64,000 bases of DNA from Sedimenticola sp. GTDB lineage: Bacteria > Pseudomonadota > Gammaproteobacteria > Chromatiales > Chromatiaceae. The stretch covers positions 1 through 64,000 of the forward strand of contig DRKS01000006.1 of the NCBI GenBank assembly GCA_011051655.1, in the 5' to 3' direction. Every line of letters begins with the position of its first letter. Positions within the stretch are counted from its first letter, which is position 1. This document shows, piece by piece, positions 1 to 64,000 of this stretch. Below the pieces are notes generated by a model. The model was not told where the DNA came from and made no database searches. It saw only the letters and a list, made by a program, of their open reading frames with translations. A program made the translations under genes and the position numbers.

Positions 1-556
1 CCAGCACCTCGTTGGCCACCACGGCGCCGCGGAATCCCGGGTCCGGCAGCGCATCCAGCCATTCCACCCGGTCCAGCAGGTGCGGCGCTCTCGCCGCCAG
101 GGTCTCGCGCTGGCGCTGGCGCAGGTCGGGGCTCAGCTCCAGGATAAGGTAGCGCCCGGGCAGGCTCGCCAGCGCCTCCAGCTCCAACAGCAGATCGGCC
201 GCCAGCGCCCCGGTTCCGGCGCCGAATTCCAGCAGGTCGCCCCCGTCCAAAAACGCCAGCACCTGCCGGCACTGGCGCGCCACGCAGCGGCCGAACAGGG
301 GCGAGATCTCCGGCGCGGTCACGAAATCCCCGGCCTCGCCGAACTTGCGCGCGCCAGCGGCGTAATACCCCAGCCCCGGGGCATAGAGGGCCAATTCCAT
401 GAACCGGTCGAAGGCCAGCCTGCCCTCCTGCTGACTCATCTCCCGGCGAATCAGGCCGGCCAGCCAGCTGCTGTGCTCCCAGGCATCCGGCGCGGGCTCA
501 GGCAGCCCCGCCGGAAATGTACCCGCACCTTGGCGGGAGGATTGGATCTTGGACAT
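1..556 (-). CDS. MidA/DUF185-type SAM-dependent methyltransferase (C-terminus beyond window)
   Basis: Only the first 185 codons are in the window; the gene continues past position 1. The visible protein has the N-terminal hallmark GDFVTAPEIS (about residues 76-85) and a class I SAM-binding loop LEFGAGTG (about 109-116), the pattern of the MidA (NDUFAF7-like, COG1565) methyltransferases. In mitochondria this family methylates an arginine of a complex I subunit; the bacterial substrate is not established. The ATG at 556 is the first start giving the full conserved N-terminus, but its Shine-Dalgarno is poor. It is divergent from the pteridine reductase gene, 79 bp away, a common gammaproteobacterial pairing. 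Confidence 0.85.
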   Translation of the reverse strand, partial: MSKIQSSRQGAGTFPAGLPEPAPDAWEHSSWLAGLIRREMSQQEGRLAFDRFMELALYAPGLGYYAAGARKFGEAGDFVTAPEISPLFGRCVARQCRQVLAFLDGGDLLEFGAGTGALAADLLLELEALASLPGRYLILELSPDLRQRQRETLAARAPHLLDRVEWLDALPDPGFRGAVVANEVL

Positions 557-635
557 AGGCTTCTCGATAAGTTGACTCCTCCAGGAAGATCCTTTTCACT
601 CGGGGTTCTGTAGTTTACCAAGCCCGGAGTCTCCC

Positions 636-1391
636 GTGCCCGAGATAGAACACCGCCTCGCCGGCAAAGTCGCCCTGGTCACCGGAGCGGCCCATCGCAT
701 CGGCGCCCGGATCGCCCGCACCCTGCACGGGGCGGGCATGGATATTGTGCTGCACTACCGGCGATCGGAGAAGGCCGCCCTGGCGCTGCAACAGGAGCTG
801 GAGGCGCTGCATCCGGACTCGGTCATGCCGCTCCAGGCCGATTTGCATGAAACGGAGAATCTGCCGGAGCTGATCGAATGCATCCGCGGCAAATACGGCC
901 GCCTGGACCTGCTGGTGAACAACGCCTCCAGCTTCCATCCCACCCCGGTGGGCGAAGTCACCCCGGACCTGTGGGAAGACCTCATCGGCACCAACCTGAA
1001 GGCCCCCTTCTTCCTGGCCCAGGCCGCCGCGCCGCTGCTGCGCCAAAGCGGCGGCTCCATCATCAATCTGGTGGATATCCATGCCGAACGCCCCCTCAAG
1101 AACCACCCCGTCTACTCCATGGCCAAGGCCGGCAACGCCATGATGGTGAAGGCCCTGGCCCGGGAACTGGGCCCGGAGGTGCGGGTCAACGGTATCGCCC
1201 CGGGGGCTGTCCTGTGGCCGGAAAGGGATATGCCGGAGAGGGCCAGGGAGGAGATCCTGGCGCGCACGGCGCTGCGGCGGCCGGGCAACCCCGGGGATAT
1301 CGCCCGCACCGTGCTTTTTTTGGCGCGGGACGCCGACTACATCACAGGGCAGATTATTGCAGTGGACGGGGGACGATCGGCCCAGCAATAG
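636..1391 (+). CDS. pteridine reductase (short-chain dehydrogenase/reductase)
   Basis: A 251-residue SDR enzyme. The cofactor loop is TGAAHRIG (16-23); the Arg in TGxxxRxG is characteristic of NADPH-dependent pteridine reductases (PTR1/FolM group). NNASSF (95-100) and the catalytic Tyr160/Lys164 pair of YSMAK follow. The predicted role is reduction of dihydropterin/folate-type pterins in the cytosol, consistent with folB and folK about 10 kb away. The start is GTG with GGAG eight bases upstream. FolM-type dihydromonapterin reduction is an alternative substrate assignment. Confidence 0.85.
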   Translation: MPEIEHRLAGKVALVTGAAHRIGARIARTLHGAGMDIVLHYRRSEKAALALQQELEALHPDSVMPLQADLHETENLPELIECIRGKYGRLDLLVNNASSFHPTPVGEVTPDLWEDLIGTNLKAPFFLAQAAAPLLRQSGGSIINLVDIHAERPLKNHPVYSMAKAGNAMMVKALARELGPEVRVNGIAPGAVLWPERDMPERAREEILARTALRRPGNPGDIARTVLFLARDADYITGQIIAVDGGRSAQQ

Positions 1392-1406
1392 ATCCGTTTC
1401 GCCGCC

Positions 1407-2141
1407 TCAGGCCACCTTCTCCTTCAGGCTCAGCTCGGAAAACAGGCGATAGGCCGGCTCCCTGAGCATCATCGCCGCCACATGGCGGGGGCCGGCCAGC
1501 AGTTGCCTCCGGCCTTCCTTTACATCCGCAAAATAAGGGATCCGGGTGCCGCGGTGCTCGCAACTGCCCCCCGCCTTGATCATTTTCAGATTCAGCCGGC
1601 CGACAATCCGCGCAAGGGCCGGGCTGATCAGAAAATAACAATATCTCACATCATTGTTCTTGGTCCATTCATAGAGGGCCCTCAGCAGCCCGACCAGGAT
1701 CTCCGGCTCCTTGCGCCGCTCCTTTTTGTTCCAGTGTTCGGCCGCCGATTTGCCGTCGATGACCTCGTAAGGGAGCCTCCGCTCATGCCGCCGGCGGCGG
1801 AAATCGCTGACCATGCACAATCGTGAGATTTCGCCAATGTGCCTGTGGTCGATACCGGCTATGAGGCTCTTGTCGAGGTTTTCGCAGATATGCTCCGCCG
1901 GCAGGTCCCCGTACCGCCCCAGGACCAGGCGCATGGTCGCTATCCAGTCATGGCTCGAACGGTCCCGTATGAGGAAATGCACGGCATGCTCATCATATTC
2001 GTCGCACTCCTTGCCATCCGGAAATGCGGCGGGATCCTCAAATCCCGTCTCGGAACAAAATACCCGGTAGCGGAGACGATAATGGATATCGCGCGCCTCT
2101 TCGGTATCCGCAAGCACAACCTCGAAATGGGTGTCGAACAT
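1407..2141 (-). CDS. PEP-CTERM/exosortase system-associated acyltransferase
   Basis: A 244-residue protein of the GNAT/autoinducer-synthase fold. The N-terminal RLRYRVFCSETGFE block is typical of N-acyl amino acid synthase/AHL-synthase relatives, and the EISRLCMV strand followed by a basic RRRR loop matches the family annotated as exosortase-system associated (TIGR03694 type). It is presumed to transfer an acyl chain from acyl-ACP or acyl-CoA to an unknown amine acceptor. A PEP-CTERM protein and PrsT are encoded 16-20 kb away, which supports the system link, but no exosortase is in this window. It has the same orientation as the next acyltransferase, 220 bp upstream. Confidence 0.8.
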   Translation of the reverse strand: MFDTHFEVVLADTEEARDIHYRLRYRVFCSETGFEDPAAFPDGKECDEYDEHAVHFLIRDRSSHDWIATMRLVLGRYGDLPAEHICENLDKSLIAGIDHRHIGEISRLCMVSDFRRRRHERRLPYEVIDGKSAAEHWNKKERRKEPEILVGLLRALYEWTKNNDVRYCYFLISPALARIVGRLNLKMIKAGGSCEHRGTRIPYFADVKEGRRQLLAGPRHVAAMMLREPAYRLFSELSLKEKVA

Positions 2142-2361
2142 GGCTGTCTCCTTTGGGCAGCGCCATGCTTTTTATTGTTTTTGCATGATGTTTTTATGGA
2201 ATCATCAGGGCTGGACATCCCATCCCCAGTATATCGTGGGCCGGGAACACCCCAGATCCACTAAAAATAATGGGAAATTATATCCTGTTTTTCATCCGGA
2301 AATAACCGCCGCAAGCCGGGGGAGGCTGAAATATTTTTCAACAGCCGGCCTTATGGGGAAG

Positions 2362-3597
2362 TTATTGGGTGAGCGCTTTTGCAAGGAACCGGATGCGGCG
2401 ATCCGTATACTCAACGGCTTGTTTCTTTTTCTGCGCCTCCAGGTATTCCCGGGCCTCCTGCTCGCTGACCCCGGCATCACGCGCAAACTCAACCAGGCCC
2501 ACCTTGGCCAGAAGCACACCGGGCCGCTTTGCATCGGGGGTCGCCGAGCTTTTTATATCCTCCAGCGCATGGATCATGCGGTAGATTTTCGAGCCCCGGA
2601 GATCGGCCATGAGGGCCGCGATAAACTCATCGGCGCGGCGGATGCGCGCGGCAAGAAACTCAAACATATCCTGCACCAGGCCCGGCTGCTCCTCCAGGCC
2701 GCCATGAAAATCCGCTCGATCCAGCGCAATGAGCTCCACGTTGGTCAGGGCCGTGGCGTGGGCGGAACGCGGCTTGGCGTCGATCAAGGACAATTCACCG
2801 AACATGTCGCCTCGCCCCAATGTAGCCAGGGTATATTCCCCGGCCTCCTCACCGGAAGTCCGGGAGATCCTGATAGCACCGGTGTCGATAATATAGGCCT
2901 CGTGGCCGGCATCACCCTCCTGGAACAGGGTCTCGCCGCTGCCCAAAATAACGCGCTGAAAACGGTTGGCGAAGATTTCCAGAAACTTCCTGCTTTCTAT
3001 GAGATCGCCAAAGGTCCAGTTATAGAAATCCTCGAATGAAGCGGCCATGGGCTGCACATGGTCCCCGATGGTCTCCACCCACAGCTCATCGCTCAACGGC
3101 TCGAAGCCCATCCGGGCATACATGGACGCCGTCTTCGCACTCGGTGTCGTGATGACATGGGTGCCTCCCCACATCCGCCCCATGCCCGCCCCCATTTTCA
3201 GCAGGGCGCGTATGACGTCACGGCGGTTCCGCCAGTCGGGGTGAATGGCCAGCATCCCCGCACTCCCGAAACTGGGGGGAGAATCATGGTCACGCAGCCA
3301 TTCCTCAGTGATCCTTTCCTGGTAATCGGAAGAATCAAAGATATCATCCGGGGGCAAGCCAACGCCCGCATCCAGATTGATGCGCATGGTGCCAACGGGC
3401 TCTCGATCACAGTACGCAATAATATTTCCGACCGGAGGCAGGGCGTCAAAACGATCAGACACCGTGCCGGATTTTTTTGAAGGATCCCCCTTCAGCACCC
3501 CTTCACCTTCCACATAAACCCGATAGCGCAGGCGAAAGACATCATTCAGCTCTTCAGCGGTTTGCGCGATTTTTATCCTGACCGACATTGACGGCAT
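2362..3597 (-). CDS. GNAT-like acyltransferase fused to a cyclic-nucleotide-binding domain and a winged-helix-like tail
   Basis: 411 residues in three parts. Residues 5-175 form a GNAT/N-acyl amino acid synthase-like domain with FRLRYRVYVEGEG near the N-terminus and a SAGMLAIHPDWRNRR acyl-CoA-binding-type segment at 112-126. Residues 205-320 are a cAMP/cGMP-binding beta-roll; the phosphate cassette FGELSLIDAKPRSAH (266-280) keeps the Glu and Arg used for cyclic nucleotides. Residues 355-410 resemble a Crp-type winged helix. Inference: acyl transfer controlled by cyclic nucleotide, perhaps with DNA binding. Mycobacterial PatA (Rv0998) has the opposite domain order. Substrate unknown. Confidence 0.75.
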   Translation of the reverse strand: MPSMSVRIKIAQTAEELNDVFRLRYRVYVEGEGVLKGDPSKKSGTVSDRFDALPPVGNIIAYCDREPVGTMRINLDAGVGLPPDDIFDSSDYQERITEEWLRDHDSPPSFGSAGMLAIHPDWRNRRDVIRALLKMGAGMGRMWGGTHVITTPSAKTASMYARMGFEPLSDELWVETIGDHVQPMAASFEDFYNWTFGDLIESRKFLEIFANRFQRVILGSGETLFQEGDAGHEAYIIDTGAIRISRTSGEEAGEYTLATLGRGDMFGELSLIDAKPRSAHATALTNVELIALDRADFHGGLEEQPGLVQDMFEFLAARIRRADEFIAALMADLRGSKIYRMIHALEDIKSSATPDAKRPGVLLAKVGLVEFARDAGVSEQEAREYLEAQKKKQAVEYTDRRIRFLAKALTQ

Positions 3598-3695
3598 CTC
3601 CCGGGCCAGCCTTTACAAGCGATATGCCTAATATATATCTGGAATAGTAGCGCAGGCCAACCTTATCCGCTATTCAGGCTGTAGCACCGATGAGA

Positions 3696-3836
3696 CAAGG
3701 CCAGGAAATCCCTCTGGACAGCAGTCTGGCCGTGCACACCTGCACCTTGAGCTTGCCCCCGGGCCAGCAGATGCCGTAGCGCCCGCACAGCCGTTTCTGC
3801 GCCTTCCAGGCAATGGCCTGCGCCGCTTTACGGCGT
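3696..3836 (-). pseudogene. IS110-family-like transposase C-terminal remnant
   Basis: The minus strand reads as about 46 codons ending in a pattern like W-K-A-Q-K-R-L-C-G-R-Y, G-K-L-K, then T-A-R-x-L. This resembles the C-terminal helices of IS110/IS116/IS902 transposases (RL..R...L..GK....V..A.AREL.G). A TAA stop lies immediately upstream in the same frame and no N-terminal domain is present, so this is a relic. The assignment rests on pattern recall only. Confidence 0.35.
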
Positions 3837-3914
3837 GATTACGTGGTGCCGGCAGACGAGGGGCTAAAAAATCTACTGACATGGCAAAGCTATGGTGCTT
3901 TTTCGGCGAACAAA

Positions 3915-3957
3915 AAAACAAGCCGGACTCCCGCCAATCGGGAGTCCGGCTTGTTTT
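3915..3957. terminator. bidirectional intrinsic terminator, 15-19 bp perfect stem
   Basis: CAAGCCGGACTCCCG (3919-3933) pairs perfectly with 3939-3953 around a 5-nt loop. An A-run on the left and TTTT on the right extend the stem to 19 bp and give a U-tract on either strand. It sits between the acyltransferase gene and the tRNA-rpoD block. Confidence 0.75.
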
Positions 3958-4018
3958 CATCGAAGAAGCCAGCTATGTGCTGTGCCAGGAAGCCGGACCA
4001 ACCATGCTTTCCTGTAAC

Positions 4019-4047
4019 CATAAGTTGGCCAAAACGGCCAACTTATG
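4019..4047. repeat. 12-bp perfect hairpin
   Basis: CATAAGTTGGCC pairs with its exact reverse complement across a 5-nt AAAAC loop. There is no T-tract, so it could be a processing signal or protein-binding palindrome. It lies 30 bp past the 3' end of the tRNA on the minus strand. Confidence 0.5.
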
Positions 4048-4078
4048 ATTGCATGCGCAGCACTGACCTATAGATTTT

Positions 4079-4155
<77 letters not shown>

Positions 4156-4231
4156 GGGATGGCTCCCCTCAGAGAAGCCGCTTCAAATGTGAATGGGAAG
4201 AGATGGCATTTTCCCGTTTTTTCACCGGTTG

Positions 4232-6055
<1,824 letters not shown>

Positions 6056-6120
6056 CCTGGTGCCGATGGCGTTAATAATGTGATAGAAACAAACGATCTA
6101 GTTTAGCATGTGAAACGGGG

Positions 6121-7878
6121 CTATTCCAGGTCCGGGGCCTTTTTAATGTCATTGTCCGCCTGTTCCCTGAACAACTGATTCAACCGTTGCTTTTCCTCTT
6201 TAGAGATAGTGCTTTGACGGGCTTTTTCAAGTAATTGTTCCGTCTCTTGCTCGCGGAACTGGGCCTGCAGGCGCAGGAGGGCGTCTCTGAATTCAGCGTC
6301 CTGGCCGTTTGCCGGAAGATCCATGGCGGCCAGCTTACCGAGGTAGCGTCCCTCTTTCCTGTCGCGCCAGTGCTCAAACAGGGCGCCCCTGCTGATGGCG
6401 GGGTTCGCCTGAAGGGTTTCGAGCAACTCCTTGAGCAGGTCGATACCAGGGGCCTCCAACCCCTTCCACTCCGTGGGGAGGCCGGGTGTCCGGGCAAGTT
6501 CCGGATGCTGCAGCAGCAGGGCAATGGCCAGGCGCACCGGGGTCATGGGCTGAAGACCGGATCGCCCGGGCCGGGAGAGCACCCGCTTGTTTCCGCCGGT
6601 GGTTTTGCTGCTCAAATGCTTCGGGTCCAGGCCCACGAGTTCGCCCAAATGTGCGTACATCATGTCGCGGAAGACCCCTGGCGGCAGTCTGGCCAGCAGG
6701 GGCCTCGCCAGCTCCGCCAGGCGGGCCCGGCCGTCCAGGCTGTCCATATCGACCTGTTCGGCGAGCTTCTCGAACAGGAATCTGGAGAGGGGCATGGCGT
6801 CGTCGATGCGCTTTTCGAAGGCCGCCGTTCCCTCCTGGCGCACCAGACTGTCCGGGTCCTCCCCCTCGGGCAGGAACAGGAAACGCACCTCCCGGCCCTC
6901 GCGCATCAGGGGCAGGCTGGTGTCGAGGGCCTTCCAGCCGGCGTCGCGCCCGGCGCGGTCGCCGTCAAAGCAGAAGATGATCTCCGGGGCGGTGCGGAAC
7001 AGGCGCGCCAGATGATCGGGGGTGGTGGCGGTGCCCAGGGTGGCCACGGCGTAGCGGATGCCGAACTGGGCCAGGGCGACCACGTCCATGTAGCCCTCCA
7101 CCACCAGCAGGCGCTTTATCCGGCGCAGGGCCTTGTGGGTCTCGTGCAGGCCGTACAGTTCGCGGCCCTTGTGAAATACAGGGGTCTCGGGTGAATTCAG
7201 GTACTTGGGTTTTGTATCATCCAGGACGCGGCCGCCAAAGCCGATGGTGCGCCCGCGGTGGTCCCGGATGGGGAACATGATGCGGTCGCGGAAGCGGTCG
7301 TAGCAGCGGCCGTCGGATTCCGAGGTCATGCCGGCCTCGCGCAGTTGCTTCAATCCTTGCGGGTCCCCGCCCAGGTGCCGCATCAGGTTGTCCCACCCCG
7401 GCGGGGCGTATCCGATGCCGAAGTCGTTGGCGATTTCGCCGCTGAGCCCCCGGGCCTTCAGATAATCGATGGCGCGGCCGGCCTGGGGGTGGGTTCTCAA
7501 TTGCCCGGCATAGAACCGGGCGGCCTGTTCGAGGGTTTCGTAGAGCGGGCGGCAATCCGGCCCGGCCTTGCCGCCGCCCTCGCGGGGCACCTCCAGACCG
7601 GCCTGCTGGGCCAGTTCCTCCACCGCCTCCACGAAGCTCATGTTGTCGTATTCCATGAGGAAGCCGATGGCCGAGCCGTGGGCGCCGCAGCCGAAACAAT
7701 GATAGAACTGCTTGTCCCGGCTGACGGTGAAGGAGGGGGTCTTTTCGTCGTGGAAGGGGCAGCAGGCCTGGTAGTCCTTGCCGGCCTTTTTCAGCGGCAG
7801 GCGCCGGTTGATGAGGTCAACGATATCGGCCCGGCTCAGGAGGTCGTCGATGAAGGCGGTGGGAATTCTGCCAGCCAT
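6121..7878 (-). CDS. dnaG: DNA primase DnaG
   Basis: 585 residues. The N-terminal CHC2 zinc finger is complete (Cys40, His43, Cys61, Cys64). The TOPRIM core follows (VVEGYMDV, then FCFDGDRAGRDA with the metal-binding acidic residues). A shorter C-terminal helicase-binding domain completes it. It makes RNA primers at the replication fork together with DnaB. It is co-oriented with yqeY and rpsU in the classic macromolecular synthesis operon. Confidence 0.98.
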   Translation of the reverse strand: MAGRIPTAFIDDLLSRADIVDLINRRLPLKKAGKDYQACCPFHDEKTPSFTVSRDKQFYHCFGCGAHGSAIGFLMEYDNMSFVEAVEELAQQAGLEVPREGGGKAGPDCRPLYETLEQAARFYAGQLRTHPQAGRAIDYLKARGLSGEIANDFGIGYAPPGWDNLMRHLGGDPQGLKQLREAGMTSESDGRCYDRFRDRIMFPIRDHRGRTIGFGGRVLDDTKPKYLNSPETPVFHKGRELYGLHETHKALRRIKRLLVVEGYMDVVALAQFGIRYAVATLGTATTPDHLARLFRTAPEIIFCFDGDRAGRDAGWKALDTSLPLMREGREVRFLFLPEGEDPDSLVRQEGTAAFEKRIDDAMPLSRFLFEKLAEQVDMDSLDGRARLAELARPLLARLPPGVFRDMMYAHLGELVGLDPKHLSSKTTGGNKRVLSRPGRSGLQPMTPVRLAIALLLQHPELARTPGLPTEWKGLEAPGIDLLKELLETLQANPAISRGALFEHWRDRKEGRYLGKLAAMDLPANGQDAEFRDALLRLQAQFREQETEQLLEKARQSTISKEEKQRLNQLFREQADNDIKKAPDLE

Positions 7879-7902
7879 TGGCGGAGGCGGGCGGTGTGGA
7901 TG

Positions 7903-8346
7903 TCAGCTGCCGAGTCGCTGTTTGACCAGGGCGCTCACCGCGCCCATGTCGGCGCGGCCCTGCATCTTCGGTTTGAGCAGGCCCATGACCTTGCCCATGT
8001 CGCGGATGGACGCCGCGCCGCTGTCGGCGATGGCTTCGGCCACCAGGGCGGCGATTTCCTCCTCGCCCAGGGCCTGCGGCAGGTACTCTTGCAAGACCTC
8101 GATCTCGAAGGCCTCCTGTTCGGCCAGCTCCGTGCGGCCCGCTTTCTCGTACTGGGCGATGGAATCGCGCCGCTGCTTGACCATCTTGTCCAGGATGGCC
8201 AGGGCCCGGGCATCGTCCACCTCGGCACGGCTGTCGACCTCCGACTGCTTGATGGCGGCCAGGATGAGCCGGATAACGCCAAGCCTGCGCTTGTCACCGC
8301 TCTTCATGGCGGCCTTCATGTCGCCCTGGATACGCTGTTTCAGCAT
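7903..8346 (-). CDS. GatB/YqeY domain protein
   Basis: 147 residues with the family start MLKQRIQGDMKAAMKSGDK and the GMGKVMGLL-like C-terminal motif (here DMGKVMGLLKPKMQGRAD). The domain resembles the tail of GatB, the tRNA-dependent amidotransferase subunit, and may contact tRNA; its cellular role is not settled. It sits between rpsU and dnaG, its usual position in many proteobacteria, with short gaps that imply co-transcription. Confidence 0.93.
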   Translation of the reverse strand: MLKQRIQGDMKAAMKSGDKRRLGVIRLILAAIKQSEVDSRAEVDDARALAILDKMVKQRRDSIAQYEKAGRTELAEQEAFEIEVLQEYLPQALGEEEIAALVAEAIADSGAASIRDMGKVMGLLKPKMQGRADMGAVSALVKQRLGS

Positions 8347-8383
8347 GAGATAGATCTGACGACCGGGAGGGGGGCGGAGCGGA

Positions 8384-8599
8384 TCAGTACTGGCGCTCCC
8401 AGCGGCGGGATTCGCGCTGTATCTTTTTGATGTTACGCTTCACGGCGGCGGCGGCCTTGCGCTTCCGCTCGGCGGTGGGCTTTTCGTAGTATTCGCGGCG
8501 GCGGACTTCGGCCAGGACACCGGCCTTCTCGCAGGAACGCTTGAAGCGGCGCATGGCGACCTCGAACGGCTCGTTTTCTTTGACGCGTACGTTTGGCAT
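8384..8599 (-). CDS. rpsU: 30S ribosomal protein S21
   Basis: 71 residues, highly basic. It begins [20 protein letters not shown] and has the typical [12 protein letters not shown] tail region. S21 joins late 30S assembly near the anti-Shine-Dalgarno end of 16S rRNA. It is the first gene of the rpsU-yqeY-dnaG-rpoD operon and has a good promoter 55 bp upstream. Confidence 0.97.
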
Positions 8600-8653
8600 C
8601 TGTTACCTCTGTTTGAAGAGCCCGTCACCCGGGCCGGAAAGTCAAGGGCGGAA

Positions 8654-8682
8654 ATTCTACTGCCTGCCGGGCAAGTTTGCAA
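8654..8682 (-). promoter_or_regulatory. sigma-70 promoter of the rpsU operon
   Basis: On the minus strand TTGCAA (8677-8682) is followed after exactly 17 bp by TAGAAT (8654-8659), with transcription predicted to start near 8647. It lies between divergent rpsU and tsaD, and its -35 element is only 12 bp from the tsaD start codon. Confidence 0.65.
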
Positions 8683-8693
8683 AGAGAATTGGT

Positions 8694-9734
8694 ATGCGTG
8701 TGCTGGGGATCGAGACCTCCTGCGATGAGACGGGGGTTGCCATTTACGACAGTAATGCGGGGCTGCTGGCCCATGTCCTTCACAGCCAGGTCGAAACCCA
8801 TGCGGATTTCGGCGGGGTGGTGCCCGAGCTGGCCTCACGGGATCACGTGCGCAAGACCCTGCCCCTGATCAAGGAGGCGCTGGCGGAGGCGGGCCTGGAA
8901 CGGGACCGGATCGATGGCGTCGCTTATACGGCCGGGCCCGGACTGGTGGGCGCGCTGCTGGTGGGGGCGGCCGTCGGGCGCAGCCTGGCCTGGGCCTGGG
9001 GCGTCCCTGCCGTACCGGTGCACCACATGGAGGGCCATCTGCTGGCGCCGATGCTGGAGGAGAACGGACCGGCGTTCCCCTTTGTCGCCCTGCTGGCCTC
9101 CGGCGGCCACACCCAGCTGGTGGAGGTCCGGGGGGTGGGCCGTTACGAGGTGCTGGGGGACTCCCTGGACGACGCGGCGGGGGAGGCCTTCGACAAGACC
9201 GCCAAGCTGCTGGGGCTGCCCTATCCCGGCGGGCCGGAGCTGGCCCGGCTGGCCGCCTTGGGCGACCCGGACCGCTACCGCTTTCCCCGCCCCATGACCG
9301 ACCGGCCCGGGCTGGACTTCAGCTTCAGCGGCCTCAAGACCTTTGCGCTCAACTGCCTGCATGCCGAGTTGCCGGAAAATCATTCACTGGATGAGCAGGC
9401 GGCCAGGCAGACCAGGGCCGACATCGCCCGGGCCTTCGAGGAGGCCGTGGTGGACACCCTGGCCATCAAGTGCCGGCGGGCGGTGCGCCAGACCGGCTGC
9501 AAGACACTAGTGCTCGCCGGCGGAGTGAGCGCTAACAAACGGCTGCGCGGGCGCATCCGGGAGGTCTTGGACAAGGAGGGGGGAAGGGCATTCTATCCAC
9601 GGCCACAATTCTGCACCGACAATGGGGCCATGATCGCCTACGCGGGATGGAGACGCCTGGCGGCGGGGCAGAGTGAGCCGCTGCGGTTCAATGCGGATCC
9701 TCGCTGGAAACTGGAGGCCTTGCCGCCGGCGTAG
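8694..9734 (+). CDS. tsaD: tRNA N6-adenosine threonylcarbamoyltransferase TsaD
   Basis: 346 residues starting [14 protein letters not shown]. The ASKHA-fold metal ligands are present as HMEGH (His111, His115). [10 protein letters not shown] and [12 protein letters not shown] are family signatures. It transfers threonylcarbamoyl from TC-AMP to A37 of ANN-decoding tRNAs, together with TsaB and TsaE. The ATG at 8694 is chosen because it starts the conserved N-terminus exactly; upstream in-frame codons lie in the rpsU promoter. The stop codon falls inside a REP-like repeat arm. Confidence 0.97.
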
Positions 9735-9814
9735 GAGCGGCGCCCCCGCCGCGATGACCAGCCTACAGATTAAACTACCGTGCGAGGTCATCGCGGCGGG
9801 GGCGCCGCTCCTAC
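9731..9814. repeat. REP-like 29-bp inverted repeat overlapping two stop codons
   Basis: The arm at 9731-9759 (GTAGGAGCGGCGCCCCCGCC and on to GACC) is the perfect reverse complement of 9786-9814, with a 26-nt spacer. The sequence type resembles the GTAGGAGCGGC repeats of other gammaproteobacteria. The TAG stop codons of both convergent genes, tsaD (9732-9734) and plsY (9811-9813 on the complement), are part of the arms. It may act as a bidirectional terminator or mRNA stabiliser. Confidence 0.85.
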
Positions 9815-10398
9815 TTGTTGTCGAGCCGGCCTTCGCTGCCCTCCAGCAGCTTGCGGATATTGCTGCGATGACGCCAGAACAGCAGGGCCGTCATGACGAC
9901 GGACATCAGCGTCAGCTCGGGGGAGCGGGTGAACAGCCAGATGACAAGAGGCGCCAGCGCCATGGAGACCAGGGCTGAGAGGGAGGAGATCTTTACAACC
10001 CAGGCCATGAACAGCCAGACGGCCGCCACGGATGCGCCGATGAGCCAGCCCAGGCCGAATTGCACCCCCAGCGCGGTGGCGACGCCCTTGCCGCCCCGGA
10101 AGCGGAAGAAGAGCGGATAGAGGTGGCCGAGGAAGGCCGCCATGGCGACGGCCGCCAGGGTGGCATGCCCCAGCCCCAGGAGATGGGCGGCAAACACGGG
10201 GACGAAGCCCTTCAGGCTGTCCCCCAGCAGGGTGACCGCCGCCGCTTTTTTGCCGCCGATGCGCAGCACATTGGTGGCGCCGGGATTGTTGGAGCCCTCG
10301 GTGCGCGGGTCCGGCAGCCCCATCAGGCGGCAGACGAGGATGGCGCTGGAGACCGAGCCGAGCAGGTAGGCGGCGATGATGAGGATGGCGTCGATCAC
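9811..10398 (-). CDS. plsY: glycerol-3-phosphate acyltransferase PlsY
   Basis: 195 residues with about five membrane spans. It has the catalytic blocks SxxxxP-type GSNNPGATNVLR (35-46) and FRFRGGKGVAT (about 98-108). It uses acyl-phosphate from PlsX to make lysophosphatidate in the inner membrane, the first step of phospholipid synthesis. It is convergent with tsaD and divergent from folB (137 bp). The stop codon is provided by the REP-like repeat. Confidence 0.96.
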   Translation of the reverse strand: MIDAILIIAAYLLGSVSSAILVCRLMGLPDPRTEGSNNPGATNVLRIGGKKAAAVTLLGDSLKGFVPVFAAHLLGLGHATLAAVAMAAFLGHLYPLFFRFRGGKGVATALGVQFGLGWLIGASVAAVWLFMAWVVKISSLSALVSMALAPLVIWLFTRSPELTLMSVVMTALLFWRHRSNIRKLLEGSEGRLDNK

Positions 10399-10535
10399 GG
10401 ATGCCAGGCATTCCCGGGTTCAAAAGTCGCTGGGGATTTTCGGGGGTCGGGGCCGGGGCGGTCAAGGTCATTTTGTTATTCGCCGCCGCTGATTTACCAT
10501 TCCGGCTGAATGAGGCAAGGGTTGGGCGACCGGTT

Positions 10536-10889
10536 ATGGATATTGTTTTTCTGCGCGGACTCCGCATTGACACCGTCATCGGCATCTATGACTGGGAAAG
10601 GCGCATCAGGCAGACGGTGGTGCTGGACCTGGAGATGGCCGCGGATGTAGGCAGGGCCGCGGCCACGGACAGCATCGAAGACGCGCTGGACTACAAGGCG
10701 GTGGCCAAGCGCATGATCGAATTCGTGGAGCAGAGTGAATTCCAGCTGGTGGAGACCCTGGCCGAACACTGCGCCCGGATCGTCCGCGACGAGTTCGGCG
10801 TGCCCTGGCTGCGCCTGACCCTGAACAAGGCCGGCGCGGTGCGGGGCGCCAGCGACGTGGGCGTCGTCATCGAGCGCGGCGGGCGTTGA
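10536..10889 (+). CDS. folB: dihydroneopterin aldolase FolB
   Basis: 117 residues. It has the family start MDIVFLRGLRIDTVIGIYDWER, the catalytic-core Glu of IEDALDYKAV, and the conserved Lys near the C-terminus (LNKAGAVRGASDVGV). It converts dihydroneopterin to 6-hydroxymethyl-dihydropterin in folate synthesis. It is followed directly by folK, the next enzyme of the pathway, so the two are translationally linked. Confidence 0.96.
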   Translation: MDIVFLRGLRIDTVIGIYDWERRIRQTVVLDLEMAADVGRAAATDSIEDALDYKAVAKRMIEFVEQSEFQLVETLAEHCARIVRDEFGVPWLRLTLNKAGAVRGASDVGVVIERGGR

Positions 10890-10891
10890 GG

Positions 10892-11383
10892 ATGCCCCGT
10901 GTCTGGCTCAGCATCGGCAGCAATATCGATCGCGAAAAGCATATTCGCGGCGCGCTAAGGGCGCTGCGGGACACCTTTGGCGAGCTTGTGATTTCGCGGG
11001 TGTACGAAAGCGAGGCCGTCGGCTTCCAGGGCGCGCCCTTCTACAACCTGGTGGTCGGCCTGGACACGGACTGGCCGCCTGCCGCCCTCAACCGCCATCT
11101 TCACGATATCGAGCGGGCCAACGGCCGCAGGCGGGATGGCGGGAAATTTGCCTCCCGGACCCTGGATATCGACCTGCTGACCTATGGCAACGAAGTCATT
11201 GGCGACGGCCTGATCGACGTGCCCCGGAAAGAGATCACGGAATATGCATTTGTGCTGCTTCCGTTGTCCGAGGTGGCGGGGGCCCAGCGGCATCCGGTGG
11301 ATGGCCGCACCTACCGGGAGCTGTGGGAGGCGTTCCCCCGGAACAGCCAGCCGGTGTGGCCCATCAGGTTTGATCCCGCCTGA
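10892..11383 (+). CDS. folK: 2-amino-4-hydroxy-6-hydroxymethyldihydropteridine pyrophosphokinase FolK
   Basis: 163 residues beginning MPRVWLSIGSNI, the canonical HPPK start. It has the FYNLVV and RTLDIDLLTYG motifs that bind pterin and Mg-ATP. It pyrophosphorylates the FolB product for dihydropteroate synthase. A TTG at 10886 overlaps the folB stop and is an alternative start giving two more residues; ATG is preferred because it begins the conserved sequence. Confidence 0.95.
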   Translation: MPRVWLSIGSNIDREKHIRGALRALRDTFGELVISRVYESEAVGFQGAPFYNLVVGLDTDWPPAALNRHLHDIERANGRRRDGGKFASRTLDIDLLTYGNEVIGDGLIDVPRKEITEYAFVLLPLSEVAGAQRHPVDGRTYRELWEAFPRNSQPVWPIRFDPA

Positions 11384-11500
11384 CCGCTAAAATTGTGACA
11401 CCGGTTTTGCCCTCCCTCGGAATTTATGCCGGTATTTTTCTGGTTTTGATGTATACTTTGCTTTGATTTTAGCGTGCAACCCATTGCGTGCTCTAAAAAA

Positions 11501-12367
11501 ATGCTAACCAATATCCAGCATCTCATCGGCCTGGGCAGGCCGGCGCACCCCCTGAGGCGGTACGCCCGGCTTGGGGTTTTGGCATGGCTGGCGGGCGGGC
11601 TGCTTTTCCCCGTGCTCAGCCTCTCCGCCGGCCAGGGGGATGGAAGGGCCCTGGCCCAGCGGGTCTATGACCGGGCGGATGGAAAAGACGTCAGCACCCG
11701 GGCCCTGATGGTTCTGACCGAGAAAGGCCACCGCCCCCGCCAGCGGAACATGTATACCTATGCGATGGAGAGGGGCAAGGGCGAGCGGTGGTCCCTCACC
11801 CGCTTTACCAGGCCCGCCGACATCGCGGGCACCGGCCTTCTGACCCTGGATTATCCTGGCGACAAGAGCGATCAATGGCTCTATCTGCCGGCCCTGGACC
11901 GGGTCCGGCGGATTGCATCCTCCCGCAAGGGGGGGCGCTTCGTCGGCTCCGACCTGTTCTACGAGGATCTGCGGGACAGGGAGGTCGACATGGATCATCA
12001 CCGCCTGGCGGGAAAGGGCAAGGCGGGCGGCCTGATGTGCGACATCCTCATCAGCACGCCGGTGGATCCCGGCAATTCGGTTTACTCCAGGCGGATAAGC
12101 TGGATCCACCCCAAGACCCTTGTTCCACTCCGGGTGGACTATTACCAGAAGGGGCGCAAGAAGCCGGTCAAGCGCATGAAAGTACGCAAGATCAAAAAGA
12201 TCCAGGGTTACTGGACAGTCATGGACAGCACCATGTACGACCTGAAGACCGGCCACAGGACCCGGCTGGTGACGAAGGCGATCAAATACGACCAGGGGTT
12301 GCCCGAGGCGCTGTTCTCACGCCAGGCGCTGGCGGATGATTCCAGGGAGAAGAAGTACCGTCCTTGA
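11501..12367 (+). CDS. outer membrane lipoprotein-sorting (LolA-like) protein
   Basis: About 288 residues with an N-terminal signal sequence (hydrophobic LGVLAWLAGGLLFPVLSLSA). A LolA-like beta-sheet domain follows, of the type annotated as outer membrane lipoprotein-sorting protein: RPADIAGTGLLTLDYP, then SDQWLYLPALDRVRRI and GSDLFYEDL. It probably shuttles a lipid or lipoprotein across the periplasm. A barrel gene follows 16 bp downstream and an RND exporter is encoded nearby, a recurring three-part arrangement. A GTG start at 11474 is an alternative; neither start has a clear Shine-Dalgarno. Confidence 0.75.
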   Translation: MLTNIQHLIGLGRPAHPLRRYARLGVLAWLAGGLLFPVLSLSAGQGDGRALAQRVYDRADGKDVSTRALMVLTEKGHRPRQRNMYTYAMERGKGERWSLTRFTRPADIAGTGLLTLDYPGDKSDQWLYLPALDRVRRIASSRKGGRFVGSDLFYEDLRDREVDMDHHRLAGKGKAGGLMCDILISTPVDPGNSVYSRRISWIHPKTLVPLRVDYYQKGRKKPVKRMKVRKIKKIQGYWTVMDSTMYDLKTGHRTRLVTKAIKYDQGLPEALFSRQALADDSREKKYRP

Positions 12368-12383
12368 CAGCGGGCCATAACCG

Positions 12384-13904
12384 ATGAAAGCCGTAACCCA
12401 GATTCCATGCCTTTTGCTTGCGGCCCTGCTGGTCTCTCCGGCCTGGGGGGAAGGCCGGGATATGCTCCCGCCCGAGGCGGAGGAGCAAGAAACAATCATC
12501 GAAGACGATGCCGCTGTTTTGATCGAAGAGGACGGGATCACCACGGCCATCGAAATCGAGGACGATGCCGAAGAAGCCGGGGAGACGGATGAGGTCATCC
12601 TGGAGGAGGACGGCGCGGTCATCGAAGAGGCGTTTCCCGGCGGGGAGCCGGCGGACTATGAAGATGACGCCCAGCTTGCGGACGCCGGGCGGGAACCACG
12701 GGCAAAGAGCGGCCTTTCCGCCGGCATCGACGAGGCCTGGGCGGAGGCTGGGTATGTAACGGATCCGAATGCGGCGGCCAACACCAGCGATTACCTGCAT
12801 GTCGCCTTCAGCGCCCGCTGGGACTCCGGCGGGGCCTGGGAGGCCCGGCTGGCGGGCCGGGTGGACGGCTATTACCAGTCGGGCAGCCAAAGCCCGGGGC
12901 GCACCCAACTGGATTATGGCGAGAGCTTTATCCGCTACCGGGGCGGCGACTTCCGCATCACGGCCGGCACGCAGACCATCATCTGGGGCCGCATCGATGA
13001 ACTGCCGCCGACGGACCGGCTCAGCGTTTTCGACCTCTCCCGCTTCATCCTCGATGATCTCGCAGACCGGCGCCGGGCGCAGCCCGCGGTCCGCCTGGAA
13101 TACTTCAACGACGCCGGCAAGCTCGACCTGGTCTGGCTGCCGGACTTTCGGGAAGCCAGGCTTCCGGGGCGCAGCAGCATCTGGTTCCCGGTGGACCGGC
13201 AAAAAGGCGAGCTGCTGGGGCTCGAGTCCACGCCGGCCTCGCGGGCCCTGGTCAAAGCAGGCACTTTTACCGAGCACGCCCCGGATGGCGATGGCGGCTT
13301 CGGGGCCCGCTACAGCCACACCGCATCCCAATTCGACTATGCGCTGACGATCCAAAGGGTCCGGCAGTCCACCCCCTACTACGAAATGGTCAGCCCCGGC
13401 CGTTACAAGGCCCGGTATCCGCGTTCCTGGGTGATGGGCGGCGATCTCGGCTATGAAGCGCTGGGCGCCACCTGGCGGCTGGAGGGCGCCTACCTCAGCG
13501 AGATCCCCGTTACGAAAAAGGATGCCACCTATACGACCACCGAGGGTATCGGCTGGGCGGCGGGGGTCGAGTTCTATCCGGGCGATGGCGACGTGCGCGT
13601 CAATCTGCAACTGGTGGGCAACAACCTGATCGACGCGCCCGGCATCCGTGACCGCAAGGAAACCTACAACTTCAACGGCGAGGTCGAAAGCCAGTTCGCC
13701 CACAACCGCTGGCGTGCCAAGACCCGCTTCTTCGTGGGGCTGGACAAAAAGGACATCTATCTCAATCCTGAGGTCGCCTACATCGGCTGGGAACCCCACG
13801 AGATCTATCTTGGCGCGCACTACTTCGATGGAGCAAACGGCACCCTGGGTGGTTTTCACGAAGACCACTCCCTTCTGACCCTTGGCTGGCGGGCCAAGTT
13901 CTAG
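12384..13904 (+). CDS. DUF1302-like outer membrane beta-barrel with acidic N-terminal segment
   Basis: 506 residues. A signal peptide (to about residue 23) is followed by a striking Glu/Asp-rich stretch (about 26-97, with repeats like IEEDG, ILEEDG, IEDDA). After this come about 400 residues of barrel-like alternating strands, with GTQTIIWGRIDELPPTDRLS in the position of DUF1302 'WGE.D' motifs, ending in aromatic-Lys-Phe (RAKF), a typical outer membrane assembly signal. It is the likely outer membrane partner of the LolA-like protein and the RND exporter. The acidic domain is not a usual part of the family. Confidence 0.7.
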   Translation: MKAVTQIPCLLLAALLVSPAWGEGRDMLPPEAEEQETIIEDDAAVLIEEDGITTAIEIEDDAEEAGETDEVILEEDGAVIEEAFPGGEPADYEDDAQLADAGREPRAKSGLSAGIDEAWAEAGYVTDPNAAANTSDYLHVAFSARWDSGGAWEARLAGRVDGYYQSGSQSPGRTQLDYGESFIRYRGGDFRITAGTQTIIWGRIDELPPTDRLSVFDLSRFILDDLADRRRAQPAVRLEYFNDAGKLDLVWLPDFREARLPGRSSIWFPVDRQKGELLGLESTPASRALVKAGTFTEHAPDGDGGFGARYSHTASQFDYALTIQRVRQSTPYYEMVSPGRYKARYPRSWVMGGDLGYEALGATWRLEGAYLSEIPVTKKDATYTTTEGIGWAAGVEFYPGDGDVRVNLQLVGNNLIDAPGIRDRKETYNFNGEVESQFAHNRWRAKTRFFVGLDKKDIYLNPEVAYIGWEPHEIYLGAHYFDGANGTLGGFHEDHSLLTLGWRAKF

Positions 13905-14524
13905 ATCTTGAGATTTTAGAGGAGCGGTAATGTCTCGCCAAGGTGGCGCGCTATAGCGCAAATTATATAAGGGGGATGACCTCATATAAAACCAATGTAT
14001 GGAGGTAATATGAAGACAAAAGATTTTCCTCGCGAAATATTTATTCCACCTGAAAGCAGAGGCGGAACTGGCTTAGGCCATCGAATATTATGAGGAATGC
14101 GAGAAGGGCCTTGGGCATGATTTTTCAGTTGAAGTCTATTCGGCTATTGAGCGAATCGCATCGTTTCCAAAAGCATGGCCGTTTATTGAAGAAAAAGTGA
14201 GGAGGTCTTTGGTGCGAAGGTTTCCCTATGGAATTTTATATGCCGAAGGAAACAAAGAGATATTCATAGTGGCGATCATGCACCTGCACCGGGAACCAGG
14301 CTATTGGAAACCCAGGATTTAAGGCCCTTCTTTCAATTGCCCCGCAGATTCTCCGGCCAACGGCATAAAATTCATGTTTAATCTGCGTTAGAAAAGGTGC
14401 ATGGAGACACCGTTTACAAACCCAAGGATGGAATTCGCGGCTGATTCGCTTTTAAACTGGGACTGCGGCATTACGCCGTGAGCGATTACAGACTTTCTGC
14501 AACGACAGAATCCAAAGTCACCCG
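13905..14524. other. intergenic stretch between barrel and exporter genes
   Basis: Apart from the toxin relic (14010-14322) nothing coding was recognised. A small perfect palindrome GCGCTATAGCGC lies at 13948-13959. The relic separates the LolA-like/barrel pair from the exporter, so if the three once formed one operon it has been interrupted. Confidence 0.5.
14010..14322 (+). pseudogene. broken ParE/RelE-family toxin
   Basis: The frame from 14041 reads FHLKAEAELA-stop-AIEYYEECEKGLG, then RIASFPKAWPFIEE and RRFPYGILYAE, ending HREPGYWKPRI. This is a ParE/RelE toxin signature over about 90 residues. A TAG at 14074-14076 replaces the usual Glu/Asp codon of ELxEAIxYYE. The only start (ATG 14010, with GGAGG upstream) is in another frame, so the gene also has a frameshift. 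No partner antitoxin is seen. The region is more AT-rich than its surroundings. Confidence 0.7.
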
Positions 14525-17146
14525 ATGAAAGACGAGCGCACACGCCGCACCAGGCTCGACCATTCGCGCAAACCCATTGCGATTATCCACGATGGCGTCT
14601 TCGTCTATGCAAACCCGGCGTTTCTCAAGCGCCTGGGTTACGATGATTTTGCCGGCCTCGAAGCGATCACGGCGCTTGACATGGTATCGCAGCACTATCG
14701 GGACCGGTTCCGTGATCACCTGAAGCAGGCGGAGGCTTTCCCGCAATCCCATCCGGATCTTCCCTCAACCAAGATATCGCTACGGAAGAATGACGGATCG
14801 CATCTGATAGCAATCGTACAGTCGCACCAAACGACGTTCGAGAGCGAAAAATGTATCCAGATCTGTTTTCGGACAAAAGAGGATACATCACTGAAAAACA
14901 CCATCCTCAACCTGCCATGGAAGCTTTACCTGAGTATCGTATTTTTAGTGGTTTTTACGCTCCTGCCGCCAGTGCTGCTAACACGGCTCAACATCAACAA
15001 TGCGCCAAAGGTCTTCATGCCGAAGGATGCGCCTGCCGTCATCGCCGATGATGCTTTGCGTGAGTCCTTTCCCAGTGACCAAGTCATTATCCTGCTGTTT
15101 GAAGGAGTGGCGCTATTTTCTGACGGGTTTTTACAGGCATTCGACGACCTCGCCGAAACGCTCCAATCCGACCCCAGAATAGATGACGTTATCTCGGTCA
15201 CGACCCAGGACCATATTGCCGGCAGCGTTGACGGCTTTTCAGTCGAGCCTTTGATTGACGTCGCCAAACTGGACGAGTCGCGCCCCAAACAGCGGCAGCG
15301 GCGCGTGGTCAGTGATCGTTTTGCCAAGGACATGCTTGTCGCAGGCGATGGATCCGCGCTGGCAATGGTTGTCGTGCCGGCCGCAGATGAGAACAGCATC
15401 CAGCGTCTTCGGCTTGAGGAATCCGTTCTTTCGGCGGTTGATCAAACCCGCCTGGCAGGGTATCTGAGCGCGGTCTCCGGGCAGCTTGCCGTCGATGTAG
15501 CGGAATTTCGATCCATGCTGCGGGATAATATGATCTTTATTCCGGCCAATATCGTGATTGGGCTGTCATTGATCTGGTTGTTGTTCCGCCGCTGGCTGGC
15601 CGTCGTTGTCGCCGGGGTGTCGATCGGGGTGGTCACCAGCTCCACGGTGGCCTTCTACGTCCTGTTCGATAAGCCGTTTACGCTGATTTCAAGTATTGTT
15701 CCTCCACTTCTGTCCGCTCTCACGGTCGCCACCCTGATCCACTTGTTCAATGCGTTGCACTACGCTTCCCAGCGGGGACTGGCGGGACGGTACAGGGTTA
15801 AAAAGGCGCTGGCTGAAATCCGCCGTCCGGCCATGTTCACAACCCTGACCACGGCGGCGGGCCTGGCTTCGCTCGCCACCAGCACCATTCCGCCGATAAG
15901 GGATTTCGGGCTAATTGCGGCGGGCGGCGTGGTGCTGATCTATTTCGTAGTGATTGGCATTGTGCCAAACATATTCGCCCGCTGGGACTATACGCAATGG
16001 CCCAAAAGCAAGGGAGGACTGCGGTGGATGGATGCCGCCGTGAGACGGCTGCTGCACATAGGGATTCGTTATCCCGTATGGGTGGTGGCGGTTGTTTTGG
16101 GCCTCCTGGCCATTGGCGTACCGCAGATATGGAATGTCAAAGTAGAATCCAACCTACAGGAGTTTTTTCTTGACGACCATCCGATACGGAAAGCCACGGA
16201 CCGGATCGAAGACAAATTATCAGGCACGACCTCTTTGGATGTCGTCTTCAAATCGCCTGTCCGTGACGGCCTGAAAAAAATCGGCAATCTTCGGTTGATA
16301 CGCGATTTTCAGCACTGGGTGGAAGCATCGCCGGAAGTAGACAATTCAACCTCACATGTCGATTTCATCGAGGAGATGAACTGGGCATTCAATTCCGAGA
16401 ACGCCGCTTACCGGCGCATCCCGGATGATGAAAAACTCATCAGCCAGTATCTGTTCGTCTATGATGGCGAGGACATCTATGACTTCGTTGACAGGGACTT
16501 CAAGACTTCGCATGTCAACCTGAGCATTAATGTACATGGCGCCAATGAGATCAATCGGGTCATGAACCTGGCAAGGAGCTACCTGGAAGAATCCGTAGGC
16601 CAAAAACTGGATTGGGATATTGCGGGGCATGGACGATTGTTCGCGGACCAGGTGGATCTCTTGGTGCGGGGACAGGTTCTCAGCCTTTGGACCGCACTGG
16701 GCCTTATCTTTCTTCTTATGCTGATTCTCTGGCGATCAGCAGGAGCAGCATTGTTATGCATGATTCCGAACATGTCCCCGATCCTGCTTATTTTTATAAT
16801 AATGGGCGTAACGGGAATCTGGCTGGATATTGCCACGGTCCTGATCGCAGGCATCGCCCTTGGCATTGCAGTGGATGATACAATCCATGTTTACCATGGA
16901 TTTATCCACCGTATGAAAGGCGGCGCGGCACCGGTAGTCGCGCTGTCCAGAACATTCGGGCAAGCCGGACGCGCCGTGATGACCACAACCATTATTTTGT
17001 GCGCCCAGTTCATTATTCTTCTGGTGTCACAATTTGTTCCTACAACACACTATGGATTATTAACCAGTGTGGGGCTGTGGGCAGCACTGCTCTTTGATTT
17101 ATTGTTATTGCCGGCACTATTTGTTCTCATATATCACAAGCCATGA
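14525..17146 (+). CDS. RND/MMPL-family exporter with an N-terminal PAS domain
   Basis: 873 residues. Residues about 10-118 form a PAS sensor (RKPIAIIHDGVFVYANPAFL, then LRKNDGSHLIAIVQS). The first membrane helix begins near 135. The rest is a COG1033-type RND transporter with two large periplasmic loops and two helix bundles; GIALGIAVDDTIHVYHGF near the end carries the proton-relay Asp pair. The exporter probably extracts a lipid-like substrate from the inner membrane for the LolA-like carrier. The PAS domain would lie in the cytoplasm and could gate transport. Base composition is lower in GC than the housekeeping genes. Confidence 0.82.
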   Translation: MKDERTRRTRLDHSRKPIAIIHDGVFVYANPAFLKRLGYDDFAGLEAITALDMVSQHYRDRFRDHLKQAEAFPQSHPDLPSTKISLRKNDGSHLIAIVQSHQTTFESEKCIQICFRTKEDTSLKNTILNLPWKLYLSIVFLVVFTLLPPVLLTRLNINNAPKVFMPKDAPAVIADDALRESFPSDQVIILLFEGVALFSDGFLQAFDDLAETLQSDPRIDDVISVTTQDHIAGSVDGFSVEPLIDVAKLDESRPKQRQRRVVSDRFAKDMLVAGDGSALAMVVVPAADENSIQRLRLEESVLSAVDQTRLAGYLSAVSGQLAVDVAEFRSMLRDNMIFIPANIVIGLSLIWLLFRRWLAVVVAGVSIGVVTSSTVAFYVLFDKPFTLISSIVPPLLSALTVATLIHLFNALHYASQRGLAGRYRVKKALAEIRRPAMFTTLTTAAGLASLATSTIPPIRDFGLIAAGGVVLIYFVVIGIVPNIFARWDYTQWPKSKGGLRWMDAAVRRLLHIGIRYPVWVVAVVLGLLAIGVPQIWNVKVESNLQEFFLDDHPIRKATDRIEDKLSGTTSLDVVFKSPVRDGLKKIGNLRLIRDFQHWVEASPEVDNSTSHVDFIEEMNWAFNSENAAYRRIPDDEKLISQYLFVYDGEDIYDFVDRDFKTSHVNLSINVHGANEINRVMNLARSYLEESVGQKLDWDIAGHGRLFADQVDLLVRGQVLSLWTALGLIFLLMLILWRSAGAALLCMIPNMSPILLIFIIMGVTGIWLDIATVLIAGIALGIAVDDTIHVYHGFIHRMKGGAAPVVALSRTFGQAGRAVMTTTIILCAQFIILLVSQFVPTTHYGLLTSVGLWAALLFDLLLLPALFVLIYHKP

Positions 17147-17450
17147 TATGGTGGATTCCATGTGTTCGCTCAAGCATGCAGGGCAGGCCAGCGACGCCTA
17201 AACAAGGACCGCTGCCCTGAAATATATTCTTATGAAAGCCACCCCCTATCTTTCTCGGAACACAATATACCTTTGTGTCACGGAAACTTTGAATGAACCA
17301 GAGCTTCATAAAAGCAATCCCACGTTTATATTCCGGGTTTTATACCATTGCCATAAAACACCGGGCCTAACATAAAAAAATCGATCTGTTTGTCACCTTA
17401 CTGCCTCGCGACCAGACAACAACAGCGATAATCAACCCAGGACAACAGCT
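17147..17450. other. AT-richer intergenic leader of prsT
   Basis: 304 bp without a coding signal. No convincing sigma-54 or sigma-70 element was found by eye; an AGGA-type ribosome site precedes the prsT start. It could include a terminator for the exporter, but no clear hairpin was seen. Confidence 0.4.
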
Positions 17451-20285
17451 ATGTTTAGAATCCGTATTACACCCTCGTTATCAGCAAACAAAACACCAAG
17501 AGTGATATGCATGGTGATATTGATGTCCATCATTGCCCTCCCTGGTTGCGGTGAGGTCGGAATGACGGATGCCGAATATGTGGAGCGCGCCAAGGACTAC
17601 CAAGACAAAGGCAAATTGGAAGCAAGCGTGATCGATTTAAAAAACGCACTGCGCCAGAATCCGAATAATCCGGAAGCACGCTGGCTCTTGGGTAATATTT
17701 ACTTGGATCAAAAAAACGGCCCAGCTGCCGAGAAGGAACTCCTAAGAGCCATGGAATTGGGAGTGAGCGAGGAAGCTGTCAAACCCTTACTTGGAGAAGC
17801 ACTGCTGTTGGCCCATGAGTACAACCGGCTGCTTGAACAAGTCAAGCCAGCCAACGGCGCAACGCCGCAAAACAGGGCAAAAATCCTTCGCATGCATGGC
17901 GATGCCAATTTGGCCCTGGGCCGGCTCGATAATGCATGCCGATTGTATGAGCAGGCGCTACCGCTGGACAGCCGCCATATTCCCACTTACTGGGGGCTGG
18001 CAAATTGCGCCCTTGCAAAAAAAGACAAAGCGCTGGCTCGCAAGCATGTGGATACGGCCTTGAAACTTGACAAGAACAATGCGGAGAGTTGGGTCGTGCT
18101 CGGCGACCTGGAACGCTTTGGCAACAATCTTGCCGCAGCGAGAATGGCATACTCCAATGCCCTTGAACGCGACCCAAATTTGTTTTCTGCATTAGTCAAC
18201 CGCATGCATCTCTTTTTGGCTGACGGCAAAAACGACAAAGCCAAGCAAGATCTGGGCAGAATCCAAAAAATAGCGCCCAAATATTTCATGACCCATTATT
18301 TACAGGCCCTCCTGCACTACGCAGTTGGCGAAACAGATGATGCCCTGGACTCCGTGCAGGAGGCCCTCAAGACCCGGCCGGATTATCCACCCGCAATATT
18401 TCTGCTTGGCCTGTTGCAGTACGACAGCAAGTCTTATGAACAGGCGAGCAGGAATTTTGAACGTTATTTACAGTATCGCCGGGGCAGCCCAGATGCGCTC
18501 AAGATTCTTGCCGCCACCTACCTCAAGCTAAATCAACCGGATCGCGCCCAAGTCTTATTGAAGCCTTATCTTGCATTACCCGGGGCAGACGCCAGACTGC
18601 TGGCATTGGCGGGCGAGGCCTATCTGCGCACGGATAACCCCAGGTCCGCTCTGGGCCTCTTCGAGAAGGCCGCCGAACTCGTTCCCGCCAGTGCCGTGCT
18701 GCGCACGAAAATAGGCTTGAGCCGGCTGGCTGCCGGCGAGGAAAGCAAGGCCATAGAGGAACTGGAGGCCTCCTCCGCCCTGAGCGCCAAGGATTACCGG
18801 GCGGACCTGGCCATTGCCTATTACTACCTGGGGAATGGCCAATACGATAAAGCACTGGCCTCGGTCGCCATGTTGGAGAAAAAAGTTCCGGAGAGCCCCG
18901 GCACCTATAACCTCAAGGGTCGGGCTTACCTGGGAAAGAATAATCTTGTACTGGCCCGTAAAAATTTTGAAAAAGCCCTGTCTCTCAAGCCCACCCTCAT
19001 TTCCGCAGCCGCTGGCCTGGCCGCAATAGACCTCCAGGAAAAGGATCCTCAGGCGGCCCGGGACCGCTACCAGGCCATACTGGAGAAAGACCCCAAGAAT
19101 ATCCCTGCCATGGTCGGGTTGGCCGACCTGGCGGCCTTTGAGAAAAATGAGCAGGAGTATCTGGGCTGGCTGGAACGAGCAGCGGAGGTCCGCTCTTCGG
19201 CATTTGTTCCCCGGGCCCTCCTGGCCAACTACTATCTTGACAAAGGTGAACAGCGGAAGGCCCTGGGTATTGCCAGGGACGCCTGGAACGCCAGGCCTGA
19301 CAGCCTGGAGGCGCTGGGACTCCTGGGGCGCATGCAACTGGCGGCGGGAGAGAAGGAGAACGCCCTGGCGACCTACACCAAGCTCACATCCCTGGCGCCT
19401 AGATCGGCGTCTGCCTGGTATCATCGAGCCAAGGCACATGCGGCGGCAGGTGATGCAAAGGCTGCACGTAGCGCCTTGCGTAAGGTGCTTGAGATCGATC
19501 CGGAATATGCGGACGGCCTGCGCGCTCTTTCCGCCCTTGAAACCCGCTTGGGCAACCATGATGAAGCACTGTCACTTGCCCGCGAACTGCAAAGGCTCAC
19601 CCCTGACTCCCCTGCCGGTCTGGCGCTGGAAGGCGATGTCAGGATGGCGGCCGGGGCCTATGCGCAAGCCGCGCAAATCTACGAGAAAGCCCTTGCCAAG
19701 GGCCAGGGAGGCGCACTGGCGGCCAAGCTGCATCAGGCGTTGTTGCAGTCGGGAGACGCCAAAAAAGCGGATGGCATGCTGCTGGCCTGGCTGGAGACCC
19801 ACCCCCAAGACAGTGCGGCCCGGGCCTATCTGGCCCGGAGTTACCTCATGCGGCAGTTCAACCGCCGGGCGATAGAACAATTGGAGATCCTGCTGCATGG
19901 TACGCCGGATGACCCGATAGCGCTCAACAACCTCGCCGTCCTGTACCAGGAGGAAAAGGACCCCAGGGCGCTGGAAACGGCGGAGAAGGCCTACCGCCTC
20001 AACCCCGGCAGTCCGGAAATAGCGGACACCCTTGGCTGGATCTTGGTGGAACAGAATCAGATCACCAGGGGCCTGCAACTGCTGCGGGACGCCACCCTCG
20101 CGGCCCCCAAGGCCATGGAGACCCGTTACCATTACGCTGTCGCCCTGGCGCGCTCAGGGGACAGGGCTGCGGCCCGTGAGCAATTGCAGGCGCTCCTGTC
20201 CAGTGGCAAAGATTTTCCCCAGAAAGAGGCCGCCCGGACCCTGCTGGAGCGGCAAAGTCCGCGGGAAGAAAAATTGGCGCAATAA
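17451..20285 (+). CDS. prsT: PEP-CTERM system TPR-repeat lipoprotein PrsT
   Basis: 944 residues. A lipoprotein signal with Cys33 in ALPGC is followed by about 20 tetratricopeptide-like repeats. The opening MTDAEYVERAKDYQDKGK and the length match the PrsT family of exosortase/PEP-CTERM gene sets. It is predicted to be a periplasmic lipoprotein scaffold for protein sorting or exopolysaccharide assembly. The first 370 or so codons are visibly AT-richer than the rest. A PEP-CTERM substrate gene is convergent immediately downstream. Confidence 0.92.
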   Translation: MFRIRITPSLSANKTPRVICMVILMSIIALPGCGEVGMTDAEYVERAKDYQDKGKLEASVIDLKNALRQNPNNPEARWLLGNIYLDQKNGPAAEKELLRAMELGVSEEAVKPLLGEALLLAHEYNRLLEQVKPANGATPQNRAKILRMHGDANLALGRLDNACRLYEQALPLDSRHIPTYWGLANCALAKKDKALARKHVDTALKLDKNNAESWVVLGDLERFGNNLAAARMAYSNALERDPNLFSALVNRMHLFLADGKNDKAKQDLGRIQKIAPKYFMTHYLQALLHYAVGETDDALDSVQEALKTRPDYPPAIFLLGLLQYDSKSYEQASRNFERYLQYRRGSPDALKILAATYLKLNQPDRAQVLLKPYLALPGADARLLALAGEAYLRTDNPRSALGLFEKAAELVPASAVLRTKIGLSRLAAGEESKAIEELEASSALSAKDYRADLAIAYYYLGNGQYDKALASVAMLEKKVPESPGTYNLKGRAYLGKNNLVLARKNFEKALSLKPTLISAAAGLAAIDLQEKDPQAARDRYQAILEKDPKNIPAMVGLADLAAFEKNEQEYLGWLERAAEVRSSAFVPRALLANYYLDKGEQRKALGIARDAWNARPDSLEALGLLGRMQLAAGEKENALATYTKLTSLAPRSASAWYHRAKAHAAAGDAKAARSALRKVLEIDPEYADGLRALSALETRLGNHDEALSLARELQRLTPDSPAGLALEGDVRMAAGAYAQAAQIYEKALAKGQGGALAAKLHQALLQSGDAKKADGMLLAWLETHPQDSAARAYLARSYLMRQFNRRAIEQLEILLHGTPDDPIALNNLAVLYQEEKDPRALETAEKAYRLNPGSPEIADTLGWILVEQNQITRGLQLLRDATLAAPKAMETRYHYAVALARSGDRAAAREQLQALLSSGKDFPQKEAARTLLERQSPREEKLAQ

Positions 20286-20306
20286 ATCCTTGAACCCGGG
20301 CACAAA

Positions 20307-20331
20307 AAACCCCCTCTGGAAGAGGGGGTTT
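20307..20331. terminator. bidirectional terminator between prsT and the PEP-CTERM gene
   Basis: An 11-bp stem (AAACCCCCTCT with its complement) closes on a GGA loop. It is flanked by As on the left and Ts on the right, so it can end transcripts from both convergent genes. Confidence 0.8.
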
Positions 20332-20356
20332 CGTTCAGCCAACTTGATGCCCGGGG

Positions 20357-21301
20357 TCAGGCCTTGCGACGCCTGCGGGCGGCGCCTCCCACACCCAGCA
20401 GCCCGGCGGCGAGCAACGCCAGGCTGGCCGGCTCGGGAACCTTCTTGGTGAAGTCGAAGTCGCTCCGCCCGAAGGCCCCGTTGGTGAGTCCATAGCCACC
20501 CAGCACATCGCCGCTGCCCGTGACGCCGAAGAGCGTGTCAGGATCACCCGTATTGCCCACGATGCCATCGCCAAAGCCGCTGCAGCCACCAAGGCAATCC
20601 ATGGGCTTGAGCGCGTGGCCGGTGCCATTGTACATCCCGGAGAGGGCATAGTTGACAACTGCGGCCTTAGTGCTTGGCCCTATGTCATCTGCGGAATCAG
20701 TGTCGCTGTCTGCATCCGTAAGTTTATCCAAGGCGTTAAAGGCGACCCACATCTCATCCGGATCGTCTTCGAAACCGTCGACCTCCCACAGCATTCCGTC
20801 GCCCGCCTTGGCCACGCAGTCATTCAGGCTGGTGCAATCGGCGGACACGGCATCGAAATCCGGGGTGCTGTCAAAATAGCCGGCGACCATGGCGCCGTTG
20901 CCCGCATCACCCAGGGTTCCCGGAAGCTCGGGCAGGCCCGCTAAGGTAAGGATGGCATCGAGCCCCGCGGAGTGGGGGCCGAAAGTGAAATCATAGCGGC
21001 CGGGGGTCGCTGTAGCTGTTTTGGTCACTACCTGCACCGCAGCGATGCCTGTGAGCTCGCCACCCGTGATACCGGCGCTGCTCCCAGCAGGAATCACCGA
21101 AGCAGTTTGGTCGATCTCGAATACTGCGATCAGTGTCTCGCCAACATCCAGGATGCCATCATCGTTGCCGTCAAGATGGAAATCGAGGTTGTTATCCTCA
21201 AAGGTGGTGTAGGGCTGGTACCAAGTGATGCCCGCCGCCGCCGGGCCTGCGCCCAGCGCGAAAGACAGTGCTGCGATCAGTGGTAGGGCCTTGATTTTCA
21301 T
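20357..21301 (-). CDS. PEP-CTERM sorting-domain protein
   Basis: 314 residues. It has a signal peptide (cleavage near AAAG), an extracellular-type body rich in Asp/Gly (HLDGNDDGILDVGE), and a textbook PEP-CTERM tail: VPEPASLALL, a short hydrophobic helix, then RRRRKA at the C-terminus. Such proteins are exported, cut at the PEP motif by exosortase and usually become cell-surface or matrix glycoproteins. The cysteine pair region (CLGGCSG) may form disulfides. The upstream region carries a predicted sigma-54 promoter. Confidence 0.92.
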   Translation of the reverse strand: MKIKALPLIAALSFALGAGPAAAGITWYQPYTTFEDNNLDFHLDGNDDGILDVGETLIAVFEIDQTASVIPAGSSAGITGGELTGIAAVQVVTKTATATPGRYDFTFGPHSAGLDAILTLAGLPELPGTLGDAGNGAMVAGYFDSTPDFDAVSADCTSLNDCVAKAGDGMLWEVDGFEDDPDEMWVAFNALDKLTDADSDTDSADDIGPSTKAAVVNYALSGMYNGTGHALKPMDCLGGCSGFGDGIVGNTGDPDTLFGVTGSGDVLGGYGLTNGAFGRSDFDFTKKVPEPASLALLAAGLLGVGGAARRRRKA

Positions 21302-21383
21302 TCTCTGTTTCTCCGTATCATTCAGTCTTCAAAAAATAATTCTTTAACTTGCGGTCAAGGGTCAGCTTTCGCAATACAAGGAA

Positions 21384-21398
21384 GCATGATGCATGCCA
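21384..21398 (-). promoter_or_regulatory. predicted sigma-54 promoter of the PEP-CTERM gene
   Basis: The minus strand reads TGGCATGCATCATGC, 9 of 11 defined positions of the -24/-12 consensus TGGCACG-N4-TTGC, with the essential GG and GC correctly spaced. Start of transcription is predicted near 21373, giving a leader of about 70 nt. PEP-CTERM gene sets often include the sigma-54 activator PrsR, which fits. Confidence 0.55.
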
Positions 21399-21484
21399 AC
21401 CTCATTGGGTCAATCGTATCTATATGAAATAAAAAGATATTGCCGTTTACACCCAAGAGAATGGCTATGCGCCTTGGTTGCAAG

Positions 21485-21612
21485 GTGTAAAATTTCCTGA
21501 CACGCCCAGCTTCGCACTTCTACGCCTATCTATTTGATTTCAATAAGAATCAGCCGTCACCACAGGAATCGTGTACCTGCTGGCTGCCCGGGGAGTGTAA
21601 AATTTCCTGACA
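21485..21612 (-). promoter_or_regulatory. two identical 18-nt repeats, candidate upstream activator sites
   Basis: TGTCAGGAAATTTTACAC (minus sense) occurs exactly twice, at 21485-21502 and 21595-21612, 110 bp apart, about 120 and 230 bp upstream of the predicted transcription start. The core is a partial palindrome (TGT...ACA). Position and duplication suggest binding sites for an enhancer-binding protein such as PrsR. Confidence 0.6.
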
Positions 21613-21641
21613 GCCCCGGCACCGCGGCTCCGGAATGAGAG

Positions 21642-22712
21642 CTATTCGCCGCCACGCCACTCAAAGCTGGACAGCGGCCGGCGTGCCCCCCTGTTTTTGT
21701 TCAGCCCGGCAGCCCGCCCCATGCGCAACAGCAGCAGGCCACAGCCGCCGGAGCAAGCCTGTTCCAGGGCTTGCCGGATCAACCCGAGGCGGTCTTGAAA
21801 ACGGGCTTCGACCTCGACGAAACCCAGTCCAAGCACGCCGGGGGCGGCGTAGGGCTGGATGGAGAGCCCCGCGGCGGTGGCCCGCAGCCAGACGCGCTCC
21901 AAGGCGCGTCCGGCGGCGAGGATGGCCGGGCGGTCCTCACCTTCGATGCACAGCAGGGCCAGCCCGGGCGAAAGCCTGACGGGCAGCACCGCCGAGCGCA
22001 AGCCCATCAGCCGGGCCCCGCCGATGGCGTTGAAGGCGCGCATCAGGGGCCAATGCCGCAGGGCCTTGAAAAAGGGCCACACCGGGGCCTCAATTCCCAG
22101 GCTGCGGGGGGACAGGCCTTCCGGGCAGGCGCCTTTCCGGCCGGCGGAAAAACAGATGCTCGAAAACAGTTCGTGATGCAGCCGCCTGCTTTGGAAACGC
22201 AGGGATTCCGCTGTTTGCAGGGCCTTCAGCACAGCATGGCGCTGCTGGCTGCCGGGGTCAAGCCAGACAAGCCTGGCCCCGGGCAACTGCGACGCCTCTG
22301 CGGCCAATGCCTGCCGCAGCGCCTCTTCAACAGGGCCTTTCCAGGGAAACCGGCGGTCGGTGCAGCGCCTGGGGATGGCCTGGGCCAGCGCCGTATCGGG
22401 CGGCTCCTTATTGGATGGGGAGAATTCCAGCCTAGCGACCCAGAGGGGATCCTGTTCTTCATCGGGGAGGTATTGGACCTTGTCCGTGTAACCCAATGCG
22501 CGCGCCTGGATGCAGAGGTTTTCGATGCAGGCCCCCAGCCCCAGGTCACTCAGCACGTACCTGGCATCGGAGGGCTTTCCGGCGCGCCGGGCGTCGATCC
22601 AGAGGTCGAGGGCATCTCCCATCCAGCGGTACAGCCAGGGCTGGGAGTTGTCGGCGGAGGGGGCCGCGACCGCGGCTTCGAGAAGTGTGTTTTTATCCCG
22701 GGGTGTCAGCAT
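21642..22712 (-). CDS. nitroreductase-family protein paired with a ThiF-like enzyme
   Basis: 356 residues from the ATG at 22712. The N-terminal EAAVAAPSADNSQPW is the FMN-binding opening of nitroreductase-like proteins. The central RRCTDRRFPWKGPV and later GLALLCIEGEDRPAILAAGRALERVWL match the Rv1355c/MoeY type, where a ThiF domain and a nitroreductase domain are fused. Here the two domains are separate adjacent genes, 23 bp apart on one strand. The reaction is unknown; a redox tailoring step acting on an adenylated product is an inference. Confidence 0.75.
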   Translation of the reverse strand: MLTPRDKNTLLEAAVAAPSADNSQPWLYRWMGDALDLWIDARRAGKPSDARYVLSDLGLGACIENLCIQARALGYTDKVQYLPDEEQDPLWVARLEFSPSNKEPPDTALAQAIPRRCTDRRFPWKGPVEEALRQALAAEASQLPGARLVWLDPGSQQRHAVLKALQTAESLRFQSRRLHHELFSSICFSAGRKGACPEGLSPRSLGIEAPVWPFFKALRHWPLMRAFNAIGGARLMGLRSAVLPVRLSPGLALLCIEGEDRPAILAAGRALERVWLRATAAGLSIQPYAAPGVLGLGFVEVEARFQDRLGLIRQALEQACSGGCGLLLLRMGRAAGLNKNRGARRPLSSFEWRGGE

Positions 22713-22735
22713 TTCCGCGCCTTTGTGTTTGGGGG

Positions 22736-23602
22736 CTAATCCCGCCCGCGCCTGAGCTGGCGCCGGGCAATGGCGAGCCCGAGCCTTTGCAACGGGTTGC
22801 GGTTGCCCATGGGCCGCCATGTGTGTACCAGTTTGTTCCGGTAGGCATCAAATTGCACGCCGTGGGGGGCGGCACGCACCGGCCCCCGTCCGAGCAATAT
22901 CTTGAGGGCCTCGGTGGCCGCCATTCCGGCGCAGATCTCGCAGGCCATGGGGGTGGAGGGCCCCTTATGATTGACGAAGTCCACCGCCTCGGGATGCACC
23001 AGATAGCCACGCTGAAGCATGGCCGGCGACAGGCCGAGCAGAAATCGGATGAGCTGTTCCTGTTCCGTGTGCCCCTCGAGCTGGAAATAGTCTTCAAAAC
23101 CCATCTTCCCCGGGAGGAAGTTCAGCACAGCGGCGCCCATGCCGAGGGGGGCGGCGGTGACGGCCGGGATGTTCCTGTCCGCGCAGGCGGCGAATACGGT
23201 GCGGCGGGCGGATACGGCAAAATAGTCCAAGCCGTCGACGTAGAGATCGACGCCGTCAAGAAAATCACTGATGTTGTCTTTATTGATTCCGGTGGGAAAT
23301 TTGCGGATATCCAGTTCCGGGTTGATATCCAGGGCCATCCCGGTGAGGACATCCACTTTGTCCTGGCCGATGCGGCTGAGGAATGCCCCCGCCTGGCGGT
23401 TGAAGTTGGCCAACTCAAAGTGGTCGAAGTCGGCGACATGGAAGGCGCCTATGCCTAGGCGGGTCAGCGTCAGGAGATGGCTGCCGCCGACACCCCCCAT
23501 GCCTGCGATAGCGATACGCTTGGTCCGCAGAATATCTTGCTCGTGCGGCCTCACCCAGCCGGTATTGCGTGAAAAGGCTTTGTGGTAGTCGAATCCGGGC
23601 AT
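22736..23602 (-). CDS. ThiF/E1-like adenylyltransferase
   Basis: 288 residues of the E1/ThiF/MoeB fold. It has the nucleotide loop GMGGVGG (34-40), the DFDHFELANFNRQ stretch carrying the conserved Asp and Arg, and VDGLDYF as the second acidic motif. The family adenylates a protein C-terminus or small substrate in the cytosol. No ubiquitin-like protein or rhodanese domain is nearby. It is the first gene of a two-gene unit with the nitroreductase-like gene. A metal-binding Cys pair (CEICAG) resembles part of the MoeB/ThiF zinc site. Confidence 0.85.
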   Translation of the reverse strand: MPGFDYHKAFSRNTGWVRPHEQDILRTKRIAIAGMGGVGGSHLLTLTRLGIGAFHVADFDHFELANFNRQAGAFLSRIGQDKVDVLTGMALDINPELDIRKFPTGINKDNISDFLDGVDLYVDGLDYFAVSARRTVFAACADRNIPAVTAAPLGMGAAVLNFLPGKMGFEDYFQLEGHTEQEQLIRFLLGLSPAMLQRGYLVHPEAVDFVNHKGPSTPMACEICAGMAATEALKILLGRGPVRAAPHGVQFDAYRNKLVHTWRPMGNRNPLQRLGLAIARRQLRRGRD

Positions 23603-23882
23603 CGATCACCTGTATGGCGTTGGTTTTTATTCCATATACCACTGTGATGATAGCGGATGCCGGTTCAAAATGGTCACGAAGGGCTTTGCTTTCATCAGGT
23701 TGGTTTTTCATAAATGCTCGCAGTAACATGATTTCTCATACCATCATGCAGCATTTCACCTCCAATATTCAAGCTTCACGCGAAGACGCAATCTTATCTA
23801 ATTGAAAAATAGATATATTTTGTGCGTTTGCCCTGCGTTGCTTAACCGCGGCTGGCCTTAATCGGTATACGTGAAGGGAGAC

Positions 23883-24137
23883 TTAGTAGTGGTATCGGAG
23901 TTGGGCAATGAACATAGAATCATCGCTTACCTTGTAGACGAAACGATGTTCATCATTAATTCGCCGAGACCAATAGCCAGACAGGGCATGTTTTAATGGC
24001 TCTGGTTTTCCGATACCTTCGCATGGAGAACGTCGGACGCCTTTTATCAACAGGTTTATACGCTTTAGAATTTTTTTGTCGGTTTTTTGCCAGTAAAGAT
24101 AGTCGTTCCATGCGTGCTCTGAGAATATGAGCTTCAC
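23883..24137 (-). CDS. yoeB: toxin YoeB (Txe family)
   Basis: 84 residues ending LRYHY, with GYWSRRINDEHRFVYKV in the middle. The catalytic set of E. coli YoeB (Glu, Arg, the C-terminal His-Tyr) is preserved. It is a ribosome-dependent mRNA endonuclease neutralised by YefM. The start overlaps the antitoxin stop by 4 nt, so the pair is translationally coupled. It looks intact and active. Confidence 0.93.
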   Translation of the reverse strand: MKLIFSEHAWNDYLYWQKTDKKILKRINLLIKGVRRSPCEGIGKPEPLKHALSGYWSRRINDEHRFVYKVSDDSMFIAQLRYHY

Positions 24138-24385
24138 TCGTCCAAGTCCTTTTCGATGCCTTTGCCCTTTTCGAGCTGGGAAATGGATTCAAAGAGCCGT
24201 TTAACGTTTTTTGGACTCCGTAGCAAGTAGGTGGTTTCCTCAAGAGATTCATAGTCCTCGAGAGAGAGCATTACAACGGCGCCTTCACTTTTTCTTGTAA
24301 TAACAATGGGTTCATGGTCCTCACAGACTTTTTTCATGGTTTTGGCCAGCGTATTTCTAAGGGCAGTGTAGCTAAGTGCTTTCAT
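24134..24385 (-). CDS. yefM: antitoxin YefM
   Basis: 83 residues beginning MKALSYTALRNTLAKTM, a Phd/YefM DNA-binding N-terminus, followed by the toxin-wrapping tail (ETTYLLRSPKNVKRL). It binds YoeB and represses its own operon. The ATG at 24385 is favoured by an AAGG ribosome site and by the family's usual start. It is first in the operon, directly below a canonical operator. Confidence 0.93.
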   Translation of the reverse strand: MKALSYTALRNTLAKTMKKVCEDHEPIVITRKSEGAVVMLSLEDYESLEETTYLLRSPKNVKRLFESISQLEKGKGIEKDLDE

Positions 24386-24403
24386 GGCATTAAACCTTAA
24401 TAT

Positions 24404-24448
24404 CGTACATGTACGGAATAGTGTACAATATAAATTCACGTATAACAA
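24404..24448 (-). promoter_or_regulatory. yefM-yoeB promoter and YefM operator
   Basis: On the minus strand TTGTTA (24443-24448), 17 bp, TACACT (24420-24425). The -10 overlaps TGTACA (24422-24427), the core recognised by YefM in E. coli. A second, longer palindrome CGTACATGTACG lies at 24404-24415. A long and a short TGTACA-type repeat is the known layout of yefM operators. Confidence 0.75.
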
Positions 24449-24625
24449 AGTGCTGCACCTGACCGCTTTTTCGCTGCGCTCCGGCGGCCAATGAGAAAGC
24501 TATAACCATCCATTGACGGGGGAGCGGGGAATAGGGGGCGCTCCTGGAATCAAGGGATCGGTTGCGATGTTCGTGGCGCTGCGATAACAACAGCCGCCCC
24601 CTTGGCCCTGGAGGCAAACGGCCAC

Positions 24626-25126
24626 CTATTTGCTCTTCCCCAGCCGGTCCATCAGGGCGAACAGCACGCCGGATACCACGAATGTGAGGTGAATGCCCAC
24701 CTTCCAGGCCAGCTGCTCAGTAGTGAACCCTTCCACATTGAGAAAGGCCTTGAGCAGCTCTATGGTCGAAATGGCCACGATGGAGCCTATGACCTTGATC
24801 TTCAGGTCGGTAAAGGTCACATGCCCCATCCATTCGGGCCTGTCTTCGTGATCGCCGGTGTCGATTTTGGAAACGAAATTCTCGTAGCCGGCAAAAATGA
24901 TAATCAACAACAGGTTGGCGACCAGGGCGACATCAATCAGCGACAGGGTGGCGACGATGACATCAGTGCCTCCGCCGGACAGCAGCAGCAGCGCCAGGCT
25001 CACGAATTCCTTGGCGAACTTGATCAGCAGCAGGGCGATGGTCAGGACCAGGCCCAGGTAGAAGGGCGCCAACAGCCAGCGGCTGTTGAACATGAAGGTC
25101 TCGAGCAGGATTTCAATCTTCTTCAT
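24626..25126 (-). CDS. YqhA/TIGR00645-family inner membrane protein
   Basis: 166 residues with three to four membrane helices. The family signature includes ENFVSKID, DRPEWMGHVTFTDLKIK and the start ...LETFMFNSRWLLAP. Function is unknown; the family is widespread in proteobacteria as a small integral membrane protein. The ATG at 25126 starts the conserved sequence. It appears monocistronic. Confidence 0.9.
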   Translation of the reverse strand: MKKIEILLETFMFNSRWLLAPFYLGLVLTIALLLIKFAKEFVSLALLLLSGGGTDVIVATLSLIDVALVANLLLIIIFAGYENFVSKIDTGDHEDRPEWMGHVTFTDLKIKVIGSIVAISTIELLKAFLNVEGFTTEQLAWKVGIHLTFVVSGVLFALMDRLGKSK

Positions 25127-25510
25127 TAGATCAGGGGGCCGTCTGCGATATGGATCCGAAAATGCTCCCGGCGGGAGCGAGGCGCCAGGGAAGCGATTCC
25201 GGGCCATGATACCAGCCATGCAGGCGGCGTCTACTCTCCTCCCGCCCACGCCACCAGCGGGGCGATGACCGAATATGCTTTTTGTTCCCGGCCGGGCGCT
25301 TTTGTGGGTTTGCGGAGTTGACAGCGGACAAAGCAGGCGCTGACAATGGTCCGGACCGGCCATGGCAGTGGTAACAAAAAGAAATCATGGCCCGGCCCGG
25401 CGGGCACAGGCTGGTCAACCCGGCCCCGTTTCCGCAGGGCAATTTCCCATCCGTTTACACGCGGGCGTTCAAAAACACGGCCATTGGCCTGTTTCAGGGG
25501 GATAAGTTCC
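25127..25510. other. intergenic region upstream of the cytochrome gene
   Basis: 384 bp between divergent genes. A candidate promoter for the cytochrome is TTGACA (25318-25323), 18 bp, GACAAT (25342-25347) on the plus strand, leaving a leader of about 160 nt. No FNR site or structured RNA was recognised. Confidence 0.4.
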
Positions 25511-26077
25511 ATGAACAGATGCATAGCTGGTTTTGGCGCGACATTGATACTCGCCGCCTTCTCAACCGCCGTTAACGCCATGATGCCCTGTATCTTTTGC
25601 GGCGACGTGCGGGAGGAAATATGCAGGAATTGTCATGAAGACCTCGAAGGGCTTCCCATGCTCAGGACAACCAACCCGAACCGGCATCACCTTCTGGTTG
25701 GGACGCCAATCCCAAGCCTGAGCCGGTCAAAGGCCCCGGACGCCCCCGGCGGCACGCCCGGCGAGCCCTACCATTGCCTTGCATGCCATTCACTGACCAG
25801 GGGGGCGACAGGCAATATTGATATTCAGCCCTTCAGGGATTGCCTGCTGTGCCATCCGGTGTGGCGGGTCACCGGCTCTCCCATGCGCGGCACCAATGTC
25901 CACCATGAGACGGAAACCTTCCGGCAACACAAATGCTGGACCTGTCACAGCAGAACGGGCGGCCTTCCGCCGGAGGACGGCACCACCACGGGAGATGGCG
26001 GCGGCATGGGAGGTGGCGGCATGGGAGGTGGCGGCATGGGAGGCGGCGGCATGGGCGGCAGAGGCGGGCGCATGTAG
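25511..26077 (+). CDS. secreted tetraheme c-type cytochrome with Gly-Met repeat tail
   Basis: 188 residues with a signal peptide ending near VNA. Four heme-attachment motifs are present: CRNCH, CLACH, CLLCH and CWTCH; a CIFCG pair near the N-terminus is not a heme motif. Extra histidines (NRHHLL, VHHE) could be distal ligands. The C-terminus is a low-complexity run of GGGM units encoded by near-identical 15-nt repeats. It is predicted to be a periplasmic electron carrier. It lies beside hemC, but no redox partner gene adjoins it. Confidence 0.82.
   Translation: MNRCIAGFGATLILAAFSTAVNAMMPCIFCGDVREEICRNCHEDLEGLPMLRTTNPNRHHLLVGTPIPSLSRSKAPDAPGGTPGEPYHCLACHSLTRGATGNIDIQPFRDCLLCHPVWRVTGSPMRGTNVHHETETFRQHKCWTCHSRTGGLPPEDGTTTGDGGGMGGGGMGGGGMGGGGMGGRGGRM
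25996..26060 (+). repeat. 15-nt tandem repeats coding GGGM units
   Basis: About four consecutive copies of a GGAGGTGGCGGCATG-like unit occur at the end of the cytochrome gene. The near-identity of the units means copy number could vary by slippage. Confidence 0.8.
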
Positions 26078-26149
26078 CCGGCCGCAGGGGGCGGCGTTCG
26101 GGCATGCCGGGCCGATGCAGCGTCCCGGCGGAAACGGCCGCCCGGGCCG

Positions 26150-27076
26150 CTAACCCTGCGACAGGCTGCCCAGCAGCCTGTCGGCGCCACGCGACAGCAG
26201 ATCTTCCGCAAGCGCGGTGCCCAGAGATTCACCCTCAGCGGCCGGCCCGCGGGTCTCGCCGGAAACGACCTCCCGCCCGTCGACGCTGGCAACCAGCCCG
26301 CGCAGCCAGAGTTCGTCTCCCTCGAGTATGGCGTGGCCGGCGATGGGAACCTGGCAGCCCCCCTCCAGGCGGTGATTGAAGGCCCGCTCCGCCGAAACGC
26401 AGAGGTTCGTCTGTTTGTCATCGAGGAAAGAGATCAGGGAGATGATGTCCTCATCGCCCTCGCGGCACTCGATGCCCACCGCGCCCTGCCCCACCGCCGG
26501 AAGCATGGTTTCCGCCGGGATCCTGCTGCGAATGCGCGCCTCCAGCTCCAGCCGGACCAGCCCGGCCGAGGCCAGGATAATGGCGTCGAAATCGCCATTG
26601 TCCAGTTTTGACAACCTTGTCTGCACATTGCCCCGCAGGCTGAGGATTTCCAAATCCGGCCGCTTGTGAAGAAGCTGGCTGGAGCGGCGCAGGCTGGATG
26701 TCCCCACCCGGGCGCCCTGGGGCAGGTCCTCGATCCGCGCGTATTCGTGGGAGACGAAGGCATCCAGGGGGACCTCCCGCCGGCAGATGACCGGCAGCCC
26801 GAACCCCTGCGGCAACTCCATGGGGACGTCCTTCATGGAATGCACTGCGATGTCCGCCTCCCCGGCCAGCATGCCCTGCTCAAGCTCTTTGATAAAAAGC
26901 CCCTTGCCGCCTATCTTGGCCAGGGGCACATCGAGGATCTTGTCGCCCTGGGTGGTCATGGTGACCAGTTCGACCTCAAGGCCGGGGTGGGCCGCCAGAA
27001 GGCTTGAGCGGACGAACTCCGCCTGCCAGAGGGCAAGCGGGCTCTTGCGGGTAGCTATTTTCAGGGTTTTGGCCAT
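26150..27076 (-). CDS. hemC: porphobilinogen deaminase (hydroxymethylbilane synthase) HemC
   Basis: 308 residues. Cys241 in EGGCQVPI holds the dipyrromethane cofactor. The catalytic Asp is in HSMKDVP (Asp83) and the substrate arginines lie in [11 protein letters not shown]. It polymerises four porphobilinogens into hydroxymethylbilane for heme and siroheme. A TATAAT lies 35 bp upstream of the start on the minus strand. A MITE-like element sits directly behind this promoter. Confidence 0.97.
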
Positions 27077-27110
27077 TGATGATTGACTCGCGTTTTTTTT
27101 GTGTCGCGGG

Positions 27111-27116
27111 ATTATA
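27111..27116 (-). promoter_or_regulatory. hemC -10 element
   Basis: Perfect TATAAT on the minus strand, 34 bp before the hemC start codon, preceded by TG. The matching -35 position (about 27134-27139) is GGGCCT, a poor match, and lies 3 bp from the MITE edge. A 20-bp perfect palindrome centred on GTTAAC (27121-27140) occupies the spacer. Confidence 0.5.
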
Positions 27117-27141
27117 CACCAGGGCCTGTTAACAGGCCCTA

Positions 27142-27317
27142 ACCCGCATTTCTCACCAGGCGGACCCGGTTAATTGGGAAATTTATGAAATTCAATGTAC
27201 TTAGCCTCATAAGATGATGGCGGTTAATTTATACTCTGTCCTATTTGGTTTTTGGAACACAAATTCGCCTGGAGCGAATTTGCCCCAAAAATCCAAATCC
27301 TGGTGAGAAATGCGGGT
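27142..27317. mobile_element. MITE-like element, copy 1 (176 bp)
   Basis: Perfect terminal inverted repeats (ACCCGCATTTCTCACCAGG and its complement) flank 138 bp of non-coding AT-rich DNA, bounded by TA on both sides as a likely target duplication. It shares about 95% identity by eye with copy 2. An 8-bp inner hairpin (AAATTCGC/GCGAATTT) is present. No transposase gene is present in the window, so movement would have to be in trans. Confidence 0.85.
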
Positions 27318-27682
27318 TAACGGCCCGTCATCTCCTTCCGCCCGCCGGCGCCGGCCACCCTGTCATTGAAGACGACCGCCCTGGCGGCATAGGCCCGGAT
27401 CAGGGACTGAAGCCTCTTCTGGGCCGCACTGCACCTGGACATCCGCCTGGAGCCGGGCCGTACATCCCGGCATCTTCCATTATGGCGGGAGATGGCCCTC
27501 TTCAGCGCCTCCCACTCCTTCAAAAGCACGGCTCTCTCCCGGCTGAGCATGCTGCGCTCCGGCTCCGGCGCATCCGGCGGAACCTCGGCGGGCCGGGGAA
27601 TCCCCGCCCGGGCCCCGAAGGCAAGCAACAACAGGAATACCTGAATCGCCACCAGCCGGGTGACGGATGGCGCCATTTTCAT
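27317..27682 (-). CDS. small secreted hypothetical protein
   Basis: 121 residues from the ATG at 27682. It has a clear signal peptide (MAPSVTRLVAIQVFLLLLAFGARA) and a Pro/Glu-rich linker, then a basic helical region with two cysteines (NGRCRDV, RCSAAQ) that may form a disulfide. No family was recognised. The stop codon TAA is formed at the junction with the MITE (27317-27319), so the original C-terminus may have been changed. It is divergent from the DUF59 gene. Confidence 0.55.
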   Translation of the reverse strand: MKMAPSVTRLVAIQVFLLLLAFGARAGIPRPAEVPPDAPEPERSMLSRERAVLLKEWEALKRAISRHNGRCRDVRPGSRRMSRCSAAQKRLQSLIRAYAARAVVFNDRVAGAGGRKEMTGR

Positions 27683-27837
27683 TGCCCCGGCCCTTTCTTT
27701 TTCTGGATAATGCCCATCCAGGAAGCATAGTGGATATAGCGCCGCCCAGGGGGGCCGCCCCATCGCGCCACGGCGTCATTAGCGTGTATGATGACCCCCG
27801 CCACACGGCAGCGCAAACAGGCATCGGCGGAAACAGC

Positions 27838-28158
27838 ATGAATCAAGCATCGAACGAGCCCAGGGAAGCGGCTGCATGGGAGGCCTTGAAGGAGGTCATG
27901 GACCCGGAGGTGGGAATCAACATCGTGGACATGGGGCTGGTCTATCAGGTCACAATCACGGGAGACCGGGCCAGGATAGAGATCACCATGACCTCGCCCA
28001 GTTGCCCCCTCCACGTCAGTATCGCGGAAGCGGCCCGCCAGGCCGTTTTGCGCAACGACCCCTCCCTTGCCGAGGCCAGGGTGGAGGTGGTCTGGGACCC
28101 GCCCTGGACGCCTGAGCGCATGTCCGAAGAGGCAAAGAAAATACTCGGTCGATTCTAG
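27838..28158 (+). CDS. metal-sulfur cluster assembly factor (DUF59/MIP18 family)
   Basis: 106 residues with ALKEVMDPEVGINIVDMGLVY, the canonical DUF59 opening, and the conserved Cys in TSPSCPLH. Relatives (SufT, PaaD, CIA2) help deliver Fe-S clusters or mature metalloproteins. It is followed 7 bp later by the NnrS-like gene, so the two probably work together, for instance in nitrogen-oxide respiration. The start ATG has GGCGGA upstream. Confidence 0.92.
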   Translation: MNQASNEPREAAAWEALKEVMDPEVGINIVDMGLVYQVTITGDRARIEITMTSPSCPLHVSIAEAARQAVLRNDPSLAEARVEVVWDPPWTPERMSEEAKKILGRF

Positions 28159-28165
28159 ACGACAA

Positions 28166-29248
28166 GTGGACCTGAAGCCCAATCATCGTCTGCCCCTGAT
28201 GGCCATGGGCATGATTTCCCTGCTGCTGGCGCTGTTCGGCGGCACCCAGCGGCTTGGCTGGGACCTGCCCACCCTGACCACCGCCCTGCCCGCCAGCCAC
28301 GGGCCGCTGATGGTGGGCGCCTTCCTGGGCACCGTCATCGGCCTGGAACGGGCCGTCGCCCTGGGCAGGCTGTGGGGATACCTGGGCCCTTTGACCACCG
28401 GCCTGGGCGGCCTGCTGCTGATTGCCGGAACGGCGCCCATCCCGGCCAAGGTGCTTATTCTCACGGGGAGTTTCATGCTCTCCCTGGTCTTCGTCGCCTT
28501 TATTCTGCGCCAGTTCGCCTGGTTCACCGTCATCATGATGGCGGGGGCGCTCTTCTGGCTGGCGGGCAATGTCCTCTGGCTGGGAGGGGCGCCGCTCCAT
28601 GCGGTGGTGTGGTGGTGGATGGGCTTTCTGCTGCTGACCATCGCCGGGGAAAGGATGGAGCTGGGGCGCATGCTGTTCATTTCCATGGGGCGCCAGGCCC
28701 AGTTGCTGCTGTTCGTGCTTATGGCCTCGGCGGGGATTGTCGTGACCCTGCAACACCCGGATGCAGGGACCCGGCTGCTGGGACTCGGCATGGTCGCCAT
28801 CGCCCTGTGGCTGGGCAGGCACGATGTGGCCCGGCGCACCATACGGCAGACGGGCCTGCCCCGTTTTATCGCCGTCAATCTGCTGGCCGGATATATCTGG
28901 CTGGCCCTTTGTGGGACGCTGCTGCTCCTGTTTGGCGCGGATTTCGGCGGGCTGAGATATGACGCCGTGCTGCACAGTTTTTTTCTGGGTTTTATCTTTT
29001 CCATGATCTTCGGCCATGCGCCCGTCATCTTTCCCGCCGTGCTGGGAAGGGGCATGCTCTACCGGCCCGCCTTTTATATCCATGTGGCCCTGCTTCATCT
29101 GTTTCTCGTCCTGCGGGTGGGCGCAGACCTGGCCCAGGAAATCCTGCCCAGGAACCTGGGGGGACTGCTCAACGCGCTGACGCTGGTGGTTTTTCTGGTG
29201 AATACGGTGCTTGCGATCCGGGCCTGTGCGGCAAGGGGGAAGGGGTAA
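28166..29248 (+). CDS. NnrS-like polytopic membrane protein
   Basis: About 360 residues with eleven or twelve hydrophobic helices. The start HRLPLMAMG, GALFWLAGNVLWL, and the motif SFFLGFIFSMIFGHAPVIFPA near residue 270 resemble the NnrS family of heme/copper membrane proteins associated with nitric oxide metabolism. Histidines in HSFFLGFIFSMIFGHAP would be the metal ligands. The GTG at 28166 was taken as start; an ATG at 28199 is an alternative. Confidence 0.75.
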   Translation: MDLKPNHRLPLMAMGMISLLLALFGGTQRLGWDLPTLTTALPASHGPLMVGAFLGTVIGLERAVALGRLWGYLGPLTTGLGGLLLIAGTAPIPAKVLILTGSFMLSLVFVAFILRQFAWFTVIMMAGALFWLAGNVLWLGGAPLHAVVWWWMGFLLLTIAGERMELGRMLFISMGRQAQLLLFVLMASAGIVVTLQHPDAGTRLLGLGMVAIALWLGRHDVARRTIRQTGLPRFIAVNLLAGYIWLALCGTLLLLFGADFGGLRYDAVLHSFFLGFIFSMIFGHAPVIFPAVLGRGMLYRPAFYIHVALLHLFLVLRVGADLAQEILPRNLGGLLNALTLVVFLVNTVLAIRACAARGKG

Positions 29249-29254
29249 AACGGC

Positions 29255-30103
29255 TCAGGCCGATTCCGGCAACATCAGCTTCAGGATCTCCACCGCCTGC
29301 TGGGGGATGTCATCGATGATGGCCTCGATATCCGGCTGGGACAGCCCGGTGACCCGCCAGGCATGGGGATCCACCCGGCTGAGCATTTCCTCGAGGGTCT
29401 CGTCCAGGGTTTCGCATTCCGCCAAGATGCTCCCGATGTGGACCAGCGAGGTCTCGATCTCATGCCCGGGGGCCCGCTGGGGGTCATGGTGATACCGGGC
29501 GACCGTCTGGATGCTTTCCGGAAGATTCCACGACCGGGTCAGGGCGGCCCCCACCTCCGCATGGCCAAATCCCAGGACCTCCTGTTCCGCGGCCGGAAGG
29601 AGATCATAATCGCCGTTGGAAATCAGCAGGATGTCGCGGGCCTTTTCCGGCAGCCGCAGATAGATGGGCAAACGGCCGATATCATGCAGGATGCCTTGAA
29701 CGAACAGGCGCTCCTTGTGCAGCACATTGCATTTTGCCGCCAGGGTGCTGGCGACAATCCCCGTGTACACCGACATGCCCCAGAATTCCCCCATGTCCAT
29801 CAGGTCGGTGGGGATGTCCTTGAACACCCGGGCGGCGGACGTCGTAAGCACCAGGTTGTGCAGCTCACGGGTGCCGACGATGGTAACGGCCCGGGAGATG
29901 GTCTCTATGGGAACGGGGATGCCGTAGAAGGCGCTGTTCACGATCCTCAGCAGGCGCGCGCTCAGGTCGGTATCCTGCCCGATGACCTTGCCGATATCGG
30001 CGGCCGAATGTTTCGGTGACTCGATCATCCGGCTGATTTTGACAAAGGCCTGGGGCAGGGCCACCAGGTTGTTCAGGTCTTTTACCAGTTCTTCCGCGGT
30101 CAT
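29255..30103 (-). CDS. HDOD-domain signalling protein
   Basis: 282 residues consisting almost wholly of an HDOD domain: LPQAFVKISRMIE, GQDTDLSARLLRIVNSAFYG, RAVTIVGTRELHNLVL and FVQGILHDIGRLPIY. HDOD proteins are metal-binding relatives of HD phosphohydrolases that lack full catalysis and act as hubs in cyclic-di-GMP, motility or stress control. No output domain is attached. It is convergent with the NnrS-like gene (6 bp apart), so no operon partner is indicated. Confidence 0.92.
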   Translation of the reverse strand: MTAEELVKDLNNLVALPQAFVKISRMIESPKHSAADIGKVIGQDTDLSARLLRIVNSAFYGIPVPIETISRAVTIVGTRELHNLVLTTSAARVFKDIPTDLMDMGEFWGMSVYTGIVASTLAAKCNVLHKERLFVQGILHDIGRLPIYLRLPEKARDILLISNGDYDLLPAAEQEVLGFGHAEVGAALTRSWNLPESIQTVARYHHDPQRAPGHEIETSLVHIGSILAECETLDETLEEMLSRVDPHAWRVTGLSQPDIEAIIDDIPQQAVEILKLMLPESA

Positions 30104-30200
30104 GGTCCCGATCCCGTTCTCGACGCCGATATAAAGCGCTTAGCGGCAGACAGGGGGGGAAACTTGATGAGCGGGAGGGGAAGGCCGCTCCCAAGGCCCG

Positions 30201-30956
30201 TCATGCCGGGTTTGGAATATCGATGAAGCGGTGTTCAAGGGAGAACCGCCCGGCCAGGTGCTCTCCCAGCGCCCGGACGCCGAACCGCTCGGTGGCATGA
30301 TGCCCGGCGGCGAAGAAATGGACCCCGAGCTCCCGGGCCAGGTGCACGGTGCGTTCGGAGATCTCGCCGGTGACAAAGGCATCGAGGCCCAGGGCGGCGG
30401 CGGTCTCGATGGCGTCCTGCGCCGCCCCCGTGCACCATCCGATACGCCGCAGCGGCCCCTCGCCGGCGGGAATGTGCTGGGGCTCCCGGCCCAGACCCCG
30501 GCTGATGCGCGCCAGCAACTCACCGGCCTCCAGCGGCTGCTCCAGATCGACCCGCCAGATCAGGCCGCCTTCATCCTCCGCCGGGCCGGCGCCGGAAAAA
30601 CCCAACCGGTCCGCCAGTTGCCGGTTGTTCCCCAGCTCGGGGTGGGCATCCAGGGGGAGATGGTAGGCCAGCAGGCTTATGCCGCTCTGGATCAGGGCCC
30701 GTATGCGCCGCCCCTTGACCCCCCTCAGCGGTGCGGGCTCTCCTTTCCAGAAATAACCGTGATGCACCAGCAAGGCGTCCGCGCCGGCCCCGGCGGCGGC
30801 CTCGATCAGGGCCAGGCTGGCGCTGACCCCGCTGACCAGCCGCCGCACCTCCCCGCCCCCGGCGTCGACCTGGAGGCCGTTGGGGCAATAGTCCGCAAAG
30901 GCGTCCACCCTCAGCAGGGTGTTGCAATATGTTTCCAGCTCGTTCAGACCGGTCAT
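30201..30956 (-). CDS. Nif3-like dinuclear metal-centre protein (YbgI family)
   Basis: 251 residues. The metal ligands are seen in LLVHHGYFW (His-His), LPLDAHPELGN and FAAGHHATERFG. The family forms toroidal hexamers with a two-metal site; GTP cyclohydrolase I type 2 is the common database name, but the true substrate is uncertain. It is divergent from the DegS-like protease (39 bp), so the promoters overlap, a pairing common in gammaproteobacteria. Confidence 0.94.
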   Translation of the reverse strand: MTGLNELETYCNTLLRVDAFADYCPNGLQVDAGGGEVRRLVSGVSASLALIEAAAGAGADALLVHHGYFWKGEPAPLRGVKGRRIRALIQSGISLLAYHLPLDAHPELGNNRQLADRLGFSGAGPAEDEGGLIWRVDLEQPLEAGELLARISRGLGREPQHIPAGEGPLRRIGWCTGAAQDAIETAAALGLDAFVTGEISERTVHLARELGVHFFAAGHHATERFGVRALGEHLAGRFSLEHRFIDIPNPA

Positions 30957-30995
30957 CGGTGTTTTTACCCCCGGTATGGTAGATTATCCGCAATC

Positions 30996-32183
<1,188 letters not shown>

Positions 32184-32191
32184 GCGCCTCT

Positions 32192-32356
32192 TCAGCCGGA
32201 TACCGGCTCGAATTCATCCTTTGGCGCCCCGCAATCGGGACAGGCCCAGTCCTCCGGCAGATCTTCCCACCGGGTCCCGGCCGGGATGCCGGACTCCGGC
32301 AGACCCTCGGCCTCGTCATAAATGTACCCACAGGTCGTGCAACGCCACTTTCTCAT
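32192..32356 (-). CDS. rubredoxin
   Basis: 54 residues beginning [15 protein letters not shown]. Two CxxCG knuckles (CTTCGY and CPDCGA) hold the single iron. The sequence [14 protein letters not shown] is diagnostic. GGAGG sits 10 nt upstream of the ATG. It is a cytosolic one-electron carrier, divergent from the superoxide reductase gene, which it most likely reduces. Confidence 0.96.
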
Positions 32357-32468
32357 CGTTTTTCCCTCCAGCGGATTAAATCAATTCCACCCTTGACAGG
32401 CCATGGAATGCCTGCCAGTATGTAAACACTTTTGTTGTCTTGCTGTCAAATCCAACCAGGAGAATCCC

Positions 32469-32861
32469 ATGCCAAAGATCAATCGCTATGAAGACATAGA
32501 CCAGGTGGAAAGGGAAGCGAGGAAGGACTACATCGATCGCCACTCGCCTTTCATCCAATGCGCGGGCGTCGCCCGCAAGGGCGAAAAATTCGCCGTGACC
32601 GTCAGGATGGGCAACGCCTATCAGCACCCGGACGACAGCGACCACTATATCCGCTCCATCCAGCTCTATAACGGCCAGACCCTGCTGGCGGAGGCCAGCT
32701 TCCCGGCCGGCACCCTGGGCGGCGACGGCGCCAAGGGCCAGGCCGAGGTCACCTTCAACCTGGTCCCCACGACGGACAAGCTGAGCCTGACCGCCCTGTC
32801 CTATTGTACCAAGCACGGTCTGTGGGAATGCGACCCCGTGGAGGTCACCGTCGAAGGCTGA
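32469..32861 (+). CDS. superoxide reductase (neelaredoxin/desulfoferrodoxin class II)
   Basis: 130 residues. The iron ligands are His25, His53 and His59 (HPDDSDHYI), Cys113 and His116 (YCTKHGLWE), the SOR centre. No N-terminal desulforedoxin domain is present. It reduces superoxide to peroxide without releasing oxygen, taking electrons from rubredoxin. AGGAG precedes the ATG, and a TTGACA at 32393 may serve as its -35. SOR is uncommon in aerobic gammaproteobacteria and fits a microaerobic life. Confidence 0.9.
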   Translation: MPKINRYEDIDQVEREARKDYIDRHSPFIQCAGVARKGEKFAVTVRMGNAYQHPDDSDHYIRSIQLYNGQTLLAEASFPAGTLGGDGAKGQAEVTFNLVPTTDKLSLTALSYCTKHGLWECDPVEVTVEG

Positions 32862-32883
32862 GCCGTGAAGCGGCAGCCCGCTT

Positions 32884-34197
32884 TCAGCGGGGACTCAAAA
32901 CACCGGGGCGTTTCAAGGGCCGGTCCAGCCCCCGCAGCCGGTCCAGCCGCATCGGGCGCCTGATCGAGGGCCGCTGGGGCAGCGGACGCCGCGGTTCGAC
33001 CGGACGTTCGGATAAAGGCGGTCCCGGCCGGCTTTCCCGCGGCGTCCGGTTCCACTGGATTTCGCGCCTGGGGAGGGGAATCGAAGGCCGCCGGCCCGCC
33101 GGGCGCGGCAGGATGATGACACGCTCGGCGCGGGCATGCCCGCTGCGGTCGATGCGCGCCGTCAATTGTATGCGCCGGCGGGCCAGCGCCCCCCCAGGGC
33201 CGTTCGCGTCCGGCGTCCGGGGAGCGGCGGTATCCGCCGGCATCTCCACGCGCAGGCGTCCGATGCGCAGGGCGCGGGCGCCCTTCACCACCGCCGGATA
33301 GCCCTGGATCACCAGCCGTTCCACCATGCCGTTGAAAGGGATGTCCGGCCGGACCAGCAGTTTCCGCGCCAGGAAGCCGCCTTCCACCCGCCGTCCCCGC
33401 ACCAGCACCGGGCTGCCGTTGCGCAGCCCTTCGGCCCGGGCGTCACCGCGCTTGATTCGCAGCCCGCCGATGGAAAAACCCTCCGGGCCGAGATCCTTCA
33501 CCGGGCCGGCCACCAGCCAGGCGGCGTCCGGTTGCGCCGGTTCCACGCGGGTGGCCGCGACGGAGCCGTTCTCGAGATGCAGGCCGCTCACCCGCAACAG
33601 GTCCCCCGGCCTGACAGCCTTCAGGGCGCCCTGGGCGTCGAGACCGGAAGCCAGTACCGTGTCCTCGTCCAGGTACACCGTCTGACCCAATACCCGCAGG
33701 GATCCGTCCTGTTCGTTTATCACCTCCACCGGGCCGACCACGGCATCCAGGACCTCGATATGGCGTGCCGCCAGCCCGCCGTCTGCGGCGGCGGCGCGCA
33801 CCTCCACCACCCGTCCGATTTTCAACTCATCCGTCGAGGCAGGCTGCCCGTTCAGGCCGATCAGCATGCCGGACGGGTAATGGATGTGGACGCCGTTGAC
33901 GATAATGCTGCCGAACCCGGAAATGGGACCGACGATGCCGGTTCCGCCGAAACCGTCACCCTCCGCCCGCATGCCGGTTCCGCCAATGCCATCGCCTCCG
34001 GCCTGCATGCCGGTTCCTCCGGGCCCGTCGGCCTCATCCTCGCCGCCGGCATTGTGGACCAGGCCCCCGGCGTCATTGCCGGCCAGCCCTCCCGGCGGGA
34101 CATCCTTCGCCTGATGGGCGCAGGCGGCCAGGCCCAGGACTGAAAGCAAGGCGGCCAGGAAGAGCCGCCGCAGTGGACTTTCAGTCCTCACCGGCAT
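32884..34197 (-). CDS. DUF5666-domain lipoprotein
   Basis: 437 residues from the ATG at 34197. It has a lipoprotein signal (Cys26 in GLAAC) and a Gly-rich linker with three GGTG(M/I) repeats. Tandem beta-barrel DUF5666-type units follow (GFGSIIVNGVHIHY, then KIGRVVEVRA, LRVLGQTVYLDEDT). The last 100 residues are Arg/Pro-rich with no evident fold. Function unknown. It overlaps the upstream DUF6502 gene by 17 nt; an ATG at 34221 is an alternative start. Confidence 0.8.
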   Translation of the reverse strand: MPVRTESPLRRLFLAALLSVLGLAACAHQAKDVPPGGLAGNDAGGLVHNAGGEDEADGPGGTGMQAGGDGIGGTGMRAEGDGFGGTGIVGPISGFGSIIVNGVHIHYPSGMLIGLNGQPASTDELKIGRVVEVRAAAADGGLAARHIEVLDAVVGPVEVINEQDGSLRVLGQTVYLDEDTVLASGLDAQGALKAVRPGDLLRVSGLHLENGSVAATRVEPAQPDAAWLVAGPVKDLGPEGFSIGGLRIKRGDARAEGLRNGSPVLVRGRRVEGGFLARKLLVRPDIPFNGMVERLVIQGYPAVVKGARALRIGRLRVEMPADTAAPRTPDANGPGGALARRRIQLTARIDRSGHARAERVIILPRPAGRRPSIPLPRREIQWNRTPRESRPGPPLSERPVEPRRPLPQRPSIRRPMRLDRLRGLDRPLKRPGVLSPR

Positions 34198-35050
34198 GCT
34201 CCCGGGACTCCGAGTCGTCATCCCCGACGTAAAAATAGACCCCGAAGTTGATACGCTGCTTTTTGCCGGGGACCTTCAGGTCCCTGTCCTTCATCGCCAT
34301 GGCCTCGCGGTTGACGGCGGTCAGGGCCTGCATGCCCAGCCGGCCCGCAAGCTCATTGAGTTCCTTCACACTGGCGCCACTGAGCCTGTGGTAGGAGACA
34401 CTGCGCTCGAACAAGGGCGGGGCGCCGCCAAGCAGGTTGTGGACGCCGGCGGCCATATGGTCGCGCAGGTTTCTGCCGAAGTAGAACGCCTTCTCGTCGA
34501 AGCCTTTTTCCGGAATGAAGGCCTCCGCGTTGAGCCTGACGCGGTTGTCATCATCGACCTCCACGACGCCGAGCCGCAACAGCTCGTCCAGGACGACCCG
34601 CGGCCGCAGATCCTGCCGGGCCACCGTCCTCACCAGTTGCTCGAAGCTCACCCCGTCCCCTTGGGCGGCGCGGATGGGCAATGCCCTGGGTGACCCGGCC
34701 TCATCCAGGTACTTCTGTTCTCCGACCCATCTGGCGACAAGCTGCGCACCGACGGCCACCGAGGCCGGCATCTCCTCGGCGGCGGGGGATTCGCGGCGCA
34801 GGCGGCGGACATCCTTGCGGTGCACGCCGGTGAGAAGGCTTATCCGGCTGTCGGTCTGGGGTTTGCCGGGGAGGGGAAACTCCCGTTCCGCCACCTCCAC
34901 GTAGAGGGATTTCAAAAGGCCGGTAAGGACCGGCAAGGTTATTCCATGGGCGAGCAGCAGCCGCACCAGGGGCCTCAACAGGGTGCAAAGCGCCGCAACC
35001 AGCGCTTTGGGGGGTTCACCCAATTTCAACTCGCCCGCCTTTTTTGCCAT
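34181..35050 (-). CDS. DUF6502-family protein
   Basis: 289 residues, apparently cytosolic. The N-terminal part (RPLVRLLLAHGITLPVLTGLLK, then RISLLTGVHRKDVRRLR) looks like a helix-turn-helix. The remainder (FGRNLRDHMAAGVHNLLG, VSYHRLSGASVKELNELAGR) is family-specific. It is usually paired with a DUF5666 gene, as here (overlap of stop and start). The role is unknown; a regulator for its lipoprotein partner is possible. Confidence 0.82.
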   Translation of the reverse strand: MAKKAGELKLGEPPKALVAALCTLLRPLVRLLLAHGITLPVLTGLLKSLYVEVAEREFPLPGKPQTDSRISLLTGVHRKDVRRLRRESPAAEEMPASVAVGAQLVARWVGEQKYLDEAGSPRALPIRAAQGDGVSFEQLVRTVARQDLRPRVVLDELLRLGVVEVDDDNRVRLNAEAFIPEKGFDEKAFYFGRNLRDHMAAGVHNLLGGAPPLFERSVSYHRLSGASVKELNELAGRLGMQALTAVNREAMAMKDRDLKVPGKKQRINFGVYFYVGDDDSESREHAGED

Positions 35051-35131
35051 ATCTTCATCTTGCCAGCATGAGGGGCCCTTTACTACACCCCAAAATCCCC
35101 GTTTCCGCCCCTTCCGATACCGGGCGGACTA

Positions 35132-35192
35132 TTGACGAGGGAAATATTCCCACATATTATACCCCATACGCGGGAAATATTCCCGCGTATGG
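35132..35192 (+). promoter_or_regulatory. sigma-70 promoter with two GGGAAATATTCCC operators
   Basis: TTGACG (35132-35137), exactly 17 bp, TATTAT (35155-35160). GGGAAATATTCCC lies inside the spacer (35139-35151) and again after the -10 (35172-35184), 33 bp centre to centre, three helical turns. The second copy is extended to a 29-bp palindrome (35164-35192). This is a classic repressor layout controlling the gene at 35244. Confidence 0.75.
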
Positions 35193-35243
35193 ACGGGTCC
35201 CCACGGGCCCGATCGAGTTCAACAAACCCTGGAGAACACAAAC

Positions 35244-35738
35244 ATGAACAACTTCATACGGAAAGGCCTTGCAGTCTGTTTTGGATCACTGATGACGGCG
35301 GCCATCGTGGCGCCGGTTGCGGCGGAGGAGATTCAGCTGTCCGAACAGGCCGCGGTGGCCGAAATAGAGATAGACCGGGGCCCCGAGGAACTTCAGGCCG
35401 TGCTAAGGCCACGCCCCGATCTGGACACGACCGATACCGCCCTCGTGTTCAACAATGCCCTCCATAAGACGGCGGTGGTGCGGTGCGTGGCATTCGGGGC
35501 CAATGGCCATGCGCTGGGCCGGGTCCGGATCAAGATTCCCGGCAACGGCCTGCGGTTCATACGCGCCTCGGACCTCGCCAACGGGCTCGATTTCATCGGC
35601 AGCGCCCGCTGCAGCGCCCGGGGCAAAATCGTACCCTCCGCCTTCATCGTGGGCCGCATCCTCACCGACACGCCGGCCAAGGCGGCCTTTGACTGGCCCG
35701 TGACCAGGATGCGTTTCCCGGCCATTGCAACCTTCTGA
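35244..35738 (+). CDS. small secreted protein of unknown function
   Basis: 164 residues. A signal peptide (hydrophobic core to VAPVAA) is followed by a compact beta-rich domain (TALVFNNALHKTAVVRCVAFGANGHALGRVRIKIPGNGLR in several strands) with two cysteines (VRCVAF, ARCSAR) likely bridged. No family was recognised. The gene stands alone behind a tightly operator-controlled promoter, suggesting induction by a specific stress or ligand. Confidence 0.75.
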   Translation: MNNFIRKGLAVCFGSLMTAAIVAPVAAEEIQLSEQAAVAEIEIDRGPEELQAVLRPRPDLDTTDTALVFNNALHKTAVVRCVAFGANGHALGRVRIKIPGNGLRFIRASDLANGLDFIGSARCSARGKIVPSAFIVGRILTDTPAKAAFDWPVTRMRFPAIATF

Positions 35739-35846
35739 GGGAAACCGGAAAACAGCGCCAGGGATGGCATGATCCATTGCCACGGAGACACAGAGAATAA
35801 AGGACCGTTCAAGGCCTCCGTGGGCCCCGTGCCTCCGTGACCAATA
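35739..35846. repeat. short GC-rich direct repeats (CCTCCGTG)
   Basis: Between convergent genes, CCTCCGTG occurs twice around CCCCGTG (about 35816-35840), after a GCCACGGAGACACAGAGA stretch resembling degenerate repeats seen in many environmental genomes. Possibly a terminator or repeat fragment; no strong hairpin with a T-tract. Confidence 0.3.
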
Positions 35847-36527
35847 TCAAAAAGCCCGCCAAAGGGTAAAAAAGCCAAACAGCATGACCAGCCCCCCGGC
35901 GATCCTCCGGACAAGGGGGGAACGGGTCAGCCGGGCCAGGGCCCCGGCCAGCGCCCCCATCAGCAGCAGATTGGGCAGGGTGCCCAGGCCGAAGGCCAGC
36001 ATCAGGCCCGCCCCCTTCAGGGCGCTGCCCGCGGCCACGGCATTGACCAGCATGGTGTAGACCAGGCCGCAGGGGAGCCAGCCCCAGACCAGGCCGATCT
36101 TCAGGGCCCGGGCGGGGGAACGCACGGGCAGCAGCCTTCTCCCCAGCGGCTCCAGGCGCTTCCACACCAAAGCCCCCGCCTGCTCCACCCGGCCCAGGGC
36201 CATCCACCAGCCCCCCAGGTAGAGCCCGAGCAAAATCATGAACAGCCCGGCGACCCCCAGCAGAACCCGCTGGGCCAGCTGGACGGGCATGAGCTGGGCC
36301 AGGAGCATGCCCAGGCCGCCCATGATTGCCCCGGCAAGCACATAGCTGGTGATGCGCCCGAGATTGTAGGCGAGCTGAAAGGGGAGCATGGCGGCGAGGC
36401 GGCCGCGATCCTGTTCCGGCAGCCCGAAGGTCAGGGCGCCGACGATGCCGCCGCACATCCCCGCGCAGTGGACGCCGCCGAGCAGACCCACCACCAGGGC
36501 GCTGGTATAGGGCAGCCAGGACTCCAC
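35847..36527 (-). CDS. sulfite exporter TauE/SafE-type membrane protein of the cbb3 cluster
   Basis: 226 residues, about six helices. ALVVGLLGGVHCAGMCGGIV near the N-terminus and GWLPCGLVY later are the two half-repeats with Cys pairs typical of the ccoS-linked TauE/SafE proteins implicated in copper delivery or cbb3 assembly. A GTG at 36527 is chosen because longer frames would run into rubrerythrin. It is last in the cco gene run. Confidence 0.85.
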   Translation of the reverse strand: MESWLPYTSALVVGLLGGVHCAGMCGGIVGALTFGLPEQDRGRLAAMLPFQLAYNLGRITSYVLAGAIMGGLGMLLAQLMPVQLAQRVLLGVAGLFMILLGLYLGGWWMALGRVEQAGALVWKRLEPLGRRLLPVRSPARALKIGLVWGWLPCGLVYTMLVNAVAAGSALKGAGLMLAFGLGTLPNLLLMGALAGALARLTRSPLVRRIAGGLVMLFGFFTLWRAF

Positions 36528-36543
36528 CGGATGCGATCGGGTG

Positions 36544-37122
36544 CTACCAGTTCTCAGCCAGCAGTTCGAAGTGCGCCTGGGGATGCACACAGGCCGGGCA
36601 GACGGCCGGGGCCTCTTCGGCCTCGTGCAGATAACCGCAATTGCGGCAGCGCCAGACGACCTTGCCGTCACGCCTGAAGACCCTGCCGGCCTCCAGGTTG
36701 GCCGCCAGCGCCCGGTAGCGTTTTTCATGCTGGCGCTCGGCAACGGATATCGCCTCGAAGGCCAATGCGATCTGCTCGAAACCCTCGCTGCGCGCCACCT
36801 CGGCAAAGCCCGGATACATGTCCGACCACTCGTGCTCCTCACCCGCCGCGGCGGCCCGCAGGTTCTCCAGCGTGGTGCCGATCCTGCCGGCGGGGAAGGT
36901 CTCGGTAATCTCGACTTCGCCCCCTTCGAGAAACTTGAAGAACCGCTTGGCGTGCTCCTTTTCCTGGTTGGCGGTCTCTTCGAAGATATGGGAGATCTGC
37001 ATCAGCCCCTCTTTTCTGGCCGCGGCGGCGAAATAGGTATAGCGGTTTCTGGCCTGGGATTCGCCGGCAAAGGCGATGAGCAGGTTCTTCTCGGTCCGGG
37101 TGCCTTTGATGCTCTTTGACAT
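36544..37122 (-). CDS. rubrerythrin
   Basis: 192 residues. The ferritin-like diiron domain carries the Glu/His ligands (AGESQARNRYTYFA, ETANQEKEHAKRFF, AERQHEKRYR). A C-terminal rubredoxin knuckle pair follows (CRNCGY, CPACVH). It reduces hydrogen peroxide in the cytosol. The ATG at 37122 has GGAG upstream. It is inserted in the cco operon between ccoS and the TauE/SafE gene, 1-17 bp from its neighbours. Confidence 0.96.
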   Translation of the reverse strand: MSKSIKGTRTEKNLLIAFAGESQARNRYTYFAAAARKEGLMQISHIFEETANQEKEHAKRFFKFLEGGEVEITETFPAGRIGTTLENLRAAAAGEEHEWSDMYPGFAEVARSEGFEQIALAFEAISVAERQHEKRYRALAANLEAGRVFRRDGKVVWRCRNCGYLHEAEEAPAVCPACVHPQAHFELLAENW

Positions 37123-37123
37123 G

Positions 37124-37342
37124 TCAGGGGTTCTCCTCTGTTTCCGCCCCGGCGGATTTGTCGTTCCCCTCCGGCGGGGCGGTGGTCTTGGCTTCCGGCC
37201 TGTCGTCGTCATCCATGAGGATGCGCTGGGCGTCCCCTTCCAGGTCGTCGAACTGGCCGCTGCGCACCGCCCAGAAAAGGACGGCTACCGCGACCAGGCC
37301 GAGGACCAGCATTCCGGGGATCAGGCCATAAATCACTTCCAT
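37124..37342 (-). CDS. ccoS: cbb3 oxidase assembly protein CcoS
   Basis: 72 residues. The start MEVIYGLIPGMLVLGLVAVAVLFWAVRSGQFDDLEGDA is read in short blocks as a single membrane helix followed by the CcoS hallmark GQFDDLEG. It is needed for insertion of heme and copper into cbb3. An acidic tail (DDDD) follows. It comes directly after ccoI. Confidence 0.95.
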   Translation of the reverse strand: MEVIYGLIPGMLVLGLVAVAVLFWAVRSGQFDDLEGDAQRILMDDDDRPEAKTTAPPEGNDKSAGAETEENP

Positions 37343-37406
37343 TAATTTCAGTACCCGTCTGTTGCGGTAACGGTGGCGTTCTTTTCGTCCTGTTTCCGGA
37401 TGCCCG

Positions 37407-39932
37407 CTAAGTCCGGAAGAGCGTCCTGATGCGCGCGGCATTGCCGATGACCAGCAGGGAGCTGACGGGCATGGCGACGGCCGCCACCAGGGGCGTGATC
37501 AGCGCCGCCATGGCCAGCGGCACCATGATGAGATTATACCCGATGGAGATGCCGATATTCTGCCGGATGGTGCGCAGGGTCCGGCGGGACAGCGCGGCGG
37601 CCAGGCGCACCTTCTCCAGCTCGCTGCTCATGAGCACGATATCGGAGCTGGCGATGGAGACATCCGTGCCGGAGCCCAGGCTGATGCCCACGTCCGCCCG
37701 CACCAGGGCGGGGGCGTCGTTGACGCCGTCCCCCACCATGGCCACTTTGTGGCCCCCCTGCTGCAGGCCGGCGATGGTGCGGTCCTTGTCTTCCGGCAGC
37801 ACTTCGGCGATGACCTCCATGCCCCCCAGCCGCCGGGCGACGGCCTCCGCGGTGGCCTGCCGGTCGCCGCTCAGAAGGGTCAGGCGCATCGAGGCCTGCT
37901 TCAGGGCCTGCACCAGCGCCGGCGCATCCTCCCGGATGCGGTCCCGGATGCCGATAACGGCGACCTCCCGGCCGTCGACGGCGCAGCGCAGGGTGCCGGC
38001 GCCCTGCTCCTCCAGCTCCCGCGCCACCCGGTCGAATTCCGGCTGCCGGCGCACCCGGTTTCGATCCAGCCAGGCCGGTGTTCCGGCCAGCACCCTCTTA
38101 CCCGCCACCAGGGCGCCGACCCCGTGGCCGGGGTGGTTCTCGAACCCCTCGGCGCCGGGCCCGTCCCCGGCCGCCCCGGCGGTTTGGGCGCAATCCAGGA
38201 TGGCCGCCGCCACCGGGTGCTCGGAATAGCGCTCCAGGGGGGCCAGGCTGGCGAACAGGGTCCTGACCGCCTCCGGCACGGCCGCCCCCGCCGAGGGGGA
38301 CCAGCTTGCGCCGGCAAGATGGACGGCGCAGACGGTCATGCGGCCCTCGGTCAGGGTGCCGGTTTTGTCGAACACGAAATGATCGATATCCGAAAGGGTC
38401 TCCAGGACGGCCCCGTTCTTCACCAGGATGCCGTTGCGGGCCCCCAGGCCGGAGGCCACCGCGATGGACATGGGGGTGGCCAGCCCGAAGGCGCAGGGAC
38501 AGGTGATGATGAGCACCGCCGTCGCCGCCATCAGGGCCAGCTCGAAATCGGTGTCCATCCACCAGAGAAAGGTCAGCAGGGCCAGCCCCAGGGTGGCCGC
38601 CACGAACCAGGGGACCACCCGGTCCGCCACCCGCTGGATCGGGGCCTTGCCCGCCTGGGCCTCCTCCACCAGGCGGATGATGCGCCCCAGGGCCGTGTCC
38701 TTGAGCACGCCTTCCACCCGCAGCTTCAGCATGCCATGGGTGTTGAGGGTGCCGGCGCAGACCCTGTCCCCCTCTCCCTTGCCCACCGGCTCGAACTCCC
38801 CGGTCAGCATGGCCTCGTCCACGCTGCTGCGGCCTTCGAGGACAACGCCGTCCACCGGGATCTTCTCCCCCGGCTTCACCAGCACGGTCTCGCCGGGCCT
38901 GACGGAGCGGACCGGCGCGATCTCCTCCCCGCCCCGGCGCAGCACTGTCGCCACCCTGGGCTGGAGATCCAGCAGCCGCTGGGTGGAGGCCACGGCCTGG
39001 CGCTTGGAGATGGCCTCCAGGTAGCGCCCCACCAGGATGACGAAAATGAAATTCACCACGGTATCGAAATAGACCTCGCCCGCCGGGGTGCCCGAGAGGG
39101 TGACATAGAGGGAGTAGAGGTAGGTGATGCCGGCGCCGATGGCGATGGGGACATCCATGCCCAGATGGCGGTTGCGCAACCCGGTCCAGGCCCCCTGGAA
39201 GAAGGGAAAGCCCGAGTACAACAGGGTCGGCGTGGCGATGGCCAGGCCGATCCAGTGGAACATGCCGCGGAACTCGCCCTGGTCCGCGCCGCTGTAGAGG
39301 GCGATGGAGATCCACAGCAGGTTCATCATGGCGAAGCCGGCGAAGGCCATGCGGTAGAGGAGCCTGCGGTTGTGGCGCTGCAGCATCCCCTCGGCCGCGT
39401 CGGGATCGAAAGGCACGGCGGCATAGCCGAGCCGGGCCAAGCGCTGGATTATCCCGGAAAGTTGCAGGCGGCCGTTGTCCCACTTCAGGCGCAGGCGCCT
39501 GCCGGAGAGGTTGACCGCCGCCTCCTCCACCCCCGGCAGCGCCGCGAGGCTGTGCTCGATCAGCCAGACGCAGGCGGCGCAATGGATGCCCTCCAGCAGG
39601 AGATTGATCTCCCGGCGCTCCCCCAGCCCGTGGACGAACTCCTCCTGGACCTCGTCCAGGTCGTAGAGCAGGAGGTCCTTCGGCGGTTCCGGCGGAGGCG
39701 CCAGGGCGGTCCCCTCGGGGGTGCGCCGGTAGAAGCCCTCCAGCCCCGCCTGGTGGATGGCTTCGCATACGCCCTTGCAGCCGGCGCAGCAGAACTCGCG
39801 CTCCACCCCCCCGATGCGCGCCGCTATCACCCCCTTCGCGGGAAGGGGCTGCCGGCAATGGAAACAGAGGGCCCGGGCGGCGGTTCGGGCGGCGCCGTCC
39901 GCCCAGCCGCCGACAGCGTCAACGCCGTTCAC
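37407..39932 (-). CDS. ccoI: copper-exporting P1B-ATPase for cbb3 assembly (CcoI/FixI)
   Basis: 841 residues. The N-terminal Cys-rich segment ([17 protein letters not shown]) and an HMA domain (GIHCAACVW) bind copper. The membrane CPC motif ([12 protein letters not shown]), the phosphorylation site DKTGT and the hinge [10 protein letters not shown] are all intact. CcoI supplies Cu to the CcoN active site. It lies between ccoH and ccoS. Confidence 0.96.
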
Positions 39933-39935
39933 CGC

Positions 39936-40451
39936 TCAGCGCCCGGGGGCCACATGAATGCGCAGGGCCTCGTTATGCTCCTCGCCGTCCTTTTGCACGC
40001 TGACCAGGATGTCCCACACGCCCTTCAGCCCGAAGGTGACTTCGGCCTGGTAGGTCCCGCCGTATCGCTTTTGCATGGGCACCGAGAAATCCTGTTTCGC
40101 ATCGGAGGGGCGGTAGGCATGGAGGACGACGCTGTCCGCCTTTACCGGTGTCCCGTCCTTTTCCGTGACGCTGAATGAGATCAAGGCGGGGGTTCCCAGG
40201 GACGGCGTCTTGGGAACATCGACCTGCATATTCCAGTCCGGCCTCCTGGCGATGCGCGCCAGCATGTTTTTTTCATAATGCTGGCCCCGCTCGTAATAGT
40301 CCTCCACCACCAGCCCGGGATTGGCGTCGAAGGCCAGGTAGATCATGATGGAATTGGCCAGTAACACCACCAGGATGATGGCCAGCCAGCCGAGCACCCA
40401 GGGGCTGCGCCAGGGGGATTGGGGTGACGCCATGTGCATGGTTTCTTTCAT
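39936..40451 (-). CDS. ccoH: FixH/CcoH family cbb3 assembly protein
   Basis: 171 residues: one N-terminal membrane helix (WVLGWLAIILVVLLANSIMIYL region) and a periplasmic FixH domain with DANPGLVVEDYYERGQ, the family hallmark. CcoH stabilises newly made CcoN/CcoP. Its start overlaps the ccoG stop by 4 nt. Confidence 0.93.
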   Translation of the reverse strand: MKETMHMASPQSPWRSPWVLGWLAIILVVLLANSIMIYLAFDANPGLVVEDYYERGQHYEKNMLARIARRPDWNMQVDVPKTPSLGTPALISFSVTEKDGTPVKADSVVLHAYRPSDAKQDFSVPMQKRYGGTYQAEVTFGLKGVWDILVSVQKDGEEHNEALRIHVAPGR

Positions 40452-41863
40452 TGCTTGGGTCCTATGAAAATGCTTTCCCGGTCGCTGGAGAACGCAGGCT
40501 CCCGCCCCAGGGTTTCGATATGGAAGACGATGGGCTGGGACTCCACGGACAGATTCCGCCGCGGAACCCGGACGAACAGGGTGACCGGCGTTACCGTGCC
40601 ATGGCGGACGGCAAGGGTTGTCCCGCTGGTGATGGCCAGGCCCTCGGGGCCCGTGGCGCTGATCCGGACCTTCACGTCATCCGCCAGCTTGTTCAGGATC
40701 TTCAGGGTGTAGCGGTTCTGGATGGAGCCGTCACTCTGCAGCACATACAAAGGCTGGCGCGCGTGCAGCACCTTGAGTTCTATGGCGTCGATGGTGTTCA
40801 GGCCGTAGAAGATGCCGCCGAGGGCCGCCAGCAGGATCAGCCCGGTCACCAGGACGCGGGGCTGGCGGAAAAGGGGCGGACGCGCCTTGCCCTGCAGGCC
40901 GTCCAGCGACTCGTAGCGGATCAGGCCCCGGGGCCGCCCCAGCTTGTCCATGACGGCGTCGCAGGCGTCGATGCAAAGGGCGCACATGATGCAGCCCTCC
41001 TGCTGGCCCTGGCGGATATCGACGCCGGTGGGGCAGACGGCGACGCACTGGTTGCAATCGACACAGTCGCCCGCCCCGCCGTCAGCGGCCCCTCTTTTCT
41101 TCCGGCTGCGCGGCTCGCCCCGGTGGAAATCATAGGTGGGGATGATGGTGGTGACATCCACCATCGCCCCCTGGATGCGGGCATAGGGACAGAGCCACAT
41201 GCAGACCTGCTCCCGCATGAAGCCGGCCAGGATATAGGTGCCAGCGGTAAACAACAGAATGGTCACCCAGGCCGCGGCCGGGAGTTGCAGGGTGAGGAAA
41301 CCGGCCCACAGGCCGTAGGCGTCGGTGAACCAGGCGGCGAAACTGATGCCGGTCAGCACGGCGATGACCAGCCACAGGCCGTGCTTGGCCGCCTTGATCC
41401 GGATCTTGCGCGGGCTCAGGGGGGCCTTGTCCAGTTTGCGCCGCTGCGGCGGCGGCCCCTCGAAGCGTTCTTCAATCCAGGTGTAGACGTCGGTCCATAC
41501 CGTCTGAAAGCACAGGAAGCCGCACCAGGCCCGGCCGACGATCACCGTCAGCGCCAGCAGCAGGATGGCCAGAAACAGCAGCACCAGGGAGAGCATCCAG
41601 AGATCCTGGGGCAGGATGGTGATATCGAACAGGTGAAACTGGCGGTTGGGAATATCGAACACCACCGCCTGCCGGTCGCCCCAGCGCAGATAGGGGCCCA
41701 GAAAGAAACTCAGGTAGATGGTGCTGGTGATCCATTTCAGGGTGCGCCATCTGCCCCGCATCCGCTTGGCGTGGATGGTCTCCCCGCCCGTGTTGACCTG
41801 CCAGGAATCGGCCTCTTCCAGCAGGCTGTCCAGGGATGCACTGTTGGCGCTGCTCGTTTGCAT
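40448..41863 (-). CDS. ccoG: cytochrome c oxidase accessory protein CcoG (FixG)
   Basis: 471 residues from the ATG at 41863. It has membrane helices in the first half, two 4Fe-4S clusters (CVDCNQCVAVCP and GCIMCALCIDACD), and a C-terminal Ig-like domain. CcoG is a cupric reductase that prepares Cu(I) for cbb3. Longer starts are possible but would overlap the small membrane ORF upstream, whose stop lies 2 bp before this ATG. Confidence 0.94.
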   Translation of the reverse strand: MQTSSANSASLDSLLEEADSWQVNTGGETIHAKRMRGRWRTLKWITSTIYLSFFLGPYLRWGDRQAVVFDIPNRQFHLFDITILPQDLWMLSLVLLFLAILLLALTVIVGRAWCGFLCFQTVWTDVYTWIEERFEGPPPQRRKLDKAPLSPRKIRIKAAKHGLWLVIAVLTGISFAAWFTDAYGLWAGFLTLQLPAAAWVTILLFTAGTYILAGFMREQVCMWLCPYARIQGAMVDVTTIIPTYDFHRGEPRSRKKRGAADGGAGDCVDCNQCVAVCPTGVDIRQGQQEGCIMCALCIDACDAVMDKLGRPRGLIRYESLDGLQGKARPPLFRQPRVLVTGLILLAALGGIFYGLNTIDAIELKVLHARQPLYVLQSDGSIQNRYTLKILNKLADDVKVRISATGPEGLAITSGTTLAVRHGTVTPVTLFVRVPRRNLSVESQPIVFHIETLGREPAFSSDRESIFIGPKQ

Positions 41864-41865
41864 GC

Positions 41866-41984
41866 CTATCCCGCGTTTCTTTCCGCATCCTGTTTCATGA
41901 ACTTGCAGACCCTGGCCGCCAGAACTGTCAGCACCGCGACGGCGCCGCAGAAACCGCACCCCAAAATACCATATCAGTATTCAT
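41866..41984 (-). pseudogene. small single-span membrane protein between ccoP and ccoG, with an apparent frameshift
   Basis: A frame ending at 41866 encodes GCGFCGAVAVLTVLAARV then CKFMKQDAERNAG, a transmembrane helix and charged tail like small proteins often found between ccoP and ccoG. It lacks a good start. An ATG at 41984 gives MNTDMVFWG in another frame, and one extra G in the GGGG run near 41960 would join them into a 39-residue protein. Either the gene is broken or the consensus has a homopolymer error. Confidence 0.45.
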
Positions 41985-42007
41985 GATGCCGCCTCTGTAT
42001 GCCATGG

Positions 42008-42038
42008 GGTCCGCATGGGGATGCTTCCCATGCGGACC
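42008..42038. repeat. 12-bp hairpin downstream of ccoP
   Basis: GGTCCGCATGGG pairs with its exact complement around a 7-nt loop (GATGCTT). There is no T-tract. It lies between ccoP and the small ORF/ccoG, so it could stabilise the ccoNOQP mRNA 3' end and lower expression of the assembly genes. Confidence 0.6.
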
Positions 42039-42053
42039 ATTCATCACCGCGGC

Positions 42054-42911
42054 TCACTGAACGCCGCCGCCGAACTTGTAGACGTAGACCGCCAGCTTCT
42101 TGATGTCATTGGCGGACAGCCTGTCGGCGAAGGAGGGCATCACCGCCTGGCGGGTCTCGGCGTCGCCGGCGTCGTTGACGCCATGGGCGATGGTCCGCCT
42201 GGCGCTCTCGACACCGCCCGGCTCGAAGCGCCAGATGCTGTCGGTCAGGTTGGCGGAGCCCATGGCCTGCACGCCCTTGGCATTCGCCCCATGGCAGGCG
42301 AAGCAGACCTTCGCCTTGAACAGGGCGGCGCCCGCCGGGTCATCCTTGCCCTGGCTCAGGTTCACCACGTAGTTGGCCAGGGTATCGAGCTCTTGGGGGG
42401 AAAGCCGCTTTGCGTGGGCGGGCATCATGCCCTTGCGGCCCTTGGTTATGGACTCCTCGATTTTCTCGATGGTCCCGCCGTAGAGCCAGTCGTCGTCCAC
42501 GATGACCGGAAAACCGGGGCCGCCCTGCCCGCCGGAGCCGTGACAGGCGCCGCAGTTGTCACCGAACAGCACCTTGGCGGAGGCCACCGTATAGGCGGTA
42601 AGGCCGGGATCCGCCAGGATCTGCTTCGCCGTCATGCCCTGGATCTGGGTCTCGTAGCGGGCGCGCACCGCCTCGACTTCCGCCAGCCCCTCCTTGTACT
42701 CCTTGATGGCGGTCCAGCCCAATATGCCCTTGTTGGGCTCGTCGCCCACCGGCACCGTGGGGTAGAGGACGGCGTAGGCCAGGGTCCAGATGATGCTGGC
42801 CCAGAAGCCGATCATCCACCAGCGGGGAGGGTCGTTTTTCAGCTCCCGAATATTGTCGTCCCAGATGTGCCCGGTATTGTTTTCACCCGGAAAAGGATTC
42901 TTATCCGCCAT
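42054..42911 (-). CDS. ccoP: cbb3 oxidase subunit III, diheme cytochrome c CcoP
   Basis: 285 residues. It has an N-terminal membrane anchor (WWMIGFWASIIWTLAYAVL) and two heme motifs (CGACH and CFACH), with methionine ligands in later segments. It carries electrons to CcoO and CcoN in the periplasm. GGAGAG precedes the ATG at 42911, and the start overlaps ccoQ by 11 nt. Confidence 0.96.
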   Translation of the reverse strand: MADKNPFPGENNTGHIWDDNIRELKNDPPRWWMIGFWASIIWTLAYAVLYPTVPVGDEPNKGILGWTAIKEYKEGLAEVEAVRARYETQIQGMTAKQILADPGLTAYTVASAKVLFGDNCGACHGSGGQGGPGFPVIVDDDWLYGGTIEKIEESITKGRKGMMPAHAKRLSPQELDTLANYVVNLSQGKDDPAGAALFKAKVCFACHGANAKGVQAMGSANLTDSIWRFEPGGVESARRTIAHGVNDAGDAETRQAVMPSFADRLSANDIKKLAVYVYKFGGGVQ

Positions 42912-43104
42912 GTTTCTCTCCCGTCTCAATTCGATCGTCGTCCATCGGAATGAAGCGCCTTGACTCCAGCTTGTCCCGGTTCTTGGGACGCAGGGCATAG
43001 GCGTAGACGCCCACCATCAGGAGGAAGACGACCACGGTCAGGATGGTGCCTATCCAGTCGTTGGTGGTCATCGCCGCCCAGTCTGTATGGAAATAGTCAC
43101 TCAT
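42901..43104 (-). CDS. ccoQ: cbb3 oxidase subunit CcoQ (FixQ)
   Basis: 67 residues, one membrane helix (TILTVVVFLLMVGVYAYAL), then a short charged tail. It is the small stabilising subunit of cbb3. It sits in the canonical place between ccoO and ccoP. Confidence 0.95.
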   Translation of the reverse strand: MSDYFHTDWAAMTTNDWIGTILTVVVFLLMVGVYAYALRPKNRDKLESRRFIPMDDDRIETGEKHGG

Positions 43105-43113
43105 GCTTTCACC

Positions 43114-43827
43114 CTATTCGCGGTAGGCCTTGCTGTCGTCGAGTTTCGCCATGGTGCCCAGCACCTGGAGGTAGGCCACCATGGCGTCCATTTCGGTCTT
43201 GCCTTCCACCTGCCGGGGGGCATCGCTGATATCGGCGTCCGAATAGGGGACCCCGATGGCCCGCAGCCCCTCCATATTGGCCTGGATCTGGTCGGCGTCC
43301 ACCAGGTTTTCCTCCAGCCAGGGATAGTTGGGCATCACCGATTCGGGCACCACCGAGCGCGGCGCCCGCAGGTGCTTGCGGTGCCAGATGTCGGAGTACT
43401 TGCCGCCCACCCGCGCCAGGTCAGGGCCGGTGCGCTTGGAGCCCCACTGGAAGGGATGATCGAACATGGACTCGGAGGCCAGGGAATAGTGGCCGTAGCG
43501 CTCCTTCTCGTCCCGGAAGGGCCGGATCATCTGGGAGTGGCACAGGTAACAGCCCTCGCGGATATAGACATCGCGCCCCGCCAGCTCCAGCGGCTTGTAG
43601 GGACGGATGCCGTCACCGGTCTTCCATTCCGACAGGGGGCGCTTGCCCGCCCCGTCCCAGACGATCTCCGGAAACTTGTTGTGCTCGAAGGTGCTCTTCA
43701 TGGTGAACAGGGGCACGATCTCCACGATGCCGCCAATGGAGAGCACGATGGCCGTCATGATGACCAGGCCCCAGATGTTCTTCTCCATCCGCTCCTGGAG
43801 GCCGGTCGCTTGGTTGTTGGTCGCCAT
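43114..43827 (-). CDS. ccoO: cbb3 oxidase subunit II, monoheme cytochrome c CcoO
   Basis: 237 residues. One N-terminal membrane helix is followed by a single heme motif, [11 protein letters not shown]. The conserved [20 protein letters not shown] is the family signature. It relays electrons between CcoP and CcoN. The gene follows ccoN by 12 bp. Confidence 0.97.
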
Positions 43828-43839
43828 TGTCTCGATCTC

Positions 43840-45276
43840 CTATGCTGGGGCCAGTACAGTGGTCCGCGCCTGCTCGAGGTTGCCCTCGCTGACGGACTTG
43901 CGCACGGTCATGATCACGTTGTAGAGCATGACCACGGCGCCGAACAGGAAGATGCCGCCGCCCACCGCGCGCATGGCATAGTAAGGATGCATGGCCTCAA
44001 CCGACTCGGCGAAGGTATAGGCCAGGGTGCCGTACTCATCATAGGCGCGCCACATCAGCCCCTGCATGATGCCGGAGACCCACATGGCCACCACATAGAT
44101 CACCGCCCCGATGGTGGCCGCCCAGAAGTGCAGGTTCACCAGCTTCAGGGAATACATCTCCACGTGGAAGCAGCGGGTGATCAGGTGATACAGGGCGCCG
44201 ATACCCACCATGGCCACCCAGCCCAGGGCCCCGGAGTGCACGTGGCCGATGGTCCAGTCGGTGTAATGAGAGAGGGCGTTGACCGTCTTGATGGACATCA
44301 CCGGTCCCTCGAAGGTGGACATGGCGTAGAAGGCCAGGGACATGATGAGGAAGCGCAGCACGTAATCCGTGCGCAGCTTGTCCCAGGCCCCGGACAGGGT
44401 CATCATGCCGTTCACCGCGCCGCCCCAGGAGGGGATGATCATGGCCAGGGAGACGGCGGCGCCCAGGGAGCCGGTCCAGTCCGGCAGGGCGGTGTACTGC
44501 AGATGATGCGCCCCCAGCCAGACGTAGCCGAACATCAGGGCCCAGAAGTGGATCACCGACAGCCGGTAGGAGTAGACCGGCCGGTTGGCCTGCTTGGGCA
44601 CGAAGTAGTACATGATGCCCAGGAAGCCGGCGGTGAGGTAGAAGCCCACCGCATTGTGACCCCACCACCACTGGATCATGGCGTCCTGCACCCCGGCGAA
44701 GATGGAGTAGGACTTAAACAGGCTCACCGGTATGGCCAGGCTGTTCACCACGTGCAGGTAGGTGATCATGATCATCATGCCCAGGAAGAACCAGTTGGAC
44801 ACGTAGATGTGGGAGCTCTTGCGGTTGGCGATGGTCATCACGAAGTTGAACATGTAGGAGACCCAGACCACCGCGATCAGGATGTCCAGGGGCCACTCCA
44901 GCTCCGCGTATTCCTTGCTCTGGGTGAGGCCCAGGGGCAGGGTGATCACCGCCCCTATGACCACCAGGTTCCAGCCCCAGAAGGTAAACCAGGCCATCTT
45001 GTCGCTCCACAGCCGCACGCCGCAGGTGCGCTGCACGCTGTAGAAGGCGGTGGCCATCAGGGTGCAGCCCCCGAAGGCGAAGATCACCGCGTTGGTGTGC
45101 AGCGGGCGCAGGCGCCCGAAGCTCAGATAGGGGCTGTCGAAGTTGAGAACCGGCCAGGCCAGTTCCGAGGCAATGTACACGCCGACCAATGCGCCAACCA
45201 CCAGATAGACGACGGCCATAATGGCGAACCAGCGCACAACGTCGAAGCTGTACTTCTGCTCTGCTGTCGCGTCCAT
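43840..45276 (-). CDS. ccoN: cbb3 oxidase catalytic subunit I CcoN
   Basis: 478 residues with about twelve helices. His ligands for heme b, heme b3 and CuB lie in [34 protein letters not shown] and [10 protein letters not shown]. It reduces oxygen to water at high affinity and pumps protons. The ATG at 45276 has AGGAGG upstream. It is first of the cco operon, behind a strong promoter with an operator palindrome. Confidence 0.98.
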
Positions 45277-45362
45277 GAGACCTCCTCTGCTGTGTTTGAA
45301 GTGAGAATAATGGCCAAAAGCCGCTTGGCGTATTCGGCCGACGATAGATTCGAACGCGACGT

Positions 45363-45391
45363 ATATCACGAAATTTCGTGATATTTGTCAA
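45363..45391 (-). promoter_or_regulatory. ccoN promoter with a 22-bp perfect palindrome
   Basis: Minus strand TTGACA (45386-45391), exactly 17 bp, TGATAT (45363-45368). A perfect palindrome with half-site ATATCACGAAA (45363-45384) fills the spacer and the -10, so its binder would block RNA polymerase. TTGACAAATATCAC (45378-45391) also matches an FNR/ANR box at 8 of 10 positions, but its location over the -35 would suit repression rather than activation. Confidence 0.65.
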
Positions 45392-45486
45392 GCATTATTG
45401 TTGATAAATTAGCGCCGGCATGTTCGCCCATGGCTGCCAAAACCCCCGGATGGATCGGCATTCCCATTTATATTCAGCGGGTTAAG

Positions 45487-46266
45487 TCAAAGATTGGCGA
45501 TATCCGCAAGGCGCTCCGGCGCATGCACCTGGACCTGTTTTTTCTGAAGGGTGAGCACCCCCGCCTTCTGAAACCGGGCCAGCACCCGGCTGACCGTTTC
45601 ACTCGCCAGGCCCAGGTAGCTGCCCATATCGGCCCGGGACATGGTCAGCACGAACACCCGGCCGGCCAGGCCCCGCCTTTCCAGCCGCCGGGACAGATTC
45701 AGGATAAAGGCGGCGATACGCTGCTCCGCGCTCTGCCGGATCAGGGAGGCCATCAAGGCATGGCCGAAGGCGACTTCCCGCCCCAGGATCTCGATGAGGC
45801 CCTGCTGCAGGGCCTCCAGCGGCCGGCCGGTTTCCGGCAGGCGCTCCATGCGCAACTCGCAAATCCGGCTGGACTCCAGGGCGCGGGCGGTGCAGGGGTA
45901 AGCGCCCCCGGTCACGCCCTCGGCGCCCAGCAGCTCTCCCGGGAGATAAAAGCCCACCACCTGCTCCCGGCCCCCGGCTTCGGGGATCAGCGTTTTGAAA
46001 GAGCCCGACTTGACCGCAAAGATCGAGCGGAAGGGGTCCTCGATCCTGAAAATGGTTTCGCCGCGGGCCACCGGCCGCTCCCGCAACAGCACGCCGTCCG
46101 GCACGGCGCTGCCGCCATTTGCATAGTCCAGCAGCTTGCATATGGCGTCCAGGGTGCAATCCGCGCACTGAACCCCGCAGGCCCCCTCCTTGTCCGCGCC
46201 ACCGGCGGTTCCATTGGGGGCCGGCGGCCGGCCGCGGGAATCCGGCCCATTCTTTCCCTTCTCCAT
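45487..46266 (-). CDS. fnr: FNR/ANR-type oxygen-sensing regulator
   Basis: 259 residues. CGVQCADCTLDAIC (Cys30, 34, 37, 43) has exactly the spacing of E. coli FNR, whose 4Fe-4S cluster uses the last three, and Cys136 (SSRICELRM) matches FNR Cys122. The helix-turn-helix LGLASETVSRVLARFQ has the E-xx-SR code of FNR. It activates microaerobic genes when oxygen is low and probably controls cco. A MITE copy ends 11 bp upstream of its start, so it replaces the native promoter region. Confidence 0.93.
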   Translation of the reverse strand: MEKGKNGPDSRGRPPAPNGTAGGADKEGACGVQCADCTLDAICKLLDYANGGSAVPDGVLLRERPVARGETIFRIEDPFRSIFAVKSGSFKTLIPEAGGREQVVGFYLPGELLGAEGVTGGAYPCTARALESSRICELRMERLPETGRPLEALQQGLIEILGREVAFGHALMASLIRQSAEQRIAAFILNLSRRLERRGLAGRVFVLTMSRADMGSYLGLASETVSRVLARFQKAGVLTLQKKQVQVHAPERLADIANL

Positions 46267-46277
46267 GCCCCGGCCTA

Positions 46278-46590
46278 GCCCGCATTTCTTACCAGGCGGA
46301 CCCGGTTAATTGAAAAAATTATGAAATTCAATGTACTTAGCCTCATAAGGTGATGGCGGTTAATTTATACTCTGTCCTATTTGCTTTTTGGAACACAAAT
46401 TCGCCTGGAGCGAATTTGGACCGCGCAGCGACCCCGAAGGGGTGGAATACAGGGATGTATTCCATCAATCTGGCTTCGCATCTTGAACGATCAGCCTTGA
46501 AGCATAGCTACGGCTATGCTTCAAGGCTGATCGTTCAACCTGCTTCGCCAGCTTGCCCCAAAAATCCAAATCCTGGTGAGAAATGCGGCC
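46278..46590. mobile_element. MITE-like element, copy 2 (313 bp) with hairpin-rich insert
   Basis: It has the same terminal repeats as copy 1 (one mismatch on the left) and is TA-flanked on both sides. About 137 bp absent from copy 1 is inserted after GGAGCGAATTTG. The insert contains ACCCC/GGGGT, GGAATACA/TGTATTCC and a 26-bp perfect stem (46483-46508 with 46513-46538). The element separates the zinc-ribbon gene from fnr. No coding sequence inside. Confidence 0.85.
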
Positions 46591-47117
46591 TAGGATTTTT
46601 CCGGGCTTCGCCGGTATTCGGTGCCGCGGCAACCCGCGCAGGGCGGGATATGCCCCGTCTTGTGGAAATGGATCTCCTTGCCGCAGGAGGTGCAGACCAG
46701 GGTGCCGGGACCTGTCACCTCGCCCGTGTGGTAGAGGGAGGCCTTGCGCGCACGCTCCGCCAGGGCCTCCAGCTCCACCCTGGTCCTGTCCGCCACATTG
46801 GCGAAGCTCTCCAGCAAGCGGCTCTCGATCAACTCCAGGTCAAAGCGCAGCCAGTTGCCGAACTCCTCTCCGGTCCTGGCCAGGAACTCACCGGCGTCCT
46901 TCATGTCCCGCTCCAGATAGCCGCCGATCTTCTCCGCCTCTTCCCGGGTCAGTTCCCCCAGCTCGACGGCCTTCTCCCGGGCATGCTCGATGTTCTTCTT
47001 CAAGGCCGGGATGGTGGTCTGCTCCGCCTTCTCCACGGCGCTGTTCACCCGCTCCAGCATGGTCTCGTAGGCATCGACCAAACGGTCGATGGGATCTCGC
47101 TTGTCATCAGATGGCAT
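46590..47117 (-). CDS. zinc-ribbon protein (DUF1451/YbeL type)
   Basis: 175 residues. A long charged coiled-coil-like region (about 10-125) is followed by a zinc ribbon (CTSCGKEIHF and CAGCRG). Family members have no firm function. The TAG stop is formed at the MITE junction (46590-46592), close to where family members normally end. It is divergent from leuS. Confidence 0.88.
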   Translation of the reverse strand: MPSDDKRDPIDRLVDAYETMLERVNSAVEKAEQTTIPALKKNIEHAREKAVELGELTREEAEKIGGYLERDMKDAGEFLARTGEEFGNWLRFDLELIESRLLESFANVADRTRVELEALAERARKASLYHTGEVTGPGTLVCTSCGKEIHFHKTGHIPPCAGCRGTEYRRSPEKS

Positions 47118-47185
47118 AACTCTCTCCTCCTGGTTGGCCTGTCTCCCCTTCTAAGTTTGAACCATCCCGGCCGGTAAGCAAAGAA

Positions 47186-47215
47186 TTGATCCTCCGCCGG
47201 CGAAAGCGCTTTATA
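47186..47215 (+). promoter_or_regulatory. candidate leuS promoter
   Basis: TTGATC (47186-47191), 18 bp, TTTATA (47210-47215), about 50 bp before the leuS start codon. Confidence 0.4.
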
Positions 47216-47265
47216 TAGGGTGGCGGGCTAAGGTATCCTTCCCCGGTTGTGCACCCACCGCCCCG

Positions 47266-49908
47266 ATGACGATGCAAGAAACCTACGATCCACAGAAAAT
47301 CGAACGGGAGGCCCAGGACCACTGGGAATCCAACCAGAGCTTTTGCGCAACCGAGGACAGCGCCAGGGAGAAATTCTACTGCCTCTCCATGTTTCCCTAT
47401 CCCAGCGGCAAGCTGCACATGGGGCATGTGCGCAACTACACCATCGGCGACGTCATCGCCCGCCACCAGCGCATGCTGGGGAAGAATGTCCTGCAGCCCA
47501 TGGGGTGGGACGCCTTCGGCCTGCCGGCGGAGGGGGCCGCCATCAAGCACGGCATGCCCCCCGCCGCCTGGACCTACTCGAACATCGATTACATGCGCGA
47601 GCAGCTCAAGCGGCTGGGCTTCGGCTACGACTGGTCCCGGGAGCTGGCCACCTGCCGGCCGGACTATTACAAGTGGGAGCAGTGGCTGTTCACCGAGCTC
47701 TACAGGAAGGGGCTGGTCTACCGCAAGAACGCGGTGGTGAACTGGGACCCGGTGGACCAGACGGTACTGGCCAACGAGCAGGTCATCGACGGCCGGGGCT
47801 GGCGCTCCGGCGCCCTGGTGGAGCGCCGGGAGATCCCCCAGTGGTTCATCAGGATCACCGCCTATGCCGACGAGCTGCTGGCCGGGCTGGACAAGCTGGA
47901 GGGCTGGCCCGAACAGGTGCGCACCATGCAGCGCAACTGGATCGGCCGCTCCGAGGGGGTGCGGCTGGACTTCGCCATTGCGGGTTCGGACAGCAAGCTG
48001 ACCGTCTTCACCACCCGTCCCGACACCCTGATGGGGGTCACCTATGTGGCAGTGGCCGCCGAGCACCCCCTGGCCCTCCGCGCCGCCGAGGGCAATCCGG
48101 AGCTGGCGGCCTTCATCGACGAATGCCGCCGGGGCGGCGCCTCCGAGGCCGACCTGGAGACCATGGAGAAGAAAGGCATGCCCCTGGGGCTGAACGCCAT
48201 TCACCCCGTCTCCGGAGAAGAGGTGCCGGTCTACGCCGCCAACTTCGTGCTCATGGGCTACGGCACGGGCGCGGTCATGGCCGTGCCCGCCCACGACCAG
48301 CGGGACTGGGAGTTCGCCACCAAGTACGGCATCCCCATCAGGCAGGTGATCTATTCCGAAGACGGCGGCGACTGCTCCGTGGCCGCGGCCGCCTACGTGG
48401 AGAAGGGGATGCTGAAAAACTCCGGCCCCTTCGACGGCCTGACCTCGGAACAGGCCTTCGACGCCATCGCCGAACACCTGAGCCAGGCGGGCAGGGGCGG
48501 CAGGGAGGTCAACTACCGCCTGCGCGACTGGGGGGTGTCCCGCCAGCGCTACTGGGGCGCCCCCATCCCCATGATCCACTGCGACGACTGCGGCATCGTA
48601 CCCGTGCCCAAGGAGGACCTGCCCGTGGTGCTGCCGGAAGAGGTGGAATTCGACGCCACCGGCGGCTCCCCCATCAAGAAGATGCCCGAGTTCTACCGGA
48701 CCACCTGCCCCCAGTGCGGCGGCGAGGCGGAGCGCGAGACCGATACCTTCGACACCTTCATGGAATCCTCCTGGTATTACGCCCGCTATGCCTGCCCCGA
48801 CGCGGACGACGCCATGCTGGACGGGCGCGCCAACTACTGGCTGCCGGTGGACCATTATGTCGGTGGCATCGAGCACGCCATCCTGCACCTGCTCTACGCC
48901 CGCTTCTACCACAAGCTGATGCGCGACGTACAGGATGTACTAGTGCCGCGTGAGGCAGGGATGCCGGGAGCGGCCGACGCGGACATTAGACTTCCAGACG
49001 AACCCTTCACCAGGCTGCTGACCCAGGGCATGGTGGTAGCGGAGACCTTCTTCCGGGAGGACCCCGACGGCCACAGGCACTGGTACAACCCCGCCGAGGT
49101 GGAAATCGAACGCGACGCCAGGGGGCGGGCCATCCGGGCCACCCTGCGCAAGGACGGGCGGGAGGTGGAGATCGGCGGCATCGAAAAGATGTCCAAGTCC
49201 AAGAACAACGGCGTGGACCCGCAGGCCCTGATCGACCGCTACGGCGCCGACACGGTGCGCCTCTACACCATGTTCACCGCCCCGCCGGACCAGTCCCTGG
49301 AGTGGTCGGACGAAGGGGTGGAAGGCGCCCACCGCTTCCTCAAGCGGCTGTGGGCCCTGACGGCCAATCGCGGGGACCGGATCAAGGCGGGCGCCGGCGA
49401 TCTGTCGAACCTGGAGGAAACACAGCGGCAGGCGCGGCGCGAAATCCACGGGGCCTTGAAACAGGCCGCCTTCGATTACGACCGCCAGCAGTTCAACACC
49501 GTCGTCTCCGCCTGCATGAAAATAGTGAACACCCTCTACAAGCTGGGCGACACCAGGGCCGACGGCGCCGTACTGCATGAAGGGGTGAGCATCGTCCTGC
49601 GACTGCTCGGCCCCATCGCACCGCACATCACCCATCATCTGTGGCGGGAACTGGGCTACGGGGACGATATCCTCGAGGCCGACTGGCCACGGCCGGACGA
49701 GGCGGCATTGAAGCAGGAGAGCATCCCCCTTGTGGTTCAGGTCAACGGCAAGGTACGCTCCCATATCCAAGTAGCCGCGGACGCCGACGACCCCGTCATC
49801 GAACGAACCGCGCTGGCGGACGGCAACGTACAGCGCTTCATTGGAGACGCCCGGGTGCGCAAGATCATCATCGTGCCTGGCAAGCTGGTGAATATAGTAG
49901 CCAAGTAG
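47266..49908 (+). CDS. leuS: leucyl-tRNA synthetase
   Basis: 880 residues, class I. The HIGH box is in [15 protein letters not shown], the editing domain [16 protein letters not shown] follows, and KMSKS is intact ([13 protein letters not shown]). It charges tRNA-Leu. ATG at 47266 or 47272 are equally plausible starts. It heads the usual leuS-lptE-holA run. Confidence 0.97.
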
Positions 49909-49964
49909 ACGGTTACCGGCACCGGATTCCCGGATACCCCCAACGAAAACAAAAGGGCCTGAAC

Positions 49965-50477
49965 ATGACGCATTGGAAAACCCGCTTAGCAACCTGGACC
50001 TTTATCCTGTTGGCGCTTGCGGCCCTCCAGGGCTGCGGCTTCCATCTGCGTGGATCGGCGCAACTGCCACCCTCCATCAGCCCCCTGCGCATCCATGGGC
50101 TGGCGGACCTGGACCCCCTGCGCAATGACCTGCGGCAGGTGCTCACGGAGGCCGGCCTCCGGGTGACGGACAAACAGGCGGACGCCGGCTCCATACTCCA
50201 GATATACAAGCAGGACCGGAACCGGCGGGTATTGTCGGTGGATGAGAGGGGCAAGGTGGTGGAGTACGAACTCCACTACGGCCTTGAGTTCGACCTGGTG
50301 GATGGCGACGGAACCCGGCTGGTGGAGAAACAGGACGTGGGCGTGCAGCGGGCCTACGTAAACCCGCAGACCGGCATCCTGGGCAAGGAGCAGGAAGAGG
50401 CCCTGATGAACCGCGATATGCGCCTCGACCTGGCCCGGCGCATCGTCGAGCGCCTGCAGGAGCAATTGTCGAAATGA
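49965..50477 (+). CDS. lptE: LPS-assembly lipoprotein LptE
   Basis: 170 residues. The lipobox LQGC is in the signal (Cys near 24), followed by GFHLRGSAQLP, the LptE hallmark. It plugs the LptD barrel in the outer membrane for LPS insertion. It follows leuS by 56 bp, the conserved gammaproteobacterial order. Confidence 0.95.
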   Translation: MTHWKTRLATWTFILLALAALQGCGFHLRGSAQLPPSISPLRIHGLADLDPLRNDLRQVLTEAGLRVTDKQADAGSILQIYKQDRNRRVLSVDERGKVVEYELHYGLEFDLVDGDGTRLVEKQDVGVQRAYVNPQTGILGKEQEEALMNRDMRLDLARRIVERLQEQLSK

Positions 50478-50561
50478 CAGCCGCTGGATTCAGGACACAA
50501 GGCCCGGGGAAGAAGAGCGGGCGGCATGCGCCATGCCTGTATCTTGCGCCCTGAACCTGTT

Positions 50562-51590
50562 ATGCGGCTGCGCATCGACCAACTCGAAGGCCACCTCGCC
50601 AAGGGCCTGGCGCCCATCTATTTCCTGACCGGCGACGAGCCCCTGCAACGGGGTGAAACGGCGGACGCCATACGCCGCCGCGCCAGGGAAGAGGGCTTCA
50701 CCGGGCGCCATATCCTGGATGCCGGCAAGGGGTTCGACTGGAATGAGCTCAGCGCCGAGGCCAACAGCCTCTCCCTGTTCGCGGAAAAACGCATCATCGA
50801 CCTGCGCCTGGCCGGCGCCGCCATCGGCAGGGCCGGCGGCCAGGCCCTGACCGAATACGCCGCACGGCCGCCGGCGGACATCCTGCTGCTCATCACCTGC
50901 CCCAAGCTGGACCGCTCCCAGCAGAACAGCAAATGGGTGAAGACGCTGGAACAGGCGGGGGTGATGATCCAGATCTGGCCCATCGAAGGCCAGCGCCTGC
51001 AACCCTGGATCGAACAGCGCCTGCGCCGGCGCGGCCTCGTCCCGGAGCCCGAGGTGGCCCCCATGCTGGCCGAACGGGTGGAGGGCAACCTGCTGGCCGC
51101 CGCCCAGGAGATCGACAAGCTGCTGCTGCTCAACGGCCCCGGCGCCCTCACGGCGGCGAAGCTGGCGGAGGCCGTATCCGACAGCGCCCGCTTCGATGTC
51201 TTCGGCCTGGTGGACAGCGCCCTGCTGGGCAAACCGGCGCGGGTGATGCGCATGCTGGCCGGCCTGCGGGCCGAGGGCGTGCCGCCGGCGGTGGTGCTGT
51301 GGGCGCTGGCGCGGGAGATACGCCAGCTCGCCGCCATGGCCTTCGAGATGGAAAAGGGCCAAAGCGCCGACCAGGCCATGGCCGCCCACCGGGTCTGGAA
51401 CCAGCGCAAGGCAATGGTCCGCCAGGGCCTGAAGCGGCTTCCGCGCCGCCGCTGGCAACGGCTGCTGGCGGCCTGCGCCCTCGTAGACAGAACCATCAAG
51501 GGACAGGAAAAGGGAAACCCGTGGGAAATCTTGCGGGGCATTGCCATTACCATGGCGGGAGCGAGAGGATTACTGCCAGCGCGACGTTAG
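50562..51590 (+). CDS. holA: DNA polymerase III delta subunit HolA
   Basis: 342 residues beginning MRLRIDQLEGHLAKGLAPIYFLTGDEPL. It has the AAA-like delta fold and the conserved LLLITCPKLDRSQQNSKW region. It opens the beta clamp during loading. The ATG at 50562 starts the family N-terminus. It is third in leuS-lptE-holA. Confidence 0.95.
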   Translation: MRLRIDQLEGHLAKGLAPIYFLTGDEPLQRGETADAIRRRAREEGFTGRHILDAGKGFDWNELSAEANSLSLFAEKRIIDLRLAGAAIGRAGGQALTEYAARPPADILLLITCPKLDRSQQNSKWVKTLEQAGVMIQIWPIEGQRLQPWIEQRLRRRGLVPEPEVAPMLAERVEGNLLAAAQEIDKLLLLNGPGALTAAKLAEAVSDSARFDVFGLVDSALLGKPARVMRMLAGLRAEGVPPAVVLWALAREIRQLAAMAFEMEKGQSADQAMAAHRVWNQRKAMVRQGLKRLPRRRWQRLLAACALVDRTIKGQEKGNPWEILRGIAITMAGARGLLPARR

Positions 51591-51638
51591 GGGATTGCAC
51601 TCACCACAAGGATTCGCGTCATAAACCGGTAGCATCAG

Positions 51639-52358
51639 ATGACTGCTAAAAAATCAACCCTGGTGGATTGCAACAATTGCGAATTCTCCTGTATTCGCGA
51701 CCTGCTGACAAACGATGACCGTCTGGGCCTGTTCGAGCGGCTCCTGAAGCGCCAGCAGCAGGTATTGAAAGGCGAAACCGTATTCCGTCACGGCCAGCCC
51801 TTCCATGCGGGGTATGCGGTGACCAGCGGAACATTCATGAGTTACCGCCTGCTGGAGGGGGGCGAGGAGCAGGTGTTGGGCTTCCACTTGCCGGGGGAGC
51901 CGTTCGGCCTGGACGGCGTCAGAAACTCCAAGTATGAATACACCACAAAGGCCCTGGAGGAAGGCTTCGTCTGCGAACTCGGGTTTCATGACCTCGGCCT
52001 GCTGGGCGACAGCTACCAGGAATTCCAGGAACAACTCATTCTTGTGATGAGCGGGCAGCTTATCCAGGCCCAGCGGCAGTCCCTGCTGGCCGCAAGACCA
52101 TCGGCGGAGGAGCGCCTGGCGGCCTTTCTGCTGAACCTGTCCCAACGGCTTTCGGCGCGCGGCTTCAACGCCACCGATTTCCGCCTGTCCATGTCACGCA
52201 AGGCCATCGCCTGTTACCTGGGACTCGCGGAAGGGACCGTCAGCCGGGTATTCAAACGCTTCGAGGCCCAAAAACTGCTGGCCATCAGCGCCAAGAAGGT
52301 CCACCTGCTGGATGCAGACGGCCTGGACGCTTATGCGCGCATTCTCCACAGCGGATGA
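51639..52358 (+). CDS. FNR-like Crp-family regulator with a non-canonical cysteine cluster
   Basis: 239 residues. An N-terminal CNNCEFSC (Cys11, 14, 18) and Cys112 (GFVCELGF, the FNR Cys122 position) suggest a four-Cys Fe-S site, but the spacing is CxxC-x3-C rather than CxxC-x5-C. The helix-turn-helix LGLAEGTVSRVFKRF keeps the E-xx-SR DNA code. It is possibly an oxygen or nitric oxide sensor with target overlap with FNR. It is convergent with the DUF3034 gene. Confidence 0.88.
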   Translation: MTAKKSTLVDCNNCEFSCIRDLLTNDDRLGLFERLLKRQQQVLKGETVFRHGQPFHAGYAVTSGTFMSYRLLEGGEEQVLGFHLPGEPFGLDGVRNSKYEYTTKALEEGFVCELGFHDLGLLGDSYQEFQEQLILVMSGQLIQAQRQSLLAARPSAEERLAAFLLNLSQRLSARGFNATDFRLSMSRKAIACYLGLAEGTVSRVFKRFEAQKLLAISAKKVHLLDADGLDAYARILHSG

Positions 52359-52415
52359 CGGCACGGCGGGAGAGGCGGCACATCCCTGTGCAACAAAGCC
52401 CCCTCATCCCGGCAC

Positions 52416-53402
52416 CTAAAAGCCGTAGTTCAGGTTGACCGCCCATATCGAACGCGTCTTCCTATGGAAAACATTGCCAATATCGGCCACACCCCCGGAT
52501 ATCGATAGCTTTGGCGTGGCCTGGTAAGAGACGAAGAAATCAATAAAGGCATCCTCCTCGAAGGAGTAGTCCTCAAGGGCAGCAAAACGGGCCCCTGCGT
52601 TTGCCCCAAGATAATCATTCAGCGAATCCAGCTCATCCGGCTTTTGCCTGTACTCCACCCCCACGGCCAGGTTTGGCTTGGGAAGGATCGCCAGCGTCAC
52701 CTCCGGATTGAGGCTCCAGTGATCCGAGAAGCCAAGGAACCCCAGTTGAACGGCCTGGGTATATCTCAGGTTGATTGAGGTAAGGATCGGGATCCCGGTC
52801 TTCCACAGCTTTGTGGCCATCAGGTTGAACTCAAAACCATCATCGTCATCAACCCCCATCCAGTCCAGGACCCTGGGGGCGCCGGCCCCGATAACGGCCC
52901 TTGCACCCGCCGTGAGGCTATCGTCGATATCATCGACATCTAGCGCGTTCTTGTACGTCACCGAAAAGGCGACGGCCGGCCAGTTGTCAGTCTCCTTGAG
53001 CAGAAGAACCTTGGCATGGGCGTTAATTATGCCGGCATCGTCTTCACCCAGGTCCAGCATGGAGCCCCCCAGGGCGGCGGCGCTGTCGGCCTTGAGGTCG
53101 TCCCTCAGGTCATCCACATCCGCGCGCTGGTAAGCCAGGCCGAACTCGACCCTGTTGGCGACGGTGAGGGCCACGCCCAGGAAGTCAAAGGTGTAGTCGT
53201 CGCTGGACCATCGCCATGCGCTGAACGCGGGTTTTCCGAACATGCCTTCTCCCGCCGGGTTACTCAGGTACGCCCAAGGCACAATGGCGCCACCGCCATC
53301 CCCGTCTATGTTCAGCAGCGGAAGTCCGGCGTAGGCCGGTCTGTTGACTGGAATCAATGCAATTGCCGCAAGCAGCGCCACAGCGAAAACCGCTTTTTTC
53401 AT
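52416..53402 (-). CDS. DUF3034-family outer membrane protein
   Basis: 328 residues from the ATG at 53402. A signal peptide ends at AYA, and a strand-rich body ends in NLNYGF, an outer membrane assembly signal. GGGAIVPWAYLSNP near the N-terminus is typical of the DUF3034 family. The function is unknown; relatives occur in nitrate-respiring proteobacteria. GGAGGGTGA lies upstream of the start. Confidence 0.85.
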   Translation of the reverse strand: MKKAVFAVALLAAIALIPVNRPAYAGLPLLNIDGDGGGAIVPWAYLSNPAGEGMFGKPAFSAWRWSSDDYTFDFLGVALTVANRVEFGLAYQRADVDDLRDDLKADSAAALGGSMLDLGEDDAGIINAHAKVLLLKETDNWPAVAFSVTYKNALDVDDIDDSLTAGARAVIGAGAPRVLDWMGVDDDDGFEFNLMATKLWKTGIPILTSINLRYTQAVQLGFLGFSDHWSLNPEVTLAILPKPNLAVGVEYRQKPDELDSLNDYLGANAGARFAALEDYSFEEDAFIDFFVSYQATPKLSISGGVADIGNVFHRKTRSIWAVNLNYGF

Positions 53403-54031
53403 GAGTATCACCCTCCGTTTCCCAGTAGAAAGCCTGGAGGACTGCCTGATTCGGACCAGCAACCTTCGGTCAATCGCGAGCGAACAAAATCAATTCAATA
53501 CAGGCAATTACCAAGCATTATCATGCCGCTCCCAAAGAGGGCTCTAGTGAATTACCGGCCCTTTGATCAAGATTTGGCGCCTGGAATATAACCATCTTTT
53601 TGCGTTTTCGCAAATTTTTTTATGCTATTTATCTCTTATTGTTATGCGCAATATCGTCTTCATATCAGGTATCATTACTTTCACTGGGGACAATCACGGG
53701 ATCGGCCACGCCTCGACGTCTAGAGAAGGGGGTCCACGGGAGATTTGCACGGCATTGCCATCACTATGGGAGGAATGAAGACAGGTTGCCTGCAAAACGC
53801 CGGGGCCGGCCCCTTCGCAGGGCACCTTAAGGCTGGCCATGCACTTATGCTAAGATGCCGCTTTATGGGCGCAAATCCCGCCGCGACCCGGTAGTTGATC
53901 GGTTTTTTCATGCATCACCCGCAATTTCCCTTTTTCAGGGAGGGACCCCTGCCGTCGGGCACCATGGTCCCACCCCGGGGTGTCCCGCTGTCATTCCTGC
54001 GCCAGGCCCGGAGCACATGGGGGCATACCCC
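53403..54031. other. 629-bp intergenic region with extended -10 promoter and a holA-like scar
   Basis: It contains an extended -10 TGCTAAGAT (53848-53856, plus strand) that probably drives the downstream transferase; a short stretch resembling the 3' end of holA (about 53725-53780); and a hairpin TTTGCG-TTTT-CGCAAA with seven Ts at 53599-53621. Short open frames here have no recognisable sequence. Confidence 0.4.
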
Positions 54032-55819
54032 ATGACAGCAGCCGCACGACTCCCCCGCTGGACCCCCCATCGCAGGAACATCCTGCTGACTTATCTGTTT
54101 TTCGCTTACTTTTCCATTGTATTTCAGGGCATTTTGTACGCGGGGGGCATCACAGGCATCGTCGGCCTCAAGTATTCGCTGATCTACAGTCTGCTGTGGC
54201 TGCTGGTTCCGCTGTGGCTGCCCTCGCTCACCCGGGCCTGGATGTGGGGCGTCGGCCTCATCCTGTGGGCCTGTTCCCTGGTCAAACTGGGCTATTTATC
54301 CATCTATGGCCAGGAGCTTTCCCAAAGCGTTTTCTTTACCATCTTTGAAACCAACCTCATGGAAGGGACCGAGTTTTTCGAAATGTATTTTCGCTGGTGG
54401 ATGATCCCCCTGCTGATCCTCTATACCCTGCCCCCCCTGTGGATACTCAAGCACGTCAAGCCCATGCCTCCCAGCCGCCGGGCCAAACGCTGGATTACCG
54501 CCCTGGTCGCGGTTTCCTTCATGGAGCCCATCCTGGTTCACGCCAATCTGCACAATGAAGGGGCGGCCGGGATACTGGATCCCGGCGCCAGAAAGATCGT
54601 GAGCCGCATCAGCGCGGTAACACCCTGGCAACTGGTGGTCGGGTACAGTCAATACCGGACCCAGTTGCACAATGTCGAAAAACTGCTGGCCAGCGTGGGC
54701 GGCCGGGACGAGGTGCTGGCCAGGGTCTCGCTTGCCGACCGGGAGCGCCGGCAAACCTATGTGCTGGTCATTGGAGAGTCGACCGACCGCCAGCGCATGG
54801 GGCTGTACGGCTACTACCGCGACACCACGCCGGAATTGAGCCGCATGAGGGATGAGCTGTTCGTTTTTGACGATGTCATCACCCCCCGGCCCTTTACCAT
54901 CGAGGCCTTATGGCAGGCTTTGACCCTGGCGGATCAACAGCGCATCGACTGGCTGTACGACAAGCCCAACATCATCACCCTGATGAAAAGCGTTGGCTTC
55001 AGGGTGACCTGGATCACCAACCAGCAAACGGCGACTGAACGCAATACCCTTCTCACGGCCTTGTCGAAGCTCGCCGACGAGCAGGTGTATCTCAACAATC
55101 AGCGCCGCCAGAGCGCGCGGCAACTGGATTCCGTGGTGCTCGACCCCTTCAGGAAAGCACTGGATGCCCCGGCGGAGAAGAAGTTCATTATCGTGCACCT
55201 GCTGGGAACCCACTCCAAGTACCAGTATCGCTACCCGGAGGATTACGCCCGCTTCGACGGATCGGACGACACCCCCGTAAAACTCACCGCCTACCAGGCG
55301 GGGATTTACAACAGCTACGACAATGCGATCCTCTACCACGATCATGTTCTCGCCTCCATTATCGACGCCTACAAGGCCACCGACCCCTACGGGGTGTTGA
55401 TGTATTTTTCCGATCACGGGGAAGAGGTATACGACTTCCGGGATTTTCAGGGGCGCAACGAGGCCGACCCCAGCACCTATATGTATACGGTGCCTTTCAT
55501 TATCGCGCCTTCCCGGCGCTGGGCCGAGGCGCGGGGAGTGGGAGACTGGGACGCCTACGAGGGGCGCCCCTACAGCACCGAATCGGTCATCCATACCTGG
55601 TGCGACCTGGCGGCGCTGCGTTTCGAGATGTGCGACGCCGGAAAGAGCCTGGTCAGCCCCCAGTTCACCTACGGCCCCAGGCTGATCGGCGACCCCTACA
55701 AGCCATCGAGCCTGCGCGATTACAACGAAGTGCTGGGGCCTGGCGCTTCCGGCAGGAAGTTGCTGAGCCAGGGGGAACCCAGGGGATCAGGGCCGCCGCC
55801 AGCTTCAACCCTGAACTAA
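54032..55819 (+). CDS. phosphoethanolamine transferase (CptA/EptA-like)
   Basis: 595 residues. About five N-terminal membrane helices are followed by a periplasmic sulfatase-fold domain with VLVIGESTDR (metal-binding Glu), a Thr nucleophile region TPRPFTIEALW, VHLLGTHSKY and FSDHGEEVY. It transfers phosphoethanolamine from phosphatidylethanolamine to lipid A or core heptose, reducing polymyxin-type peptide binding. Next to the LPS genes, the core-modifying CptA type is likely. An ATG at 54017 is an alternative start. Confidence 0.85.
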   Translation: MTAAARLPRWTPHRRNILLTYLFFAYFSIVFQGILYAGGITGIVGLKYSLIYSLLWLLVPLWLPSLTRAWMWGVGLILWACSLVKLGYLSIYGQELSQSVFFTIFETNLMEGTEFFEMYFRWWMIPLLILYTLPPLWILKHVKPMPPSRRAKRWITALVAVSFMEPILVHANLHNEGAAGILDPGARKIVSRISAVTPWQLVVGYSQYRTQLHNVEKLLASVGGRDEVLARVSLADRERRQTYVLVIGESTDRQRMGLYGYYRDTTPELSRMRDELFVFDDVITPRPFTIEALWQALTLADQQRIDWLYDKPNIITLMKSVGFRVTWITNQQTATERNTLLTALSKLADEQVYLNNQRRQSARQLDSVVLDPFRKALDAPAEKKFIIVHLLGTHSKYQYRYPEDYARFDGSDDTPVKLTAYQAGIYNSYDNAILYHDHVLASIIDAYKATDPYGVLMYFSDHGEEVYDFRDFQGRNEADPSTYMYTVPFIIAPSRRWAEARGVGDWDAYEGRPYSTESVIHTWCDLAALRFEMCDAGKSLVSPQFTYGPRLIGDPYKPSSLRDYNEVLGPGASGRKLLSQGEPRGSGPPPASTLN

Positions 55820-55820
55820 C

Positions 55821-56279
55821 TCAGACCCTGGTGAGGTTGTTCAACACCATGAAGATCAACAATCCCTGAACCGGGGCCGCAAAGACGCCCTGGCCATTGA
55901 AATGGTCACATGCGATCGCCGCCATTTCCCACGCCGTGGCTGCGTCGGCCGGGAATGTGCTGTTACCGAAGATTTCTTCGCCGGTCTTGGCCTCCAGCTC
56001 CTTGAGGGATTCGGCCTGTTCCAGCAAGGCACCCCGGACACTGGCGTTGGCCCAGGCCCACATCCAGGACCCGGCCTCTTCGCTGAATGAACCGACCGGG
56101 ATAAAGTCGGCCTCCACCTTGGTGACGACGCCCTGCTTGAACTGGATCCTGCCGGCATTCAGGTCGTAATCGAACATGCCGTATGCGTCGAGGCTGTAGT
56201 CTTGCATCAATGCGGCCTGCTTTCGTTCCAGCTCGGCATAGCAATCGTCAATATATTTACTGCTTTTATAGTCGTTCAT
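55821..56279 (-). CDS. DUF6882-domain protein
   Basis: 152 residues with the family block SFSEEAGSWMWAWANASV and a C-terminal helix. Cytosolic, function unknown. Its start overlaps the waaA stop by 4 nt, so it is translated with the LPS genes, but nothing ties its role to LPS. Confidence 0.8.
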   Translation of the reverse strand: MNDYKSSKYIDDCYAELERKQAALMQDYSLDAYGMFDYDLNAGRIQFKQGVVTKVEADFIPVGSFSEEAGSWMWAWANASVRGALLEQAESLKELEAKTGEEIFGNSTFPADAATAWEMAAIACDHFNGQGVFAAPVQGLLIFMVLNNLTRV

Positions 56280-57559
56280 TCCAAATACCCATCGTTTGCC
56301 GCCAGCATCCGGTCAATCAGCCCCGCCAGCTTCTCCAGCGCCCCCCGGTTCTGCTCCACCACCCGGCGGCCGTTCTCCCCGACCCGGGAGCGCTCGCTGG
56401 CGTCCTCCAGCCAGCCCTCCACCACGGCCGCCAGTTCCCCGGCATTTTCGACGCGCACGGCGGCATGCTCTTGCAGCAGCAGCTCGCTGATGGCGGCGAA
56501 GTTGAAGTTGTGGGGACCGAACACCACCGGGACCCCCAGGGCGGCCGGTTCCAGCATGTTGTGCCCCCCATGTTGTACCAGGCTGCCGCCCACAAAGGCA
56601 ACATCGGCGCCCGCCAGGAAAACGGGCAATTCCCCCATGCTGTCACCCAGGAAGACCGAGGTCTCCGGTCCGCAATCCGCCTGGCTGGAGCGCCGCACGA
56701 GATTGAATCCCCGCTTCAGGCAAAGAGCGGCCACCCGGTCAAAGCGCTCGGGGTGGCGGGGCACCAGCACCAGCAGGCAGGCGGGCAGCTGCCGGCGGAT
56801 GCGCGCATGGGCGTCCAGCACCTGCTCGTCCTCCCCCTCATGGGTGCTGGCCGCCACCCAGACGGGACGGTCATGCCCCCACGCCCGGCGCACCGCCTCC
56901 GCCTGCTCGTTCAGAATGCGCGGCAGCCGGATGTCGAATTTGATGCTGCCGGTCACCTCTATCCTGTCCGGCGGCGCCCCGAGAGCAGCGAAGCGCTCGG
57001 CGTCCGCCGGGGCCTGGGCGGCGATGAGGCCGATGGTCTCGAAGGTCTGCCGGGTAAAGGCCCCCAGTCTTGCATAGCCCCTGGCGGAGCGCCCGGAGAG
57101 CCGGGCGTTGGCCAGCAGGCTGGGAATGCCCCGGCGCCGGCAGATGGCCAGCATATTGGGCCAGATCTCGGTCTCCATCAGCACCATCAGCCGCGGCCTG
57201 GCCCGGTCGAGGAAGCGCTCTACAATCCAGGGAAGATCGTACGGGGCATAGACGTGGAAGAGTTCGGCGCCGAACAGCTCCTTCACCCGCTGGGAGCCCG
57301 TCGGCGTGGTGGTGGTGATGACGATGGGTTGGTCCGGATGACGCTGCTGCAACAGCCTCACCAGCGGCAGCGCCGCCTGCACCTCACCCACGGAGACGGC
57401 ATGAATCCACAGGGTGTCCGCCCCGCCGGGGGGCTCGAACAGGCCGAGGCGCTCCTTCCAGCGGCCCCGGTAGGCGGGCGTCTTCAGGCTGCGCCACAGC
57501 AGGCGCAGGAGCATGCAGGGCAGGGCCAGGCAAAGCAGGGCTGTATAGAGGCCCCTCAT
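56276..57559 (-). CDS. waaA: 3-deoxy-D-manno-octulosonic acid transferase WaaA (KdtA)
   Basis: 427 residues, GT30. It has an N-terminal membrane anchor, WIHAVSVGEVQAALPL with the catalytic Glu, and later VGGSLVQHGGHNMLEPAALG for CMP-Kdo binding. It adds Kdo to lipid IVA on the inner membrane face. It overlaps the aldo/keto reductase gene by 4 nt. Confidence 0.96.
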   Translation of the reverse strand: MRGLYTALLCLALPCMLLRLLWRSLKTPAYRGRWKERLGLFEPPGGADTLWIHAVSVGEVQAALPLVRLLQQRHPDQPIVITTTTPTGSQRVKELFGAELFHVYAPYDLPWIVERFLDRARPRLMVLMETEIWPNMLAICRRRGIPSLLANARLSGRSARGYARLGAFTRQTFETIGLIAAQAPADAERFAALGAPPDRIEVTGSIKFDIRLPRILNEQAEAVRRAWGHDRPVWVAASTHEGEDEQVLDAHARIRRQLPACLLVLVPRHPERFDRVAALCLKRGFNLVRRSSQADCGPETSVFLGDSMGELPVFLAGADVAFVGGSLVQHGGHNMLEPAALGVPVVFGPHNFNFAAISELLLQEHAAVRVENAGELAAVVEGWLEDASERSRVGENGRRVVEQNRGALEKLAGLIDRMLAANDGYLE

Positions 57560-58365
57560 GCCGCACCGCCTTCGGGCTCATTCCCTTCGATCTCCTCCAG
57601 GGCCGCCTCCACGGCCATTACGTTGGCCCGCAGATGACCGGGATCGATGGTGCCGACGATGATGCCGCTCACCCCCGGCTGGGCGAAGATGAAGCGCATG
57701 GCCTCCGCCACGCCCCCCTCTCCGGCATGACCGCTCTGCAGCGCCTTCTTGATCAGGACGCCCTTGCTGCGCGCCGCGGCGGCCGCCAGCACCGGGAGTT
57801 CCTCCCGGTGGGCGGGGTTGCAGGTCACCATGACCATATCCGTTTCCTCCACCGCCCGCAGGCCGCCCGCCACTGTCTTGGTGGACATGCCGTGGGCGCG
57901 GATCAGCCCCCTCTCCTTCAGCTCCCGCAGGGCGTCCAGGGCGCCCTCCTGCTCCAGGATGCGCAGGTCGTCGCCATCGGAGTGGATGAGCACGGCATCC
58001 AGATAATCCGTATTCAGGTGACGCAGGCTCTGCTCGACGGTGCGCACCGTGGCGGCGTAGGAGAAATCATGACGGGACCGCCCTGCTTCAAAGAACTCCC
58101 CCGCCTTGGAGATGATGACCCAGTCCGCCCTCGGGCCCGGCAGCAGGCGGCCCAGGCGCTCCTCGCTGGCGCCGTAGGCCGGCGCGGTGTCCAGCAGGTT
58201 GATCCCCAGCTCGCGGGCCAGCGCAAGCAGGCGGCTGACGGCGGCGTCATCCGGGATCTCGAAGGGACGGGGATATTTCACCTGCCGGTTGCGCCCGAGC
58301 TTGACCGTGCCCAGCCCCAGGGGGCTGATGCGAATGCCGGTGCCGCCGAGGGGTCTCAGCTCCAT
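57556..58365 (-). CDS. aldo/keto reductase
   Basis: 269 residues from the ATG at 58365 (MELRPLGGTGIRISPLGLGTV). The catalytic Asp-Tyr-Lys-His set is seen as LLDTAPAYG, VIISKAG and LDAVLIHSDG. It is an NADPH-dependent carbonyl reductase with unknown substrate. It is overlapped on both sides by its neighbours, so it is transcribed with the FAD oxidoreductase and waaA. Confidence 0.93.
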   Translation of the reverse strand: MELRPLGGTGIRISPLGLGTVKLGRNRQVKYPRPFEIPDDAAVSRLLALARELGINLLDTAPAYGASEERLGRLLPGPRADWVIISKAGEFFEAGRSRHDFSYAATVRTVEQSLRHLNTDYLDAVLIHSDGDDLRILEQEGALDALRELKERGLIRAHGMSTKTVAGGLRAVEETDMVMVTCNPAHREELPVLAAAAARSKGVLIKKALQSGHAGEGGVAEAMRFIFAQPGVSGIIVGTIDPGHLRANVMAVEAALEEIEGNEPEGGAA

Positions 58366-59537
58366 GCGCCCACCTCTTCCCAGGGCGGCCGCGCCAGGGG
58401 CGGCCTGGACAGCCCCTCCAGACGCGGGGTTTCGCCCCCACCCGGCGTGACGCCCTCCCCTTCGAGGCAGGCCGCCACCGCGTCGGCCAGGCAGGGGGCG
58501 AAGGCCAGCTTGGTGGGCCAGGCGGTGATGACGCCGGCGTCGCTGCGGACGAACCAGGCATCCGGGCGCCTGCCGCCCGGGGTGGCGATCTCCGCCCGGT
58601 CGATGCGCCGGGCGGCCCAGCGGACCTGCGACAGGTCCAGCCAGGGCAAAAGTGCCGCCAGTTCCGCCTTGCCGGCGGCAATCTGGGCGGCCTCGTCCCG
58701 CTCCACGCCGCTCTCCGCCACCTGGCCGCCGAGATGCCAGACCACCTCGCCGCCGCCCAGGGGATAGCTGGTCACGGTCAGGCGGGGATTGGCGCTGGCG
58801 CCCAGGCAATGGGCATGGAGCCCGGGCAGGGGGCCGCGGGCCATCAGCATGTGCAGGGGGCGGCGCTGCATGCGGGGGGTCTCGCGGCCCAGCCGGCGCA
58901 ACAGCGCCTCGTTGCCGGCGCCGGCGCAGAGCACCAGCCGCCGCGCCCTCAGATTCAGGCAACCCAGGGCCAGGCGGCCCGGCCGCGCCGGATCGAAACG
59001 CACCTGTCCGGGCCCCACGGCATAGCAGGCCTCCCCATGCCGGCGCACCAGCTCCGCCACCAGGGAAGGCACGTCCAGCACCGGCTCTTCCAGGCGGTAG
59101 ACGTTGCCCTGGAATTGGGGGGTGCGAAACAGGCCGGGCCAGTCATCCCGCTGTAACGACGCCATGCGGCTGCGCATCAGCCTGCCGGCAAAGAAACCGG
59201 CCATGCGTGACCCCAGGTTCTCCGTGGACCAGAGGTATTGATGCCGGGACAGCACCCGCACCCGGCTCAGGTCCGGCTCACCGCTGCCGGCCAGGCAGGC
59301 GCGCCAGCGCCGGGGCATGTCGCCGATGGCCCGGGCCGACTCGCTGAGGCTGCCGCTCAGGGCGTATTTGGCGCCGCCGTGGATGATGCCCTGGGCGGCG
59401 ATGGTCTGGACGCCGCCCAGGCCGCCGGTCTCCAGCAGGATGGCGGCAAAGCCCGCCCGGCGCAGCCGCGCCAGGGTCCAGAGCCCGGCGATGCCGCCGC
59501 CGAAGATGACAACATCCACTGAGGCCCGGTCAGTCAT
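58356..59537 (-). CDS. FAD-dependent oxidoreductase (DAO/glycerol-3-phosphate dehydrogenase-like)
   Basis: 393 residues with a Rossmann nucleotide fold at the start (VVIFGGGIAGLWTLARLRRAG), then LLETGGLGGVQTIAAQGIIHGG, and LVLCAGAGNEALL as the second FAD contact. Substrate unknown. The gene overlaps the aldo/keto reductase by 10 nt, and such FAD/AKR pairs near waaA are recurrent in gammaproteobacteria. Confidence 0.88.
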   Translation of the reverse strand: MTDRASVDVVIFGGGIAGLWTLARLRRAGFAAILLETGGLGGVQTIAAQGIIHGGAKYALSGSLSESARAIGDMPRRWRACLAGSGEPDLSRVRVLSRHQYLWSTENLGSRMAGFFAGRLMRSRMASLQRDDWPGLFRTPQFQGNVYRLEEPVLDVPSLVAELVRRHGEACYAVGPGQVRFDPARPGRLALGCLNLRARRLVLCAGAGNEALLRRLGRETPRMQRRPLHMLMARGPLPGLHAHCLGASANPRLTVTSYPLGGGEVVWHLGGQVAESGVERDEAAQIAAGKAELAALLPWLDLSQVRWAARRIDRAEIATPGGRRPDAWFVRSDAGVITAWPTKLAFAPCLADAVAACLEGEGVTPGGGETPRLEGLSRPPLARPPWEEVGAWS

Positions 59538-59589
59538 TTTGGTTCAAAACTGTCCTCGTCATGGGATAAGCGCTTTCCGGCCCACGAAA

Positions 59590-59628
59590 AATCCCCCTCC
59601 ATCCCCCTTTTCCAAAGGGGGAGGTATC
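59590..59628. terminator. CCCCCTTT/AAAGGGGG hairpin, likely terminator and dispersed repeat
   Basis: CCCCCTTT (59603-59610), TCC, AAAGGGGG (59614-59621). On the minus strand the stem is followed by GGAGGGGGATTTTT, so it could end hldE transcripts. Similar CCCCCTTT..AAAGGGGG sequences are common repeats in environmental bacteria. Confidence 0.5.
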
Positions 59629-59692
59629 CCGGCGGGTTTTCGGGACGTTCCCGGGAGGAAGAAGGCACTTTATTTCTCAGCGCCCGCCTGGT

Positions 59693-61117
59693 TCATTTTT
59701 CCCTGATGGAGTCGACGATGGCGGTGGTGGAGATGCCGTCCACGTAGGTCAGAACCCGCACCTCGCCGCCGCTCTCGCGCACGCACTTGGCGCCGGGGAT
59801 CCTGTCCGGGTCGTTGTCGCCGCCCTTGACCAGGTAGTCCGGCTTGAGGCGGCAGATCAGCCGCTCGGGGGTGTCTTCACAAAAGGGCACCACCCAGTCC
59901 ACGCAGGCCAGGGCCGCCAGCACGGTCATGCGCCGGTCCAGGCTGTTCACCGGCCGGTCCGGCCCCTTGAGCGCGCGCACGGTTTCATCCGTGTTCACCG
60001 CCACCACCAGCCGGTCGCCCAGGCGGCTGGCCTGCTCCAGGTAGGTGACATGGCCGGCATGCAGGATATCGAAACAGCCGTTGGTGAAGACGATGCGCTC
60101 CCCCCGCGCACGGGCGGCGGCCACCGCCTGCATCAGCCGCTCTTCGTCCAGGGCGCCGCGGTGGGCGGCCTGGTATTCGTGCAGGGCCCACTTGAGTTCG
60201 TCCACCGTCACCGAGGCGGTGCCCAGCTTGCCCACCACCAGGCCCGCCGCCAGGTTGGAGAGCTGGGTGGCGGACGCCAGGGGCAGACCGGCCGCCAGGC
60301 CGGCGGCCAGGGCCGCTATCACCGTGTCCCCGGCGCCGGTCACGTCATAGACCTCGCGGGCGTGGGTGGGCAGATGCCGCGGTTCTTCCCGGCGCTGCAA
60401 CAGGGTCATGCCGCTCTCGCCGCGGGTGATGAGCAGGGCCTCCAGATCATGCCGCCGCATCAGCTCCCGGCCGCGGCGCACCAGCGCCGCCTCGTCGTCA
60501 CAGGCCCCGGCCGCCGCCTCGAACTCCTTCATGTTGGGGGTGACCAGGGTGGCCCCCCGGTAGCGGGAAAAGTCACTGCTCTTGGGGTCCACCAGCACGG
60601 GCCTGCCCGCGGCCCGGGCCCGCCGGATGAACTCACCGATGTCGCGCAGCGTCCCCTTGCCATAATCGGAGAGCACCACCAGATCATGGGACGCCAGCAG
60701 GGTTTCATACTCCGACAGCAGGGCGCCATGCTCGAAACCGGGGAAACCGTCCTCGAAGTCCATGCGGATAAGCTGCTGGTGACGGCTGATCACCCGCAGC
60801 TTGGTGATGGTGGGAAACCGCTCCAGGCGCTGGAAGCGGCATTCCACGCCGGCCTCATGCAGGCCCTGTTCGAGCACCCGGGCCGGCTCATCGTCCCCGG
60901 TCAACCCCAGCAGGGTCGCCCGCCCGCCCAGCCCGGCGATGTTCAGGGCCACGTTGCCGGCCCCGCCCGGGCGGGCCTCGTTTTCACCCACCAGCACCAC
61001 GGGCACGGGGGCCTCCGGCGAAATGCGGCTGGTGTCTCCGTGCCAGTAGCGATCAAGCATCACATCACCGGCGACCAGCACGCGCACGCCGTCGAATTGG
61101 GGGATATCCAGGGCCAT
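59693..61117 (-). CDS. hldE: bifunctional heptose-7-P kinase/heptose-1-P adenylyltransferase HldE
   Basis: 474 residues. The N-terminal PfkB kinase domain (RPGGAGNVALNIAGLGG; DVTGAGDTVIAALA with the catalytic Asp) is joined to a C-terminal nucleotidyltransferase (FTNGCFDILHAGHVTYL with the HxGH motif). It makes ADP-D-glycero-beta-D-manno-heptose for LPS core. It follows msbA by 13 bp. Confidence 0.97.
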   Translation of the reverse strand: MALDIPQFDGVRVLVAGDVMLDRYWHGDTSRISPEAPVPVVLVGENEARPGGAGNVALNIAGLGGRATLLGLTGDDEPARVLEQGLHEAGVECRFQRLERFPTITKLRVISRHQQLIRMDFEDGFPGFEHGALLSEYETLLASHDLVVLSDYGKGTLRDIGEFIRRARAAGRPVLVDPKSSDFSRYRGATLVTPNMKEFEAAAGACDDEAALVRRGRELMRRHDLEALLITRGESGMTLLQRREEPRHLPTHAREVYDVTGAGDTVIAALAAGLAAGLPLASATQLSNLAAGLVVGKLGTASVTVDELKWALHEYQAAHRGALDEERLMQAVAAARARGERIVFTNGCFDILHAGHVTYLEQASRLGDRLVVAVNTDETVRALKGPDRPVNSLDRRMTVLAALACVDWVVPFCEDTPERLICRLKPDYLVKGGDNDPDRIPGAKCVRESGGEVRVLTYVDGISTTAIVDSIREK

Positions 61118-61130
61118 CAGGTTCGTTCAG

Positions 61131-62882
<1,752 letters not shown>

Positions 62883-62914
62883 GGTGAACGGACTCGAACT
62901 GGCGCATGGCTTCT

Positions 62915-63844
62915 TCAGGAATAAATTGGTGGATCAGTCTCATCGGGACGCCTGCGAAAGCGCCGGTGAATCCAGAGATACTGGGCGGGATACCGCCTTA
63001 CCCAGCCCTCGATAATGTCATTGACCCGCTGGGTGTCTGCTTCAAGATCGCCGCTGGGATAATTCTCCAGGGCCGGCTCCAGCACCACATTGTAACCGTC
63101 CCCCCCCTCCCGGCGCACGGTATAAAAAGGCACCACCGCAGCCCCCGTCAGCCTGGCCAGCCGGGCGGTCGCGGAATTGGTGGACGCCGGCTGGCCAAAA
63201 AATTTCACAAACACCGACGCCTTGCGCTGGGTGTTCTGATCCGGCGCATACCATACCGGGTGATTTCCCTTCAGGCTCCGGATCATTTCCCGCACATTAT
63301 CCCTGTGTATGGCCTTCACCTCTTTCCGCCCTCTTCTGTCCGCCATTATCTTCTCAATCACCGGGTTGTCATGCCGGCGGTACATGGCATGGAAAGGCGT
63401 GAACATATAAAGCAGCCGCCCTCCGAGATCCAGGGAAGTGAAATGGGCGGAAAGCAAAATAACGCCTTTTCCCCGCTCCAGCGCCTTTTCCAGATGCTCC
63501 AGTCCCTCGATATGAGCCAGTTTTTGCAGACGGCCGGGGGGCCACCACCAGCCGATCGGGATCTCAAACAGCCCCATCCCGAGGGACTCGAAATGCTCTT
63601 GCAAGACCTGTTGCCGCTTGGCTTCGTCCCATTCCGGGAAACAAAGGCGGAGATTGATATCTGCAATATTTCTTCTATCCGTGGCAAAGTGATAACCAAG
63701 CCGCCCTATCAGCCGTCCCAGGGATAAGATCCAGGAAAATGGCAGCAGCACGCTAAGCCATAACAGAAAAATACCGATCCATGTCGGCCAAAAACGGGGA
63801 GACGCCAGCGAAAGGCCTGAAGACTGTTTTTTTTGTTTTCTCAT
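62915..63844 (-). CDS. LpxL/HtrB-type lipid A late acyltransferase
   Basis: 309 residues with one N-terminal membrane helix and the HxxxxD active site in LLSAHFTSLDLGGR. FHAMYRRHDNP and GAAVVPFYTVRREGG are family blocks. It adds a secondary acyl chain to Kdo2-lipid A. LpxL versus LpxM/LpxP cannot be told apart from this sequence alone. Confidence 0.93.
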   Translation of the reverse strand: MRKQKKQSSGLSLASPRFWPTWIGIFLLWLSVLLPFSWILSLGRLIGRLGYHFATDRRNIADINLRLCFPEWDEAKRQQVLQEHFESLGMGLFEIPIGWWWPPGRLQKLAHIEGLEHLEKALERGKGVILLSAHFTSLDLGGRLLYMFTPFHAMYRRHDNPVIEKIMADRRGRKEVKAIHRDNVREMIRSLKGNHPVWYAPDQNTQRKASVFVKFFGQPASTNSATARLARLTGAAVVPFYTVRREGGDGYNVVLEPALENYPSGDLEADTQRVNDIIEGWVRRYPAQYLWIHRRFRRRPDETDPPIYS

Positions 63845-64000
63845 CTTAACGAATCGTTACTGATCTTGCAGCCCTGATGGTCTGTGGTGAGATGTCTAAA
63901 CAAGCTGAGACAATAAGGTGCGGGCAGAGACAATTTTCGGCCGCTGAAGCTCAAAACAGTCCTGCTCAACCCAGGGAAGGTCGATAGCCGCTTGAAACGC
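63845..64000. other. window-end stretch upstream of the lipid A acyltransferase
   Basis: 156 bp with no gene recognised; a 31-codon plus-strand frame has no family features. Probably the upstream region of the LPS operon. Confidence 0.4.

Follow-up and report, generated by a model that had tools for sequence, protein, structure and literature searches.

Cyclic-nucleotide control of an N-acyl amino acid synthase (NAS) has been known since 2007, when cAMP was described as a direct activator of NasP, a metagenomic N-acyl-phenylalanine synthase (Clardy & Brady 2007, cited in PMC4897644); as far as the accessible literature on NasP shows, no link to a ThiF or oxidase gene was reported. Nas343 and Nas354 have a C-terminal PilZ (c-di-GMP) domain following the NAS domain, and mutation of the catalytic Glu103 of Nas354, equivalent to Glu95 of FeeM, abolished activity (PMC4897644). 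The structure of FeeM itself (2g0b), a type I NAS, contains Glu95 and no regulatory domain. A cyclic-nucleotide-binding domain (CNB) is also found fused to a GNAT domain in mycobacterial Pat/PatA, which are cAMP-controlled lysine acetyltransferases. NAS-type acyltransferases further occur in clusters with a ThiF cyclase and a flavin-dependent oxidase (FDO): M. tuberculosis produces acyl-oxazolones with TyzA (FeeM-like), TyzC (oxidase) and TyzB (ThiF cyclase), next to whose genes lies mmpL9 (PMC10404671), and OxzAB and TrzAS are analogous to TyzABC (PMC12856293). Published descriptions of the Tyz, Oxz and Trz systems report no cyclic-nucleotide domain on the acyltransferase, and trzAS only has nearby c-di-GMP turnover genes. 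The same trio of NAS, ThiF and nitroreductase is present in producers of N-acyl-dehydrotyrosine, for which oxazolone was not detected (PMC12479983). The role of bacterial oxazolones is unsettled. In 2011 an association of NAS genes with PEP-CTERM/exosortase systems was reported, with no known reason. In Methylomonas LW13, a polysaccharide band was lost when an exosortase-associated NAS was disrupted (PMC11072679).

The protein described here, which we call NAS-Crp, is encoded in the window, by which we mean the whole 64,000-nucleotide stretch of Sedimenticola sp. DNA that was analysed. As modelled, it joins a NAS domain of FeeM fold to an entire Crp protein. The gene, its parts and its acyltransferase neighbour are as follows.

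2362–3597, minus strand: NAS-CNB-winged helix (wHTH) fusion (NAS-Crp), 411-aa open reading frame, start probably at 3588
2995–3588, minus strand: FeeM-type NAS domain, residues 4–201, with Ser112 at the FeeM Glu95 position
2605–2988, minus strand: CNB and C-helix, about residues 204–331; cassette G267 E268 ... P276 R277 S278; C-helix R318xRRxD323
2383–2592, minus strand: Crp-fold winged helix with an acidic recognition helix, residues 336–405
1407–2141, minus strand: exosort_acyl, PEP-CTERM/exosortase-associated acyltransferase (TIGR03694, E = 3e-57, 193.8 bits against a cut-off of 111.95)

The 411-aa reading frame is intact, with no internal stops. Met4 is invariant across the NAS-Crp family, the family alignment begins there and most homologues start there; a GGGAG lies 9 nt ahead of the Met4 ATG and is well spaced for that ATG only, so the start codon is probably 3588 rather than 3597 and the gene 2362–3588. 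No promoter or terminator signals above shuffled controls were found around the gene. Pfam identified FeeM (PF21926, E = 2.5e-21, residues 19–186, 76.5 bits against a cut-off of 27) and cNMP_binding (PF00027, E = 7e-20, residues 219–299). The tail, residues 336–405, has no Pfam match, and its winged helix is seen by AlphaFold2 and by profile. The AlphaFold2 model of the full protein, made with a 15-member alignment, has a mean pLDDT of 86 and a pTM of 0.76, and its Crp tail comprises a C-helix (305–331), a helix (336–350), the helix-turn-helix (HTH) helices 368–375 and 379–391, and two wing strands. The family profile aligns through the HTH with E. coli CRP, MtbCRP and GlxR over residues 200–394 and with Thermus 4ev0 over residues 206–390, which makes the C-terminal half an entire Crp protein; MtbCRP and GlxR were also the top Foldseek matches of the full model, and AlphaFold2, profile and Foldseek agree on CNB, C-helix and winged helix in the Crp/Fnr order. 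What sets NAS-Crp apart from Crp/Fnr proteins is the acidic recognition helix and the enzyme-like domain at the N-terminus. The initial annotation, a GNAT acyltransferase followed by a CNB and a Crp-like winged-helix tail with an intact phosphate-binding cassette, beside an exosortase-associated acyltransferase, is upheld on all these points, the neighbour by the TIGR03694 match listed above and the cassette by G267, E268 and R277, invariant in 15 of 15 members (S278 in 14 of 15). It had also called the domain order the reverse of that in PatA, and this holds: residues 206–329 match positions 12–129 of the 317-position Pat model, the CNB being C-terminal here and N-terminal in Pat. This match is confined to the CNB half and scores 29.8 bits against a cut-off of 460, for which reason kinship with PatA was rejected; the closest precedent, from the part of its literature accessible to us, is NasP.

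When the NAS domain was modelled alone (pLDDT 91.5), its best Foldseek match was FeeM, with 2g0b chains on top and TM scores of 0.75/0.78, despite only 15% identity. A phmmer search of the PDB with the domain alone gave no matches, and a 17-sequence profile was needed to find them. The FeeM segment LAEVVQFAMD, which contains the proposed catalytic Glu95 (identified by position), aligns with FGSAGMLAI of the window protein, so that Ser112 falls at Glu95. All 17 sampled NAS domains of the subfamily, with or without a CNB, lack an acidic residue on the equivalent strand, and the small residue at the Ser112 site varies between S, T, A, C and G, whereas Asp or Glu is found on that strand in the majority of PF21926 members outside the subfamily. 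E[IV]SR occurs in each of eight exosort_acyl proteins examined, and the neighbouring exosort_acyl at 1407–2141 keeps the catalytic-type GEISRL motif, including the acid absent from NAS-Crp, which itself scores 15.6 bits with the exosort_acyl model, below the cut-off of 111.95. Residues R24, D48, D51 and R72, which we take to be the positions of conserved LuxI-family residues, are invariant in the NAS-Crp family, as is a G80-x-P82 motif. By alignment, the NAS half keeps the fold and much of the substrate site and has lost the canonical catalytic acid. The initial annotation had counted a lack of acyl-CoA/ACP-binding residues in the N-terminal domain among the signs against its reading, and the loss of the FeeM acid bears this out in part. 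Loss in 17 of 17 domains, taken with the essential Glu103 of Nas354, counts against NAS-Crp as an active synthase. The absence of an acid supposed to be essential either puts the mechanism of NAS enzymes to the test or marks an enzyme that has become a sensor.

Within the CNB and C-helix, R318, R320 and D323 are invariant in the family. At the position corresponding to what we take to be Thr-Ser in the C-helix of CRP, the family has [ATML]D, which was counted against a nucleotide-gated reading. Thermus 4ev0, among the nearest Crp sequences in the PDB, is said to need no effector. The source genome has two class III nucleotide-cyclase genes. From the sequence we infer that a cyclic nucleotide binds the Crp half, cAMP being most likely and cGMP possible. 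Nearly every member has an acidic recognition helix, the mean net charge being -2.1 where the helices of four ordinary Crp relatives have +1 to +2, and the first Crp-contact Arg position (R-E-x-V-x-R) is Glu in 11 of 15 members. The wHTH is also the least conserved domain, with a mean pairwise identity of 33% as compared with 46% for the NAS domain and 47% for the CNB. Crp-style DNA binding by this winged helix is unlikely because of its acidic recognition helix, and a role of NAS-Crp as a DNA-binding regulator was set aside on account of that charge.

The fusion is not a chance one, since 14 further full-length homologues, 39–52% identical, exist in several gammaproteobacterial families. Among the relatives searched, full-length NAS-Crp was found in genomes G044, G041 and G054 and a copy cut by the contig end in G042; the copy in G038 is frame-broken within the NAS part (L039, 3759–4957), and G026 has a NAS-only protein. 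The class sample of 369 genomes contributed 11 further genomes, one of which (G108) has two copies, and the phylum sample one NAS-CNB protein of 30% identity without the winged helix (G432). The reverse order, CNB-NAS, occurs too (G587, L081); there a CNB-like domain precedes a FeeM-type domain that apparently has no catalytic acid. A single-protein scan of genome contigs returned only a Paenibacillus locus matching the CNB part alone, a plasmid search gave CNB matches only, among them an Azospirillum plasmid protein rejected as an ordinary Crp regulator, and a viral fold search brought up nothing more specific than GNAT and Crp folds in general. Occurrence of the family is patchy, but its members are conserved.

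Genomic context links the NAS-Crp family strongly to ThiF/flavin-oxidase genes and to XrtA/PEP-CTERM genes. By our own count, 14 of 18 loci have exosortase/exopolysaccharide (EPS; PEP-CTERM) or oxazolone-type genes within about 22 kb of NAS-Crp. An XrtA-type EPS operon (export TIGR03027, chain length TIGR03007, tyrosine kinase TIGR03018, TIGR03016 and TIGR03015) adjoins NAS-Crp in G292, G255, G126, G147 and G368 and is found some 11 kb off in G202; most loci have PrsT. ThiF and an Acg-type oxidase are near NAS-Crp in G044, G054, G292, G399 and the window, and ThiF is near also in G202 and G313, whereas in G147 and G368 the EPS genes are near and ThiF does not adjoin. LolA-like, DUF1302-like and MMPL genes accompany NAS-Crp in G044, G054, G202 and G313, and LolA-like and outer-membrane protein genes in G113. 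At E ≤ 1e-50, 15 of 18 carriers have a ThiF homologue, as against 7 of the 40 non-carriers tested from the window's family (Fisher p = 2.8e-6); for carriers of that family alone the figures are 7 of 7 against 7 of 40 (p = 5e-5). At this threshold none was found in carriers G108, G113 and G147. An exosortase is present in 10 of 12 carriers against 117 of 357 others in the class sample (p = 6e-4) and, among relatives, in 6 of 7 carriers against 39 of 85 others (p = 0.056). The numbers of carriers take in the broken G038 copy and NAS-only G026. These tests ignore phylogeny, and their p values are therefore optimistic. The pairing with exosort_acyl to which the initial annotation had pointed recurs in G302 and beside the NAS-only member of G026, and with the window this makes only two or three loci; it was dropped as a defining neighbourhood, ThiF and PrsT being commoner partners.

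The window itself contains the following genes at 11.5–23.6 kb.

11474–12367, plus strand: LolA-like protein of outer-membrane lipoprotein sorting (a homologue adjoins NAS-Crp in G044, G054, G202, G313 and G113)
12384–13904, plus strand: DUF1302-like outer-membrane protein (Pfam match just below cut-off)
14525–17146, plus strand: MMPL/HAE3 transporter with an N-terminal PAS domain
17451–20285, plus strand: PrsT, XrtA/PEP-CTERM system TPR protein (TIGR02917, E = 6.8e-244)
20357–21301, minus strand: PEP-CTERM protein, C-terminal VPEPASLALLAAGLLGVGGAARRRRKA
21642–22715, minus strand: Acg/Rv1355c-type FDO, nitroreductase superfamily, TyzC-like
22736–23602, minus strand: ThiF-family adenylyltransferase/cyclase, TyzB-like; 20 nt separate it from the oxidase gene downstream

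Judged by homology, this is the same conserved set as found beside NAS-Crp in relatives, because its LolA-like, DUF1302-like, MMPL, PrsT, ThiF and oxidase genes accompany NAS-Crp there. The ThiF and oxidase genes adjoin each other, with no acyltransferase directly beside the pair, and lie 19 kb from NAS-Crp; rpoD, dnaG, tsaD and folate genes separate NAS-Crp from the cluster. This gap and the housekeeping genes in it count against a pathway link between NAS-Crp and ThiF. The source genome has a PEP-CTERM/XrtA system, with XrtA-type and XrtD exosortases, PrsT, TIGR03015/03016 and a PEP-CTERM protein. Like the Tyz, Oxz and Trz clusters, some NAS-Crp loci have genes for a NAS-type acyltransferase, a ThiF cyclase and an FDO, though in the window the first is distant from the other two, and the MMPL gene adjoining tyz in M. 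tuberculosis has a counterpart in the window cluster; unlike those clusters, they have PEP-CTERM/XrtA genes accompanying the set. The combination of PAS and MMPL/HAE3 in the transporter is unusual and suggests signal-dependent export.

The arrangement around ThiF bears on which gene fills the acyltransferase place. NAS-Crp lies directly before the ThiF gene in the same direction in G054, and adjacent to it and divergent in G044 and G292. Canonical exosort_acyl lies directly before ThiF in the carrier G042 and in the non-carriers G036 and G007, and beside it, divergent, in the non-carrier G011. NAS-Crp of G054 thus takes the place before ThiF that exosort_acyl has elsewhere, which is that of an acyltransferase. 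In the flanks fetched for G044, G054, G292, G202, G313 and G399, where ThiF is nearby, no canonical exosort_acyl turned up. However, canonical exosort_acyl also occurs near ThiF in carriers G041 and G042 and next to NAS-Crp in the window; NAS-Crp need not, then, be the acyltransferase. A stand-alone 158-aa CNB protein heads the operon CNB - exosort_acyl - ThiF-FDO in G042, and relatives of it adjoin PrsT-ThiF in G049 and also occur in the G292 region and at another place in the source genome (49% identical). Stand-alone CNB proteins of about 158 aa were located at L137 3617–4093, L143 about 5930–6490, L096 about 2320–2815 and L004 about 1444–1914, those of L137, L143 and L004 sharing a common C-terminal motif. 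As such proteins sit in ThiF/PrsT loci, the cyclic-nucleotide link recurs without fusion. At L047 6019–10318, NAS-Crp is followed on the same strand by a CNB-CNB-NTE/patatin phospholipase and exosort_acyl, so that two of three lipid enzymes have cyclic-nucleotide domains. Two different exosort_acyl genes stand head to head near ThiF in L145 and L138, and L143 has three copies, possibly a two-acyltransferase system.

We give an even chance to the reading that NAS-Crp is an acyltransferase of NAS type, gated by a cyclic nucleotide, whose product enters a lipid pathway to an oxazolone or N-acyl-dehydroamino acid with ties to exosortase/EPS; confidence in it is limited because the canonical catalytic acid is missing. 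A cyclic nucleotide would bind the Crp half and move the C-helix and dimer, and this movement would switch the NAS half between inactive and active states, by analogy with what cAMP does for NasP, which, so far as its accessible description goes, is likewise a NAS under direct cyclic-nucleotide control. The NAS half would place a long-chain acyl group, likely from acyl-ACP, on an amino acid, probably an aromatic one. The ThiF cyclase and nitroreductase-type oxidase would turn this N-acyl amino acid into an acyl-oxazolone or an N-acyl-dehydroamino acid, either product being conceivable because the N-acyl-dehydrotyrosine producers have the same trio. The MMPL, LolA-like and outer-membrane proteins would place or export the lipid in concert with the PEP-CTERM/exosortase and exopolysaccharide system, and the winged helix would be kept as structure (dimer, allosteric relay or partner contact) and not as a DNA reader. 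Gene content makes oxazolone-type lipid synthesis with PEP-CTERM/XrtA genes the likely pathway, a link outside the initial annotation, whose cyclic-nucleotide-controlled acylation module stays the best reading, although the FeeM acid is lost and the winged helix is not DNA-reader-like. More tentatively, at somewhat less than even chances, NAS-Crp may be a second-messenger switch fused to the first enzyme of an oxazolone-type pathway and coordinating that pathway with PEP-CTERM/exosortase exopolysaccharide export, as a cyclic-nucleotide-gated lipid branch of the exosortase system with an acid-free NAS site and both fused and unfused (CNB + exosort_acyl) forms. On the gated reading, a lipid associated with the outer coat of these bacteria may be under cyclic-nucleotide control.

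The main rival, which we consider unlikely but by no means negligible, is a sensor in which a dead NAS half binds acyl-ACP or an N-acyl product and, with cyclic nucleotide, controls exosort_acyl or its partners by protein contact. It would account for an acid missing throughout while the other conserved residues stay, for the relaxed Ser112 site, and for canonical GEISRL exosort_acyl beside NAS-Crp (window, G302), beside the NAS-only protein (G026) and near ThiF (G041, G042). Against this, the six ThiF-near loci named above have no exosort_acyl in their fetched flanks, and the NAS domain is as conserved as the CNB. That NAS-Crp is instead a cyclic-nucleotide-controlled acyltransferase acting on another target (protein lysine, an EPS amino sugar or a PEP-CTERM protein), with the ThiF/FDO link reflecting only a shared surface regulon, is improbable: the Pat/PatA precedent and the G147 and G368 loci speak for it, but by fold the NAS domain matches FeeM best and not Pat, and the ThiF co-occurrence is strong. 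Slightly more improbable still is a transcription factor of the Crp family that carries an additional acyl-ligand domain at its N-terminus and regulates EPS/PEP-CTERM and ThiF operons by binding DNA. The whole Crp architecture is present, and the gene is often divergent to or just upstream of an EPS operon or ThiF (G292, G255, G126, G147, G368, G044), but the charge of the recognition helix, Glu in place of the contact Arg and the poorly conserved wHTH argue otherwise.

Among the described systems, FeeM is structurally closest to the N-terminal domain of NAS-Crp (PF21926 above cut-off); NAS-Crp has Ser112 and a Crp half where FeeM has Glu95 and no regulatory domain. Nas343/Nas354 likewise have a NAS followed by a nucleotide second-messenger domain, which is PilZ and not Crp, and Nas354 retains its essential glutamate. 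A Crp fusion with a degenerate HTH, an acid-less NAS subfamily and the ThiF/FDO and PEP-CTERM link were not found in the literature examined. The NAS-Crp family brings together a domain of NAS type, a switch for cyclic nucleotides, enzymes of oxazolone type and the exosortase system, and so makes an oxazolone role and the NAS-exosortase link testable in one gene.

Two other FeeM-type fusions were noted. Plasmid pDVUL01 of Nitratidesulfovibrio vulgaris (L111, 7062–10031) encodes a 989-aa NAS (with Glu)-ThiF-oxidase fusion within an XrtA/PEP-CTERM exopolysaccharide cluster, which is annotated as ThiF family only, and a 649-aa open frame in L082 (G422) fuses a FeeM-type domain to what looks like a PLP aminotransferase-type domain.
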